Source: a virus. From it: 47,207 bases of DNA. The notes beneath the pieces were generated by a model. That model was given only the letters and a program-made list of their open reading frames with translations, made no database searches and was not told the origin of the DNA. A program made the position numbers and the translations under genes. This document shows, piece after piece, positions 1-47,207 of this stretch. Numbering within the stretch: the first letter of the stretch is position 1; each line of letters starts with the position of its first letter. The stretch lies in the IMG/VR virus record IMGVR_UViG_3300034283_000889, positions 1-47,207 of that record; one strand, 5' to 3'.

Positions 1-760
1 TGCCGAAAACTTCGGGGAACGTCGACTTTATGCGAGCATCAATGCGCTCGAAGTATTCGTCAGAGCGGGGATCAACCCCGGAGTTGACTAGCTTTTGGTG
101 CAGCCCTAGTGCAAAGCTGGTGACTTCCTCGTACCCCGTCGAACCGAACCACTGGTTTTTTGCCTGCCAGCGAACAGTCTTGTCGTCCAGTTCCGGACGT
201 GATACTTGCGTTTGCTGAGTTTGTACCTCAGTTTCTTCCACCTGTAAAGGGGTTGGACGGAAATTTTTTGCAGCCTGCACCTTCATCTTGGCATCCATCA
301 GGGCATCTTGTGCCGCAATGACTGCATCTGTGTCAAAAGCCTCAGTGGCTTCTTTCAACTGGCGCTTGGCTTTCTCGACCTCGGTCTCCGCAATCTGCAG
401 CTGGGAAGCCGCGAACTGCTCAGTGCCGCTGTTGACGTATTGCTTGAGACGGTTGTTCTCAGCCACCATGTGCTGAGCAAGACGCTCCAACTCCTGCTTC
501 TCGCGCAAGAGTGCCTCCTTGGCCCGGCGCTCGTCGTGACGTGCGTGGGTCAACTCCTTGATGCGCTTTTTAACGCCATCGGAGTACTGGTCGATCTCTT
601 CATCGGTGGGATCAGCCACTTCACGGTCCAAGGGCTTGCGGCCTTTGTCCCGCTCGGGGGTGTCGTCAACGATCTCGATCTCGACATCGTTGTCAGTTGA
701 GACTTCCAGATCGACGCTCTTGTCGTCTTCCAGTTCGTCTGGGAACTTGAACTCGCTCAT
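1..760 (-). CDS. Head scaffolding protein, partial
   Basis: The coding sequence starts with ATG at 760 and is still open at the left edge, giving about 253 residues. It begins MSEFKFPDELEDD. The N-terminal 60 residues are very acidic. A long charged helical stretch with coiled-coil character follows (about residues 75-165, rich in E, K, A and Q). The last visible part contains NQWFGSTGYEEVTSFALGLH and a YFERIDARI segment, a pattern I associate with scaffold proteins of podovirus-type phages. A scaffold guides capsid assembly and leaves before or during packaging. The position after terminase, portal and the GroES-like gene fits this job, and the capsid gene would be expected next, beyond the edge. 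The family is inferred from pattern and context. Confidence 0.75.
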   Translation of the reverse strand, partial: MSEFKFPDELEDDKSVDLEVSTDNDVEIEIVDDTPERDKGRKPLDREVADPTDEEIDQYSDGVKKRIKELTHARHDERRAKEALLREKQELERLAQHMVAENNRLKQYVNSGTEQFAASQLQIAETEVEKAKRQLKEATEAFDTDAVIAAQDALMDAKMKVQAAKNFRPTPLQVEETEVQTQQTQVSRPELDDKTVRWQAKNQWFGSTGYEEVTSFALGLHQKLVNSGVDPRSDEYFERIDARIKSTFPEVFG

Positions 761-769
761 TTCTGCTCC

Positions 770-1204
770 TTATGCGCGGGTATATCCGCGTGGGTCTTGC
801 ACAACACATTCAATCTGGTCGTCGTTCAGAACCCTGAACTCTTTACCAAACACCTTGAAACGCGTACCTGTGTAGGTGCGCACGAGCACAAAGTCGCCCT
901 CTTTACACCATGCGCCCGATGGGAACTTGGCAGGGTCTTTGTACGCGTCTGGTCCGACCCGCAGCACGAACAACACCGTGGTGGCGTGCTCTTCAGCTCT
1001 TAGGGTCGCAGCATCTCGAACGAGGTCGAGTGTCGTTCCGGCGATCTTTTCATCGACTTCGGGCACGATGCACAGCAGCTTGTATCCGGTCGGGATAGGC
1101 AGCGCTGATGCTTTTGCTTCGTTGTCAGCCTCGGCCTCTGGGGCGTCGATAGGCTGGATGTGTTTTGGCAGGCTGATGCCCGGAGGCAGAATGATTTCAC
1201 TCAT
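770..1204 (-). CDS. GroES-like co-chaperonin
   Basis: A 144-aa protein resembling Cpn10/GroES. The core starts near residue 38 (PTGYKLLCIVPEVDEKIAGT). It continues through a glycine-rich stretch (VLRVGPDAYKDPAKFPSGAW) and a beta-rich end with GDFVLVRTYTGTRFKVFG and the closing phrase VLNDDQIECVV. GroES caps the GroEL folding chamber, and phage homologues such as T4 gp31 help fold capsid protein. Here the gene sits between portal and scaffold, matching a capsid-folding role. It is longer than bacterial GroES (about 97 aa) because of an acidic N-terminal extension. I chose ATG at 1204, which overlaps the upstream stop by 8 nt. A TTG at 1216 would add four residues. Confidence 0.8.
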   Translation of the reverse strand: MSEIILPPGISLPKHIQPIDAPEAEADNEAKASALPIPTGYKLLCIVPEVDEKIAGTTLDLVRDAATLRAEEHATTVLFVLRVGPDAYKDPAKFPSGAWCKEGDFVLVRTYTGTRFKVFGKEFRVLNDDQIECVVQDPRGYTRA

Positions 1205-1391
1205 CTGATTGCTCAACTTTCTCTACAAGGTCAAGGAGGTGACGCTCTGCGGTGGCTAGGCCTTGAATCACCCCACAGAGTTTTTGGTAATCGTCAAAAG
1301 AGCGGCATGCCCCACCCGCCAAGTCATCGGCGTAGTTGTTCATGTCGGTGCGTAATTTCTCGCGCAATACGCGTGCGAAGTCGGAGATCAT
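1197..1391 (-). CDS. Small conserved head-module protein
   Basis: A 64-aa protein, mostly helical, with the phrases NNYADDLAGGACRSFDDYQK and CGVIQGLATAERHLLDLVEK. Its ATG overlaps the portal stop (ATGA), and its own stop overlaps the start of the GroES-like gene, so translation is probably coupled. Proteins of this size and style are often found directly after the portal gene in podovirus genomes, but I know of no function. It could be a small helper of portal or prohead assembly; that is inference from position only. Confidence 0.7.
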   Translation of the reverse strand: MISDFARVLREKLRTDMNNYADDLAGGACRSFDDYQKLCGVIQGLATAERHLLDLVEKVEQSDE

Positions 1392-3784
1392 TGGTTGTTA
1401 GGTCCTCGTGGTTTTTGCGCATCAGCGCGGGCTTGCTGGTTGAGCTTGAGGGCGTCAAACTGCAATTTGCCCTCAATTTCCTGCTTCCGCAGCGCCAGCT
1501 CTTGCTGCTTGCTCGCTGTTTCCGCCTGAACTTTTTGCTCCTTGATGGCCACTTCCTGCTGCTTGATCTGCAACTCTTGCTGCTGCATCTGGACCACAGG
1601 GTCTTGGGCTTGTTGCTGAGCCTGCTGCTGAGCGGCTTGCGCTTGGTTCTGCTGGAGAACCTGCTGCGCGGCTTGGGCCATCATGCCCGACAAGGCAATC
1701 TCAATCTGTGGTGGCAGCTCTTCGCCTTCTGGAGGCAACGGCATGCCGAGCTGCTGCTCGATCTTCTGGCGATAACCAAAGCCAACGTGCTCTGCGATGT
1801 GGGCCATCATGGCCGCTTGGATCATCGGCGCCCGTGGGTTCTGGCCAATCAACTCCATCACGATCGGGTCTTGCATCGCCGACATGTGCACTTGGATATG
1901 GGCCTGATGGTCCTGATACTGGAACGCTTTTAGGGGTTTACCCTTAAGCGCATTCATGTTTTCCGACACAGGATCGGTCGGCTTTTGGTCTTCTTCCAAG
2001 GGAACTAGTTTGTCAGCATGCTTGATGCCAAGCACCTCCAACATGCCACGGTGCAACTTGGGCAGGTCGTAAATGTCAGGAGCAGACTGCGCCAGCTGAA
2101 TCACAGCTTGGTACTGAACCACGCGCTGGGACAACGTAGCCGCATTGGGGTCGCTCACGGGCATGACGTCCACATGGCGGTAGTCGCTCTTCTTGGCGCG
2201 GGGGCCTTCTTCGCCATCGGGCTCGTAGGTGTACTCGTCGTCTGTGTAGTCGCGGATGATTGCGGCCAGCAGCTGGAGTTCTTGCTTCAATGTGAAGTGC
2301 ACCCGAGCCTGAACAGCCGTCATCACTTTGAGCTGGCGCTCAAGCAAGGCCAGAGTCGAGCCCACAGGCGCATTCGCACCCATGTCGCTGATCTTCATGT
2401 CAGCAGTCGCGGCAAAGCGGCGACCCTCTTCCACCACGGTGTTGAGCAGGTTGTACAGCGTGGCCGATGGGTCTTTGTACGGCAGGGGCAGGATGTTGTC
2501 GCGGATTGCACCGGAGCCCACATCCACATCACGCCACTCGCCCGGAGCGATCGGAGTGTCGTCGCCCTTGATCCGCAGGCCTCGGGACTTCAAACCACCG
2601 GGCAAGTTAGACAGGGTACCCGCGTCAATCAGCTGACGCATCAGGCTGGTTGCCGAGTTTGCAAACCCGCCGATCAGGTGGAACAGACCGAAGCCGTAGG
2701 CGCCAAAGCCGGGGATGTACTGGTAGTGCACGAAGTGCTGACGCTTCAAGTGCAGATCGTCTTCCTCTTCCCAGTTGCGGCGCAGGGCCAGCACGGTGTT
2801 TGTGCCACGGATGTAAGTCATCACGTATGGCAGTGCAATCTTGACTTCTTCGCCCTCTTCGTCCGCTTCGGCCAGTGGGTCGCCTTTGACGATCAGCTCC
2901 ACATGGGACTCATGCAGCGTGTAGCGGTCGTCGTTCAGATCAGCAAAGCCAGTCTCTTTGTCCTTGGCCTTGTTGATCTCGTCGATGTGTTTGTCAGGCG
3001 AGCCGATGTCCACGTCGCGGTAAAAGCCAGCCTGCTGGAGCTTCTTGATCTCGTTCTCGGTCTTGCGCATGACGTGCGTGACGCGGTAGCAAGTCTGGAT
3101 GTCCGAGGTGCCGTAGGGCAGCAAGATGTCTTCGGCAGGAATAAACACAGACACCTGACGGCCAATGTTCGGGTCGAAGTACACCTTCTTGAACGCCGAG
3201 CCCGTGGCGGGCAGCGACCACAGCATGCGCTCATGCTCGGGGCGGAACTCCTGCATGACCTCGGTCAGCTGGAAGTTCATATCCTCTTGCACGCGCTGGG
3301 CAGCTTCTTTCTTCTCTGGCGTTTCCTTGCCCACAATTTTTGTGCGGACAGGGCCTTGGGCCGGGAAAGTCTCAGTGATTGTCTCAGACTGGAACCGGAC
3401 AACGGCTTCCGTAATCATCGGGTGGAACACGCCAGAGGCGCCATCCCAAGGCTCGGTGCGCTCCTCGATCTGCAGGCCCAGCAGTTTGAGCCCCATGACG
3501 TACGCCTTCTCCCACTCTTTGCGTGAGTTGCGGTCGTTGTCCACATCGCTGTCCAGCTCGCTGACCAGTGACGACAGGGTACCTTCGGGGAGGTACTCGG
3601 CCAAGTTGGCATCAAAGTCGTCGATGCTGGGCTCGGCTTTCTCGATGTCAATCTCCACGTCGCCCATGTCAATGTGCACCGCTTCAGGATCAACGATCTC
3701 AATTTCGATCGGCTCTTCTCCCCCGGCCAGTTCTTCAAGGCCAGCGGGTTGCTGGAAGAGTGCTTTGTCAATGTTGGTCGCCAT
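1388..3784 (-). CDS. Portal protein (head-to-tail connector), P22-like type
   Basis: A 798-aa protein forming the dodecameric ring through which DNA enters and leaves the head, and on which terminase docks. The size matches P22-type portals, which are larger than T7 connectors. It has an acidic N-terminus, then NDRNSRKEWEKAYVMGLKLL and GASGVFHPMITEAVVRFQSE. A conserved middle segment contains KISDMGANAPVGSTLALLER and VHFTLKQELQLLAAIIRDY. A long helical glutamine-rich C-terminus (about residues 690-760) resembles the barrel of long portals. The Shine-Dalgarno AGGAA overlaps the large terminase stop, and the stop overlaps the next start. Placement directly after large terminase supports the call. 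Confidence 0.9.
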   Translation of the reverse strand: MATNIDKALFQQPAGLEELAGGEEPIEIEIVDPEAVHIDMGDVEIDIEKAEPSIDDFDANLAEYLPEGTLSSLVSELDSDVDNDRNSRKEWEKAYVMGLKLLGLQIEERTEPWDGASGVFHPMITEAVVRFQSETITETFPAQGPVRTKIVGKETPEKKEAAQRVQEDMNFQLTEVMQEFRPEHERMLWSLPATGSAFKKVYFDPNIGRQVSVFIPAEDILLPYGTSDIQTCYRVTHVMRKTENEIKKLQQAGFYRDVDIGSPDKHIDEINKAKDKETGFADLNDDRYTLHESHVELIVKGDPLAEADEEGEEVKIALPYVMTYIRGTNTVLALRRNWEEEDDLHLKRQHFVHYQYIPGFGAYGFGLFHLIGGFANSATSLMRQLIDAGTLSNLPGGLKSRGLRIKGDDTPIAPGEWRDVDVGSGAIRDNILPLPYKDPSATLYNLLNTVVEEGRRFAATADMKISDMGANAPVGSTLALLERQLKVMTAVQARVHFTLKQELQLLAAIIRDYTDDEYTYEPDGEEGPRAKKSDYRHVDVMPVSDPNAATLSQRVVQYQAVIQLAQSAPDIYDLPKLHRGMLEVLGIKHADKLVPLEEDQKPTDPVSENMNALKGKPLKAFQYQDHQAHIQVHMSAMQDPIVMELIGQNPRAPMIQAAMMAHIAEHVGFGYRQKIEQQLGMPLPPEGEELPPQIEIALSGMMAQAAQQVLQQNQAQAAQQQAQQQAQDPVVQMQQQELQIKQQEVAIKEQKVQAETASKQQELALRKQEIEGKLQFDALKLNQQARADAQKPRGPNNQ

Positions 3785-3792
3785 GTGTGTTC

Positions 3793-5325
3793 CTAGTAGT
3801 ACGCCGCCCTGCGGCGCATGAATGTCCGGTCTTCGCGCTCGTCCGAGTCAAGGGGGATAAACCCGCCCTTTCGGAAGCGTAACAGTGCTTGTGAGGTGGT
3901 GTCAACGTAGTCGTCGTTCTCTCCGTTGGGAAAGGATGCAACTTCCTCGATCACCTCGCGTGCCCAACGTGTGTCTGGAGCCCAGACCACGCCAGAGGCA
4001 AAAAGGTCCGCCACAGCGTTCAGGCGCACAATTTTATCGTTACCCCGGCTGGGGCTGAACTCTTCCACGGCAATACCGATCGCCCGGAGCTCTTGGATCA
4101 ACGGCGCCCCTGCGGCTTTCTTTTCCACAATGAACGCGTCTGGCTCCCACTCTTTATAGTGTTTGAGCGCAATGGCCTTGAGCTCTGGGAACGCCATCCG
4201 GTCTTTGAACGCGTCGAGCAGGATCACCTGCGCCTTGTCGCCCTCTTCCTCGTTGTAGAACACACCCCACGTTGTACACGCAGAATAGTCAGCGGAGTTC
4301 TTCGCTTCAAACGCCGTATCCCAAGACTGGATCACGTAGTCACAGCGCGGCGGGTCTTCACTCTCCCAGATGCGCCAAGACTTGCGCGAGATGATCGCTG
4401 CGCTGTTGCTGGTGGGTTGCTGCATGTACTGGGCGTTCCAGTACTGGGGGTCAATGCTGGCCTTGGTAGCTTTCAGCGTAGCCAGTGGCCACTGCTCTGG
4501 CCAAAGCGACTTCTCATTCTCAGTGTCTTCGTGGAGAATTGCGGGGAGTTCGACAATTTCCCACGGCTCAGCGTCTGGGTTCTTGGCTTGGTAGTCGATC
4601 AAGCGCCCGGTCAGGTCCAGCTTGCCCCAGCGCGTCATCACAATGATGATCGCCCCGCCCGGCATCAGTCGCTGCAGCGGGCCCGTCTGGAACCAAGACC
4701 ACGCAGTGTCGAACGCCAGCCGCGAGTTGGCCTTAACGTCCTGTTCAGAGTGGGGATCGTCAATAACGAACAAATCAGCACCACGACCAGCAAGAGCACC
4801 GCCGACACCAGCAGCATAGTACTGACCGCCAGCGCTGGTACTCCATTTGCCAGCAGCCTTTTGGTCATCTGCCACCAGAGTCTGGGGGAAAAGCGCATGG
4901 TAGTCCTCGTCAGCCAGTAAATTTCGCACGCGTCGGCCAAAGTCTTCGGACAGACCTGCCGTGTGCGTGCCCATGATGATCTTCTTCTGGGGGAAATTGC
5001 CCAAGAAAAACGCCGGGAACAGGTAAGAGCTGAACTCAGACTTACCCATACGCGGCGCGATGTTGATGATGACCCGCTTTTTGGTCCCGGCGATCACTTC
5101 TGAGAAGATTTTGGCCAGCTTTCTGTGGTGCGGCCCGATCTTGAACCCCGGATACACGCTCTTGGCGAACTCGATCATGTCCGTTCGGGCCAAGTTTTTC
5201 TGCTTGTGCTCCTGCGCCTTGTCCAAAAGCTCCAGCGCCTCCAGCTTTTCAGCGGGAGACAGCTTGCCAAGGTTCTTAAACAGAACCGCAGCTTGCTCAG
5301 GCGTCAGTGGCGGGTTCTGCGTCAT
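3793..5325 (-). CDS. terL: Terminase large subunit (packaging ATPase/nuclease)
   Basis: The protein cuts concatemeric DNA and pumps it into the prohead. Numbered from ATG 5325 (510 aa), the Walker A motif IAPRMGKSE is at about 89-97 and Walker B LFVIDDPHSE at 185-194. The coupling motif IIVMTRWG is near 228-234. The C-terminal RNase H-like nuclease shows SWDTAF (D336), FIVEKKAAG (E401) and ENDDYVD (D472). This resembles the COG5410/TIGR01630-type terminases. The open frame continues to an ATG at 5373, adding 16 unconserved-looking residues and a 77-nt overlap with the small subunit. Neither start has a clear Shine-Dalgarno site, so translational coupling to the upstream gene is likely. I prefer 5325. 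Confidence 0.95.
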   Translation of the reverse strand: MTQNPPLTPEQAAVLFKNLGKLSPAEKLEALELLDKAQEHKQKNLARTDMIEFAKSVYPGFKIGPHHRKLAKIFSEVIAGTKKRVIINIAPRMGKSEFSSYLFPAFFLGNFPQKKIIMGTHTAGLSEDFGRRVRNLLADEDYHALFPQTLVADDQKAAGKWSTSAGGQYYAAGVGGALAGRGADLFVIDDPHSEQDVKANSRLAFDTAWSWFQTGPLQRLMPGGAIIIVMTRWGKLDLTGRLIDYQAKNPDAEPWEIVELPAILHEDTENEKSLWPEQWPLATLKATKASIDPQYWNAQYMQQPTSNSAAIISRKSWRIWESEDPPRCDYVIQSWDTAFEAKNSADYSACTTWGVFYNEEEGDKAQVILLDAFKDRMAFPELKAIALKHYKEWEPDAFIVEKKAAGAPLIQELRAIGIAVEEFSPSRGNDKIVRLNAVADLFASGVVWAPDTRWAREVIEEVASFPNGENDDYVDTTSQALLRFRKGGFIPLDSDEREDRTFMRRRAAYY

Positions 5326-5914
5326 CGGTTTGTTCGGGTTTGACTTCGGTGATCTCTGTGATGTCCGTGACATCGGCGTCGGAGACGTCCATGAACTTGG
5401 CCAGCTTCTCTTTTAGGCGCTGGTCGATCTCTTCTTCGGTCATGTCGGTCTTCTTGACCTCGATCTTTTCCGTGAAGAGGCCCACTTCCGTGACTTTGCC
5501 CAGCAACCCAAGGGCTTTGAGCCGGATATTGGCGTTGGGGCTTTCGCATTCTTCGAGCAACTTGGCCACCGCGTACCCGCGCAGCTCCTTGGCCTGATGC
5601 ACAAACTCCCAGTCGTAGGCGGTCAACATCCCCACAAGGTGGCGCACAGCCGCAGGGGTCTCGATCTTGGCAACCAAGTCGTGCTGTTCTTTGATGGGGG
5701 AGGCGGTTGTCAGCGCCGAGAAAGTTTGACGGGCCTGTTGCTTTTCCAGCTCAGACACCGTGGTCTCAGAGTCAGGCGCTCCCATGTCCTTTAACCAGTC
5801 GTTGGTACTGATCTTGCCGTTGAGATGTTCAGCGGGCGCAAGTTTCTCCGCCGGAGCGGGCGCCTGTGATTTGGGCAAAACTTCGGGGTCGAAGTCAAGG
5901 AGGTGGTCTAACAT
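5297..5914 (-). CDS. terS: Terminase small subunit
   Basis: A 205-aa protein, first gene of the leftward packaging/head operon. The central part carries VRHLVGMLTAYDWEFVHQAK, ELRGYAVAKLLEECESPNAN and IRLKALGLLGKVTEVGLFTE, a pattern I recognise from small terminases of podovirus-type phages. A charged helical tail follows, with a TEEEIDQRLKEKLAKFM segment and an acidic end. The small subunit recognises viral DNA and loads the large subunit, whose gene it overlaps. The proline/alanine-rich N-terminus (residues 13-32) looks unstructured. The Shine-Dalgarno site is weak. Confidence 0.8.
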   Translation of the reverse strand: MLDHLLDFDPEVLPKSQAPAPAEKLAPAEHLNGKISTNDWLKDMGAPDSETTVSELEKQQARQTFSALTTASPIKEQHDLVAKIETPAAVRHLVGMLTAYDWEFVHQAKELRGYAVAKLLEECESPNANIRLKALGLLGKVTEVGLFTEKIEVKKTDMTEEEIDQRLKEKLAKFMDVSDADVTDITEITEVKPEQTDDAEPATDA

Positions 5915-5954
5915 TTGTCCTGACGGAGTTGCGGGTTGCTGTCCCGATGAGCAG

Positions 5955-5984
5955 AGTATATACTCACTTCCGGCTTTGATGCAA
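5955..5984 (-). promoter_or_regulatory. Candidate promoter for the packaging/head operon
   Basis: Read leftward, TTGCAT (5984-5979) and TATACT (5960-5955) are separated by 18 nt, about 40 nt upstream of the small terminase start. The -10 box lies inside a perfect 12-bp palindrome, GAGTATATACTC (5954-5965), which could be an operator. The -35 box is a weak match. Confidence 0.4.
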
Positions 5985-6029
5985 CTTCGGTTGGTTCATT
6001 GCTTCTCCTTGGGTTGAGAGACCCCTTAA

Positions 6030-6057
6030 GCCCCGGCCACAAACCGGGGCTTTTTTT
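6030..6057 (+). terminator. Rho-independent terminator reading rightward
   Basis: A GCCCCGG stem (6030-6036) pairs with CCGGGGC (6044-6050) across a 7-nt loop, followed by seven T residues (6051-6057). The U-tract is on the plus strand only. It would stop rightward transcription entering from the left, just upstream of the early promoter region, rather than end the leftward operon. Confidence 0.75.
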
Positions 6058-6107
6058 CGCCCCGGTTTTTTCAAAATTTTTTAAAAAATTTTTGGGGTGG
6101 GGTGTGT

Positions 6108-6147
6108 TGTCAAAGTTTAGACAAAGCTGTATTGGGATTTTTAAAAT
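6108..6147 (+). promoter_or_regulatory. Early promoter candidate with TGTC-N8-GACA operator
   Basis: The palindrome TGTCAAAGTTTAGACA occupies 6108-6123. Its right half supplies a -35-like TAGACA (6118-6123), followed after 18 nt by TAAAAT (6142-6147). Transcription would run rightward into the early genes from about 6154. The same TGTC-N8-GACA layout recurs at 13676 and 23697. Confidence 0.5.
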
Positions 6148-6359
6148 AGTAATTAGGTATTACAAAAGTAGTGGGAGCGGGTGAGAAACAGTGTTTACGT
6201 CCACGCTGCCATGCCACCTAAATAAGGCTTGGTGGGGGTACGGTGGGGTTGACGCCAGACCGAACTTGGCAAAGTTTTCTTTCCCCCCTAGTTTGTAAAC
6301 TGGAATTGTCAGGTAGGGAGATCGCCCTCTGACAAACCTAACTAACTGGAGAAACTTCC

Positions 6360-6773
6360 ATGAGCAAATCAATCCGCACCAACGCCGTGACCATCGGCAA
6401 GAAAGACGCACAGTCTGAAGCACTCGCCCTTGCAATCCGCAAGGCCTACGCAAAGGCAAAGCCTGAAGCGCAAGCAGAGCTGGCCCGAGAGTTCAAGATC
6501 GGCTACATCTCTGGCAGAGAGAAAGTCTCTCTGGCCGTGGCCACGCAAATCTTCGAGGCAGGCAAAGGCGTCAACGCAATCAATGCGGGCGCTATCGACC
6601 GGGCTTACAGTGGCTTCCACCACCACATCTTGAGCAAGCTGGAGACAAAGCCTGCCGAGCCGGTCAAGTCGATGCGTGTATCCCGAGAACTGCGTGCCGC
6701 CGCTGAAGCGTACCTTGAACAGTTCGACAGCGTGGCCGAGGCTATCAAGGTCTTGCGTGCTGTTGCCAAGTAA
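6360..6773 (+). CDS. Unknown early protein, 137 aa
   Basis: First gene of the rightward early module. The start has a good ribosome site (GGAGAAACTTCC before ATG) that recurs before two of the next genes. The protein is basic and mostly helical, rich in A, K and E, with no Cys and no membrane segment. Visible phrases are REFKIGYISGREKVSLAVAT near residues 43-62 and a C-terminal helix ending KVLRAVAK. I do not recognise a family. First-position early genes often encode host-takeover or regulatory proteins, but nothing here shows which. Confidence 0.75.
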   Translation: MSKSIRTNAVTIGKKDAQSEALALAIRKAYAKAKPEAQAELAREFKIGYISGREKVSLAVATQIFEAGKGVNAINAGAIDRAYSGFHHHILSKLETKPAEPVKSMRVSRELRAAAEAYLEQFDSVAEAIKVLRAVAK

Positions 6774-6777
6774 GCCA

Positions 6778-6794
6778 GAGAGAGTTTCTCTCTC
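6778..6794 (+). repeat. AGAGAGA hairpin, copy 1
   Basis: GAGAGAG (6778-6784), loop TTT, CTCTCTC (6788-6794), starting 4 nt after the stop of the 137-aa gene. One of six similar elements in the early region; no T-tract follows. Confidence 0.7.
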
Positions 6795-6875
6795 GAACTC
6801 AGCGGGCGAGGCTGGCCCGTTGTTTCATCCTGTGTCTAACCACGCCAAGCCAGCGTGTCTTTTGGAGAAACTTCC

Positions 6876-7001
6876 ATGCGCTTCAATCCCAACCCCCTCG
6901 AAATCCGAATTGAAATCAAACGCTACGGCGTCTGGTACGCCCTCTGGCGCCACGGCTTCAGCAACCTCTGGCCAATCTTCGTAGCAACCCGCCTCAAGTA
7001 A
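6876..7001 (+). CDS. Unknown small protein, 41 aa
   Basis: ATG at 6876 has the same ribosome-site cassette (GGAGAAACTTCC) as the first early gene. The product starts MRFNPNPLEIRIEIKRYGVW and ends PIFVATRLK. It is basic and rich in aromatic residues (five W/Y in the middle), with alternating strand-like residues. The strong start signal and the tight spacing to the next gene support it as real. No function is recognised. Confidence 0.6.
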   Translation: MRFNPNPLEIRIEIKRYGVWYALWRHGFSNLWPIFVATRLK

Positions 7002-7013
7002 GGAGAAACTTCC

Positions 7014-7205
7014 ATGCTAAAAATCAAGAAGCTCGCCCCACGCTCGTGGGCAGGCGCAGGCTTCGGCACTAAACCCGCAAGCTACGGCGTTGAAAACCGC
7101 CCCGACATTCGCGTCATCCGTGAATCACATGGTTGGACAGCGTACACCCCGCAAGGCAAGCTGTTCGGCGAAACCAAAGCGGAACTCGAAACCCAACTCA
7201 ACTGA
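7014..7205 (+). CDS. Unknown small protein, 63 aa
   Basis: ATG at 7014 follows an identical GGAGAAACTTCC cassette. The protein has a basic N-terminus (MLKIKKLAPRSW) and a C-terminal part SHGWTAYTPQGKLFGETKAE that looks like a small beta hairpin plus helix. It lies 12 nt after the 41-aa gene and 11 nt before the next. I recognise no family. Confidence 0.65.
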   Translation: MLKIKKLAPRSWAGAGFGTKPASYGVENRPDIRVIRESHGWTAYTPQGKLFGETKAELETQLN

Positions 7206-7216
7206 AGGAGACAACC

Positions 7217-7441
7217 ATGCGTAACACCAAGCAACCCACAATCGAGACCATCACCCAATGGCGTGACCAAGCAGGCGCACTCTGGTGCGCTCAGGTCTAC
7301 TACCCCAACGGCAAGCGTGACCCCTACACCATCCACATCGTGAGCAAGGTAGGCACAACCATCAGCATCCCCTGTGCATCCGTCTCTCAGCTCTGGCATG
7401 AGGTCAGCATCCGTCAACAGCAAGCCCTCCCCGGCTTCTGA
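7217..7441 (+). CDS. Unknown small protein, 74 aa
   Basis: I chose ATG at 7217 because AAGGAGACAACC precedes it; the frame is open further upstream but would overlap the previous gene. The protein contains WCAQVYYPNGKRDPYTIHIV and looks like a small beta-sheet domain. It is the last gene before the inverted-repeat region, and its TGA stop runs directly into an AGAGAGA hairpin. Function unknown. Confidence 0.65.
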   Translation: MRNTKQPTIETITQWRDQAGALWCAQVYYPNGKRDPYTIHIVSKVGTTISIPCASVSQLWHEVSIRQQQALPGF

Positions 7442-7458
7442 GAGAGACAGTTCTCTCT
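7441..7458 (+). repeat. AGAGAGA hairpin, copy 2
   Basis: AGAGAGA (7441-7447), loop CAGT, TCTCTCT (7452-7458). The first A is also the last base of the preceding stop codon. It sits just before the non-coding inverted-repeat locus. Confidence 0.7.
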
Positions 7459-7484
7459 GACAGCTTAAAATAACCCGAAAAAAT

Positions 7485-7545
7485 AGTGTCCAAAACTTTA
7501 ACACGCGTTTTCAAAAACCGGACAGCGTCTAGCCCGCATGGTTGC
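7485..7545 (+). repeat. Inverted repeat, left arm (61 bp)
   Basis: Aligned with the reverse complement of 7739-7799 without gaps, 50 of 61 bases match by my count. Mismatches cluster in short spacers, leaving conserved blocks AGTGTCC, CTTTAACACG, AAAAACCGGACAG and CCCGCATGGTTGC. Confidence 0.85.
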
Positions 7546-7700
7546 GTGGCTCCACGCTTTTCTGTCCTATCTATCTATCTATATATATACAATATAGATT
7601 AGAAGAAGAAGTATTAGGGGTTTGTTCAGACTGGCTCTCGTTTTTCCAGTCTGTCTAAAAACTTAGCTAATAGTTTTGTTTAGGCAGTCTGCCTTCACAT

Positions 7701-7730
7701 TTGACATAGATAGCTGGACACTTTTATATC
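7701..7730 (+). promoter_or_regulatory. Candidate promoter inside the inverted-repeat locus
   Basis: TTGACA (7701-7706) is a perfect -35 box, 18 nt before TATATC (7725-7730). The spacer holds GCTGGACA, also found in the spacer of the 13668 promoter. It would drive the 250-aa gene at 7833. Confidence 0.5.
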
Positions 7731-7738
7731 TGCCCCTA

Positions 7739-7799
7739 GCAACCATGCGGGTTTGCGACTGTCCGGTTTTTCAAATGCCGTGTTAAAGTATCGGACACT
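7739..7799 (-). repeat. Inverted repeat, right arm (61 bp)
   Basis: Partner of 7485-7545 in opposite orientation, with four conserved blocks of 7 to 13 bp. It ends 33 nt before the start of the 250-aa gene. Confidence 0.85.
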
Positions 7800-7832
7800 T
7801 TTCTGTCAACCTATTATTTTAAGGAGTTCTTC

Positions 7833-8585
7833 ATGGACTACACCGTCAAAAGCTGGTGGCTTGATGTGAGCGAGGCGACCCTACGCACACGATTGTTCAG
7901 GCAACACAAGGAGATGCCGCCCGAGATGGTCTCCAACATCGTGGCCCATGTGCAGGTGTTGAAGGCCGAGCGCCGCAAGGAACGCATCAAGTCCACCGTC
8001 ACCAATAAAAGTTGGGAGCCACTGCTGGCCAGCGCAAGAGCCGAACGCCAGACCCTGCTGGTTATGAAAGCACAGCTTAAAAATAAAGTGCCCTTGGATG
8101 AGCGCAAGTGGAACGCCGTGTGTGCATACGAGACCGCCATATCAGCGGTGATTGAGCGGCTGGTCAAACTCAAGCGAGCCGGGGACTCGACACCTAAAAG
8201 TTTTGTGGCCGCACTGAAGAAAGAGCGAGGCGTGTCCATCCCTAACGAGGGCACACACTGGTCGGACTATGTGAAGGCAAGCGACAGGCAACGAGTCAAC
8301 GCCCTGTTTGATGCACTGCCCCAACCTGCCCGAGGCAAACGCAAGACCCCATTCGAGCGGCGCATACCCAAAGCGGTGAGCAAAGCCCAGAGGTTTGCTC
8401 TGGTCGAGCGACTAAGCGGAGAGATTGCCAGCGCCGAGCGTGAGTACGAGGTGACGCAAGACCCCGAGGCACAGGACAAACTCAACCGCCAACTGGACGC
8501 CATGTACAGGGCGCAACACATACTGGACAACCTCCCCGCAACAGCCCCTCTGCCTGCCACATGGCACGGACTGCTGAACAAATAA
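7833..8585 (+). CDS. Unknown basic protein next to the inverted repeats, 250 aa
   Basis: ATG at 7833 has a good AAGGAG site. The protein is strongly basic and helical, with many K/R-rich stretches (KAERRKERIKSTV near 48-60, ARGKRKTPFERRIPKAVSKA near 167-186) and a C-terminal helical hairpin. There are no Cys pairs, Walker motifs or membrane segments. It could bind nucleic acid, judging from charge, and its place right beside the repeat locus makes an origin- or operator-binding role possible. I recognise no family, so this stays inference. An AGAGAGA hairpin follows the stop codon. Confidence 0.75.
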   Translation: MDYTVKSWWLDVSEATLRTRLFRQHKEMPPEMVSNIVAHVQVLKAERRKERIKSTVTNKSWEPLLASARAERQTLLVMKAQLKNKVPLDERKWNAVCAYETAISAVIERLVKLKRAGDSTPKSFVAALKKERGVSIPNEGTHWSDYVKASDRQRVNALFDALPQPARGKRKTPFERRIPKAVSKAQRFALVERLSGEIASAEREYEVTQDPEAQDKLNRQLDAMYRAQHILDNLPATAPLPATWHGLLNK

Positions 8586-8589
8586 ACAA

Positions 8590-8605
8590 GAGAGAGTTTC
8601 TCTCT
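8590..8605 (+). repeat. AGAGAGA hairpin, copy 3
   Basis: AGAGAG (8591-8596), loop TTT, CTCTCT (8600-8605), starting a few bases after the stop of the 250-aa gene and followed by GA as in the other copies. Confidence 0.7.
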
Positions 8606-8678
8606 GACTTGGCTGTGCTACGCCGCCCACACAGCCGAGCCTACCCTGAACGGGCGGCATCTGAAACTGGAGAAGTAA

Positions 8679-8858
8679 ATGACTGAACAACAACTGGCGG
8701 TAATCCGCTTCGCATACCTCGACCTGATGGGCGCAAAGCAAGCCGCAGACCAAGGCGACCTGCACTCGCATGACTGGGGTGTGCACTGGGAAACCATCCG
8801 TGACATGGAGCAAGTCTTCGCGGACGAGCTGTCCGACCTCATCAACTTCGGAGAATGA
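8679..8858 (+). CDS. Unknown acidic small protein, 59 aa
   Basis: ATG at 8679 follows CTGGAGAAGTAA. The product starts MTEQQLAVIRFAYLDLMGAK and ends DELSDLINFGE. It is acidic and helical, with an HSHDWGVHW segment in the middle. Its stop overlaps the next start (ATGA). Function unknown. Confidence 0.6.
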   Translation: MTEQQLAVIRFAYLDLMGAKQAADQGDLHSHDWGVHWETIRDMEQVFADELSDLINFGE

Positions 8859-9097
8859 AAATGAACGACTACCGAGTAGACCGGGCTGACAGCCTGTACA
8901 CACCTTGCGGGATGAACTCCATCGTGCTCATCACAAGCAACCAAAGAGAGGCGGAGCTTGTGTTCAACCATACCGAGCCGGGACTGGACGCATGGAACAA
9001 GCCTGACGCACGCTACGGCGTACTGTTGTCCAAGTGGAGCGCACTTGCCAACAACTACCTGCCACTGAAATTCAAACACAACGGAGAAAGCAAATGA
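8855..9097 (+). CDS. Unknown small protein, 80 aa
   Basis: The start overlaps the preceding stop; a second ATG two codons later is equally possible. The sequence includes YTPCGMNSIVLITSNQREAE and a C-terminal KFKHNGESK. The final GESK is encoded by the ribosome site of the next gene, so translation of the pair is coupled. No family recognised. Confidence 0.65.
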   Translation: MKMNDYRVDRADSLYTPCGMNSIVLITSNQREAELVFNHTEPGLDAWNKPDARYGVLLSKWSALANNYLPLKFKHNGESK

Positions 9098-9372
9098 AAA
9101 CATGGGAAGAATTCAACACAAGGTTTCGGCCTGTGCGGAACGACCTTGGTAAAGACCCGCTCGACTTCTATGGGTGCGTCAATCCCGAGGGTGAGTGGTT
9201 CGATTCGTCTGAGTTGTTCGAGATCGCTGTGCACTGGTGCTGTTACTCGGCAGGTGCGTTTGAGGAAGCGGACGAAACCAAGTGGATGACAACCGAAGGG
9301 CACAAGCGTGGGTACTCAATCATCCACGGCACGATGCTCAAACAAATGTATGAGAAAGGGCTTATCAAATGA
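9094..9372 (+). CDS. Unknown small protein, 92 aa
   Basis: ATG at 9094 overlaps the previous stop and has a perfect GGAGAAAGCAA site, so I start it there although the frame is open upstream. The protein is acidic and rich in aromatics (WFDSSELFEIAVHWCCYSAG, WMTTEGHKRGYSIIHG). It has a Cys-Cys pair but no metal motif. Function unknown. Confidence 0.65.
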   Translation: MKTWEEFNTRFRPVRNDLGKDPLDFYGCVNPEGEWFDSSELFEIAVHWCCYSAGAFEEADETKWMTTEGHKRGYSIIHGTMLKQMYEKGLIK

Positions 9373-9581
9373 CAACACTGACTGGACACCAGATCGAGGC
9401 GGCTCGCCTCTTAACCCTGCGACAGATGCTCAAGCTCGAACTCAAGGGGCTGAGCAAATCCCGTGGGCCGACTGCATACAGCACGCTAAAGATGCTGGGA
9501 TGGAAAGGCACGAGAGAGAAAGTTCTCTCTGACCTTGACGCATGGCGTGACAACTTACTTAACCAAGGAGAAAGCAAATGA
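9369..9581 (+). CDS. Unknown small helical protein, 70 aa
   Basis: Starts in an ATGA overlap with the previous gene. A helical N-terminus (IEAARLLTLRQMLKLELKGL) is followed by SRGPTAYSTLKMLGWKGTRE. The pattern recalls a small conserved phage protein of unknown role, possibly DNA-binding by its helix-turn-helix-like spacing; that is weak inference. The coding sequence contains a copy of the AGAGAGA hairpin (9513-9530) and ends in the GESK/ribosome-site cassette. Confidence 0.65.
   Translation: MTTLTGHQIEAARLLTLRQMLKLELKGLSKSRGPTAYSTLKMLGWKGTREKVLSDLDAWRDNLLNQGESK
9513..9530 (+). repeat. AGAGAGA hairpin, copy 4 (inside a gene)
   Basis: AGAGAGA (9513-9519), loop AAGT, TCTCTCT (9524-9530), coding for part of TREKVLSDL in the 70-aa gene. 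It is followed by GA, as in the intergenic copies. Confidence 0.65.
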
Positions 9582-9796
9582 AAGCAATCGACATGACACA
9601 CGGCCAACGACTGGCCGCCGCATTACTGATGGAGAAGCAAGGCGGTAGCTTCGCAGGGCACATTGCAAGGGCGTTCTATGTGGCCGACTCGACCAACGCA
9701 AAGCTACTGATGACAGCGTTCGATGATTTGTTCTGCCGGTACTACGACCTGCACTGCATGAACATGGAGCACGACACACAAGGAGAAGACGCATGA
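9578..9796 (+). CDS. Unknown small protein, 72 aa
   Basis: ATG at 9578 follows GGAGAAAGCAA and overlaps the previous stop. The segment GGSFAGHIARAFYVADSTNA with LLMTAFDDLFCRYYDL is a pattern I have seen in small uncharacterised phage proteins. It probably forms a compact helical fold. The acidic C-terminus is encoded by the next ribosome site. Confidence 0.65.
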   Translation: MKAIDMTHGQRLAAALLMEKQGGSFAGHIARAFYVADSTNAKLLMTAFDDLFCRYYDLHCMNMEHDTQGEDA

Positions 9797-9951
9797 CGCA
9801 CTACATCGCTGAGTATGACGACTCAGACATACAAGACCTCATTGAGGAACGCCGCGCTCAACGCCGGTACTACCGGCAACTGGGCAACCACCCTGACCCA
9901 CGAGACCCCGACTACCCAGAGATGGATGACGATGAAGGAGAAGACGAATGA
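9793..9951 (+). CDS. Unknown small charged protein, 52 aa
   Basis: Starts in an ATGA overlap after AAGGAGAAGACGC. The protein is mixed-charge: a basic patch EERRAQRRYYRQLG in the middle and an acidic end DDDEGEDE that is partly the coding side of the next ribosome site. No family recognised. Confidence 0.6.
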   Translation: MTHYIAEYDDSDIQDLIEERRAQRRYYRQLGNHPDPRDPDYPEMDDDEGEDE

Positions 9952-10271
9952 GAACAAGTGAACTGACAGGAGCCGCCCTTGACTGGGCGGTAACCAAGGC
10001 CGAGGGCTTTGACCATGCGGTCACATCCAACGAGTGGGGGATGTGGGGATGGGCAACCGACTGGGCACAAGGCGGGCCGATCATTGAGCGTGAGGGTATC
10101 GGGCTTGACCAGTACGCAGACTACCCGAGGTGGCAAGCGTTTACCCCTGCGCCAGAACAACCATCCGGCCAAGCCGTGTGCAATGGTCCAACACCACTGA
10201 TCGCCGCCATGCGGTGCTATGTCGCCAGCAAACTGGGCGATGAAATTGATTTACCAAAGGAGCTGACATGA
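9948..10271 (+). CDS. DUF2591 (NinX-like) phage protein
   Basis: A 107-aa protein matching the DUF2591 pattern known from lambdoid and other phages. ELTGAALDWAVTKAEG is at the N-terminus, ATDWAQGGPIIEREGIGL in the middle, and GPTPLIAAMRCYVASKLGDE near the C-terminus. The biochemical role of the family is unknown; related genes lie in accessory nin-type regions and are non-essential in the laboratory. It overlaps both neighbours by 4 nt, so it belongs to the same early operon. Confidence 0.8.
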   Translation: MRTSELTGAALDWAVTKAEGFDHAVTSNEWGMWGWATDWAQGGPIIEREGIGLDQYADYPRWQAFTPAPEQPSGQAVCNGPTPLIAAMRCYVASKLGDEIDLPKELT

Positions 10272-10501
10272 AAGACTTTCACTTCTACGCATCAAGCGTA
10301 GCGCAATGGGCAACAACCAACGAGGCGCGTGACCTGCCTGCACTGCTCGAACTGATGGACAAGGACGGCTATCCGTACAACTTGTTCAGGGTTCCTGTAC
10401 CGCACACCTCAGACTACGAGATCAGGATGTACCAGCCCCAAGTCGAGGGGGCTGAGTGGCTTGGCACATTCACAGTGTCCAAGAAGAAAGCACGCAAGTA
10501 A
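10268..10501 (+). CDS. Unknown small protein, 77 aa
   Basis: Starts in an ATGA overlap behind AAAGGAGCTGAC. It includes SVAQWATTNEARDLPALLEL and YPYNLFRVPVPHTSDYEIRM, suggesting a helix followed by a small sheet, and ends in KKKARK. The AGAGAGA hairpin follows the stop. No family recognised. Confidence 0.65.
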   Translation: MKDFHFYASSVAQWATTNEARDLPALLELMDKDGYPYNLFRVPVPHTSDYEIRMYQPQVEGAEWLGTFTVSKKKARK

Positions 10502-10504
10502 TCA

Positions 10505-10521
10505 AGAGAGACATTCTCTCT
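10505..10521 (+). repeat. AGAGAGA hairpin, copy 5
   Basis: AGAGAGA (10505-10511), loop CAT, TCTCTCT (10515-10521), between the 77-aa gene and the 505-aa gene. Confidence 0.7.
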
Positions 10522-10584
10522 GACACCTCGCCGGGTGGTGCACATACCCGGCAATTCCAAACTTGAAACTAAGGAGAAAGCAAA

Positions 10585-12102
10585 ATGCCTACATGGAAAT
10601 CATCAACAGAAGCATATGACTTCGTGGAGAAAGTGTTCTTAACTGCCGCTCGCATCGTGGCCGATGGGGGTTACGAGTCTGTGCTCAGACCTACTGGCCC
10701 ACGCACTTTCGTTCGTGACTGGAGACAAGTCTACGAGGGCCGCGAGTGGTTCCGTCAGCAAATGCAACGCCATCGTCTGCACCCTGCTGTGTATGACATG
10801 ATGGTCAAGCAACGCTATCAACCCACCAACTGGCAACAGATGTTGCTTGAGTGGCCACACAAAGCGATCACTGACCCCAACCGATTGGCCTACACACGGG
10901 ACGAGAAGTCAGCCATGCACAACGGCGACAGCGACATCAAAGCTGTCGTGACTACCATCGGTAAGTATCTGACGCGCCACTTCCCTGATGCGCCAGACAA
11001 CATCATCCGTGACCTTGCCGCGCAGTACACCTACGGCGGCACAACTGTTATCACCAACAACTTGGAGCTGATGGTTCGTGCAGTGCAACGAGGCCCACGC
11101 TCTTGCATGAGCAGTGACTTCAACATCTCGTGCGATGACGGCAAGCACCGCCACCCCTATGCGGTGTACGACCCATCGCTTGGCTGGGGTATGGCTGTGC
11201 GTACTGGTGATGACGGCGGGGTGCTGGGTCGTTGCCTTGTGCATGACAGCGATGAAGGCAAGGGGTTTGTGCGCTCATACAAACGAGAGCGTGACGAGAT
11301 GTCTCACTCCGGTGCTGACGAGGCCATCGAGGTCTATCTCAAGTCGCTGGGTTACAGCAAGTGGTCTGGCTGGCCTGACCATGTACGCTTGATGCGCTAC
11401 CCTCTGCGCCGTAGCGGGTTCTTGATGCCATACATTGACGGCAACTGTCAGTTTGTCGAGGAGCATGGTGACGATCTGTTCTGCATCAACCACTACGATG
11501 GTTGGGAAGCGACCAACACAAGCGGCATCATTGACGGCCACGAGCATACCTGTGAGGACTGCGGCGCTGGGTTTGACGATGACGAGGGTGCGTGGACTGG
11601 CGTATGTCAGGACAACCATGTGTGCGATCAGTGCCTTGAGAACGACTACACCTACGCATACAGCCGCCGGGGCAATGAGTACTACATCCGCAATGACGAT
11701 GTGATTGAGGTTGGCGGCGAGTTGTACGACATCAACTACCTGTCTGACAACAGCATCGTTGAGCTTGCCAACGGCGAGTACGAGCACCACGACAACGCTG
11801 TGTACATCGAGTCTGCGGATGCCTACTACCATGTTGACGATGACGACATCTGCTACGCCGAGGACACTGGCCGGTACGAGTTGCGTGAGGACTGCTGGTG
11901 CTGCTCTGAGTCAGGCAACTACTACACCGATGACGAGGACAGCGTAGAGGTTGACGGCGACCTGTACCACCCCGACCATGCGCCTGAGCAAGAGGAAGAA
12001 GATGTGGAGGAGAGCGAGACAGCGGTCGAGGCCGAGCCTACCTTGACAGTAACCGCCGTCGTTGACATAACCATTGACGAGCGCTTCTCGCTCGCCGCTT
12101 AA
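10585..12102 (+). CDS. Large acidic Cys-rich protein of unknown function, 505 aa
   Basis: ATG at 10585 has GGAGAAAGCAAA before it. The N-terminal half (about 1-280) is mixed helix and sheet with PRSCMSSDFNISC (171-183). From residue 321 the chain is very acidic and carries zinc-site-like pairs: C323-x2-C326, C347-x2-C350, and C437-x2-C440. Around these are repeated short units with paired tyrosines (EYYI 365, AYYH 413, NYYT 445). The last 40 residues start with a run of Glu and Asp. The pairs suggest a zinc ribbon or LIM-like repeat. I recall similar uncharacterised phage proteins but no known role. DNA mimicry or binding of a host protein are possible, unproven uses for such acidity. Confidence 0.75.
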   Translation: MPTWKSSTEAYDFVEKVFLTAARIVADGGYESVLRPTGPRTFVRDWRQVYEGREWFRQQMQRHRLHPAVYDMMVKQRYQPTNWQQMLLEWPHKAITDPNRLAYTRDEKSAMHNGDSDIKAVVTTIGKYLTRHFPDAPDNIIRDLAAQYTYGGTTVITNNLELMVRAVQRGPRSCMSSDFNISCDDGKHRHPYAVYDPSLGWGMAVRTGDDGGVLGRCLVHDSDEGKGFVRSYKRERDEMSHSGADEAIEVYLKSLGYSKWSGWPDHVRLMRYPLRRSGFLMPYIDGNCQFVEEHGDDLFCINHYDGWEATNTSGIIDGHEHTCEDCGAGFDDDEGAWTGVCQDNHVCDQCLENDYTYAYSRRGNEYYIRNDDVIEVGGELYDINYLSDNSIVELANGEYEHHDNAVYIESADAYYHVDDDDICYAEDTGRYELREDCWCCSESGNYYTDDEDSVEVDGDLYHPDHAPEQEEEDVEESETAVEAEPTLTVTAVVDITIDERFSLAA

Positions 12103-12120
12103 CCCAAAGGAGAAACATCC

Positions 12121-13236
12121 ATGAACAAACACACTATCCTGTACAAGACCTTGGCCCGTGCGCTCTCGATGATGCGCCCACACAACAGCGAGGGAACCAA
12201 ACGCCTGACCAACTGGTTGGAAGAACGCGCCCCTGCACACGCCAAGATTCACCGCGATGCGGCTGGCAACCTGCACATCGACACACGCATCAGTGTAGAG
12301 AACCGCACGCTGTTCGTAGCCCATGTGGACACTGTGCACCGCAAGGAAGGCCCCAACAAGATCAGGCAGACCACGACACACTGGCACGCTGACGGCGCAC
12401 CTCTGGGTGCTGACGATGGCGCTGGTGTTGCAATGCTCATGCACCTGCTTCACGCGGGCGTTGATGCTTATTATGTGTTCACCCAAGGTGAGGAGTGCGG
12501 CGGTATCGGTGCGACACATCTTGCTGATACCCAGAGAGAACTTCTCTCTGAGTTCGACCGCGCTATTGCCTTTGATCGCCGGGGTATCGACAGCGTTATC
12601 ACGCACCAAGGTCGTGGGCGTTGCTGCTCTGATGTGTTTGCCGATGCCCTCAGTGCCGCGCTCAACGCCGACACTACCCTGATGTATCTGCCCGACAACT
12701 CCGGTGTGTATACCGACACGGCTGAGTTCATCGACATCATCCCCGAGTGCACCAACATCAGCGTGGGCTACTACTCTGAGCACAGCGAAAAGGAGTCGCT
12801 TGACATCATCCACCTGCAAGCACTGGCCGAGCGCGTTGCTCGCATCGACTGGGACAGCCTGCCCACTGACCGTGACCCGACTGTGGTTGAGCGTATCGAC
12901 TACTCCTCTTGGTACACCGCGTCTTCGACGGGTGTCAGCTCTTTTGCCGCCGGGGATGGTTACCATCACCTGAGCAGTGATGACTACGACTGGGACTTTG
13001 AGTCCTACACCCTTGAGCTTCAAGAGGCTCTGTACGATGCGCAGGCAGGTTCTAAGCAGTGGCTGATCGAGCTTATGTGCGAGTCCGTGTGGCCCGAAGA
13101 CCCAGAGATGGCCGAGCGCATGATCGACCGCAACAGGATCAACGAGCAGGTGCTTGCCGAAGCACTCAAGGCCTGCAACACATACGACCCCACAGTCGTG
13201 CTCGCCACAATTTTTGACCAAGCCTATTCGGCATAA
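12121..13236 (+). CDS. M20/M28-like zinc metallopeptidase
   Basis: A 371-aa protein with the full co-catalytic two-zinc set of clan MH peptidases. It shows HVD (H68, D70), GADDG (bridging D98), EE (E124, E125), FDRRG (D152) and a late histidine in YYSEHSEKES (H221). Known relatives are aminopeptidases, carboxypeptidases and peptide or amide hydrolases acting in the cytoplasm. The M20 dimerisation domain appears absent, and residues 240-371 form an acidic helical extension not typical of either family. The start has GGAGAAACATCC, close to the cassette of the first early genes. Substrate unknown; peptide recycling or processing of a host factor are guesses. Confidence 0.75.
   Translation: MNKHTILYKTLARALSMMRPHNSEGTKRLTNWLEERAPAHAKIHRDAAGNLHIDTRISVENRTLFVAHVDTVHRKEGPNKIRQTTTHWHADGAPLGADDGAGVAMLMHLLHAGVDAYYVFTQGEECGGIGATHLADTQRELLSEFDRAIAFDRRGIDSVITHQGRGRCCSDVFADALSAALNADTTLMYLPDNSGVYTDTAEFIDIIPECTNISVGYYSEHSEKESLDIIHLQALAERVARIDWDSLPTDRDPTVVERIDYSSWYTASSTGVSSFAAGDGYHHLSSDDYDWDFESYTLELQEALYDAQAGSKQWLIELMCESVWPEDPEMAERMIDRNRINEQVLAEALKACNTYDPTVVLATIFDQAYSA
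12533..12549 (+). repeat. AGAGAGA hairpin, copy 6 (inside a gene)
   Basis: AGAGAGA (12533-12539), loop ACT, TCTCTCT (12543-12549), inside the peptidase gene where it encodes part of QRELLSEF. Confidence 0.65.
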
Positions 13237-13251
13237 CCCAAGGAGAGTGAA

Positions 13252-13503
13252 ATGAAAAGTAAAGCAGCAAGAGCATGCGCTGTCATGCAGGCAGTAGCTA
13301 TGGTGAAGGACTACGACCACGCAGTCACGATCTACGATGCGCTGGCCAAGTCGTTCGGCTCGATCAATACGGTGCTGGAGTTCTACGACACGGAGCGATG
13401 GATCACTTTCGACGACATGGACGACGCTGAGTATTGGGAAATGATCGAGGACAACGCGCTGAACTTCGACGCGGCAGTTAAACACTTTGGAGAAAACAAA
13501 TGA
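13252..13503 (+). CDS. Unknown acidic small protein, 83 aa
   Basis: ATG at 13252 follows AAGGAGAGTGAA. The N-terminus is basic (MKSKAARACAVMQAVAMV) and the rest acidic, with FYDTERWITFDDMDDAEYWE and a C-terminal helix. Its stop overlaps the start of the next gene. No family recognised. Confidence 0.65.
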   Translation: MKSKAARACAVMQAVAMVKDYDHAVTIYDALAKSFGSINTVLEFYDTERWITFDDMDDAEYWEMIEDNALNFDAAVKHFGENK

Positions 13504-13628
13504 CTCGCAAATACAAAGGCCCCGCAAGGGGCATACCCACCCACATCGAGATCGTCAGCGACAAAGCTGAGCGCATCATCTTCTTACTCCTCGCCATTTA
13601 TTTGGCAGTAGTTTTGTATGTAGAGTGA
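13500..13628 (+). CDS. Small membrane protein, 42 aa
   Basis: Starts in an ATGA overlap after TTTGGAGAAAACAA. The first 25 residues are charged (MTRKYKGPARGIPTHIEIVS). Residues 26-41 form one hydrophobic span, IIFLLLAIYLAVVLYV, ending at the stop. A C-terminal single-span anchor puts the basic N-terminus in the cytoplasm by the positive-inside rule. It may act at the host membrane early in infection; the exact role is not visible. Confidence 0.55.
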   Translation: MTRKYKGPARGIPTHIEIVSDKAERIIFLLLAIYLAVVLYVE

Positions 13629-13667
13629 GTACCAAGTTAGACAGGTGGGAGCGGATAAAAATATCTG

Positions 13668-13697
13668 TTGACATCTGTCTAACGCTGGACAAATAAT
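13668..13697 (+). promoter_or_regulatory. Strong promoter candidate with operator in its spacer
   Basis: TTGACA (13668-13673) and AATAAT (13692-13697) are 18 nt apart. The spacer contains the palindrome TGTCTAACGCTGGACA (13676-13691), a classic repressor position. A further half-site, GTTAGACAG (13636-13644), is a perfect inverted partner of CTGTCTAAC (13675-13683). Confidence 0.65.
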
Positions 13698-13718
13698 GCC
13701 AACCCCAAGGAGAAAATT

Positions 13719-13913
13719 ATGATTTCAAACCTCAAGAAAACAACGCCCATGATTCCCGTGGGCCATCCCGAATTCAAGTGGACATCTGGCGCTGATGTGC
13801 AAACCACATGGCGCAAGTACGGATGGGTGCCACCATCTGAACTTCGTACAACACCCCTACCACCACAGACCAAGGTCGAACCTGCGTTCGTTACTTTGCG
13901 CCGCTTCAAGTGA
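13719..13913 (+). CDS. Unknown small protein, 64 aa
   Basis: First gene after the operator-bearing promoter, with AAGGAGAAAATT before ATG. The protein is basic and proline-rich, with PVGHPEFKWTSGADVQTTWR and YGWVPPSELRTTPLPPQTK. It looks like a short extended or small-sheet protein. No family recognised. Being first after a regulated promoter, it may be a regulator, but the sequence does not show a DNA-binding motif. Confidence 0.6.
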   Translation: MISNLKKTTPMIPVGHPEFKWTSGADVQTTWRKYGWVPPSELRTTPLPPQTKVEPAFVTLRRFK

Positions 13914-13920
13914 GATAGGT

Positions 13921-14844
13921 ATGCACAACAGTATTTTGCGACAGGTTCAACTGCATCAGCGGGACAAAGCAAATGGCGTGAAGCACACGCCCTTGCACAC
14001 ACTGCAAGAGTGTTGCGAAGCGGCAGGCATCGACTACCGATGGTTCGGGCGCGTTGCCGCTAAACACGCAGACGCACCCAAGCCCGTACTGGAACACGCG
14101 AAGACCCCGTTGAGGTCTGCAAAGAAATACTACCGCAAGCACGAGTTCGTGCAGTGGGTTAACAAAGTTTTTAAACAGAAGGAGAAGGCAATGCCTGACA
14201 TCAAAACAGCACTGGAAAAAGCACTTTCACAAACAGCAAACGCATGGGCCGCAGACGATGAAGCCCACCAAAAAATCCAACCCAAACAGGAGAAGACCTT
14301 GACCGTTGTACCTACCCCAGAGAAGACAGACAAACGCATCACCAACAATGTGTCCCGCACCACATTCCACTACATTCGTGACAATCCGGGCCTGACTATC
14401 GACCAAGTGACCAACCGCCTTGTGGCGCAAGGGTTCAATGCAAACTCTGTGTCGTCCCTGTGCTACCAGATGGCGCGTGTGCGGCTGATCGTGGCCGATG
14501 CAAATGGGAAACTTACTGCCGTGGTAAAGGATTACGCGCCCATTCAGCAACCCCGCCGAAGGAAATCCAAAGCAACCCCGGCCAAACCACAAGTCAAACC
14601 ACAGGTCAATGCACAACCCACACCTGATCGCAAGCAAGTCACCATCATCAACACACGCACAGGGGAAGTCATCAACCCCAAGCCATCGGCAGGCATCGCC
14701 GCATTACCTACCAAAGCCGCGCCCATGGTCGAAGCTGCGCCTCAGATCAACAGTTCATGGGATGCCGAGACTTTGCTCAATCACTTGAGCATCAAGCAAG
14801 CCCGTGCCCTGTACGATGAGCTGCGCAAAATCTTTGGAGGTTGA
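13921..14844 (+). CDS. Putative DNA-binding protein, two-part, with possible internal start
   Basis: A 307-aa frame from ATG 13921 (weak ribosome site). The first 90 residues are basic and helical (LQECCEAAGIDYRWFGRVAA, a helix-turn-helix-like segment). A second ATG at 14191 has an excellent AAGGAGAAGGCA site and begins MPDIKTALEKALSQTANAWA, which looks like a natural N-terminus. The later part has a winged-helix-like region (about 145-200, TFHYIRDNPGLTIDQVTNRL), a basic proline-rich linker, and a conserved-looking C-terminus ending LLNHLSIKQARALYDELRKI. Both a long and a 217-aa product may be made, or the first ATG may belong to an ancestral separate gene now fused. Regulatory function is inferred. 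Confidence 0.65.
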   Translation: MHNSILRQVQLHQRDKANGVKHTPLHTLQECCEAAGIDYRWFGRVAAKHADAPKPVLEHAKTPLRSAKKYYRKHEFVQWVNKVFKQKEKAMPDIKTALEKALSQTANAWAADDEAHQKIQPKQEKTLTVVPTPEKTDKRITNNVSRTTFHYIRDNPGLTIDQVTNRLVAQGFNANSVSSLCYQMARVRLIVADANGKLTAVVKDYAPIQQPRRRKSKATPAKPQVKPQVNAQPTPDRKQVTIINTRTGEVINPKPSAGIAALPTKAAPMVEAAPQINSSWDAETLLNHLSIKQARALYDELRKIFGG

Positions 14845-14845
14845 G

Positions 14846-14953
14846 ATGACTTGGCCTTTCCCACCACCCACTGGCCCTGTGCCGTGGACACCAGAGCAGA
14901 TCAAACTGCATGAGAAACAAAAGCGCGACAGCGCAGGAGAAGCACCGTGGTAA
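14846..14953 (+). CDS. Unknown short peptide, 35 aa
   Basis: ATG at 14846 lies 1 nt after the previous stop, with TTTGGAGGTTGAG as ribosome site. The product MTWPFPPPTGPVPWTPEQIK continues as a charged helix and ends GEAPW. The proline-rich start plus short helix recalls tiny phage proteins of unknown role. The next gene begins inside its last codons. Confidence 0.5.
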   Translation: MTWPFPPPTGPVPWTPEQIKLHEKQKRDSAGEAPW

Positions 14954-15288
14954 CCAAAGACGAAGCACTCGACAAGAAGGCAGAGAACGCCAGAGAGTTG
15001 GGGCTGGACTATGAGCCTGTGCAGGAGCCTGTGGCGTGGATGTTCCAACATGAAGAAACTGGCCGCACCATGTGTGTAGACGCACAGCAAGTCGAATGGG
15101 GATTTGAGAAAAGCAACCCTCGTTTGAAAAAGATTGCACCCCTCTACACCACCCCGCCCGCAGCACAGCGGCAATGGGTTGGGCTGACGGATGCGGAAGT
15201 AATGCAGACGATGAGTGGCGATTGGACAAGCCAGTTTTACTTTGCCCGAGCCATCGAAGCCAAACTCAAGGAGAAGAACAATGGGTGA
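14947..15288 (+). CDS. Unknown protein with WVGL module, 113 aa
   Basis: The start is GTG at 14947, inside the end of the 35-aa gene and preceded by GCAGGAGAAGCACC. The N-terminal half has PVAWMFQHEETGRTMCVDAQ and VEWGFEKSNPRLKKIAPLYT, seen in many uncharacterised phage proteins. The C-terminal third (WVGLTDAEV through FARAIEAKLKEKN) closely resembles the end of the 74-aa protein at 16746, so the two share a module. The last residues are encoded by the ribosome site of the next gene. Function unknown. Confidence 0.7.
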   Translation: MVTKDEALDKKAENARELGLDYEPVQEPVAWMFQHEETGRTMCVDAQQVEWGFEKSNPRLKKIAPLYTTPPAAQRQWVGLTDAEVMQTMSGDWTSQFYFARAIEAKLKEKNNG

Positions 15289-15559
15289 AATGGCAGAAGT
15301 GTGGGAAGGCTACGCTGAACGAAGCAAAGCCAAACGCGCAAGCAACCGAGAGCACAGTGCGCAGACACTGCGTACGTTTGGCATCGAGTTCACAAGCCAT
15401 AACATGGGCGCACACCTCATCGTCAAATGCGGCGATGGGTTCATAGACTTCTGGCCCGGCACGGGCAAATGGTTCGTGCGCGGACAGCCGGACGGCAAGC
15501 GCGGGGTGATGAACCTCGTGAAGTTCTACCAAGCCAAACTCAAGGAGAAGCACACATGA
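15281..15559 (+). CDS. Unknown protein, 92 aa
   Basis: ATG at 15281, after CAAGGAGAAGAACA, lies inside the end of the preceding gene. The basic N-terminus (ERSKAKRASNREHSAQTL) precedes a compact part with GAHLIVKCGDGFIDFWPGTG and KWFVRGQPDGKRGVMNLVKF, resembling a small nucleic-acid-binding or nuclease-like fold of the phage type seen beside NinB/VRR genes. That likeness is weak and I assign no function. Confidence 0.65.
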   Translation: MGEMAEVWEGYAERSKAKRASNREHSAQTLRTFGIEFTSHNMGAHLIVKCGDGFIDFWPGTGKWFVRGQPDGKRGVMNLVKFYQAKLKEKHT

Positions 15560-15792
15560 ACATCACAATTTTTACCAAGCACGGCTGTCCAAACTGCGTG
15601 ACGGCCAAGAACCTGCTGGCAAGCAAAGGGCTGGGGTACATCGAGATGCACGACCAGACGGACGAGTTTGAGTTTGAGAAGCTGCTCAAGGCTCACCCTG
15701 AAGTGCGGCAGATGCCACAGATTTTTATCGAAGGCCAGCGTGTCGGCGGCTTGGCTGGACTGCAAGCGGCGCTCAAGGAGATGGGGTTATGA
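15556..15792 (+). CDS. Glutaredoxin
   Basis: A 78-aa thioredoxin-fold protein with the redox motif C11-P-N-C14 after a beta strand (MNITIFTKHG), a cis-proline site QMPQIFI (P54), and a GG-containing C-terminal part (VGGLAGLQAAL) that binds glutathione in the family. Glutaredoxins reduce disulfides, including that of ribonucleotide reductase, so it may help supply dNTPs during phage replication. No reductase gene is present, so a host enzyme would be the partner. It overlaps both neighbours by 4 nt. Confidence 0.88.
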   Translation: MNITIFTKHGCPNCVTAKNLLASKGLGYIEMHDQTDEFEFEKLLKAHPEVRQMPQIFIEGQRVGGLAGLQAALKEMGL

Positions 15793-16046
15793 GAAACACA
15801 CTCGACATGGCCCGTGAGGCTGGCGCAGACACGCTGATGTATTGGGATATTGAAAAGCTCAAACGCTTTGAATCCCTTGTTCGTGCTGATGAGCGTGAGG
15901 CGGTAGAAGATTTGCTGAAGGAATATGACATGGTTAACTCGGCATTTGCTAAAGACTTCCGAGCAAGGGGACAACCCGAAAAAATCAAGGCAGTGCAAGA
16001 AGATGATTACTGTTACGGCGATGAAAGGTATTACGCAAATGACTGA
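15789..16046 (+). CDS. Unknown protein, 85 aa
   Basis: Starts in an ATGA overlap with the glutaredoxin gene. The N-terminus MRNTLDMAREAGADTLMYWD and the segment KLKRFESLVRADEREAVEDL are familiar from small uncharacterised proteins of many phages. The second half is acidic and ends DDYCYGDERYYAND. Function unknown. Confidence 0.65.
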   Translation: MRNTLDMAREAGADTLMYWDIEKLKRFESLVRADEREAVEDLLKEYDMVNSAFAKDFRARGQPEKIKAVQEDDYCYGDERYYAND

Positions 16047-16131
16047 GTGCAAACACCGCTGGGAGCCTGTCGAAGGGCAACCCATCTACAAGTGCGCCAA
16101 GTGCAACGGTTTTATGAGGATTATCAAATGA
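16039..16131 (+). CDS. Tiny zinc-finger-like protein, 30 aa
   Basis: ATG at 16039 overlaps the previous gene by 8 nt. The complete product has C4-x-H6 near the N-terminus and C19-x2-C22 (YKCAKCNGFM), enough for one zinc knuckle. It lies in a run of overlapping small genes and its stop overlaps the next start. Its small size leaves doubt, but the metal-site pattern and packing support it. Function unknown. Confidence 0.5.
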   Translation: MTECKHRWEPVEGQPIYKCAKCNGFMRIIK

Positions 16132-16280
16132 CCAAAGAAGAAGCTCTGCAAGCAATCAAACTGCTGTCCGCGCTGGAGTCGTGGGCGTTCAGCACAAAGA
16201 ACATGCTCCCCGACTACCTGCACGATGACCTGTGCGTGATGCTGAAGGTGTTGGAGAAAATTGTTTTGGAGAAGAAATGA
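16128..16280 (+). CDS. Unknown small helical protein, 50 aa
   Basis: Starts in an ATGA overlap with the zinc-finger-like gene. The product (MTKEEALQAIKLLSALESWA, then LPDYLHDDLC) is helical and acidic and looks like a small conserved phage family. The end is again encoded by the next ribosome site (GAGAAGAAATGA). Function unknown. Confidence 0.6.
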   Translation: MTKEEALQAIKLLSALESWAFSTKNMLPDYLHDDLCVMLKVLEKIVLEKK

Positions 16281-16582
16281 CACCTGTGCGTCAGAAAAGA
16301 ATCCGCACACTGCTACGCACAAGGCCGAGCGGCATGTCGCCACTGGAGATTGCCGAGGTGCTGAACATGCACCCTGCCAATGTCAGGACATCACTGAGAG
16401 CCATGCCCGATGTGTATGTTGACCGCTGGCGCTTGGGTGGGCGGGGTCAGTACGAGAAGGTGTGGGTTGCAGTGCATGTGCCAGAGGACTGCCCTCACCC
16501 CAAAGACCGCACCAAGTGGGGCGTTCACTACAAGAAACCAAAGACCCAATGGGTCATCACAGAAGGTGCGCCATGTATGTGA
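16277..16582 (+). CDS. Winged-helix-like DNA-binding protein A, 101 aa
   Basis: Starts in an ATGA overlap. The N-terminal 45 residues form a helix-turn-helix-like unit (RIRTLLRTRPSGMSPLEIAE, NMHPANVRTSLRAMPD). A short sheet follows with VYVDRWRL and VWVAVHVPEDCPHPKD. It is clearly paralogous to the 83-aa protein at 17250. Such small proteins probably bind DNA and may regulate phage or host genes; target sites are unknown. The last 10 nt overlap the next gene. Confidence 0.65.
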   Translation: MTPVRQKRIRTLLRTRPSGMSPLEIAEVLNMHPANVRTSLRAMPDVYVDRWRLGGRGQYEKVWVAVHVPEDCPHPKDRTKWGVHYKKPKTQWVITEGAPCM

Positions 16583-16749
16583 GAAAAGTACGAGGGCAAA
16601 ACAAAGTCGGCAAGATTGTGCTGACAGCCGCCGAAATTGCAGTAGTGCGAAAGCTGGGCATGGTCCTTGAGGATTACGTCAAGCATGCGTTGCTGCTCAT
16701 TGCCAAAGAGCGTAGATGGAAATGGTATTTCAACAAGGAGAACACATGA
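16573..16749 (+). CDS. Unknown small basic protein, 58 aa
   Basis: ATG at 16573 lies inside the end of the preceding gene. The sequence GKIVLTAAEIAVVRKLGMVL followed by EDYVKHALLLIAKERRWKWY is a ribbon-helix-helix-like or short helical pattern I have seen in phage genomes without known role. Net charge is basic, so DNA binding is possible. Ends in an overlap with the next start. Confidence 0.6.
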   Translation: MYVRKVRGQNKVGKIVLTAAEIAVVRKLGMVLEDYVKHALLLIAKERRWKWYFNKENT

Positions 16750-16970
16750 CAGAAGAAGACGAGGAGTTCAACCGCATCGAGCGCGAAGCTGCCATGCGTA
16801 AAGAAGCCGTAGCTGCAACCATTACCAAGCGTGAGTGGGTTGGGCTGTCGGATGATGAAATGAAAGATGCGCTGGTCAGTGTAGACGCTGAAACAAAGCG
16901 TCTGCCTTCCGGCATGAAGGCGTTTGCCCGAGCCATCGAAATTAAACTGAAAGAAAAAAATGGAATGTAA
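16746..16970 (+). CDS. Unknown small protein with WVGL module, 74 aa
   Basis: Starts in an ATGA overlap after CAAGGAGAACAC. An acidic helical N-terminus (MTEEDEEFNRIEREAAMRKE) leads into WVGLSDDEMKDAL and FARAIEIKLKEKNGM, the same C-terminal module as in the 113-aa protein at 14947. A duplication with a changed N-terminal part is likely. Function unknown. Confidence 0.6.
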   Translation: MTEEDEEFNRIEREAAMRKEAVAATITKREWVGLSDDEMKDALVSVDAETKRLPSGMKAFARAIEIKLKEKNGM

Positions 16971-17250
16971 ATGCAAACCCGGATCGCCGTTTCACTGGCA
17001 CGAAGACCCACGGCCCAGTATCTTTTACGAAGACCACACCTTCCGCGCCAAGGGCGCTGATGGTAAGAGCGGCTCACAAATTGCCACCGACTTTGTTGAA
17101 TCCCAACGAGTTGTGGGTAAGATGTCGGGCACGATACCAAACCTGAGCAAAACAGAAAAAGAGCTGGCCGTTATTGCATACAAGCAGTTCGGCATATTCA
17201 GCCGCGCTCACCCAAATGTGAAACCCTCACCTAACAAACACGAGAAGTAA
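16960..17250 (+). CDS. Unknown protein, 96 aa
   Basis: ATG at 16960 lies within the end of the preceding gene, after GAAAGAAAAAA. The N-terminus has Cys and His residues (MECKCKPGSPFHWHEDPRPS), which may bind a metal. The rest is basic with GKSGSQIATDFVESQRVVGK and SKTEKELAVIAYKQFGIFSR. No family recognised. The next gene starts at its stop (TAATG). Confidence 0.6.
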   Translation: MECKCKPGSPFHWHEDPRPSIFYEDHTFRAKGADGKSGSQIATDFVESQRVVGKMSGTIPNLSKTEKELAVIAYKQFGIFSRAHPNVKPSPNKHEK

Positions 17251-17501
17251 TGAGAACTAATGCAACGCACTCTGTGCGCTCACTGCTCAGAGAAAACCCT
17301 GACGGGATGGATGTAGGCACGATTGCCAACAACCTGAACAAAGAACCTGTGAACATCCGCCGCATGCTCAAGAACATGCCGGACGCATACATCGACAGAT
17401 GGACACACTTTGGCGGCACGGGAATGCCCAGCGCCATATGGTGCGTAGTTGTACCCCCAGAAAATTGCCCACGACCAGACGCTAAAAGGAGAAAACAATG
17501 A
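17250..17501 (+). CDS. Winged-helix-like DNA-binding protein B, 83 aa
   Basis: A paralogue of the protein at 16277. Both have SLLRENPDGM/TLLRTRPSGM, an INR-type recognition helix (VNIRRMLKNMPDAYIDRW), and the closing VVVPPENCPRPD. The protein probably binds DNA with its N-terminal helices. The copy is shorter at the C-terminus, ending in a basic tail. Two divergent copies 700 bp apart suggest duplication followed by specialisation, for example different operator preferences. Function inferred. Confidence 0.65.
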   Translation: MRTNATHSVRSLLRENPDGMDVGTIANNLNKEPVNIRRMLKNMPDAYIDRWTHFGGTGMPSAIWCVVVPPENCPRPDAKRRKQ

Positions 17502-17800
17502 GTATCAAAGAAGGAATGAAGTTCGACGCAGGCAAGCTCGACTACACGCTTGTCCCGTGGGACGGGCTGGAAGAGATCGTCAAGGTGTTGGAGTTCGGCG
17601 CTAAGAAGTACGCTCGTGAGAACTGGCGTTTCGTTAAGTTCGGTGAGACACGCTACATGGCCGCTGCTTTCAGACACTTGATTGCATACCAAAACAATGA
17701 GGACGTTGACCCCGAGACGGGTTTGTCACACCTTGCACACGCAGGCTGCTGCCTGTTGTTTTTACTGGCACTGGAGAAACAAAGTGGCAACAACACCTGA
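17498..17800 (+). CDS. dATP/dGTP diphosphohydrolase-like protein (DUF5664)
   Basis: A 100-aa protein with the pattern of the dATP/dGTP diphosphohydrolase N-terminal family. It shows GMKFDAGKLDYTLVPWDGLE, VLEFGAKKYARENWRFV, RYMAAAFRHLIAYQNNEDVD and ETGLSHLAHAGCCLLFLLAL. The paired acidic and histidine sites recall the all-alpha MazG-like pyrophosphatases that cleave dNTPs to dNMP and pyrophosphate. Relatives in some phages work with PurZ to replace adenine by diaminopurine, but no PurZ is present here, so general dNTP-pool control is the simpler reading. Starts in an ATGA overlap after AAAGGAGAAAACA. Confidence 0.75.
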   Translation: MSIKEGMKFDAGKLDYTLVPWDGLEEIVKVLEFGAKKYARENWRFVKFGETRYMAAAFRHLIAYQNNEDVDPETGLSHLAHAGCCLLFLLALEKQSGNNT

Positions 17801-18080
17801 AGGAAAAGTGAAAGCCGCAGTGCGCAAGATGCTGGACCGCCACGGCGTTTACCACTTCATGCCTCCGGGCATGGGGCTTGGGCGCTCGGGTATCCCCGAC
17901 ATCATCGGCTGCAAGAACGGCAAGTTCATTGCCATCGAGTGCAAGGCTGGTAACGGTAAAGCAACCGCGCTGCAAGAGCGTGAGTTGAACGCAATCGCTA
18001 AAGCTGGCGGGTTTGCTTGCTTAGTAAACGAAACATGTATTGATGAACTAGAAGAAAGGTTGCTGGCATGGATAAGCTGA
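17784..18080 (+). CDS. VRR-NUC domain nuclease
   Basis: I start this 98-aa protein at GTG 17784, which has CTGGAGAAACAAA before it; the frame is open upstream but would overlap the previous gene by far more. It carries the PD-(D/E)XK core of VRR-NUC enzymes: GIPDIIG (D39), FIAIECKAG (E52, K54) and Q64. Stand-alone phage members cut Holliday junctions or other branched DNA and act in recombination and replication clean-up. The location just before the DNA polymerase fits. Confidence 0.85.
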   Translation: MATTPEGKVKAAVRKMLDRHGVYHFMPPGMGLGRSGIPDIIGCKNGKFIAIECKAGNGKATALQERELNAIAKAGGFACLVNETCIDELEERLLAWIS

Positions 18081-18352
18081 CACAAGAGTCGTGGGATGCC
18101 ACGATCGACAACTTAGGCAAACAAGACGAGGGCCTGCGCACACATTTCGCAAAGCTCATCATGATGCTGGCCAAGTGCTACGACGACACATCGCCCTGCA
18201 AAGCAGTCGTGCTGGTCGATACTGGGGACGCCATGCTGACGTTCTCTGCTGGCGCTGATGAGATGGAGATGACCGAGATGGTTGAGCATGCCTACGAGAT
18301 GACACAAGCGTTGACCATGCGCGACGCACCACCCAAGGAGATGTTTAATTGA
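18068..18352 (+). CDS. Unknown acidic protein, 94 aa
   Basis: ATG at 18068 lies within the end of the nuclease gene. The protein is acidic, with FAKLIMMLAKCYDDTSPCKA, VVLVDTGDAMLTFSAGADEM and a Met-rich C-terminus ending RDAPPKEMFN. The pattern is one I associate with a conserved protein of unknown role placed directly before phage PolA genes. Its stop overlaps the TTG start of the polymerase, so the two are probably translationally coupled. Confidence 0.65.
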   Translation: MDKLTQESWDATIDNLGKQDEGLRTHFAKLIMMLAKCYDDTSPCKAVVLVDTGDAMLTFSAGADEMEMTEMVEHAYEMTQALTMRDAPPKEMFN

Positions 18353-20328
18353 GCGCCCCATACGACCGCATCATTACCGTGGACTTTGAGACACGGTGGG
18401 ACAGCAAGGACTACACGCTGTCCAAGATGACAACAGAGGAGTACATACGTGATCTTAGATTCAAAGCATTTGGGTGTTGCTTCCACGAGTATGGAAGTGA
18501 TGATCCAATCGTGTGGGTTGGAGAACGCGACCTACGTGCATACGTTGCTGGAGTGGACTGGAGCCGAACCGCAGTGCTTGCACACAACGCACAATTCGAT
18601 GTTTCAATTCTGTGCTGGCGGTACGGAATTACCCCCGCCTTTATCTTCGACACCCTGTCGATGGCAAGAGCTTTACGCGGCGTGGAGGTTGGCAATTCCC
18701 TCGCCAAACTCGCAGGAGATTTCGGGCTACCTGAGAAGGGGCGAGCCGTGCACTCTACCAATGGACTCAGCGAGTTGGGACCGGAGATCGAGAGTGAACT
18801 GGCAGACTACTGCAAACACGACGTGGTTTTATGCGAAGCAATCTTCGAGAGACTAATCCAAGGCTACCCTGCCAAAGAGCTTCGACTGATCGACATGACC
18901 CTGCGCATGTACACCAACGCCTGCCTTGAGTTGGACCGGGAGATGCTCATCAAGGCGCTATCAGAAGAAGGAGAAAAGCGTGAAGGCCTACTCAAAAAGC
19001 TCGACGTGGAAGAATCTTCACTTGCGTCGAACCCAAAGTTTGCGGAAGTCCTCACTCTCATGGGTGTCACGCCCCCTACAAAAGTCAGCAAGACCACTGG
19101 GAAGGAGACGTTTGCTTTTGCAAAGAATGACGCGCTTTTTCAAGCGCTGCTCAACGGTGAACGTGAAGACGTTGCCCTTCTTTGTGAAGCTCGCCTTCGC
19201 GTTAAGTCAACGACCGAGCGTACACGGGCACAGCGCTTCCTTGATATTTCGGGCAGGGGTACGCTCCCGGTCCCGCTTAGCTACTATGGCGCGGCGACGG
19301 GCCGTTGGACTGCTGCTAAAGGAAGCGCCATCAACATGCAAAACCTCAAGCGAGGTTCGTTCTTACGCAAAGCGATCATGGCACCGATGGGGTACCAGCT
19401 TGTCGTCGGGGACCTTTCGCAAATTGAACCGCGAGTACTTGCGTGGTTTGCGGATTACGAAGATATGCTCGACATCTTCCGGTCTGGCAGTGACGCTTAT
19501 GCCGCTTTCGGTGCTCAGATGTTCAACATACCCGGACTTTCAAAAGAAAGCCATCCAGACCTGCGACAGTCTGCAAAGTCGGCACTCCTTGGCTGCGGGT
19601 ACGGGCTTGGCTGGGCGTCTTTCGCTGCTCAGCTTCTCGTTGGATTCCTTGGCGCACCTCCCGTACGCTACGACAAAGCGTTTGCAAAGAAGCTCGGTGT
19701 GGATGCCGCCTACATCGACCGCTTCGTTGGGTGGGACGAGAATGTTAAGAAGCTCCGGGAGATTCCCCACACCTGCACCGAGAAGGAGTTGCTGATCCAC
19801 TGCGTAGCGGCCAAGAAGATCATCGACATCTACCGCAGCACAGCGCACCCCGTGGTGAGCTTTTGGGACATGTGCTCAAAGCTGATGGAGAAGTCCCTTT
19901 ACGGCGGCGAAGAGGTGGTGTATAAATGCGTTACCTTTCGCAAGGAGGAGATCGTATTGCCTTCGGGCATGACGCTCAAATATCCGAACCTGCGCAGGGA
20001 AGTCGATAAAGCAACGAAGCAAACTAATTGGGTGTACGGTGAAGCGGGCGTGAAGCCCACCAAACTGTATGCCGGTAAGATAACGAACAATATCGTGCAG
20101 GGAACTGCGCGAGTAGTGATGACAGACGGCATGCTACGGGTGGACAAGAAGTACCCCGTGGTAGGCACAGTGCATGATGAATTGCTCTGTGTCGTGCCTG
20201 ACGATGAGGTCAAGGGTGCCATTGACTGGGTGCTGGAGCAGATGATTGCACAGCCCAAGTACATGCCCGGCATACCGCTGAACTCAGAAGTCGGTGCACA
20301 CCGCCGCTATGGTTTGGCCAAAGGATAA
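18349..20328 (+). CDS. DNA polymerase, family A with 3'-5' exonuclease
   Basis: A 659-aa replicative polymerase. The proofreading domain shows VDFET (D12, E14), HNAQFD (D84) and YCKHD (D158). The polymerase domain has TGRW (317-320), motif A GDLSQIEPR (D355), motif B R406-x3-K410-x7-Y418-G, and motif C HDE (609-611). There is no 5'-3' exonuclease domain, as usual in phages. The residue matching E. coli F762 is Leu (L414), a state reported to affect nucleotide discrimination and linked in virome studies to slower or temperate phages. The start is TTG at 18349 with AAGGAG 8 nt before it, overlapping the previous stop; an unusual start for a core gene may limit expression. Confidence 0.95.
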   Translation: MSAPYDRIITVDFETRWDSKDYTLSKMTTEEYIRDLRFKAFGCCFHEYGSDDPIVWVGERDLRAYVAGVDWSRTAVLAHNAQFDVSILCWRYGITPAFIFDTLSMARALRGVEVGNSLAKLAGDFGLPEKGRAVHSTNGLSELGPEIESELADYCKHDVVLCEAIFERLIQGYPAKELRLIDMTLRMYTNACLELDREMLIKALSEEGEKREGLLKKLDVEESSLASNPKFAEVLTLMGVTPPTKVSKTTGKETFAFAKNDALFQALLNGEREDVALLCEARLRVKSTTERTRAQRFLDISGRGTLPVPLSYYGAATGRWTAAKGSAINMQNLKRGSFLRKAIMAPMGYQLVVGDLSQIEPRVLAWFADYEDMLDIFRSGSDAYAAFGAQMFNIPGLSKESHPDLRQSAKSALLGCGYGLGWASFAAQLLVGFLGAPPVRYDKAFAKKLGVDAAYIDRFVGWDENVKKLREIPHTCTEKELLIHCVAAKKIIDIYRSTAHPVVSFWDMCSKLMEKSLYGGEEVVYKCVTFRKEEIVLPSGMTLKYPNLRREVDKATKQTNWVYGEAGVKPTKLYAGKITNNIVQGTARVVMTDGMLRVDKKYPVVGTVHDELLCVVPDDEVKGAIDWVLEQMIAQPKYMPGIPLNSEVGAHRRYGLAKG

Positions 20329-20339
20329 GGAGAAAGCAA

Positions 20340-20540
20340 ATGTTCAAAGAGTACGACGTTGTGTATCGCGCAAAGGTCATGGTGACAGGCCAGAGCGAGA
20401 AAGAAGCGCTGTCAAGGTTGCATTACCTGATGGCGTCAGTGGCTGATGGCATCGAAGGGATGCTGGTCGGATCGTGGCAACTACAAACATTAACTACGGA
20501 GAAAGCAAATGAAACAACTGACACTGCCAAAGAAGATTAA
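20340..20540 (+). CDS. Unknown small protein, 66 aa
   Basis: ATG at 20340 follows GGAGAAAGCAA, 11 nt after the polymerase stop. The first 45 residues look like a small alpha/beta unit (MFKEYDVVYRAKVMVTGQSE, ALSRLHYLMASVADGIEGML). The C-terminus is acidic and overlaps the next start. No family recognised; a polymerase accessory role is possible only by position. Confidence 0.6.
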   Translation: MFKEYDVVYRAKVMVTGQSEKEALSRLHYLMASVADGIEGMLVGSWQLQTLTTEKANETTDTAKED

Positions 20541-20817
20541 GGTAGGCGAGAACTGGTACAGCGTTGACATCGCTGAGTCCATGCGCGAGCGCCTGTATAT
20601 GGGGGAGGTGCACTACGCCAAGCGCACCATCACGCTGGCGCGTAAGTCCTACCACGGCATACCACTCAAGCTGTCGGCTCTGCAAGAGACCTTCTGGCAC
20701 GAGCTCACGCACGCCATCCTTGAGAGCATGGACCGCCCTGACTTGAACAACGACGAGAACTTCGTCGAAGAGTTCAGCAACAGGCTCAGCAAAGCAATTC
20801 AATCTGCGAGGTTCTAA
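20509..20817 (+). CDS. Zincin-like metallopeptidase with HExxH
   Basis: A 102-aa protein with the metal-binding helix H64-E-L-T-H68 in ETFWHELTHAILESMD, and a later acidic stretch (NFVEEF, E87/E88) that could give the third zinc ligand. The size and layout resemble small phage zincins related to SprT or ImmA-type domains. SprT-like proteins act on DNA-bound proteins, and ImmA cleaves repressors, so host-factor or repressor cleavage is possible. The target cannot be read from sequence. The start has the GGAGAAAGCAA site. Confidence 0.75.
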   Translation: MKQLTLPKKIKVGENWYSVDIAESMRERLYMGEVHYAKRTITLARKSYHGIPLKLSALQETFWHELTHAILESMDRPDLNNDENFVEEFSNRLSKAIQSARF

Positions 20818-20999
20818 TGAAAAACGATGACGACTTTGACACCATGTTCAAGAACGCTTTGCTGTACGGCACAGGTGTGTTGCTCATGACGCACCGTGAA
20901 AACGGTGATATGGATGTTCGCGTAGTGCCCATCGAGGAGTACACCGAAACAGGTGAGCACCTCCAGTGGGTGCAACAAAACACAAAGGCAGCACAATGA
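20817..20999 (+). CDS. Unknown small acidic protein, 60 aa
   Basis: Starts at the stop of the zincin gene (TAATGA). The product includes FDTMFKNALLYGTGVLLMTH and VRVVPIEEYTETGEHLQWVQ and looks like a small alpha/beta protein. No family recognised. Its end overlaps the nuclease start that follows. Confidence 0.6.
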   Translation: MKNDDDFDTMFKNALLYGTGVLLMTHRENGDMDVRVVPIEEYTETGEHLQWVQQNTKAAQ

Positions 21000-21661
21000 C
21001 AGTTAAATGGTCACACTCTGCGCTCAAGGACTACGAGGGTTGCCCCCGGCGCTATCACGAAGTGAAGGTGCTCAAGAACTTCCCGTTCACTGACACGCAA
21101 GCCACGCTGTACGGCAAGGAGTTGCACTCAGCCGCTGAGCACTACATCAAGGACAACAAGCCGTTGCCACCACAGTTTGAGTTCGTCAAGGACATGCTCG
21201 ATGCGCTCAAGGCCAAGCCCGGTCGCAAGCTGTGTGAGCACGAGATGGGTGTGACTGCTGATCTGCGCCCTTGTGGGTTCATGGACAAAGATGTATGGGT
21301 GCGCGGCATTGCTGACTTGCTCATCATCGACGATGACAACTTGACAGCTCGCGTGGTCGACTATAAAACTGGCAACAACAAGTACCCTGATCGGGAGCAG
21401 CTTCGGCTGATGGCTTTGATGGTGTTCGTGCACTTCCCGCACATCCGCAAAGTCAGTGGTGGTTTGCTGTTCGTGGTCAAGAACGACTTGGTGAAAGCCA
21501 GCTTCTTGCGCGGTGAAGCCGAGGAGTACTGGTGGGATTATCGGGAGCGCGTTGCCCGCATTGAAAAGGCGCATGAGACTGGGGTGTGGAACCCCAAGCC
21601 CACACCGTTATGCGGGTGGTGCGTTGTTAAAACCTGTGAACATAATCGAAAGAGAGATTGA
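20996..21661 (+). CDS. Cas4/RecB-like PD-(D/E)XK nuclease
   Basis: I start at ATG 20996 (221 aa) in an ATGA overlap. The core motifs are an N-terminal helix SALKDYEGCPRRY, E/H residues near 81-83, GIAD (D107), VDYKTG (D122, K124) and QLRLMA (Q135). Four cysteines, C16 and C206-x2-C209-x4-C214 (LCGWCVVKTCEH), are placed as in Cas4 and AddB, where they hold a 4Fe-4S cluster. Such enzymes trim or degrade DNA ends and work with helicases; a SNF2-type helicase lies 450 bp downstream. No CRISPR array or other Cas gene is present. Confidence 0.85.
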   Translation: MTVKWSHSALKDYEGCPRRYHEVKVLKNFPFTDTQATLYGKELHSAAEHYIKDNKPLPPQFEFVKDMLDALKAKPGRKLCEHEMGVTADLRPCGFMDKDVWVRGIADLLIIDDDNLTARVVDYKTGNNKYPDREQLRLMALMVFVHFPHIRKVSGGLLFVVKNDLVKASFLRGEAEEYWWDYRERVARIEKAHETGVWNPKPTPLCGWCVVKTCEHNRKRD

Positions 21662-21662
21662 T

Positions 21663-21848
21663 ATGGAGCTACAGCTAAGTAACGGAGAACGGCGTACCAT
21701 TCAAGCAGGCGGTGCAACCTACGGATACCACGTAGAGAGCATCACGCTTAACTACAACGACATACGCAATTTACTGAACATGAAAGACGGTGAATTGCGT
21801 CACTACCTTGTCGTGCTGACCACACGATTCCCGCCAACACAGGAGTAA
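21663..21848 (+). CDS. Unknown small protein, 61 aa
   Basis: I use ATG at 21663, 1 nt after the nuclease stop; an AAAGAGAG site precedes it. The protein appears mostly beta (LQLSNGERRTIQAGGATYGY, HVESITLNYNDIRNLLN) with a short end VVLTTRFPPTQE. No family recognised. Confidence 0.55.
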   Translation: MELQLSNGERRTIQAGGATYGYHVESITLNYNDIRNLLNMKDGELRHYLVVLTTRFPPTQE

Positions 21849-21852
21849 CACC

Positions 21853-22086
21853 ATGGCAACCAGAGACTACAAGAAGGAATACAAACGCGATCTGGAGACC
21901 GGCAAGTCCGGCCCAGACTCAGACCAGCATGAGCGCCAACGTGCGCGACGTGCATACGACAAGAAAGGCATCGACCGTGCAGGCAAAGACATTGACCACA
22001 TCAAGCCGCTACGCAAGGGCGGCACATCAACTCCGGGCAACCTGAGACTGCGTGCGAAGAAAGCCAACCAAGGCGACAACAAATAA
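21853..22086 (+). CDS. HNH-like endonuclease, small
   Basis: A 77-aa basic protein. The first half is a charged helix (YKKEYKRDLETGKSG, HERQRARRAYDKKG). The second half is IDHIKPLRKGGTSTPGNLRL, matching the core of HNH nucleases: DH, a glycine turn, then N and L. It has no CxxC zinc pairs. These small proteins nick or cut DNA and some assist packaging; this one lies in the replication module, so repair or host-DNA breakdown is also possible. It might be a degenerate, inactive copy. Confidence 0.65.
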   Translation: MATRDYKKEYKRDLETGKSGPDSDQHERQRARRAYDKKGIDRAGKDIDHIKPLRKGGTSTPGNLRLRAKKANQGDNK

Positions 22087-22102
22087 AAACCAAGGAGAAG
22101 CA

Positions 22103-23662
22103 GTGGACATCATCGACAACAAAGCCGTTGTCTTCAGAACGCGTAACCCAGAGAAGTACAAGATCATCCCGAAGCACAAAGTCATCGAGCGTGATGACGG
22201 CGGCTTTGACGTTGCTGTGTACTGGGGCCTCGATGAGGCGCGTGTTCTCAAGAATCTTGGCGTAAAAGACATCCAGTCGCCGATCACTCGGCGCTATGAC
22301 TGGCCGGGGCGTTACAAGCCTATGGCCCATCAAGTGGAGACAGCTGCATTTCTCACCATGCACAAGCGTGCGTTCTGTTTCAACGACCCCGGCACGGGCA
22401 AGACGCTGGCATCTCTCTGGGCTGCTGACTACTTGATGAAGCTGGGGTTTGTGCGGCGTGTGCTTATTCTGTGCCCACTGTCGATCATGCACTCGGCGTG
22501 GCTCAGCGATCTGAACAACAGCATCATCCACCGCTCAGCTATCGTGGCGCATCACAACAAGGCATCCCGTCGCATCGAGATGATTCAGCAGGACTACGAG
22601 TTCGTGATCTGCAACTACGACGGCTTGAACCTGATTGCTGATGAGATCATCAACGATGGCCGCTTTGATCTGGTGATTGTCGATGAGGCCAACGCCTACA
22701 AGACCGTGACCACCAAGCGATGGAAGACACTCAAGTCCATCCTCACACCGAAGACGCACCTGTGGATGATGACGGGTACTCCCGCATCGCAGTCCCCTGC
22801 TGATGCTTACGGGCTGGCCAAGCTGGTCAACCCCGACAACGTGCCGATGTTCTTTACAGGCTGGCGTGACTCGGTGATGAACAAGATCACGCTGTACAAG
22901 TGGGCGCCCAAGCACGATGCACGTGACCGTGTGTTCAATGCGTTGCAGCCAGCGATCCGCTACTCCAAAGACCAGTGCCTTGACTTGCCACCAGTGATGA
23001 CGCTGACCCGTGAGGTGCCGCTGACTCCGCAGCAGGTGAAGTACTACAACATGCTCAAGGACCAGATGCTGGTCCAAGCGGCTGGAGAAGTCATCACTGC
23101 GGTCAACGCCGCTGCTATGCTGAGCAAGCTGCTGCAAGTCAGTTGCGGTGCGGCGCTCACGGATACCAAAGAGGTGGTGGAGTTTGACGCGGGCCCACGG
23201 CTCAATGTGCTGGAGGAAATTCTGGAAGAGACCTCACGCAAGGTCATCATCTTCGCGTTGTTCCGCGCCAGCATCGAGACCATCCAGCGGTACCTGACCT
23301 CCAAGGGCATCACCAACGAGTGCATCCACGGCGGCGTATCGGCCAGCAAACGAGGCGACATCATCCACCGCTTCCAGACCGACCCCGACCCAAGGGTGTT
23401 AGTCATGCAACCACAAGCCACAGCGCACGGGATTACCTTAACCGCAGCTGACACCGTGGTGTTCTACGGCCCCTTGATGAGCGTTGAGCAGTACATCCAG
23501 TGTATTGCCCGTGCCGACCGCAAGGGCCAGAACTCCGACAAGGTGACGGTGTTCCACATCCAGAGCTCCCCAGTGGAGGCCAAGATGTTCAAAGCCCTCG
23601 GAGCGAAAGTGAGTGATAGCTCACTTCTGACTGAGATGTTCACGCTTGAAATAAATTCTTGA
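22103..23662 (+). CDS. SNF2-type DEAD/DEAH helicase
   Basis: I start this 519-aa protein at GTG 22103, preceded by CCAAGGAGAAGCA; the frame opens further upstream inside the HNH-like gene. It shows all superfamily 2 signatures. Walker A is DPGTGKT (95-101), DEAN replaces DEAH (194-197), and TGTP is at 224-227. The second RecA-like domain has ATAHGITLTAADTVVFYGP and QCIARADRKGQ. SNF2-like phage helicases remodel or unwind DNA using ATP. Together with the upstream PD-(D/E)XK nuclease it could form an end-processing pair, although they are not fused. A control region follows the stop. Confidence 0.9.
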   Translation: MDIIDNKAVVFRTRNPEKYKIIPKHKVIERDDGGFDVAVYWGLDEARVLKNLGVKDIQSPITRRYDWPGRYKPMAHQVETAAFLTMHKRAFCFNDPGTGKTLASLWAADYLMKLGFVRRVLILCPLSIMHSAWLSDLNNSIIHRSAIVAHHNKASRRIEMIQQDYEFVICNYDGLNLIADEIINDGRFDLVIVDEANAYKTVTTKRWKTLKSILTPKTHLWMMTGTPASQSPADAYGLAKLVNPDNVPMFFTGWRDSVMNKITLYKWAPKHDARDRVFNALQPAIRYSKDQCLDLPPVMTLTREVPLTPQQVKYYNMLKDQMLVQAAGEVITAVNAAAMLSKLLQVSCGAALTDTKEVVEFDAGPRLNVLEEILEETSRKVIIFALFRASIETIQRYLTSKGITNECIHGGVSASKRGDIIHRFQTDPDPRVLVMQPQATAHGITLTAADTVVFYGPLMSVEQYIQCIARADRKGQNSDKVTVFHIQSSPVEAKMFKALGAKVSDSSLLTEMFTLEINS

Positions 23663-23691
23663 AAGGGGGTTGCGCAAAGAAAAAACCCATG

Positions 23692-23712
23692 TAAACTGTC
23701 CAACGCTTGACA
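23692..23712 (+). promoter_or_regulatory. TGTC-N8-GACA operator with a weak promoter
   Basis: The palindrome TGTCCAACGCTTGACA (23697-23712) overlaps a -10-like TAAACT (23692-23697) lying 16 nt after TTGCGC (23670-23675). It precedes the coiled-coil gene at 23734 and the candidate SSB. The promoter match is weak; the palindrome is exact in its TGTC/GACA ends. Confidence 0.5.
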
Positions 23713-23733
23713 AAAAACACACAGGAGAAAGCA

Positions 23734-24150
23734 ATGACTGAAGACATCGAAGCGGCGCCAGAGACCGAGGTTATCCCCCTCGACAAGCTGGTTGCCATCC
23801 ACGCCAAGATCAAGGCCAAGCAAGCCCAGCTCGACAAAGAGCTGGCTGAGCTTGAAGAGCAGCGCGAAGAAATTCGCCTCGCAATCAAAGACCAGATGAA
23901 GGCCCTCGGCCTGACATCGGTCAAGACTTCCTCTGGAACAGTGTCGTTGATGAAGTCGACGCGCTACAACACGCAGGACTGGGACTCGTTCAAAGCATTC
24001 GTGCTGGAACACCAAGTCGTTGACCTGCTGGAAAAGCGCATCGCCCAATCCAACATGGCACAGTTCTTGGAAGAAAACCCCGGCGTTCTACCGCCGGGTT
24101 TGAACTCAGTCACTGGGTTCGACATTCGTGTAACACCAATCCGAAAGTAA
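23734..24150 (+). CDS. Conserved coiled-coil phage protein, 138 aa
   Basis: ATG at 23734 has CAGGAGAAAGCA. A long helix pair (about residues 18-60, IHAKIKAKQAQLDKELAELE) is followed by a small sheet (VKTSSGTVSLMKSTRYNTQD) and the phrases KRIAQSNMAQFLEENPGVLP and PGLNSVTGFDIRVTP. This is a widespread phage family whose role I do not know. The layout recalls Gam-type coiled-coil nuclease inhibitors but without clear sequence support. It lies directly before the candidate SSB and probably shares its operator-controlled transcript. Confidence 0.75.
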   Translation: MTEDIEAAPETEVIPLDKLVAIHAKIKAKQAQLDKELAELEEQREEIRLAIKDQMKALGLTSVKTSSGTVSLMKSTRYNTQDWDSFKAFVLEHQVVDLLEKRIAQSNMAQFLEENPGVLPPGLNSVTGFDIRVTPIRK

Positions 24151-24157
24151 CGCAATC

Positions 24158-25150
24158 ATGAGCAACATTACGCTTTTCAATTCGTCCAACGTCCCCGCAT
24201 TCGCTCGTAACAATGAGTTGTCTGAAACAGCCAAGGCCCTGACGGGCGGCGGTGCTGGTCTGTCCACCAAGCGCATCTCCATCAAAGGCGGCGTGTTCCG
24301 TCTGGTGGCAGGCGGCAAGGAGATCACCAGTATCGACGACCGCCACCTTGACGTCATCATCGTCCGCGCTGCCCCCAAGGTCAGCCGTATCTTCTACGCC
24401 GGTGCCTACAACGCTGATGCGATTGTGCGCCCTGACTGCTGGAGCAATGACGGTGAGAAACCTGATGCAAGCATCGCCGCTCCCCAGAGCAAGTCCTGCA
24501 TGGGTTGCCCACAGAACGAAGCCGGTTCCGGTAACGGCAATAGCCGCGCCTGCCGCTTCCAACAGCGCCTTGCTGTTGTGTTGGCCAACAACCCTGAAGG
24601 TGATGTGCTGCAACTGACACTCCCCGCTACCAGCGTCTTCGGTAAGGAAGAAGGCGATAAGCGTCCCCTGCAAGCCTACGCCCGCTTCTTGGCAGCGCAG
24701 ACACCTCCGGTCAACCCCGAGCAGATCGTCACGCGCATGAAGTTCGACACCAAGGCTGAGTCTCCCAAGCTGTTCTTCGCGCCTACGCGCTGGTTGACAG
24801 ACGAAGAGTACCCAATCGCTGTGGCTCAAGGCGAGTCTGACGAAGCCAAGAAGGCCGTGACCCTCACGGTGGCCCAAGCTGACGGCGTGAAAGCTGCCCC
24901 GATGGCGATTGCCGGTGCCGCGCCCAAGGCCGTAGCTAAGCCGATGGGTGAGCTGATGGACGAGGAAGAAGACGCCGCGATTGCCGCTGAGCGAGCCAAG
25001 GCCCCCAAGCCCAAAGCCAAAGCTGCACCCGTGGTGGAAGCTGACGCTGACGACGAACCCGAAGTGCGCAAGGAGACAGCCAAGGCTGCAGCCGTGCCTG
25101 CCAAGAAGTCCAAGCTGGCTGACATCGTGTCCGACTGGGACGACGAGTAA
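24158..25150 (+). CDS. Candidate single-stranded DNA-binding protein, 330 aa
   Basis: A soluble protein with a beta-rich N-terminal half (RISIKGGVFRLVAGGKEITS) and a Cys cluster SCMGCPQNEAGSG...ACRF (about 113-133) that could bind zinc, as in T4 gp32. From about residue 240 the chain is low-complexity and rich in A, K, P and E. It ends with SDWDDE, an acidic tip with an aromatic residue like those of SSB proteins and T7 gp2.5, used for partner binding. Its place between replication genes supports an SSB role. No family match could be checked. Confidence 0.5.
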   Translation: MSNITLFNSSNVPAFARNNELSETAKALTGGGAGLSTKRISIKGGVFRLVAGGKEITSIDDRHLDVIIVRAAPKVSRIFYAGAYNADAIVRPDCWSNDGEKPDASIAAPQSKSCMGCPQNEAGSGNGNSRACRFQQRLAVVLANNPEGDVLQLTLPATSVFGKEEGDKRPLQAYARFLAAQTPPVNPEQIVTRMKFDTKAESPKLFFAPTRWLTDEEYPIAVAQGESDEAKKAVTLTVAQADGVKAAPMAIAGAAPKAVAKPMGELMDEEEDAAIAAERAKAPKPKAKAAPVVEADADDEPEVRKETAKAAAVPAKKSKLADIVSDWDDE

Positions 25151-25170
25151 TTAAATCGGGGGGAAAGCGG

Positions 25171-25272
25171 ATGCTGGGCGGTATCGCCCGTGAAAGCCAA
25201 CAGCCGTTGGATACCCAGACGCAGCGAGTACCCCCACCTAAACAACATGGCCTACTCACAAAAAATCATTGA
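25171..25272 (+). CDS. Possible 33-aa leader peptide
   Basis: ATG at 25171 follows GGGGGGAAAGCGG, a strong ribosome site, while the HTH gene downstream lacks one. The product starts MLGGIARESQQPLDTQTQRV and ends LLTKNH. It overlaps the first 26 nt of the HTH gene in another frame. It could be a leader that controls translation of the HTH gene, or a chance frame. Confidence 0.35.
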   Translation: MLGGIARESQQPLDTQTQRVPPPKQHGLLTKNH

Positions 25273-25525
25273 CGACGTGATGAAGACTCCCAAGTCTCTG
25301 GGCAACCAGCTTGGGCGTTGGGCTATCCACTTGGATTTCCCTGTCACGAAAATCGCCTACGCACTTGGTGTCACGCGCCAGACCGTCTACAACTGGTTCA
25401 ACGGATCAGAGGTCTTTGTCGCCTACCGCCATCGCGTGGAAACTCTCTTAACAATTATGCAGACCTCAAGCACAGCTGATGAGGCATGGAGAAAAATATG
25501 CAAAGAGTACAACCTCAAGCCCTGA
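25247..25525 (+). CDS. HTH transcriptional regulator, 92 aa
   Basis: I prefer ATG 25247 to the GTG at 25190 because the protein then begins MAYSQKIIDDV. The middle shows a typical helix-turn-helix, VTKIAYALGVTRQTVYNWF (about residues 36-54), as in XRE/Cro-like regulators and phage proteins with the RQTVYNWF phrase. A helical C-terminus follows (RHRVETLLTIMQ). It is the best candidate to bind the TGTC-N8-GACA palindromes, by elimination only. The weak ribosome site and the overlapping leader frame hint at translational control. Confidence 0.75.
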   Translation: MAYSQKIIDDVMKTPKSLGNQLGRWAIHLDFPVTKIAYALGVTRQTVYNWFNGSEVFVAYRHRVETLLTIMQTSSTADEAWRKICKEYNLKP

Positions 25526-25647
25526 CCAACGAAGAGCTGTTGAACCACATCTACATGGCCAACTACAACGTGTCCGTTGACTTCGTGAAAGAGTTGTATG
25601 AGCGCTACGTCGCGCTGCTGGACAACGCCGAAGACGATCTGAAGTAA
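25498..25647 (+). CDS. Unknown small protein, 49 aa
   Basis: ATG at 25498 lies within the end of the HTH gene, after ATGGAGAAAAAT. The product MQRVQPQALTNEELLNHIYM continues as an acidic helix with ELYERYVALLDNAEDDLK. Its opening phrase (ALTNEELL) is familiar from small phage proteins near primase genes. Function unknown. Confidence 0.6.
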   Translation: MQRVQPQALTNEELLNHIYMANYNVSVDFVKELYERYVALLDNAEDDLK

Positions 25648-25667
25648 ACAATTCCCGAAGGACCCTC

Positions 25668-28655
25668 ATGACTCCGCTCGATTTGATGGCGGCGGTTTTG
25701 CCGTCTCCGGGTAATGGCTATTACTGCGCGGTAGAACTTTCAAAGAAAAAACAACACGTCTTCGGACAAACCCTTGAGGAACTCATGCCCACCGTTGAGA
25801 AGTGGGCGCAAGCTGGATACGACACTTACTTCGCCCTCGGCACATTCGGTACGGACAAAGACCGCACCAAGGACAACATGCACGCCAGTCAAGTGCTGGC
25901 TGTTGACCTTGACTGCAACCACCCCAAAGACATCCCAGTGCCGGACAAGCACGGCGAGCTGGTCATCAAGCCCAAGTCATACCCGAGCGCCAAAGCTGCG
26001 GCGCAGGCGTTGCAGAAGTTCTGTGACGACACCGGGCTGTCTGAGCTGGGCGACCCTTGGCTGGTTCACTCTGGCGGTGGCATCCACGCCTACTGGCCGC
26101 TCGACGAGATGCTGTTCAAGGACGAGTGGTATGCGTTTGCCAAGCGCTTCAAAGAGCTGTGCTTAAAGCACGGGCTGGCTATCGACACTGCGGTCACGGG
26201 CGATGCTTCCCGAGTCTTGCGCGTACCTGACACCACCAACACCGGGATCAAGAACGGCAAGGCAGTGCGCGAAGCTACGCGTGTGCGCAGCATCGCTGAA
26301 GGTAACCGCTTTGCGGTGGACGACATCGAGGCTATCCTGACCGCTCAAGGGTTTGGTCCTGAGTTCGTGAAGATGCCCACCTCCTCTTCGCTGGCTCTGC
26401 CGGGGCAGAGGCCGACGGGTGTCAACCCTCCTTCCATGTTGACGGCGCTTGCGCAAAACAGCGTGACGTTGTTCAAAAAAATTCTGCTCAAAACCAAAGC
26501 TGGCTCAGGCTGCGCCCAGCTCCAGAACTACGTTGAGAACGCATCAGACGACGGCATGGAGCCGATCTGGCGTGGCGTTTTAAGTTGGGCCAAGGTCTGC
26601 GCAGACGGAGAAAAAGCAGCCGTGTGGCTGAGCGACTTGCATCCATACCCGCATGAGCGCATGCACCAGAAGCTGGCCGAGATCAAAGGCCCGTACTCCT
26701 GCGCGGCGATGGACGACATGAACCCCGGCGTGTGCCGTGGTTGCCCACACTGGGGCAAGATTACCAACCCACTGCTGTGGGGCCGCGAGATGGCGCTGAC
26801 CACGGACGAGACTATGGTCGAGGTTGAAAGCAGCGCAGCGGTCGATGCCGATACTGAGGCCGACACTGTGCTGATCGCCCAGCCTGAACCACCACGGGGC
26901 TATGCCTTTGGTAAACGAGGCGGCGTGTTCTTGGAGCGCATCGAGGAGGATGCTGACGGCCACAAGGTAACGAAGCAACTGCTGCTGTGCTCCAACACCA
27001 TCTTCCCTCTGGACGTGCTGAACAACAACGGCAGTCATGAGGTGCACTTTTGCGTCATCAAGAACAAACAACTGCACAACGTGCTCGTGCCCCAGAAATG
27101 TCTGGCCAGCAAGGACGAGACGATCAAGCACTTGGCCAACCAGAACGTCATGGCTGCGTTTGGCTCCGGCAACGACAAGAACTTCTACGACTACATCCGC
27201 GCCAGCGTTGAGAAGCTGAGCGTTGAGAAGTCCCCCATCAACATGCCTCCAAGCTACGGCTGGCAAGACGATGGCACGTTTGTGTTTGCAAGCCGTGTGT
27301 ACAGCGCAAACCGCCCACCTGTTATGGTTCCGATAACGGAGCTGCAAAACATCGTGAACAGCACCAAACCCACTGGCTCCTTGGCCGAGTGGCGCAAGGT
27401 CATCGACATGATGGTACGGCGCAAGATGTGGGATCAGCTGGCCGTTGTGGTGGCCGGTGCTGCCGCCCCCTTGATGAAGTTCACTGGCCTGCTGGGCACG
27501 ACGGTGCACGTTGCCTCCACTGAGTCCGGTACGGGTAAGTCACTGTCGCTGGACGCAGCTGCGTCCATCTGGGGTCACCCCATCCACTACCGCACAGGCG
27601 CTGGCACATCGCCCGTTGCCATGCAGCAACGCCTTGGCCATCTGCGCAGCTTGCCGTTGATTACAGACGAGATCACAACCAACAACCGCAAAGACTTCGA
27701 GTGGTTCCCTGCCTTCTTGTTCAGTATGAGCGAAGGGCGCGGCAAAGAACGTATGGAGTCGGGCACCAACAAAGAGCGCCTGAACCTGTCCACATGGGCA
27801 TCCCTTGCGCTGATGTCATCCAACCGCCCCGCCGTTGACTACATGACAGGTGAGCGTAAGCACTCCTCCGAGGGTGAGCTGCGCCGCATGATTGAATTCA
27901 ACATGGACGTGAAGCTGGAGTGGACGCACGAAGAGATCGAGATCATCAAGTCGCTGACATCCAACTACGCTGTGGCTGGAGAGGTCTTGGCGCAGTTCTT
28001 TGTGGATAACGTGAACCTCTTGCGGGAGCTGGTGCCTGAGTGTACGCGCCGTATGTATCTTGAGTACAAAGCCCCCAACGACGAGCGGTACTGGATGGCC
28101 ACTGTGGGAGCAGTCGTTGCGGCGACTTTGATTCTGAGCGACAAGCATTCCGGTGTGGCCAACATCCCCGCGCAGGAGATCATTGAGGCCTACCGCCGCC
28201 AGATCGTTCACCAACGCCAGTGCATCAAGGGCGGCAAGCGCACAGCAGAAGATGTGCTCAACGCCTACACCCAAGAGTTCCAAGGCAAGTTCGTCATCGT
28301 CAAGTACGGCGAGAAGGCCAGCCCTGCGGCTATGTTCGGGGATGGAACCAGCGTTGGCAAGACCACGACACGCCAAGAGGTCATGGGTCGGGTCGAGCAT
28401 GGCGTCAATCCGGGCTACGTGGACTACTACATCGAGGAGCGCTTACTGCGTGCGTTCTGCTCAAATATGAGCTTCAGCTACACGACGTTCAAGCAGGAGA
28501 TCGCCCAATCGTTTATCGTGCAGCAGGTGCTAAAGAAGGACATGCTGGCCAAGACCGACGGCCCACCGATGCGCGTAGCTACACTGCGTTTGAGCGCGAA
28601 CATGAGCACACTCGATGATTCGTTACTCCAGAGCATTCCCGTGGTCTCGGGTTAA
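25668..28655 (+). CDS. AEP primase fused to DUF927-like helicase
   Basis: A 995-aa replication protein. The N-terminal primase of archaeo-eukaryotic type shows DLD (D80, D82) in VLAVDLDCN, SGGGIH (135-140), and D173 in IDTAVTGDASRVLRVPDTT: the three catalytic groups of the fold. A Cys-rich middle follows (CRGCPHWG near 360). The C-terminal helicase has Walker A STESGTGKS (about 617-625), then LITDE for Walker B, and resembles DUF927 ATPases. One protein would thus make primers and unwind the fork for the PolA-type polymerase. The start follows GAAGGACCCTC. Confidence 0.88.
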   Translation: MTPLDLMAAVLPSPGNGYYCAVELSKKKQHVFGQTLEELMPTVEKWAQAGYDTYFALGTFGTDKDRTKDNMHASQVLAVDLDCNHPKDIPVPDKHGELVIKPKSYPSAKAAAQALQKFCDDTGLSELGDPWLVHSGGGIHAYWPLDEMLFKDEWYAFAKRFKELCLKHGLAIDTAVTGDASRVLRVPDTTNTGIKNGKAVREATRVRSIAEGNRFAVDDIEAILTAQGFGPEFVKMPTSSSLALPGQRPTGVNPPSMLTALAQNSVTLFKKILLKTKAGSGCAQLQNYVENASDDGMEPIWRGVLSWAKVCADGEKAAVWLSDLHPYPHERMHQKLAEIKGPYSCAAMDDMNPGVCRGCPHWGKITNPLLWGREMALTTDETMVEVESSAAVDADTEADTVLIAQPEPPRGYAFGKRGGVFLERIEEDADGHKVTKQLLLCSNTIFPLDVLNNNGSHEVHFCVIKNKQLHNVLVPQKCLASKDETIKHLANQNVMAAFGSGNDKNFYDYIRASVEKLSVEKSPINMPPSYGWQDDGTFVFASRVYSANRPPVMVPITELQNIVNSTKPTGSLAEWRKVIDMMVRRKMWDQLAVVVAGAAAPLMKFTGLLGTTVHVASTESGTGKSLSLDAAASIWGHPIHYRTGAGTSPVAMQQRLGHLRSLPLITDEITTNNRKDFEWFPAFLFSMSEGRGKERMESGTNKERLNLSTWASLALMSSNRPAVDYMTGERKHSSEGELRRMIEFNMDVKLEWTHEEIEIIKSLTSNYAVAGEVLAQFFVDNVNLLRELVPECTRRMYLEYKAPNDERYWMATVGAVVAATLILSDKHSGVANIPAQEIIEAYRRQIVHQRQCIKGGKRTAEDVLNAYTQEFQGKFVIVKYGEKASPAAMFGDGTSVGKTTTRQEVMGRVEHGVNPGYVDYYIEERLLRAFCSNMSFSYTTFKQEIAQSFIVQQVLKKDMLAKTDGPPMRVATLRLSANMSTLDDSLLQSIPVVSG

Positions 28656-28803
28656 GAGGGGGCAGGGGTTTTTTGTCCCCTGCCTCGACTACGAGTTAGT
28701 CCGCAAAGCAGGCCTCAGTGAGGCGCTGCGCTGCCGCATCTTCGACGCTAAAGCCTACCCCGCCGTCCACAATGGACTCAGCGGGGTGTGGTTCTATCGT
28801 TAA
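28615..28803 (+). CDS. Small conserved-looking protein at operon end, 62 aa
   Basis: The frame overlaps the end of the primase-helicase gene by 41 nt and ends at 28803, where its TAA interlocks with the stop of the opposing giant gene. The product includes RGQGFFVPCLDYELVRKAGL and ends NGLSGVWFYR, phrases I recognise from small phage proteins of unknown role. A GC-rich hairpin (28661-28684) lies inside the coding sequence. The ribosome site is not obvious, so coupling to the upstream gene is likely. Confidence 0.6.
   Translation: MIRYSRAFPWSRVKRGQGFFVPCLDYELVRKAGLSEALRCRIFDAKAYPAVHNGLSGVWFYR
28661..28684 (+). terminator. GC-rich hairpin near the convergent operon ends
   Basis: GGCAGGGG (28661-28668) pairs perfectly with CCCCTGCC (28677-28684) around an 8-nt T-rich loop. 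No T-tract follows on either strand, so it is not a standard terminator. It could still act in both directions as a weak or factor-dependent stop, or protect mRNA ends. It is within the 62-aa gene. Confidence 0.4.
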
Positions 28804-31800
28804 GGCTCGTAGCTGCTGGCACCTTGGCGCACGGTTTCCGCAAGCCTGATCTTCACTTGGCGCACCGCATCGAGCTGGTCACGCTTTTCTTGAGGTGTCA
28901 GATCAGACGCACGGATGGCACGCTCGTACTGCGACAGCTCCCGCATCTGGTTCGTAAACTCAGAAGCCATTTCGCTCAGCATGTACTCTTTGCTCCGCGT
29001 TTCCATCAACTCACGCGCCTTGGCCATTTCACCGCGCTCAACGTAAGAGTTGATCGTGTCGCCCACGGCAGCGAACTTGTTCATCTTCTCGTACGCGTCG
29101 TTGATGATTGCACCCGCATCGTTTGGCTGGAAGGCGCTACCGACAACAGGCAGCTCAGACAAGCGCTTGAACGCTTTCTCAGGCGAACCTGCTGACGAGA
29201 ACGGCGAGCTAACAGCCTGCAAAAACGCAAGGCCCATCGTGCCGGTGTAACCCTTGACCAGCTCCTCGATCTTGATCGGGGATGCGCCCACCGAACTGCC
29301 CAACAACTTGGCAATCTCCGTGGTGTTTTCCCGGTACTGCGCCTCTGGCAGCAACGTCTTCTCATGCCCAGACAAAATGTCGCGCTGTGTGAAGAACGAT
29401 TTGCCAAGCGAAGTCTCAATGATCGGCTTGACAGCTGCCGGGATGGGCAGTGGCACAGGAACTTTAACGCCGCCAAACTCGACTGTAGGCATGCTGGAGC
29501 CGCCCGGAATAGTCTGAATCAGGATTTGGTTAAACGCCTTGACCGCTTCCTCAGACCCGTGCTCGTTCATCATGCTGTTGTACAGCGCCTCGGGCAAAGC
29601 CTTGAAGATGTAACCGATTTCAAACGGGATTGGGATACGCAGGGGTTCGTCCAGACCGGGCACGCGCACAAACCAGTTGCCGTACTTCTGCTCAGGCGTT
29701 GCGTTTTTGTACGCTTCGTCGTCTTGCATGTACGCGGCATAGGCCAGTGTACCGGCAGCAATCATCAGGCCGCGTGTCAGCAGTTTCTCCTGAATCTTCA
29801 ACCGCTCGTTGAAAGGCAGGTTGCCGGTCATGGCTTTGTACAGCACGTTCAAACCCTGAATCTGGGCGTTGAAGAACGGCACCATCGAGTTGATCCAGTG
29901 CACGCTTGGAGACGCACCGCGCTTGTTAAAGTTCATCGACTCCAGCGCCAAGTACGTGGCTTCCATTTCGGACAAGCCTTGCTTGATGTAGCTGTTGTAC
30001 TGAGCACGGCGAGTCAACGCGTCTGCTTCCATTGTCATGGTTTCGGCAGCGCCAACCAACTGCGTCCAAGCCCCACGCCCACCTGTAACATCGCGCAAAA
30101 TCTTGGTCAAATCGTCTGGACCGCCAGTAAAGACTTGACCGCCCGTGATACCGCGAGACTCCAGCGTGCCCTTGGTGGCAGAACCGATCTCTCGCAACGC
30201 GCCCATAACAGGCGTGAAGTTTGCCCCGGAGATAAGCGGTGCGGCCAACGAGTCACGGAACAACTGCCGAGCAGCGTAGAGTGGCGACAGGGTAATGGCA
30301 CGGCGCAAGATGTTGGCAGGCATGCCCAACGCACGAACCGCAAATGGGAACTGGGTGGGGATACCCTCCATGCCTTTGACCAAGATGTCCGCAGGGATGC
30401 CTGCTTTGTCGGTGTTAATCAAAGCGTAGCGATCGCCCGTATCCTTGTCGTTCTCAGGCTCCATCTTGAACTTGACCACGTTGGGGCCGGACATTACCTT
30501 CTTGGTAATCTTAGCCAGACCCATCTCCACCAGCTCAAACACGGCGTTCTTCGTGGCTTGGTTGCGCAACGCCATGTCCGTCAGCAAGTTGGTGTTTTGC
30601 ACAACGCTTGTCATGAAGTCCAGAATGGGCGCATCGCCGCCGACCAGCTCCTGCAAGTAAGGCTGCTCAGCAATACTGCCGATACGGATTGGGCTTTCCC
30701 CACCCAACATCAGCTCCACAACGCCGTTGCGCTGGCGGTAGTAAGGCACGTAGTCCTCGTTCTTGAGCAACTCTGCCACGGTCTCCTCGGACAGCGCGGA
30801 AGTTTGCGCAGCAAAACGCAACAGGTTTTTGTTGTACGCGTTGTACTCGGCTCGCGCCTGCTTGAACAAAGTCTCCAGTCCGGGTGTGTTCTCAATCGCA
30901 CGCATAGCTTGGTCCAGCTGTGACTGAGACACTTTGCTGCTCATGCTGAGCACATCCAAACCTTTGGCCTTGGCGCGGAAGTTGGCCAAGTAGAGCGTAA
31001 ACAACCGGCTGGCTGCATCTGGACTACCCACCAACGGCGCTGCTTTCTTAAGAATTTCGGCCACAGTCCGAGGGCTAGGGCCCTTGACGCTTTCAATCAG
31101 GTACTCTTTCTGGCCGTCTTTGCGCGTTTTCTCAATGCGTTGGAGTGCGCCGTTGCCCACAGACTGAGCCACAAGGTTCATGCGCTGGTCGTACATACGC
31201 AGGTAGTACATCATCTGGGTTCCGCGCAGCGAAGGCATGGTCTTTGCCAAACGCTCAAACCCGGCAAAGCGGTCGACCATCTGCGTTTCAAACGCAAGGC
31301 CGGAGCCGTTGGCTTTGATCTTGTCGTACAGGTTCCGCTCTTTGGCAATAACGGTATCGACCACTGCACCGGCAGCAGCCAACTCAGGTGTTGCGTACTC
31401 CACGCGCAACGACAGCAGACCGGTAGGCGACATATAGGCGCCCGCAGTTTGTTGCTGCATTCTGCGTGTAGCTTGGAACAGCGTGTAGTACAGGTCGCTT
31501 GAGCTGACCGAGGCCATGTTGACCAGACCCATACCTTTGAGCCAGCTGCGGATAGCGCCCAGCACAGTGCGGATGTAACGCCCGGCTTTGCTGATAAGGG
31601 ACTCGTCCACAGTGCGCTCTTGCAGGTGCGCCAATATTTCGCGCACAGACTGCACTTCGCCCATGCGGCGCAGATAAGCAGCTTTCTCTTTGTCGCCGCG
31701 ACTTTCTGCCTCGGAGGCTTTTGCTTCCCAAGCCAGCGCCGTAAAGGCCACGTCCTCTTCCACGCCCAACGCCTTGGCCATGCCGTAAATACCGCCTTCG

Positions 31801-34800
31801 CCAGTACGAATAGCCTTGGTCAAGTCCATCATGCCTTGTGGGCCCAACACCAGATCAACACCGTAGTGACCTACGGCTTCGTGAACAAGCGTCTGCTCCA
31901 AGTCCTTCAGGCTGTTGTGCATGTCGCCAATCACAACAATGGTGCCGTCTGCCAGCACACCGCCTTTAACTGTAGACTCGCGCACGTCGATGTCAGCATC
32001 TGCCAATGCACGCAAGAATTTCACGGGAGCTTGGCCCATGGTTGGCGCGTACACAAACTTGACGTCAGAAGGCAGCTTGCTGGCAAACTTGTCAGCCGTT
32101 GCCTTAGCAGCAGCGGCGTCTACCGGCACAAAGTCAACGCCTTTTTCCACACGCAGAACAACGTCGCTGCTTGGGCCTTTCTCATCAGCCAGTTTGTTGA
32201 CGTACCCGGCGGTTACTTCTTTCAGCGCTCGGTTGTACTCGGGGCTTCCTTCTGGATACATCGTGACGATGCGGTCCATCTTGGCCAGTTTTTCAGCCTT
32301 CTTGTACACACGCGATTCCGCTGTGGTGGCGGTGCGCAGCTGCTGGTTCTGTTTAATTCTTGGCGCAACGTCAGTGTTCTTCTCCTGCTGCGCAAGAGTG
32401 CGCGTTGCCTGAGCCAAGTCCTTGACGTTCTCTGCCATCGGTGCGCGTGTGGCGCCTTTGGTTTCTTCCGTAGGCTTATCCAACACCAAGCTGTCTGCAA
32501 CACGTTTAGCTGCAAAGTACTTGTCTGTCAGCTCTTTCAAACGTGCTTCGTTCTTAAGCTCCATCGGCTTCAGGCGGGTCAGCAGCTCCGCTTCTTTGGC
32601 TTCAAGCTGCGTAATGCTGTTGTTGAACTCCGCAATACGGCGGTTAAACGCCAGTTCTCCGAGAGCGCTGGTGCCGTTATCCCATTTAGCTTGCAGTGTG
32701 TCGCGCTGCGACTTAGCGCTGGCCAACGAATCTTGGACGTTGCGCACAGCTTGGCGTTGCTGGCTGATTTCTGTCTGGCCTTTGAGCGCACGAACGTGTT
32801 CAATCTGCTTGCGCAAAGTCTCTTGTTCAGCACGAGCCTCAAAGTATTTCTTCGCGTCAGCGTTGCTCAGGCTCTTCAAAGACTGCATGATCTGCAAGTC
32901 CTGATCTCCGGCAGTCGGCTCAGCGCCCACCACCTCTTGCACTGTGACGTAGCGAGCACCCGCCAGCTCTTCCATGAGCTTGGTGTTGCGGTCAAGGTTG
33001 CGCCTTGCCGCTTCCATCTTTGCGGCGTCGCCTTCGCGCTGCGCTTTGTTGTACGCAGAGCGGGCTTTCTTCAAGCGGTCATACGCCTTGTTGGCATCGA
33101 GGCTCTTTTGAGACTTGGCTTCGTCCGTGGCTTCGGGGTCCAGCTTAGGGTCGTAGTCGAACACTGGGCCGTCATTGGTGTAGCGCACCGACCAACCAGC
33201 GTTCATGGTCTGCACTTTGCGACCAGTGCCGTACGCACCGCTAATTGACGCAGCAGCCAAACCTTCTTTACTCAGTGCTTTGACGCGGGTAACTCGCGTG
33301 GCAGGCAACCCAAAGCCCTGCTCAATCCGAGCTTTCTGGGCACGTTCACGATCACGCAAATCTTGTTTGGCGTCGTCCACAACTTTTTGTGCACGCAGCA
33401 AAGCTGCGCGGCGCTTAGCAATATCGGCGGCTTTCTTGGCGTCATTGAACGCAACCCGCTCCTCCGCCCGTTTGAGCTTGGTCCAAGCGTCTTTCAAAAT
33501 CGAGTCTGAACGGCGCAACATTTGAACTTCTGCATCTTGTGCAGCCTGAATGTTGTCGCGCAGCGCTTGGATGTTGGTTGCCAAATCGCCCAATTCTTTC
33601 TCTAGCTTGGCCACTTCAAAGCGCCCAACCCAGTAGTTCTTGGCTACGTCCTCATCAGACGGGGCAGCAGCTTTGTACTTATCAAGCGCTTCTTTTGCGG
33701 TCTTCTCCGCCTTGAGCAGCTCTTCCAGTTTTGCTGCGTCCTGTTCAGCAGTCGCAGGGATGTACTCGCGTGAGCGAAGTTTGGCGCGGCTAAAAGCGTT
33801 CTTAAAAGGCTCAGCAGGATCAAAGTCCATGCTGTACTCTTCCATGAAACTTTCGGTCAAGTACTTGACGCGCCCTTCGGCGGTCTGCATGAACTTGCCC
33901 TCTTCCAACTCAGCGCGTTGCGCCATGAGCTGCTCAATCTCTAGTTGCAACAGACCTCGTTGATCTGGCGCCAAGCGCCCCATCTCTTCGCGGGTTTCGC
34001 GTATCTTGGTGTTGACGGCAGCAATCTGCTTGTCAATTGCATTTTCTGTTGCGGTTTCTTCTGCAACCTGCTCTTTCACAGGACGGACAACGCCGTACTT
34101 TTTAGCCCGCTCGTCTACAGCGTCCATGGTTTGCTTCAGCGAGTCCACGTTTTGCTGGGCCATAGCCACAGCGATGTCGCGGTCTTCACCCTTGACGTCT
34201 TGTCCGGCAATCTTGGCTTGGGCAACAAGCGCCTGCACATCGGGAGAGTACTGGCTGATGCTCAAGAGCTCAGCGTTCTCGGACATCTTCTTAAATGCGT
34301 CACTGAGAGCAGCCAAGCGCTTAGCTTCGGCATCAAACGCTCTCCAGCGAGCACGCTCCGTTTTGACTTTAGAGGCGTACGCATCTGCTTTTTTCTTAGC
34401 CATGGCGTCTGCTTGCAGCCCATACTGCCCCGAAAGCTCGGCGTAGTAGTTAAACGCTGTGCGTGTACCAAGCTGTTTGCGCAGGTTTTGAAGCGCGGTC
34501 ATGGCCACCACGTAGTCTGTACGAGCCTGCTGCACTTCGGCCAAACTGACAGGCATGGTGTTTGTCACGGCTTGCACTTGCTTGCGCAACTTAGCAATCT
34601 TGCCGTACATCGACGAGCCAAGGAACTGCTCAGCAGTCTCGAAGATCACGCCTTGCACAGGGTCAGCGGCAAACAATTCCCCGGTTTGGGTGTCGATGCT
34701 GCCCACAAACAAACCCATGTCGGCCTGTGCAGCGCGGTTCTCCACCAGTGAGTTCTGCAGTGCGTCCAGTTGTTTGGTCAAGACACGCAGCGTGGCAGCT

Positions 34801-37800
34801 TGCTCTGCGGTAAAACTTCTGCGGGCAGGCACTTTGTCGCCCAGCTTGACTTCGGTTGCTTCCGTCTTGCCGGACAACTCGTCAATTTGCTTTTGCGTAT
34901 CCGCAATCGCACGCTCCAAAGCGCGTTGGTTATCTTCCAACTCCGAACCCATCTGGTTGGCAGCTTTCTCCCCCAGATCAAGCGCGTTCATGCGCTTGAG
35001 CAGCGCAGCTGTGGTGTCGTAGTCTTTGGCGGCAAACGCTTCTTTGATCTGCTCTTGCAAAGCCTGCGCTTCGTCGCGGCGCTCTTTGAACGAAGTTGGA
35101 ACTGGGCGCTCTTCCAGCTCCTTCTCCTGCATCTTGTTATAGCGGTCTTTGAGGGACGCAATCTGCTTGGTCAAAGTTTCGCGTTCGTCGCCAGCGCCTT
35201 GCTTGCTCTTGAGATCGTCCAACCGCTTTTGTTTTTCGCGGATGTCTTTGAGCAGGTTATCGGCGCGGTTGAGCGCGGGGACTTCCACACGTTTTGGCAA
35301 AGGCGAAACCAGCAGCTGGTCAAAAGCCTTATCCAACTCACCCTTGATGACTTCCAGAGCACGGGGAATATTGGCAAACGGACGCTGCGCCAGTGGGCGA
35401 ATGTCTTTCTCAAACTTAGCGGTCGTTACCTTGTCGGCAGTAAGTCGCTGCAACAGCTTGACAATTTCTTCGGTTACTTTGGCGTCTTTGTCGTTGAAAA
35501 TGTCAAAGGCTTTCTTGGCCTGCAGGTACTTTTTCTCAGCCGCATCGCGTTGTCTTTGGGCAGTGCTTCCTTCGGGGCCGGTAGGCATCGCCAAATATTT
35601 TTGACGTGCAGGCTCCACAAACTGTGCTTGCTGCTGCGCAGCGCCACCACGCAAACGCTTGGACTCTTCTTGCTTTGCAAGGATGCGCTTTCTCAACGGC
35701 GCGTTTGCAGACTCCAACAGTTTGTTGAGCTTGGCTTGCTGGGCATCACGGGCCTCACCCTCGGGCATGCCTTTGATCTTGTTGTACAGATCAAGACCCA
35801 ACTGGCGCAAACCAACCACAGTCTCAGTCTCACGCCGTGCAATGTAGCGCTCGGACAGCTCTTTCAAAGCTGTCTGCATCTTACCGGTGGCGTCCATGAC
35901 CTGAGCGGCAGAGAGCTGGGGTTGTCCCAGCGCAGCGCGTGTATGCGCTGCTTCTTTCAGCGCTGCTTGCACGTAGGCCGCACGCAGTTTGGCCAGTTTC
36001 TGCAAGTCGTATTTGTGCAGTTCTGCCTTCGCCCCTTTGATGGCCTCAAGGGTCTCGATGATTTTGTCGTAGGTTTCCTGCTTGATTGCAGCCTGACGAC
36101 GCGCTTCGATGCGGTGACGCACTGCGCTGATCTTGTCCTGCTGAGCGGTATCGGTGCTGGCTACTCCCAACAACGCTTCTTTGCTTGGCATGCCCAAAGC
36201 GGATGCCAACTCGGACGTTTCCTCGGGGGTGATCTTCTCGATCGGAGGCAGTGTGGTGTCGATGGTGATGCCGCGCTGCGGAGCTGCGGCCAACTTTTCT
36301 GCTGTACGCTCGTCCTTGGCAGCAGCACCGCGTTCTTCACGGGTGCGTGTAATGTGCTGGAGCAAACGCTCAAGCTCTTGGGTCTGCACATCGCGGCGGA
36401 TGATGTCACGCGCTTCTGGGGTCAAACGCCCTTGCGCGTCATACAGAGAGTCTTCAGCGTATGCGTCACCAATAAACGTGTCCAACAAATCTTGCGCCTG
36501 CTTCTTGCGGGCGGTCAGGGCGTCGCGGAGTTTGCTCTCCACCAGCTGCGCTTGTTGGGGGTCAGCCAGATCAATGTTGCGGTTGCCAAGCCCGGTCAAG
36601 CCGATGAAAGCGCGAACGTCTTTGTTGATGATGCCTGAGTCAATCGCTTCGTCCACGGCACTCTTGCTCAGTGCTGGGCCTTGCGCTTCCAAATCGGCGG
36701 CTTCTTTTTCGGACAAGTCGCGGCTCACGCCTTTCTCGTCCACGGTGTAGGCCACACGCTTTGTCGGACCTGAAGTACCGCTGATGGGCACTTGGCGATA
36801 TAGAACTTTAGTAGCAGGTGTTTCTTCTTGAATAGCGCCTCTACGCAGCGAATCCGCGTACTGCTCAGGTGTCAGCTCAAACGACTTACCCAGTTCGCGC
36901 TCGTCCAGCTTTTCTTCAAGTTCCTGACCTTGTTCAAACAACGCCGTCTGTTGTTGTGCAGCCTTGCTTGGTTTCTCTTCGCGTGCTGGCTGATTGCCAA
37001 AGCCTTCTTCAATCTCAGCAATATCTTGCTTGAGTGCCTTTTGTTCGTAACCGGGGGCAAACATATCTGTTTGCTCGGCGGGCATTGCCCGCACGTTTCG
37101 TCCCAGTGTGGCGCTGGAGACTGTTTGTGCTTGGGCTTTTTGTTGCGCGTTCAAGTCGCGCAACTGCACCGCAAGTTCCTGCGCCTTACCAAAATCGCCA
37201 GAATCAACAGCTTTTTGCAATGCCTTTTCAACCGCGTCAGCGTCAACCTCTTTGGGCATCAACGCCTTGATCTGCTTTTGAATAGCCGCCAGACTCGTTT
37301 CTGCGGGGGCCATCTGCTCCAACTGCCGAGACAGCTCGATCACACGGTCCATGTTATTTGTTTTTAACGCTGCGTCCAGTTGCGCTTGCAGATCAGGAAC
37401 GGTGCGACGCAGGGCGTCGGTTTCGTTTTGCGCACGCGTGCGCACCAGATCAAACACTTCGTCTGGCGTTTTCTGTGCAAGGTCAGCGTCGGTGTAGCCC
37501 AGCCCTTTGGCCAACTCGGTGATCTTCTCGGCGCGTTTTTCTTCTTCACCTCGCAGTGTTGAATACTTACCGGTTACAGTGGTGTCGCCCATCTGGGCCA
37601 GCAACTCCGGTGTGCCTGTCTTGCGAGCTTCCGCCGCCGTAGCGGCTTGCTGTTTTGCCAGCGCTGCCTGTGCGTCACGAGCTTCTTCCTCCTGCAAGGC
37701 TTGCAGTGAGGCTTCTTGACGTGCAGCTTCTTGTTCTTCGCGGATTTTTGCGCGTGCGCCAGAGCGGTCGGATAAGCGGCCTGCGGCGCCGATAGGGGCC

Positions 37801-38714
37801 AACAAACCGACTTGGTAAGCTGTTTCACCGTACTCGGCAAGAGCGTCGGGGGAAGTCAAGGACAGCCCTGCCTGCGCCCGCTCCAGCATTTGCTGGGCAA
37901 TTTCAGTGGGGATTTCAGCCACAGCACCGACGGCGGTGCCCTTGGCCAGCGTGGCGAGCAGGCGTTCGTCTGCCAGTTTTGCAGCCTGCGCAGCAGTCTT
38001 ACCCATCAGCGCTTCTGCCGGGATACCGGTCAGCTTGCTGACAAGGCGTCCGCCTAACGGGATAAAGGTACCGGCAACATCCAAGGCAGCTTGAGGGGCG
38101 GCTGCGGCCAAGGCGGCAGTGCGGTCAATTGCAACGGGCTTGCCTGCTTCTTGTTGCTCAGCGGCTTGGCGCTCAATGTTGCTGCCAAACATTTGAACAA
38201 AACCGGGAATGGCTGCGCCGCCTAAACCACCAACAACACGGCCTGCAGGGCCGAAGAAGGAGCCTGCGGTTTGACCCAAACGGGCGCTGGCCAGTGTAGT
38301 CCCCATGTTAGGGAGCTGCTCTGCAATGGCTGCAGGGATTTGGTTGATGGCTTCGCCTGCAGCGGGCAACAAACCGCGCTCAGCGTAGGCTTGCTTTACT
38401 TTGTCGAGGCTGACTTGATCTTCGTAGCGGCGGCTCATGTCCTCGCCACGGGCCAGACCTGCCTTTGCAGCCTCTTCGGGGGAACCCATCAGGGCGCTGA
38501 TACCTGTGCGCCCAGTGGAGATTAGGGACTCAACCCCTTTGCCCAGTGCGGCTCCGATGCCGCTCTTCTTTGCAGCTTTTTCTGGCTCTTGCGCAGTGGC
38601 TTGAGGAGCCATCTGCGTTTCGACATACGCCAGAATGTCTGCTTCTGAAGCGCCAGCAGGCCCTTCTACTTTGTAAATACGCCCATCGGGGCCTTGTACA
38701 CGGTATGTGGGCAT
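28800..38714 (-). CDS. Giant polyvalent internal virion protein, 3304 aa
   Basis: One uninterrupted frame of 9.9 kb. It begins with a small domain MPTYRVQGPDGRIYKVEGPA seen at the start of many large phage ejection proteins. About residues 150-250 are glycine/alanine-rich and may contact membranes (FGPAGRVVGGLGGAAIPGF). Residues 330-2200 are mostly charged coiled coil. A metallopeptidase-like motif HEAVGHYG lies at H2278-E2279 to H2283. From about 2450 to the end it resembles large polyvalent protein domain LPD38, with RRAITLSPLYAARQLFRDSL near 2795 and VRVPGLDEPLRIPIPFEIGY. Such proteins are packaged and injected with DNA to protect or process it. Enzymatic activity is inferred. Confidence 0.85.
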   Translation of the reverse strand: MPTYRVQGPDGRIYKVEGPAGASEADILAYVETQMAPQATAQEPEKAAKKSGIGAALGKGVESLISTGRTGISALMGSPEEAAKAGLARGEDMSRRYEDQVSLDKVKQAYAERGLLPAAGEAINQIPAAIAEQLPNMGTTLASARLGQTAGSFFGPAGRVVGGLGGAAIPGFVQMFGSNIERQAAEQQEAGKPVAIDRTAALAAAAPQAALDVAGTFIPLGGRLVSKLTGIPAEALMGKTAAQAAKLADERLLATLAKGTAVGAVAEIPTEIAQQMLERAQAGLSLTSPDALAEYGETAYQVGLLAPIGAAGRLSDRSGARAKIREEQEAARQEASLQALQEEEARDAQAALAKQQAATAAEARKTGTPELLAQMGDTTVTGKYSTLRGEEEKRAEKITELAKGLGYTDADLAQKTPDEVFDLVRTRAQNETDALRRTVPDLQAQLDAALKTNNMDRVIELSRQLEQMAPAETSLAAIQKQIKALMPKEVDADAVEKALQKAVDSGDFGKAQELAVQLRDLNAQQKAQAQTVSSATLGRNVRAMPAEQTDMFAPGYEQKALKQDIAEIEEGFGNQPAREEKPSKAAQQQTALFEQGQELEEKLDERELGKSFELTPEQYADSLRRGAIQEETPATKVLYRQVPISGTSGPTKRVAYTVDEKGVSRDLSEKEAADLEAQGPALSKSAVDEAIDSGIINKDVRAFIGLTGLGNRNIDLADPQQAQLVESKLRDALTARKKQAQDLLDTFIGDAYAEDSLYDAQGRLTPEARDIIRRDVQTQELERLLQHITRTREERGAAAKDERTAEKLAAAPQRGITIDTTLPPIEKITPEETSELASALGMPSKEALLGVASTDTAQQDKISAVRHRIEARRQAAIKQETYDKIIETLEAIKGAKAELHKYDLQKLAKLRAAYVQAALKEAAHTRAALGQPQLSAAQVMDATGKMQTALKELSERYIARRETETVVGLRQLGLDLYNKIKGMPEGEARDAQQAKLNKLLESANAPLRKRILAKQEESKRLRGGAAQQQAQFVEPARQKYLAMPTGPEGSTAQRQRDAAEKKYLQAKKAFDIFNDKDAKVTEEIVKLLQRLTADKVTTAKFEKDIRPLAQRPFANIPRALEVIKGELDKAFDQLLVSPLPKRVEVPALNRADNLLKDIREKQKRLDDLKSKQGAGDERETLTKQIASLKDRYNKMQEKELEERPVPTSFKERRDEAQALQEQIKEAFAAKDYDTTAALLKRMNALDLGEKAANQMGSELEDNQRALERAIADTQKQIDELSGKTEATEVKLGDKVPARRSFTAEQAATLRVLTKQLDALQNSLVENRAAQADMGLFVGSIDTQTGELFAADPVQGVIFETAEQFLGSSMYGKIAKLRKQVQAVTNTMPVSLAEVQQARTDYVVAMTALQNLRKQLGTRTAFNYYAELSGQYGLQADAMAKKKADAYASKVKTERARWRAFDAEAKRLAALSDAFKKMSENAELLSISQYSPDVQALVAQAKIAGQDVKGEDRDIAVAMAQQNVDSLKQTMDAVDERAKKYGVVRPVKEQVAEETATENAIDKQIAAVNTKIRETREEMGRLAPDQRGLLQLEIEQLMAQRAELEEGKFMQTAEGRVKYLTESFMEEYSMDFDPAEPFKNAFSRAKLRSREYIPATAEQDAAKLEELLKAEKTAKEALDKYKAAAPSDEDVAKNYWVGRFEVAKLEKELGDLATNIQALRDNIQAAQDAEVQMLRRSDSILKDAWTKLKRAEERVAFNDAKKAADIAKRRAALLRAQKVVDDAKQDLRDRERAQKARIEQGFGLPATRVTRVKALSKEGLAAASISGAYGTGRKVQTMNAGWSVRYTNDGPVFDYDPKLDPEATDEAKSQKSLDANKAYDRLKKARSAYNKAQREGDAAKMEAARRNLDRNTKLMEELAGARYVTVQEVVGAEPTAGDQDLQIMQSLKSLSNADAKKYFEARAEQETLRKQIEHVRALKGQTEISQQRQAVRNVQDSLASAKSQRDTLQAKWDNGTSALGELAFNRRIAEFNNSITQLEAKEAELLTRLKPMELKNEARLKELTDKYFAAKRVADSLVLDKPTEETKGATRAPMAENVKDLAQATRTLAQQEKNTDVAPRIKQNQQLRTATTAESRVYKKAEKLAKMDRIVTMYPEGSPEYNRALKEVTAGYVNKLADEKGPSSDVVLRVEKGVDFVPVDAAAAKATADKFASKLPSDVKFVYAPTMGQAPVKFLRALADADIDVRESTVKGGVLADGTIVVIGDMHNSLKDLEQTLVHEAVGHYGVDLVLGPQGMMDLTKAIRTGEGGIYGMAKALGVEEDVAFTALAWEAKASEAESRGDKEKAAYLRRMGEVQSVREILAHLQERTVDESLISKAGRYIRTVLGAIRSWLKGMGLVNMASVSSSDLYYTLFQATRRMQQQTAGAYMSPTGLLSLRVEYATPELAAAGAVVDTVIAKERNLYDKIKANGSGLAFETQMVDRFAGFERLAKTMPSLRGTQMMYYLRMYDQRMNLVAQSVGNGALQRIEKTRKDGQKEYLIESVKGPSPRTVAEILKKAAPLVGSPDAASRLFTLYLANFRAKAKGLDVLSMSSKVSQSQLDQAMRAIENTPGLETLFKQARAEYNAYNKNLLRFAAQTSALSEETVAELLKNEDYVPYYRQRNGVVELMLGGESPIRIGSIAEQPYLQELVGGDAPILDFMTSVVQNTNLLTDMALRNQATKNAVFELVEMGLAKITKKVMSGPNVVKFKMEPENDKDTGDRYALINTDKAGIPADILVKGMEGIPTQFPFAVRALGMPANILRRAITLSPLYAARQLFRDSLAAPLISGANFTPVMGALREIGSATKGTLESRGITGGQVFTGGPDDLTKILRDVTGGRGAWTQLVGAAETMTMEADALTRRAQYNSYIKQGLSEMEATYLALESMNFNKRGASPSVHWINSMVPFFNAQIQGLNVLYKAMTGNLPFNERLKIQEKLLTRGLMIAAGTLAYAAYMQDDEAYKNATPEQKYGNWFVRVPGLDEPLRIPIPFEIGYIFKALPEALYNSMMNEHGSEEAVKAFNQILIQTIPGGSSMPTVEFGGVKVPVPLPIPAAVKPIIETSLGKSFFTQRDILSGHEKTLLPEAQYRENTTEIAKLLGSSVGASPIKIEELVKGYTGTMGLAFLQAVSSPFSSAGSPEKAFKRLSELPVVGSAFQPNDAGAIINDAYEKMNKFAAVGDTINSYVERGEMAKARELMETRSKEYMLSEMASEFTNQMRELSQYERAIRASDLTPQEKRDQLDAVRQVKIRLAETVRQGASSYEP

Positions 38715-38732
38715 TGCTGCTGGTCCTAATTT

Positions 38733-40853
38733 TTATGGGGATTCAACCCCCAGAAGTTTGAAGCCGGAGTTTCCGGAACTACCAGCCCCCATTTTAGGCG
38801 TTAAATTCAGCTGTGTATAGATGTCTTTGCGGTACTGCTCTGTAACTTTGCGGAGGGCGGCATCGCGTTGCGCAGGGGTCATAACAGCGAACTGCATCTT
38901 ATTGGCCTTCTCATACTCACCAACGCGATCCTGCACCAACTTTTCCGCCGCTTGCGCTGGCTTGTTGCCTGCCTCAAGTGCGTTCCATTCCACTGCTGCT
39001 GCCACCGGATCGTTGCCGTGTTTTTGCATGAGCCCGGCCCACAACTGTTTAGCCCTACCGTCGTTAGACGCATTAATGGTGGCCAGCGTGCGCTTGGTCA
39101 TCTGTTCTTGTTCGTACTGGGTTCTCTGGCCTTGCAAATAGGACTCAAACACCTTCGATGCTTCTGTGTGTTTGAGGCCGTATCTGTCTTTAGCCAGCTG
39201 ATAGATCAACTTCTCGCTTTCCGAGAGCGCGGCGTCGCGGTCTTTCTCCAAAGCACGAATGTCGCGCTTGTTCAAATCTTTGCGGTTCAAACGCAAATCT
39301 TCAATCCGATCATTGGCCTCATCCAAACGCTCTTGCGCTGCACGCAAGTCTTTAAGGCCTGCCGCATACTGCGCAGTTCCCACTTGAGCGCCTTTGCCGA
39401 TGGCCATGCCCAAACCGCCCGGAGTTGACATGATGGCCAAACCGGCGTTCAAAATCGCAAGCCCCAAGTTCTGGTCTGCTTGCGCTTCCAGTTTTTTACC
39501 GCGTGCCAACAAGCGGTCACCACGATCTTTGTAGACGTCGCCTTCCGTTTCAATTTCTTTATTGCGGCGGTCCAGCGCTTCTTGGGCACGCTGGTTTGCT
39601 TTTGAGCTGAACTCAACAGCTTGGTTTTTAAGTGCGCCAAATTCGTAATCCGAATCGCCCATGGCTTGCTTTTGCGCAGCTTTTAGGGACTCCATGCTAA
39701 AGATGTCTTTGCTTCCGCCGGAAGATGCACCGCCAGCCCCTGTTCTAGTTCCAGCACCCGCACCTGCCCCAGTCGAACGCAGGGTCGATGGCGACAAAAC
39801 AGAGGAAGGGGTTTCCGCAGACCCAGTAATTGCTGGGCTACCACTGCCATACGTGCTGGCAGCAGGTTGGCTGCGGTCGGCGGCGTCGGCTTTATTTACA
39901 GCGGCGCGGTTGTCCGTAGCCGTTGGGCCTTTAGGTGGCTCGTTCTTGGCGCGGTACTGTTTGAGCGCTTCGCCTTCGTCATCAATCAACGAAGCCAAGC
40001 CGGTGCCTACGGCAGTGCCCCCAGCGGTTCCAAGAACAGGCGTAACGCCCGAACCGATAATACCCCCGGCAAGCGGCAACAGAGTATTCGCGCCTGTACG
40101 GGCAAACTGCTTGCCCTTTTCCAACAAAGACACATTGGGGTCATCGTAAAACGCTTTTGCCGAGTCAATCTCGGACAGGCCTTGGGCAGCAGCAAGACCT
40201 CCGCCAATCACGGGAAGAGCGCCTGCTTTTGCAACGCGGCCTGCTTTTTCCAAGTAAGGCGATGCAGCTTTGCCTGCGTTATATGCGGTCGACGCGCCTT
40301 GAGCAGCTTGCGCTGCGGGGGCAGCAGTTGGAGCGGCAGTTGCGGCGGCTTTTGCCTGCTCAGCTTTACTAAGAGCTGCCGCTTTATCGGCAGGACTCAT
40401 TCGAGCAAAGTCCAGATAGTCAATGCCAATACGCTGAAGTAAACGCACAAAGTCCGGTCCGACTTTCATGGCCGTAGACCCGCCCACCTGATAGTGCTCC
40501 ACATCGCCACCGCCAGCAAAAGCCACGATGCCGCCATTGGCAAAGTTCATATCGCCTGTAGGCAAGCGCCCAATGCCGTGTTCTTCGGGCAAATAACCGC
40601 CCTTGGCGTAGCCTGTCACGTTACCCATAGCGTCTACCGGGGCCATCTCAGCCACCATCTGGTCAACGACCTTGGGTTGCTCTTGCATGCCTTGTTGTGC
40701 TGGCGCTGCGGAACGTACGGCTTTACGACGGTTGGACTCGGACATGGCCAGCGCCATGATGTACGGGTCTGCTTTGTTTAGCTGGGCATACTTTTGCAGC
40801 ATGGCGTCGGGCAACTTGGCCAACGTGGACGTGATTTTGTTGACATCAATCAT
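38733..40853 (-). CDS. Internal virion (ejection) protein, 706 aa
   Basis: The N-terminus IDVNKITSTLAKLPDAMLQK and the GG-rich motifs YAKGGYLPEEHGIGRLPTGD and FANGGIVAFAGGGDVEHYQV are typical of podovirus virion proteins. An Ala/Gly-rich part (about 190-290) has likely membrane-interacting segments (PVIGGGLAAAQGL, PLAGGIIGSGVTPVLGTAGG). A serine/glycine-rich linker follows, then a long helical region from about residue 390 with coiled-coil character. This layout resembles T7-type ejection proteins that form a channel across the envelope. It lies 18 nt upstream of the giant gene. Confidence 0.75.
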   Translation of the reverse strand: MIDVNKITSTLAKLPDAMLQKYAQLNKADPYIMALAMSESNRRKAVRSAAPAQQGMQEQPKVVDQMVAEMAPVDAMGNVTGYAKGGYLPEEHGIGRLPTGDMNFANGGIVAFAGGGDVEHYQVGGSTAMKVGPDFVRLLQRIGIDYLDFARMSPADKAAALSKAEQAKAAATAAPTAAPAAQAAQGASTAYNAGKAASPYLEKAGRVAKAGALPVIGGGLAAAQGLSEIDSAKAFYDDPNVSLLEKGKQFARTGANTLLPLAGGIIGSGVTPVLGTAGGTAVGTGLASLIDDEGEALKQYRAKNEPPKGPTATDNRAAVNKADAADRSQPAASTYGSGSPAITGSAETPSSVLSPSTLRSTGAGAGAGTRTGAGGASSGGSKDIFSMESLKAAQKQAMGDSDYEFGALKNQAVEFSSKANQRAQEALDRRNKEIETEGDVYKDRGDRLLARGKKLEAQADQNLGLAILNAGLAIMSTPGGLGMAIGKGAQVGTAQYAAGLKDLRAAQERLDEANDRIEDLRLNRKDLNKRDIRALEKDRDAALSESEKLIYQLAKDRYGLKHTEASKVFESYLQGQRTQYEQEQMTKRTLATINASNDGRAKQLWAGLMQKHGNDPVAAAVEWNALEAGNKPAQAAEKLVQDRVGEYEKANKMQFAVMTPAQRDAALRKVTEQYRKDIYTQLNLTPKMGAGSSGNSGFKLLGVESP

Positions 40854-40861
40854 GGCTTACC

Positions 40862-41887
40862 TCAGATTTTAGACAGGGCCAGCTCAGCCAAACCTGCCGA
40901 TTTTTTCTTCTCACGCTTGATCTTGGCGTCGGACACAGCGCCGCCTTCTTTGAAAAGTTTGCCGCCGCCAAGCATGTAAGCGCCAGCCAGAGAAGTGCCT
41001 GCGCCCAACAACTGCGAACCTGTTGAAGGGCCGGGGTTGTACACAGAAGTGGTTGAGCTGTACGGTGTGCCGCGCATGATGTTGGAGGCAAACTCCAACT
41101 GCTGGTATGGGTACTTCTGCTGGGCAAGGAAGTCTTCGTAGCCTTGGGATAGCTTGGCCTGCTCTTGCGCCTGCTGCAGTGCACCTGCTGTCTGCTGAGC
41201 GTTGATGATGTCTTTTTGCTGGCCAAACTGAGTGGCCCCCAGACCGCCCAACTGAGCAGCGCCAGACAGCGCGGTCTCCAAACCCTTCAAGCCCAGACCT
41301 GCACCATACTGACGTGAGCTTTCACCAAGCGCCTGCTCGGTATTGAACTGCTGTTGAGCGCGGGTGTAAGCATCCTGCAAGCCACGAGCTTGGATGTCAC
41401 CCTTCTGGGTGGCCAAGTTACGCGCAGCTTCTGCGTCCACAATTGCCTGACGGCTACCGCCAAACGCGCCGGACTTCACTGCATTGGCGTTGCTCTGGGT
41501 ACGGGCAATATCGGCTTGGCGTTGGGCTTCGCGCTGCTGGATGTCCACCACATTCTGCATGTAGGGGTCCATGTACTGACCCGCCTGAGCGCCAAACTGA
41601 CCTGTTTGGTATGGGTTGTATGAAGTGTTGAGCGCACGGCCCGTGGCCTGCCCGGCAGCGTCAATACCCTGACCGATGACGCCAGAGGTACCCATATTTT
41701 GGATGCCCTGAAACGCTTGCTGCTGCATCGGGGTAAATTCCGCGATGCGCTGGCCACCATACTGCTGGTACGGATTCTGGTTAGTGTCCGTCAACGCCAT
41801 TACTTTGCCAAGCTGCGTCTTGGCCGCTTCCTCCATATAGGGGGCAATGGTGTTTTGTTGGGTTTGGGTAGTTCCGCCGCCGCTCAT
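40862..41887 (-). CDS. Internal virion protein, 341 aa
   Basis: A Gln/Gly/Ala-rich protein: TTQTQQNTIAPYMEEAAKTQ at the start, GQYMDPYMQNVVDIQQREAQ with RQADIARTQSNANAVKSGAF in the middle, then helices rich in Gln. The C-terminus has a hydrophobic stretch (SLAGAYMLGGGKLF) and a basic tail. I recognise this as a virion component of podovirus-type phages, comparable in size and gene order to T7 gp14. It probably leaves the head before DNA and helps form the ejection channel. Confidence 0.75.
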   Translation of the reverse strand: MSGGGTTQTQQNTIAPYMEEAAKTQLGKVMALTDTNQNPYQQYGGQRIAEFTPMQQQAFQGIQNMGTSGVIGQGIDAAGQATGRALNTSYNPYQTGQFGAQAGQYMDPYMQNVVDIQQREAQRQADIARTQSNANAVKSGAFGGSRQAIVDAEAARNLATQKGDIQARGLQDAYTRAQQQFNTEQALGESSRQYGAGLGLKGLETALSGAAQLGGLGATQFGQQKDIINAQQTAGALQQAQEQAKLSQGYEDFLAQQKYPYQQLEFASNIMRGTPYSSTTSVYNPGPSTGSQLLGAGTSLAGAYMLGGGKLFKEGGAVSDAKIKREKKKSAGLAELALSKI

Positions 41888-42288
41888 AATTTCACTCCTA
41901 CAATTCGGTACTTCTCATTGAAGCCGTACCGTGTCCACAAGCGTGCAACGGACTCCCGCGCAGCGCCTTCAATGCAAGTAGCCCCGTTGGAGGCCGCGTA
42001 AGTTTTCAATTGCTCAAAGGTCTCACCGCTGCTGATGAGCTTGCCGCCAATCGCAATGATAAAGCAGACCCGGTCATTTGGGCGGTTAAAAAACTGCACC
42101 AGTGCAGCGCCTTCGATACCTTCGTCCGTTGTTGCCACCAGCAACTGCCAATGTCCATTGGTCGCCATGACCTTGGCATGCTCAGCTGTGTATTCGCCCT
42201 TGGAATGGTCCAGCGCAGATGCGACAAAGGCCTCAACTTGAGGCCATGTCTGGTTCACCCACTCTAGAGGGACGAATTGGATTTTCAT
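41884..42288 (-). CDS. GNAT-like virion-associated protein, 134 aa
   Basis: The protein has a beta-alpha pattern resembling the GNAT acetyltransferase fold: FVPLEWVNQTWPQVEAFV, WQLLVATTDEGIEGAALVQF, RVCFIIAIGGKLISSGETFE and ARESVARLWTRYGFNEKYRI. The acetyl-CoA loop (R/Q-x-x-G-x-G/A) is not clear, so catalysis is doubtful. T7 gp13, also needed for internal virion proteins, has a similar size and position. It overlaps the next gene by ATGA. A structural or assembly role is more likely than an enzyme. Confidence 0.65.
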   Translation of the reverse strand: MKIQFVPLEWVNQTWPQVEAFVASALDHSKGEYTAEHAKVMATNGHWQLLVATTDEGIEGAALVQFFNRPNDRVCFIIAIGGKLISSGETFEQLKTYAASNGATCIEGAARESVARLWTRYGFNEKYRIVGVKL

Positions 42289-43427
42289 GCTGGCAAATTC
42301 TTTTCAGCACGGCTGTTGACTGCAACGCGCCCACGGCCTACAGTTTTTCCACGGGCCTTCTGAATTCGGTCCATCATGGCGTACAGCTTGCGAGCGCCTG
42401 CCTCAGTCGAGCCGTTGCCCAACTCAGAAACGATACGGGCTGGAATCACAAATTCGCCGTCGGCCAAACGAGCTGGGCGCTTGTTGCCAATAGTCGCAGG
42501 GATGCTGTCAGACACGCCATCACCGGGGCCACGCAACAAACGACCGCCATCGGAGTAGTCGCCAAGGTGGCTCATGCCGCCACGGGCCAAAGCAGCCAAA
42601 CCACCTTGAGCGTAATCAGCAGCCGTACCATCGCCGGGGCCATTGGAGCCCGGAGTCCCTTCACCGCCAACTCCGCCAAGACCGCCGCCAGTGCTACCCG
42701 AGAAGTCATAACCACCGCCGGTAGCCGAAGGGCTGCTGTATGTGCCGGGGCCACCAACACCCTCATAACCAGAGGGGAGACCGCTGATGCTTGAAGCGCC
42801 CCATGCCGGGCCTGACAAAGGTCCGCCGCCTGTGCCAGCGATAGCCTCTTGAGTTTGGGCTTCCGTCATGGTGTTGTTGGGGCGATCGCCAAATGCGGCG
42901 TATCCCGTGTATGTACCAGTGTGGCCACCTAATTTAGCGGCTTCGTTCAGGCGGTTCTCAATGTAGCGCTCGCCAAGGTATCCCGGCAAGCGGCCAAGAC
43001 CAAACGGAAGCAGAAAACTCAATGGGCTTTTGCTGAGACCAATACCTGCGCTTGCCAAAGACTCACCCAATCTCTGGCCGGAGGGCCGTGCGTAATTAGA
43101 CTCAGCCGCAAACGACCCACTGCTACCACTACCCCCCGCCGCCTCAGCCGCACGCTTTTTCCGCAGCAGCTCTTCTTCCATCGCGGTAGCGGCTTCATCT
43201 GCGCCTTGCAAGGTATACCGCTGCGTCGCTGGGTCGTATTTGTATTTAGGTAATACGTTTGCACTTGAGTCCAATCCACCGCTGGCAAGTCGGGCGATGC
43301 CGCCGGAAGCGAACATTTGACCGCCGTTTGCCATGTAAGTTTGGGCTTCGTTGCGGTCTGACATAGCCTGAACAGGGCCAAGCGCAGCAATGCCTGCGCT
43401 GTTGTTTTGGTAAGGGTTGAAGTTCAT
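42285..43427 (-). CDS. Virion structural protein, Gly-rich, 380 aa
   Basis: It contains repeated GG-type motifs (MANGGQMFASGGIARLASGG, YAQGGLAALARGGMSHLGDY) and a conserved C-terminal domain with DGVSDSIPATIGNKRPARLA, DGEFVIPARIVSELGNGSTE and ARKLYAMMDRIQKARGK. This C-terminal pattern is common in tail or internal virion proteins of podovirus-type phages. The middle (215-280) is a low-complexity Gly/Ser region. Its exact place in the virion is unknown; the neighbours suggest the tail-head interface or ejection set. Confidence 0.75.
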   Translation of the reverse strand: MNFNPYQNNSAGIAALGPVQAMSDRNEAQTYMANGGQMFASGGIARLASGGLDSSANVLPKYKYDPATQRYTLQGADEAATAMEEELLRKKRAAEAAGGSGSSGSFAAESNYARPSGQRLGESLASAGIGLSKSPLSFLLPFGLGRLPGYLGERYIENRLNEAAKLGGHTGTYTGYAAFGDRPNNTMTEAQTQEAIAGTGGGPLSGPAWGASSISGLPSGYEGVGGPGTYSSPSATGGGYDFSGSTGGGLGGVGGEGTPGSNGPGDGTAADYAQGGLAALARGGMSHLGDYSDGGRLLRGPGDGVSDSIPATIGNKRPARLADGEFVIPARIVSELGNGSTEAGARKLYAMMDRIQKARGKTVGRGRVAVNSRAEKNLPA

Positions 43428-43735
43428 ACTTTTACTTTCAGCACATTGCCAGCAGAGGTATCGTAATAGATGTCCCCTATCCGGAGGTTACTCAAATCTG
43501 CCTGTGTTGGCAAGCTAACCGTGAAGGTATTTGGGTTTGCCGGGTCGGGCTGAATGAAGCTCAGACCAGCCACGATTGTCCCGTTTACCCGTTGGGTTGC
43601 AGCAGCCATTGGCCCTGTGTTGTCCAACTGGTTGAAATACAGGCGCAAAATGCTCGTGAGCTGGTTTATGAACTGCGCGTCGTATTCTACCGGAGCTACC
43701 GGCAGAAAGGGGGCTTTTACGTTCTTTTGGGCCAT
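43424..43735 (-). CDS. Small virion protein, 103 aa
   Basis: The sequence has KAPFLPVAPVEYDAQFINQL, TSILRLYFNQLDNTGPM and a beta-rich C-terminus (LSNLRIGDIYYDTSAGNVLK). I have seen this type between the large tail protein and the Gly-rich virion gene in several podovirus-type genomes. It could be a small fibre or adaptor component. Overlaps the next gene by ATGA. Confidence 0.65.
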   Translation of the reverse strand: MAQKNVKAPFLPVAPVEYDAQFINQLTSILRLYFNQLDNTGPMAAATQRVNGTIVAGLSFIQPDPANPNTFTVSLPTQADLSNLRIGDIYYDTSAGNVLKVKV

Positions 43736-43737
43736 GC

Positions 43738-45894
43738 TTATCTCCGCCCATCAGGACGGACGTCAATCGAAGGAACGCCCAACTGCCACTGCACGCCAAG
43801 GCCGTCGGAGGCAATCTTGAACGCCATCTGGCGACCGCGCACCCGCGTGTAAACAATCTCGGTGAACTGCTGCACCACGTAGTTGCGCTGACCCTGATAG
43901 TTCTGGGCGCTGATGACTTCGGGCGATGGGGCTGTGCCGTAGTTCGAGCCGGGGTTCTGCCGTGGACGCATTGTGATGGTCACTGCAGGGTTGTTCACAT
44001 ACGAGCCATCAAACGTAATGTCCGGGATCATGCGCCAAACAAAGCCGTAGTTGTGGCCGTCACCGATGTTGAAGTCGGCAGACTGGATGTAAGACTCGAT
44101 TGGGCTTGGCGGGTTTGTTGTGCCGTCGTTTACACCATCTTCATGGTAAATGAGCTGGCCATCGTAGCCAGCAGCGGCAGGGAAGTCGCGCAGGGGCGAG
44201 TCAATCCAAGCTGTGCGGGACAGATTGCCGTAGCTCCAGATTTTCTCCAAGTGGTTATACACCACGTAACGGTCGATCACCGTGGAGCTGGCCGAGCAGT
44301 AGAACCACCAGATTTCGTTGAAGCCTTCGTTGGTGCTGGCAAAGAACTGATACTGCTGCTGCAGGTTGATGTCGCCAAAGATGTACTGGCGCAGAGGGCA
44401 GTAGAGCGTTTCAACACGACCGGAATACATGTAGAACTTGTCGAGCCCCATCCAATAGGTGATGTTTGCCGCCGTGGCGACGGCGTTGGGGCCAGCGATA
44501 GAGGTGTTTGAGCCCAGAATCTGGAAGCCCCAGACATATGGTGGTCCAAGGTACTGCATGGAATAGATGGCCGCATCTGTCCAAACCAAGATTTCCTGTC
44601 GAGTCTGTAGGTTGGCGACAATTCCCGAGCCCGTGCTCAAGCGATAACTGCCCGCTTGGTTGGTGGCAGCAGGGGTCCAAGTCAAGTAATCTTCTTGGTC
44701 TGACCAACGGATCAGCAAGGGGTCCATGTCCGAAGACCCGTAATCATTGCATCCAAACGCAATCACAAACCGAGAAGAATCCGAAACGGCCACTGCATTG
44801 CACACCTCTGGGCAGTCGGTGTCTGCATCATAGGGCGATGGGCTTGCCGAGTTGAGCAACACTGCGCGGTCGTAAATGTTTGGGTTGGCGTTGACTTTCC
44901 ACAGATACAACGCACCCCCGCGAGGGTTGATGATGAGGTCTTGCCCGTAGTTGGCCTGACTCCACAAGCGCATTTGCAAAGCTACGCCGCCTGCAGATGC
45001 TGCCTCACCCCAGCCAGAAGCGCCACTGTATTGGTTAACCGTAGCGCCCGTTGAATACGCCCTAGCTGTACTGCCCACCCCTCGAACGCACCCGGTAAAC
45101 GTGGTGCCGGTTTTGCCGGAGTAAGTGATGTATTCACCGTTGATGCCAATTGCACCAGCCGCATCAAACCCAGTTGTTGATACAACGGTAATTGTGGTGG
45201 CGCTGGCGCTCAGCGCCCCGTTTAATGTGGTGGACGCGGAAATTGTTGTGGTGCCACCCCAACCACCAGCACCCCAGCCCACTCCGACAGTGGCGATTTC
45301 TCCGCCAACAGACAATTGATATTCAAAGTCGGCTGCACCAGTTGTGCCAGAAGATGTCGCAGGGGATGACACCACAATGCTATATGTGGCGGTGTCAATA
45401 TATGTGATACGGAACTCGCGGTTCAGCGCCGAAGCAGGAATGCCATTGATCGCGCCGCCAACGCCAGAAATGGTTACAAAATCTCCGTCTTGCGCACCAT
45501 AACCAGAATCATTGACCACCACCGTGGTAGAGCCGTTGACTGTCGTAAAAGCGTTGGACGCAACGGTGGATGTGTCGCGGATAGGCGTGATGTCATAGAA
45601 CGTGCCGCCTGCGGTTTGCTGAATGTAATATTTCAGGTTGGTGCCTAGCCCCATCAGGTTGAGGCCGTCCAGCGTGATCCAGTTCCACAGAGAGCGGCAC
45701 ACACCCCAGAACGAACCTGCGGGTGGTTGCAAGGTGGATTCGGCCAACCCTTGGTCCAAAGTCCAACCGCCGAGCTTTTCAGGATAGCCCGAGCGAAAGC
45801 GCACCTTGTCCATCTCGAACCAAGTGCCTTCATTGGCCAGTGTCGTCGATTCACGGTTTACGCCGGGGCGCAGTTGGAGTTTCTGTAAGGGCAT
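43738..45894 (-). CDS. Tail tubular B / packaged-DNA stabilisation-like protein, 718 aa
   Basis: The N-terminus PLQKLQLRPGVNRESTTLAN, then WFEMDKVRFRSGYPEKLGGW, is the signature I associate with nozzle or plug proteins of P22 gp10 or T7 gp12 type. The rest is predominantly beta, including a small inserted domain around 115-190 (VTISGVGGAINGIPASALNR) and an Ala/Thr-rich repeat part (TTISASTTLNGALSASATTI). Later segments have LLIRWSDQEDYLTWTP and IWSYGNLSRTAWIDSP, typical of this family. It closes the portal channel and forms the tail tube. Confidence 0.8.
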   Translation of the reverse strand: MPLQKLQLRPGVNRESTTLANEGTWFEMDKVRFRSGYPEKLGGWTLDQGLAESTLQPPAGSFWGVCRSLWNWITLDGLNLMGLGTNLKYYIQQTAGGTFYDITPIRDTSTVASNAFTTVNGSTTVVVNDSGYGAQDGDFVTISGVGGAINGIPASALNREFRITYIDTATYSIVVSSPATSSGTTGAADFEYQLSVGGEIATVGVGWGAGGWGGTTTISASTTLNGALSASATTITVVSTTGFDAAGAIGINGEYITYSGKTGTTFTGCVRGVGSTARAYSTGATVNQYSGASGWGEAASAGGVALQMRLWSQANYGQDLIINPRGGALYLWKVNANPNIYDRAVLLNSASPSPYDADTDCPEVCNAVAVSDSSRFVIAFGCNDYGSSDMDPLLIRWSDQEDYLTWTPAATNQAGSYRLSTGSGIVANLQTRQEILVWTDAAIYSMQYLGPPYVWGFQILGSNTSIAGPNAVATAANITYWMGLDKFYMYSGRVETLYCPLRQYIFGDINLQQQYQFFASTNEGFNEIWWFYCSASSTVIDRYVVYNHLEKIWSYGNLSRTAWIDSPLRDFPAAAGYDGQLIYHEDGVNDGTTNPPSPIESYIQSADFNIGDGHNYGFVWRMIPDITFDGSYVNNPAVTITMRPRQNPGSNYGTAPSPEVISAQNYQGQRNYVVQQFTEIVYTRVRGRQMAFKIASDGLGVQWQLGVPSIDVRPDGRR

Positions 45895-45925
45895 CGTTTA
45901 CCTCAGTTTTATGGCATTTTCGCAC

Positions 45926-46432
45926 TTAACTCAGGAACAGCGCAATCTCTGCTTCTCGGCGCTTCACCAATCCGGGCAAAACTTTGCCGCCACCCTTGGT
46001 CCAAGCCATAAACGCCTCCGCCGCGCCTTCCCAGTCACCCCGGTTGGCTTTCATGCGGATGGTTGAGCGTTGCAGGTTGCCTAGTCCAAAGTTAAAGGAT
46101 ATTGAGACAAGAGCGTCAAAAGCGCCTTGCCTGCCAGCAACGCCGGGAACAAGTCGTAAAACACCACGTTCAAAAGACGCGACGTCATCCGCGAATAGTT
46201 TCTCGATTTCCTCTTTGCTCCAGACACGGTTGTCCTCCGGTTTAAGCGGCATCTCTTTGCGGATCATGGGGATTTCTTTACCCTCAACTCGCGCCATTGG
46301 CAGCTTGATCTGCTCTTGGTACAGCACATGGCCATACCCAATCGTCCAGATGTGGGCGGGGCAAAGGTACGGCTTGTTTCTGCACCCCTCAAAGCGGTGC
46401 ATTAAATCTGCGCCAGCTTTTGAGAGTTTCAC
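45926..46432 (-). CDS. Endolysin, GH24 lysozyme
   Basis: A 168-aa muramidase of T4/lambdoid R21 type. The catalytic layout E15-x8-C24-x5-T30 (FEGCRNKPYLCPAHIWTIGYGH) matches the family rule E-x8-(D/C)-x5-T, with Cys in place of Asp. A later conserved part reads ALVSISFNFGLGNLQRST. There is no clear signal peptide, so release to the wall needs the holin, whose gene overlaps by 4 nt upstream. An inserted charged loop (about 37-70) is longer than in the shortest relatives. Confidence 0.9.
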   Translation of the reverse strand: MKLSKAGADLMHRFEGCRNKPYLCPAHIWTIGYGHVLYQEQIKLPMARVEGKEIPMIRKEMPLKPEDNRVWSKEEIEKLFADDVASFERGVLRLVPGVAGRQGAFDALVSISFNFGLGNLQRSTIRMKANRGDWEGAAEAFMAWTKGGGKVLPGLVKRREAEIALFLS

Positions 46433-46953
46433 TTCTTGCTCCAGCCACGCGAACCGAACCAGAAACCGATGATGCCGCCCAGCATGGACATTTCGTCAGT
46501 GCTGAAAACGATGTCGCTGAACTTAACCAAGTCTTCAAGATTGGTAATCAGCTTCTCGTTGTACCAGACGTACCAAGCCAGCCATGCGTTAATCAGCACC
46601 AACTCAATGACAAAGATGTAGGTGATGGTCGGGCGGACTGTGCCAATGTAGTTGGCAACCCATGTGGATGCTTTGGCCAGCACCGCCTTGTCGTGCTCTT
46701 GGGCACCTTGGGTCATCGCAGCTTCTGCCTCGGCAATCTGCGCGTTGGTCTGCATCGCCACCTGCTCGGTGCGGATTTCTTCAATCTTGGCTTGGGCGGC
46801 AAAACCAGCAGCGGCCAGCGCTAACTCACGCTCGGTCTGCACTTGGGCCAGCGCCAGTTCGTGCTTTTGATCCGCCTTATTCTGGAAGTAGTCCAGCAGC
46901 TTTGGCAGGCCGGAGATCAGCAGACCGCCGAGTGTAGAAATTAAAGACAGCAT
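46429..46953 (-). CDS. Holin, 3TM (GTA-type) superfamily
   Basis: A 174-aa membrane protein with an N-terminal hydrophobic segment (residues 2-19, LSLISTLGGLLISGLPKL), a charged helical middle rich in Ala, Gln and Glu (24-90), a strong span PTITYIFVIELVLINAWLAW (about 107-127), and a C-terminal hydrophobic part GGIIGFWFGSRGW. It resembles the GTA_holin_3TM family. It would open the inner membrane to free the endolysin encoded directly downstream (ATGA overlap). Confidence 0.8.
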   Translation of the reverse strand: MLSLISTLGGLLISGLPKLLDYFQNKADQKHELALAQVQTERELALAAAGFAAQAKIEEIRTEQVAMQTNAQIAEAEAAMTQGAQEHDKAVLAKASTWVANYIGTVRPTITYIFVIELVLINAWLAWYVWYNEKLITNLEDLVKFSDIVFSTDEMSMLGGIIGFWFGSRGWSKK

Positions 46954-46954
46954 G

Positions 46955-47140
46955 TCATTCTCCGAAAGGTAAATTGGATTTCACAAATTCAATGATGGAC
47001 TTGGAATCGTCCACCGGCAGCACATACAGCATGTCAAGCACCCAGTTGGCGATGACCGCCATGCAGCACACCCGGATGAATCGGTCGATGCCGAGCTTCC
47101 AGTCCGTGCCAACTTCAAACCATTTGAGGAGCTTCCACAC
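46955..47140 (-). CDS. Small membrane protein of the lysis module, 61 aa
   Basis: The frame opens with GTG at 47140, since the nearby ATG (47142) belongs to a different, shadow frame. A single likely span is at residues 21-41 (FIRVCCMAVIANWVLDMLYV) and the end is charged (SKSIIEFVKSNLPFGE). It directly precedes the holin gene, so a role in lysis timing, such as an antiholin or spanin helper, is possible. No lipobox or signal sequence is present. The function is not known. Confidence 0.6.
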   Translation of the reverse strand: MWKLLKWFEVGTDWKLGIDRFIRVCCMAVIANWVLDMLYVLPVDDSKSIIEFVKSNLPFGE

Positions 47141-47144
47141 ATCG

Positions 47145-47207
47145 TCAGCACCCGTTTTTGCGGCAGAAAGAGAATAGCTCCCAGCCGCCCCACATCAGAC
47201 CACAGAA
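47145..47207 (-). CDS. Partial gene entering from the right edge
   Basis: A minus-strand frame is open from the right edge to a TGA at 47145, giving the end of a protein: WGGWELFSFCRKNGC. Its stop lies 4 nt before the GTG of the 61-aa gene, as expected for a tightly packed operon. Twenty codons are too few to name a product, and chance openness cannot be excluded. Confidence 0.3.
   Translation of the reverse strand, partial: FCGLMWGGWELFSFCRKNGC

Follow-up and report, generated by a model that had tools for sequence, protein, structure and literature searches.

A mirror-symmetric, AT-cored DNA element conserved beside a new phage protein family is a candidate origin of replication

What is the function of a long inverted repeat that lies between two co-oriented genes of a virus, around the most AT-rich DNA of its genome? 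The question arose from a 47,207-nt viral sequence (IMG/VR record IMGVR_UViG_3300034283_000889, analysed over its whole length and hereafter called the window), for which an earlier note, made from the letters alone, had proposed a replication origin or control hub. Two ungapped arms of 61 nt (7485-7545 and 7739-7799) match at 50 of 61 positions across an interval of 193 nt, exactly as that note described; the runner-up among comparable inverted pairs in the window reaches 37/61. The arms can be extended to 69 nt (7477-7545 and 7739-7807, 80% complementary, the left arm being unique in the window), and beyond them lies an outer pair, TTAAAATAA at 7465-7473 and TTATTTTAA at 7814-7822, so that the unit spans ~350 bp, from about 7465 to 7822. 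This element is both the strongest inverted repeat and the most AT-rich stretch of the window, and its folding energy departs strongly from that of shuffled sequences (z = -10.8 as DNA and about -12 as RNA, on either strand). Literature searches returned no published description of it.

Within the element, six copies of GGACA or TGTCC form three mirror pairs, with start-to-start spacings of 33, 43, 153, 44 and 33 nt. The left arm carries the outer site (TGTCC, 7487-7491, minus strand), assigned by position and symmetry, and the middle site (GGACA, 7520-7524, plus strand), followed by a deeply conserved block, AGCCCGCATGG (7531-7541, plus strand), which reads AACCCGCRTGG in relatives and in the phage KPP25. 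The core between the arms (7546-7738), presumed to be the region that unwinds, holds the contig's most AT-rich 150-nt window, a small central hairpin (GACTGG...CCAGTC, 7629-7651) and the two inner sites, one on the left (TGTCC, 7563-7567, minus strand, continuing into CTATCTATCTATCTAT) and one on the right (GGACA, 7716-7720, plus strand). These form part of an inner inverted pair, TGTCCTATCTATCTAT at 7563 and ATAGATAGCTGGACA at 7706-7720, which had also been claimed and is present. In the right arm, the mirror copy of the conserved block (CCATGCGGGTT, 7743-7753, minus strand) precedes the middle site (TGTCC, 7760-7764, minus strand) and the outer site (GGACA, 7793-7797, plus strand), the latter adjoining the presumed promoter of the downstream gene; the outer right palindrome half continues into an AAGGAG ribosome site. 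Two further claims of the earlier note fared less well. The sigma70-like promoter placed between the arms is not there, weak consensus matches being found only at the left edge and in a number (2) close to the chance expectation of 0.8 ± 1.0. The mismatches do not cluster significantly in spacers between conserved blocks when the window is taken alone (10 runs, P = 0.25), whereas such blocks do emerge when relatives are compared.

The flanking genes point the same way, as claimed. Upstream lies a 74-aa gene (7217-7441, plus strand) that is outside the conserved unit, and downstream the gene of a 250-aa protein (7833-8585, plus strand) that is basic (pI 9.96), predicted to be all-helical (AlphaFold pLDDT 92) and presumed to bind the sites. 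Rightward genes between about 6.4 and 28.7 kb encode a family A DNA polymerase, a PD-(D/E)XK nuclease, an SNF2 helicase and a DUF927-type primase-helicase, and leftward genes encode the terminase, portal, endolysin and other virion proteins; the element lies close to where the rightward block begins, immediately ahead of the 250-aa gene. No recognised initiator was found among the proteins of the window genome that were scanned, and no end repeats were found in the record. In seven of eight near-complete relatives, GC skew has its turning point no more than about 2 kb from the element. Since gene direction switches at the same place, we did not use the skew as support.

The element proved to be widely conserved. 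In well over a hundred viral contigs it keeps its mirror symmetry and adjoins the gene of an unknown basic protein. Of the 52 distinct regions upstream of the gene in relatives, 49 have an inverted repeat scoring well above shuffles. No inverted repeat ranks higher in the window or in seven of the eight near-complete relatives, and the element coincides with the genome's most AT-rich 150-nt window in most of these, in the window and in the cultured Pseudomonas phage KPP25. Loss of the arms from relatives that keep the neighbouring gene had been named in advance as a refutation; nearly all such relatives keep the element, the arms being degenerate in three contigs (L116, L119 and L163) and in several genomes with a zinc-finger gene discussed below. 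To link element and gene independently, the AT-rich core motif was scanned for without any use of the protein. The scan retrieved this element only, in 36 contigs, and a gene of the 250-aa family directly follows it in all 33 contigs that have enough downstream sequence, the remaining three ending at the contig edge. The upstream gene, in contrast, varies by lineage (a different gene is found in L010, L079, L080 and L142), while the element and the downstream gene stay paired. In full-length genomes containing it, the AACCCGCRTGG block is almost confined to the element, and it is far better conserved than the short site motifs. The outer palindrome pair is swapped in other clades for another matched pair, e.g. 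GAGATTATTGAAG and CTTCAATAATCTC. Nothing was found to favour chance, an assembly artefact or a decayed mobile element as the source of the element; these are refuted by its conservation across many independent contigs and six isolated-phage records, and we regard the probability of such an origin as negligible.

The 250-aa protein belongs to a new family. Profile searches recovered 168 relatives, all from viral contigs; cellular genomes, named phages, Pfam, PHROGs and PDB yielded none. Sequence, family and fold searches were uninformative beyond two uncharacterised proteins of uncultured phages, and no Rep-type match was found in Pfam, PHROGs or PDB. Its basic charge, its position and the zinc-finger variants suggest that it binds DNA. 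The latter came to light in a first scan with the arm pattern, which returned 66 contigs, about half of them apparently chance matches as judged by arm score and AT content. The scan also yielded real elements that lack the 250-aa family, most of which adjoin the gene of a zinc-finger protein instead. One such zinc-finger family (A3) aligns with the 250-aa family (A2) at E = 9e-5, and the zinc finger is common to A3 and a further branch, A4 (E = 2e-7); judged by these alignments, the zinc-finger protein is probably a remote relative of the 250-aa family. A structure search with the zinc-finger variants gave no match, and their PHROG matches were weak and of endonuclease type. In one clade, the first codons of the downstream gene repeat the conserved block (CAACCCGCATGG, read Gln-Pro-Ala-Trp; L037 8133-8143 and L083 6017-6027), which is perhaps a further site inside the gene.

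We next asked at which level, DNA or RNA, selection acts on the arms. A structured non-coding RNA or 5' leader, transcribed from either strand and working as a ribonucleoprotein with the basic protein, would account for the fold energy (z about -12 on both strands) and for the compensatory changes between the arms: joint changes in the two arms are 2.6-16 times more frequent than they would be if the arms changed independently, a figure to be read with the reservation that the covarying pairs were picked by consensus folding, which favours kept pairs. A structured RNA should, however, tolerate G-U over A-C on one strand, and despite the covariation no such preference was found on either strand. 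Mismatch events counted by column were 37 for G-T and 45 for A-C, against simulated ratios of 492:25 for RNA and 21:27 for DNA, so that the test separates the two cases. The raw excess of A-C (351 vs 218) equals the base-composition control and is gone at the column level. Nor did Rfam yield a match at gathering score in the window, the element itself giving matches at chance level only. The lack of a G-T excess over A-C mismatches indicates that duplex DNA, as sites or as a cruciform, is selected rather than RNA; as far as comparison of the sequences goes, the constraint on the arms lies at the DNA level and not at the RNA level, and a functional RNA is very improbable. For metagenomic sequences, the same balance of G-T and A-C mismatches can tell whether an inverted repeat is constrained as DNA or belongs to a structured RNA.

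Duplex DNA could be selected for its own secondary structure or for the proteins that it binds. Were a cruciform or hairpin the working form, whether as fork barrier, resolvase target, packaging signal or recombination site, the strong covariation of the arms without strand preference and the extreme fold energies would follow. A loop of ~190 nt is nonetheless unfavourable for extrusion, and pairing alone does not require that one kind of motif recur at several places. Moreover, the inverted repeat has decayed in several zinc-finger genomes that retain directly repeated GTGGGCCAGT sites, which favours sites over a cruciform, and we consider secondary structure an improbable explanation. In L232 (2880-3000) and its relatives, three direct GTGGGCCAGT repeats ~22 nt apart stand just before the zinc-finger gene in an iteron-like arrangement. 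The motif found at matching places differs by clade (GGACA in the window, GCCA in L172, GGCCA in L017). Coordinated replacement, read off tables of 5-mers, thus appears to have occurred between clades, and suggests a single binding protein whose specificity has shifted between lineages; that one and the same protein recognises the sites is supported but not proven. A hairpin telomere with its protelomerase and a transposon were also considered and dropped, as the gene is not enclosed by the arms, the arms are imperfect and no recombinase lies adjacent.

At the nucleotide level, BLAST searches of named phages with the element or its region returned nothing useful, and cultured carriers were reached instead through the polymerase and a shared gene layout. 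KPP25 (Kochitakasuvirus), phiR18, CRPAP1904 and R4900a harbor an unannotated probable homologue of the element near the start of the early genes, and KPP25 and three related phages a second unannotated copy in the late genes, about half a genome away. In KPP25 the copies lie at 26.39-26.84 kb and about 58.22-58.56 kb (L193 28220-28560), and no other 150-nt window of that genome is as rich in A and T (0.69 and 0.65 for the copies, 0.56 for the next). Likenesses to the window's element comprise the conserved block (here AACCCGCGTGG), inverted arms, an AT-rich core and a corresponding place near the early-gene start; differences comprise the motif (TGTTACGA / TCGTGAC), the triplicated right arm, the presence of two copies and a neighbouring protein that is unrelated by HMM. 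The triplication is visible as three direct 49-nt repeats, 92-98% alike (L195 26618-26833). A search of KPP25 for A2, A3 and A4 proteins detected no homologue, and the GC skew of that phage shows no clean change at its element copies. Judged by the shared block, architecture and position, the KPP25-group element is probably homologous to that of the window. Rhizobium phage RHph_TM27A has a similar gene layout and was rejected as a carrier, since the corresponding place holds neither such an element nor such a protein; an unannotated stretch of ~680 nt at the corresponding early position (17.5-18.2 kb of that phage; L194 5523-6203) is unrelated to the element and possibly a structured RNA or a regulatory region.

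We propose that the element is a site of nucleoprotein assembly on duplex DNA, most likely a phage replication origin bound by the neighbouring protein, a reading to which we assign an even chance of being correct. In the mechanism that we infer, a phage protein would bind the short motif copies placed as mirror pairs in both arms, the binder most likely being the downstream basic helical protein or, in other lineages, its zinc-finger counterpart. Binding from two sides would bend or load the AT-rich core, which would open and admit the DUF927-type primase-helicase and the family A polymerase. The binder would probably also control its own synthesis, because the sites at the outer ends would overlap the presumed promoter of the gene downstream. 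An origin would explain the AT-rich core, the mirror sites, the linked basic protein, the occurrence once per genome, the position and the early and late pair of KPP25. The first proposal of an origin or control hub with selected protein sites is thus supported in part, by the conservation, the mirror sites, the AT-rich core, the link to the gene and the DNA-level constraint, while the skew check that it suggested is confounded with gene direction. An operator or transcription hub for the early genes alone, at which a repressor or activator (perhaps the 250-aa protein) would bind the mirror sites, form a loop across the AT-rich DNA and govern how the early operon is expressed, is the main competitor, though we hold it to be unlikely. 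The element does lie near the start of the early operon, and sites near the promoter of the gene fit an operator equally well. The outer sites adjoin -10-like hexamers that precede the gene, one example being the TACAAT that seven distinct relatives have at -29; such hexamers are found near the outer right site in many relatives with no clear -35, and the direct GTGGGCCAGT repeats of the zinc-finger genomes are just upstream of the gene. Yet a simple operator needs neither ~350 bp, nor a long conserved AT-rich core, nor arms of 60-130 nt, and the second copy of KPP25 lies within the late operon, away from the early promoters.

The proposed origin resembles known systems in part. Bacillus phage SPP1 has two origins, oriL and oriR, and an origin-binding protein, gp38; there too, repeats lie beside an AT-rich unwinding region, and oriL is tied to the binder's own early gene (PMC6316719, PMC3485210). 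The second copy of KPP25 falls in the late region, as does oriR in SPP1. The SPP1 repeats are direct and oriL lies inside gene 38, whereas the present element has its sites in mirror arrangement and ahead of the gene; no relation in sequence between the two came to light, and the window lineage is single-copy, a second copy having been searched for there and not found. Phage lambda ori likewise combines short repeats and an AT-rich region with a phage-encoded binder, the O protein, a role that is here proposed for the neighbouring protein; its iterons lie inside gene O, whereas the present element is intergenic and has inverted arms of 60-130 nt. Iteron plasmid origins have repeats near the initiator promoter, an AT-rich region and an autoregulated Rep. 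The element shares the first two and likely the feedback, but its sites are inverted and its protein has no Rep-type match. The clustered short repeats of SPP1- and lambda-type origins thus find their counterpart in the six mirror-placed sites, and the adjoining AT-rich region in the core, whose unwinding is presumed.

More tentatively, and with a greater chance of being wrong than right, the element and its neighbour may represent a new class of phage origin and a new family of initiators, mirror-symmetric and AT-cored, the motifs of which are swapped wholesale together with the neighbouring binder or by its replacement, some Pseudomonas phages carrying an early and a late copy. If the origin reading is right, an origin and a candidate initiator family would be at hand for a large, mostly uncultured group of phages with their own polymerase and primase-helicase, and site motifs that turn over so rapidly, apparently in concert, would offer a natural experiment in the co-evolution of protein and site. 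Since cultured phages of the KPP25 type carry the element, the hypothesis is testable now.

Two further features of the window were noted. Seven near-identical palindromes, GAGAGA-N-TCTCTC, occur in the early region only (6517, 6778, 7440, 8590, 9512, 10506 and 12534), three lying within genes and the other four at a stop codon or just beyond one; at corresponding places relatives carry another palindrome, specific to each genome, and these palindromes are candidate repressor operators, stoperators or terminators. Finally, a single open reading frame of 3304 aa (28800-38714, minus strand) lies among the virion genes.
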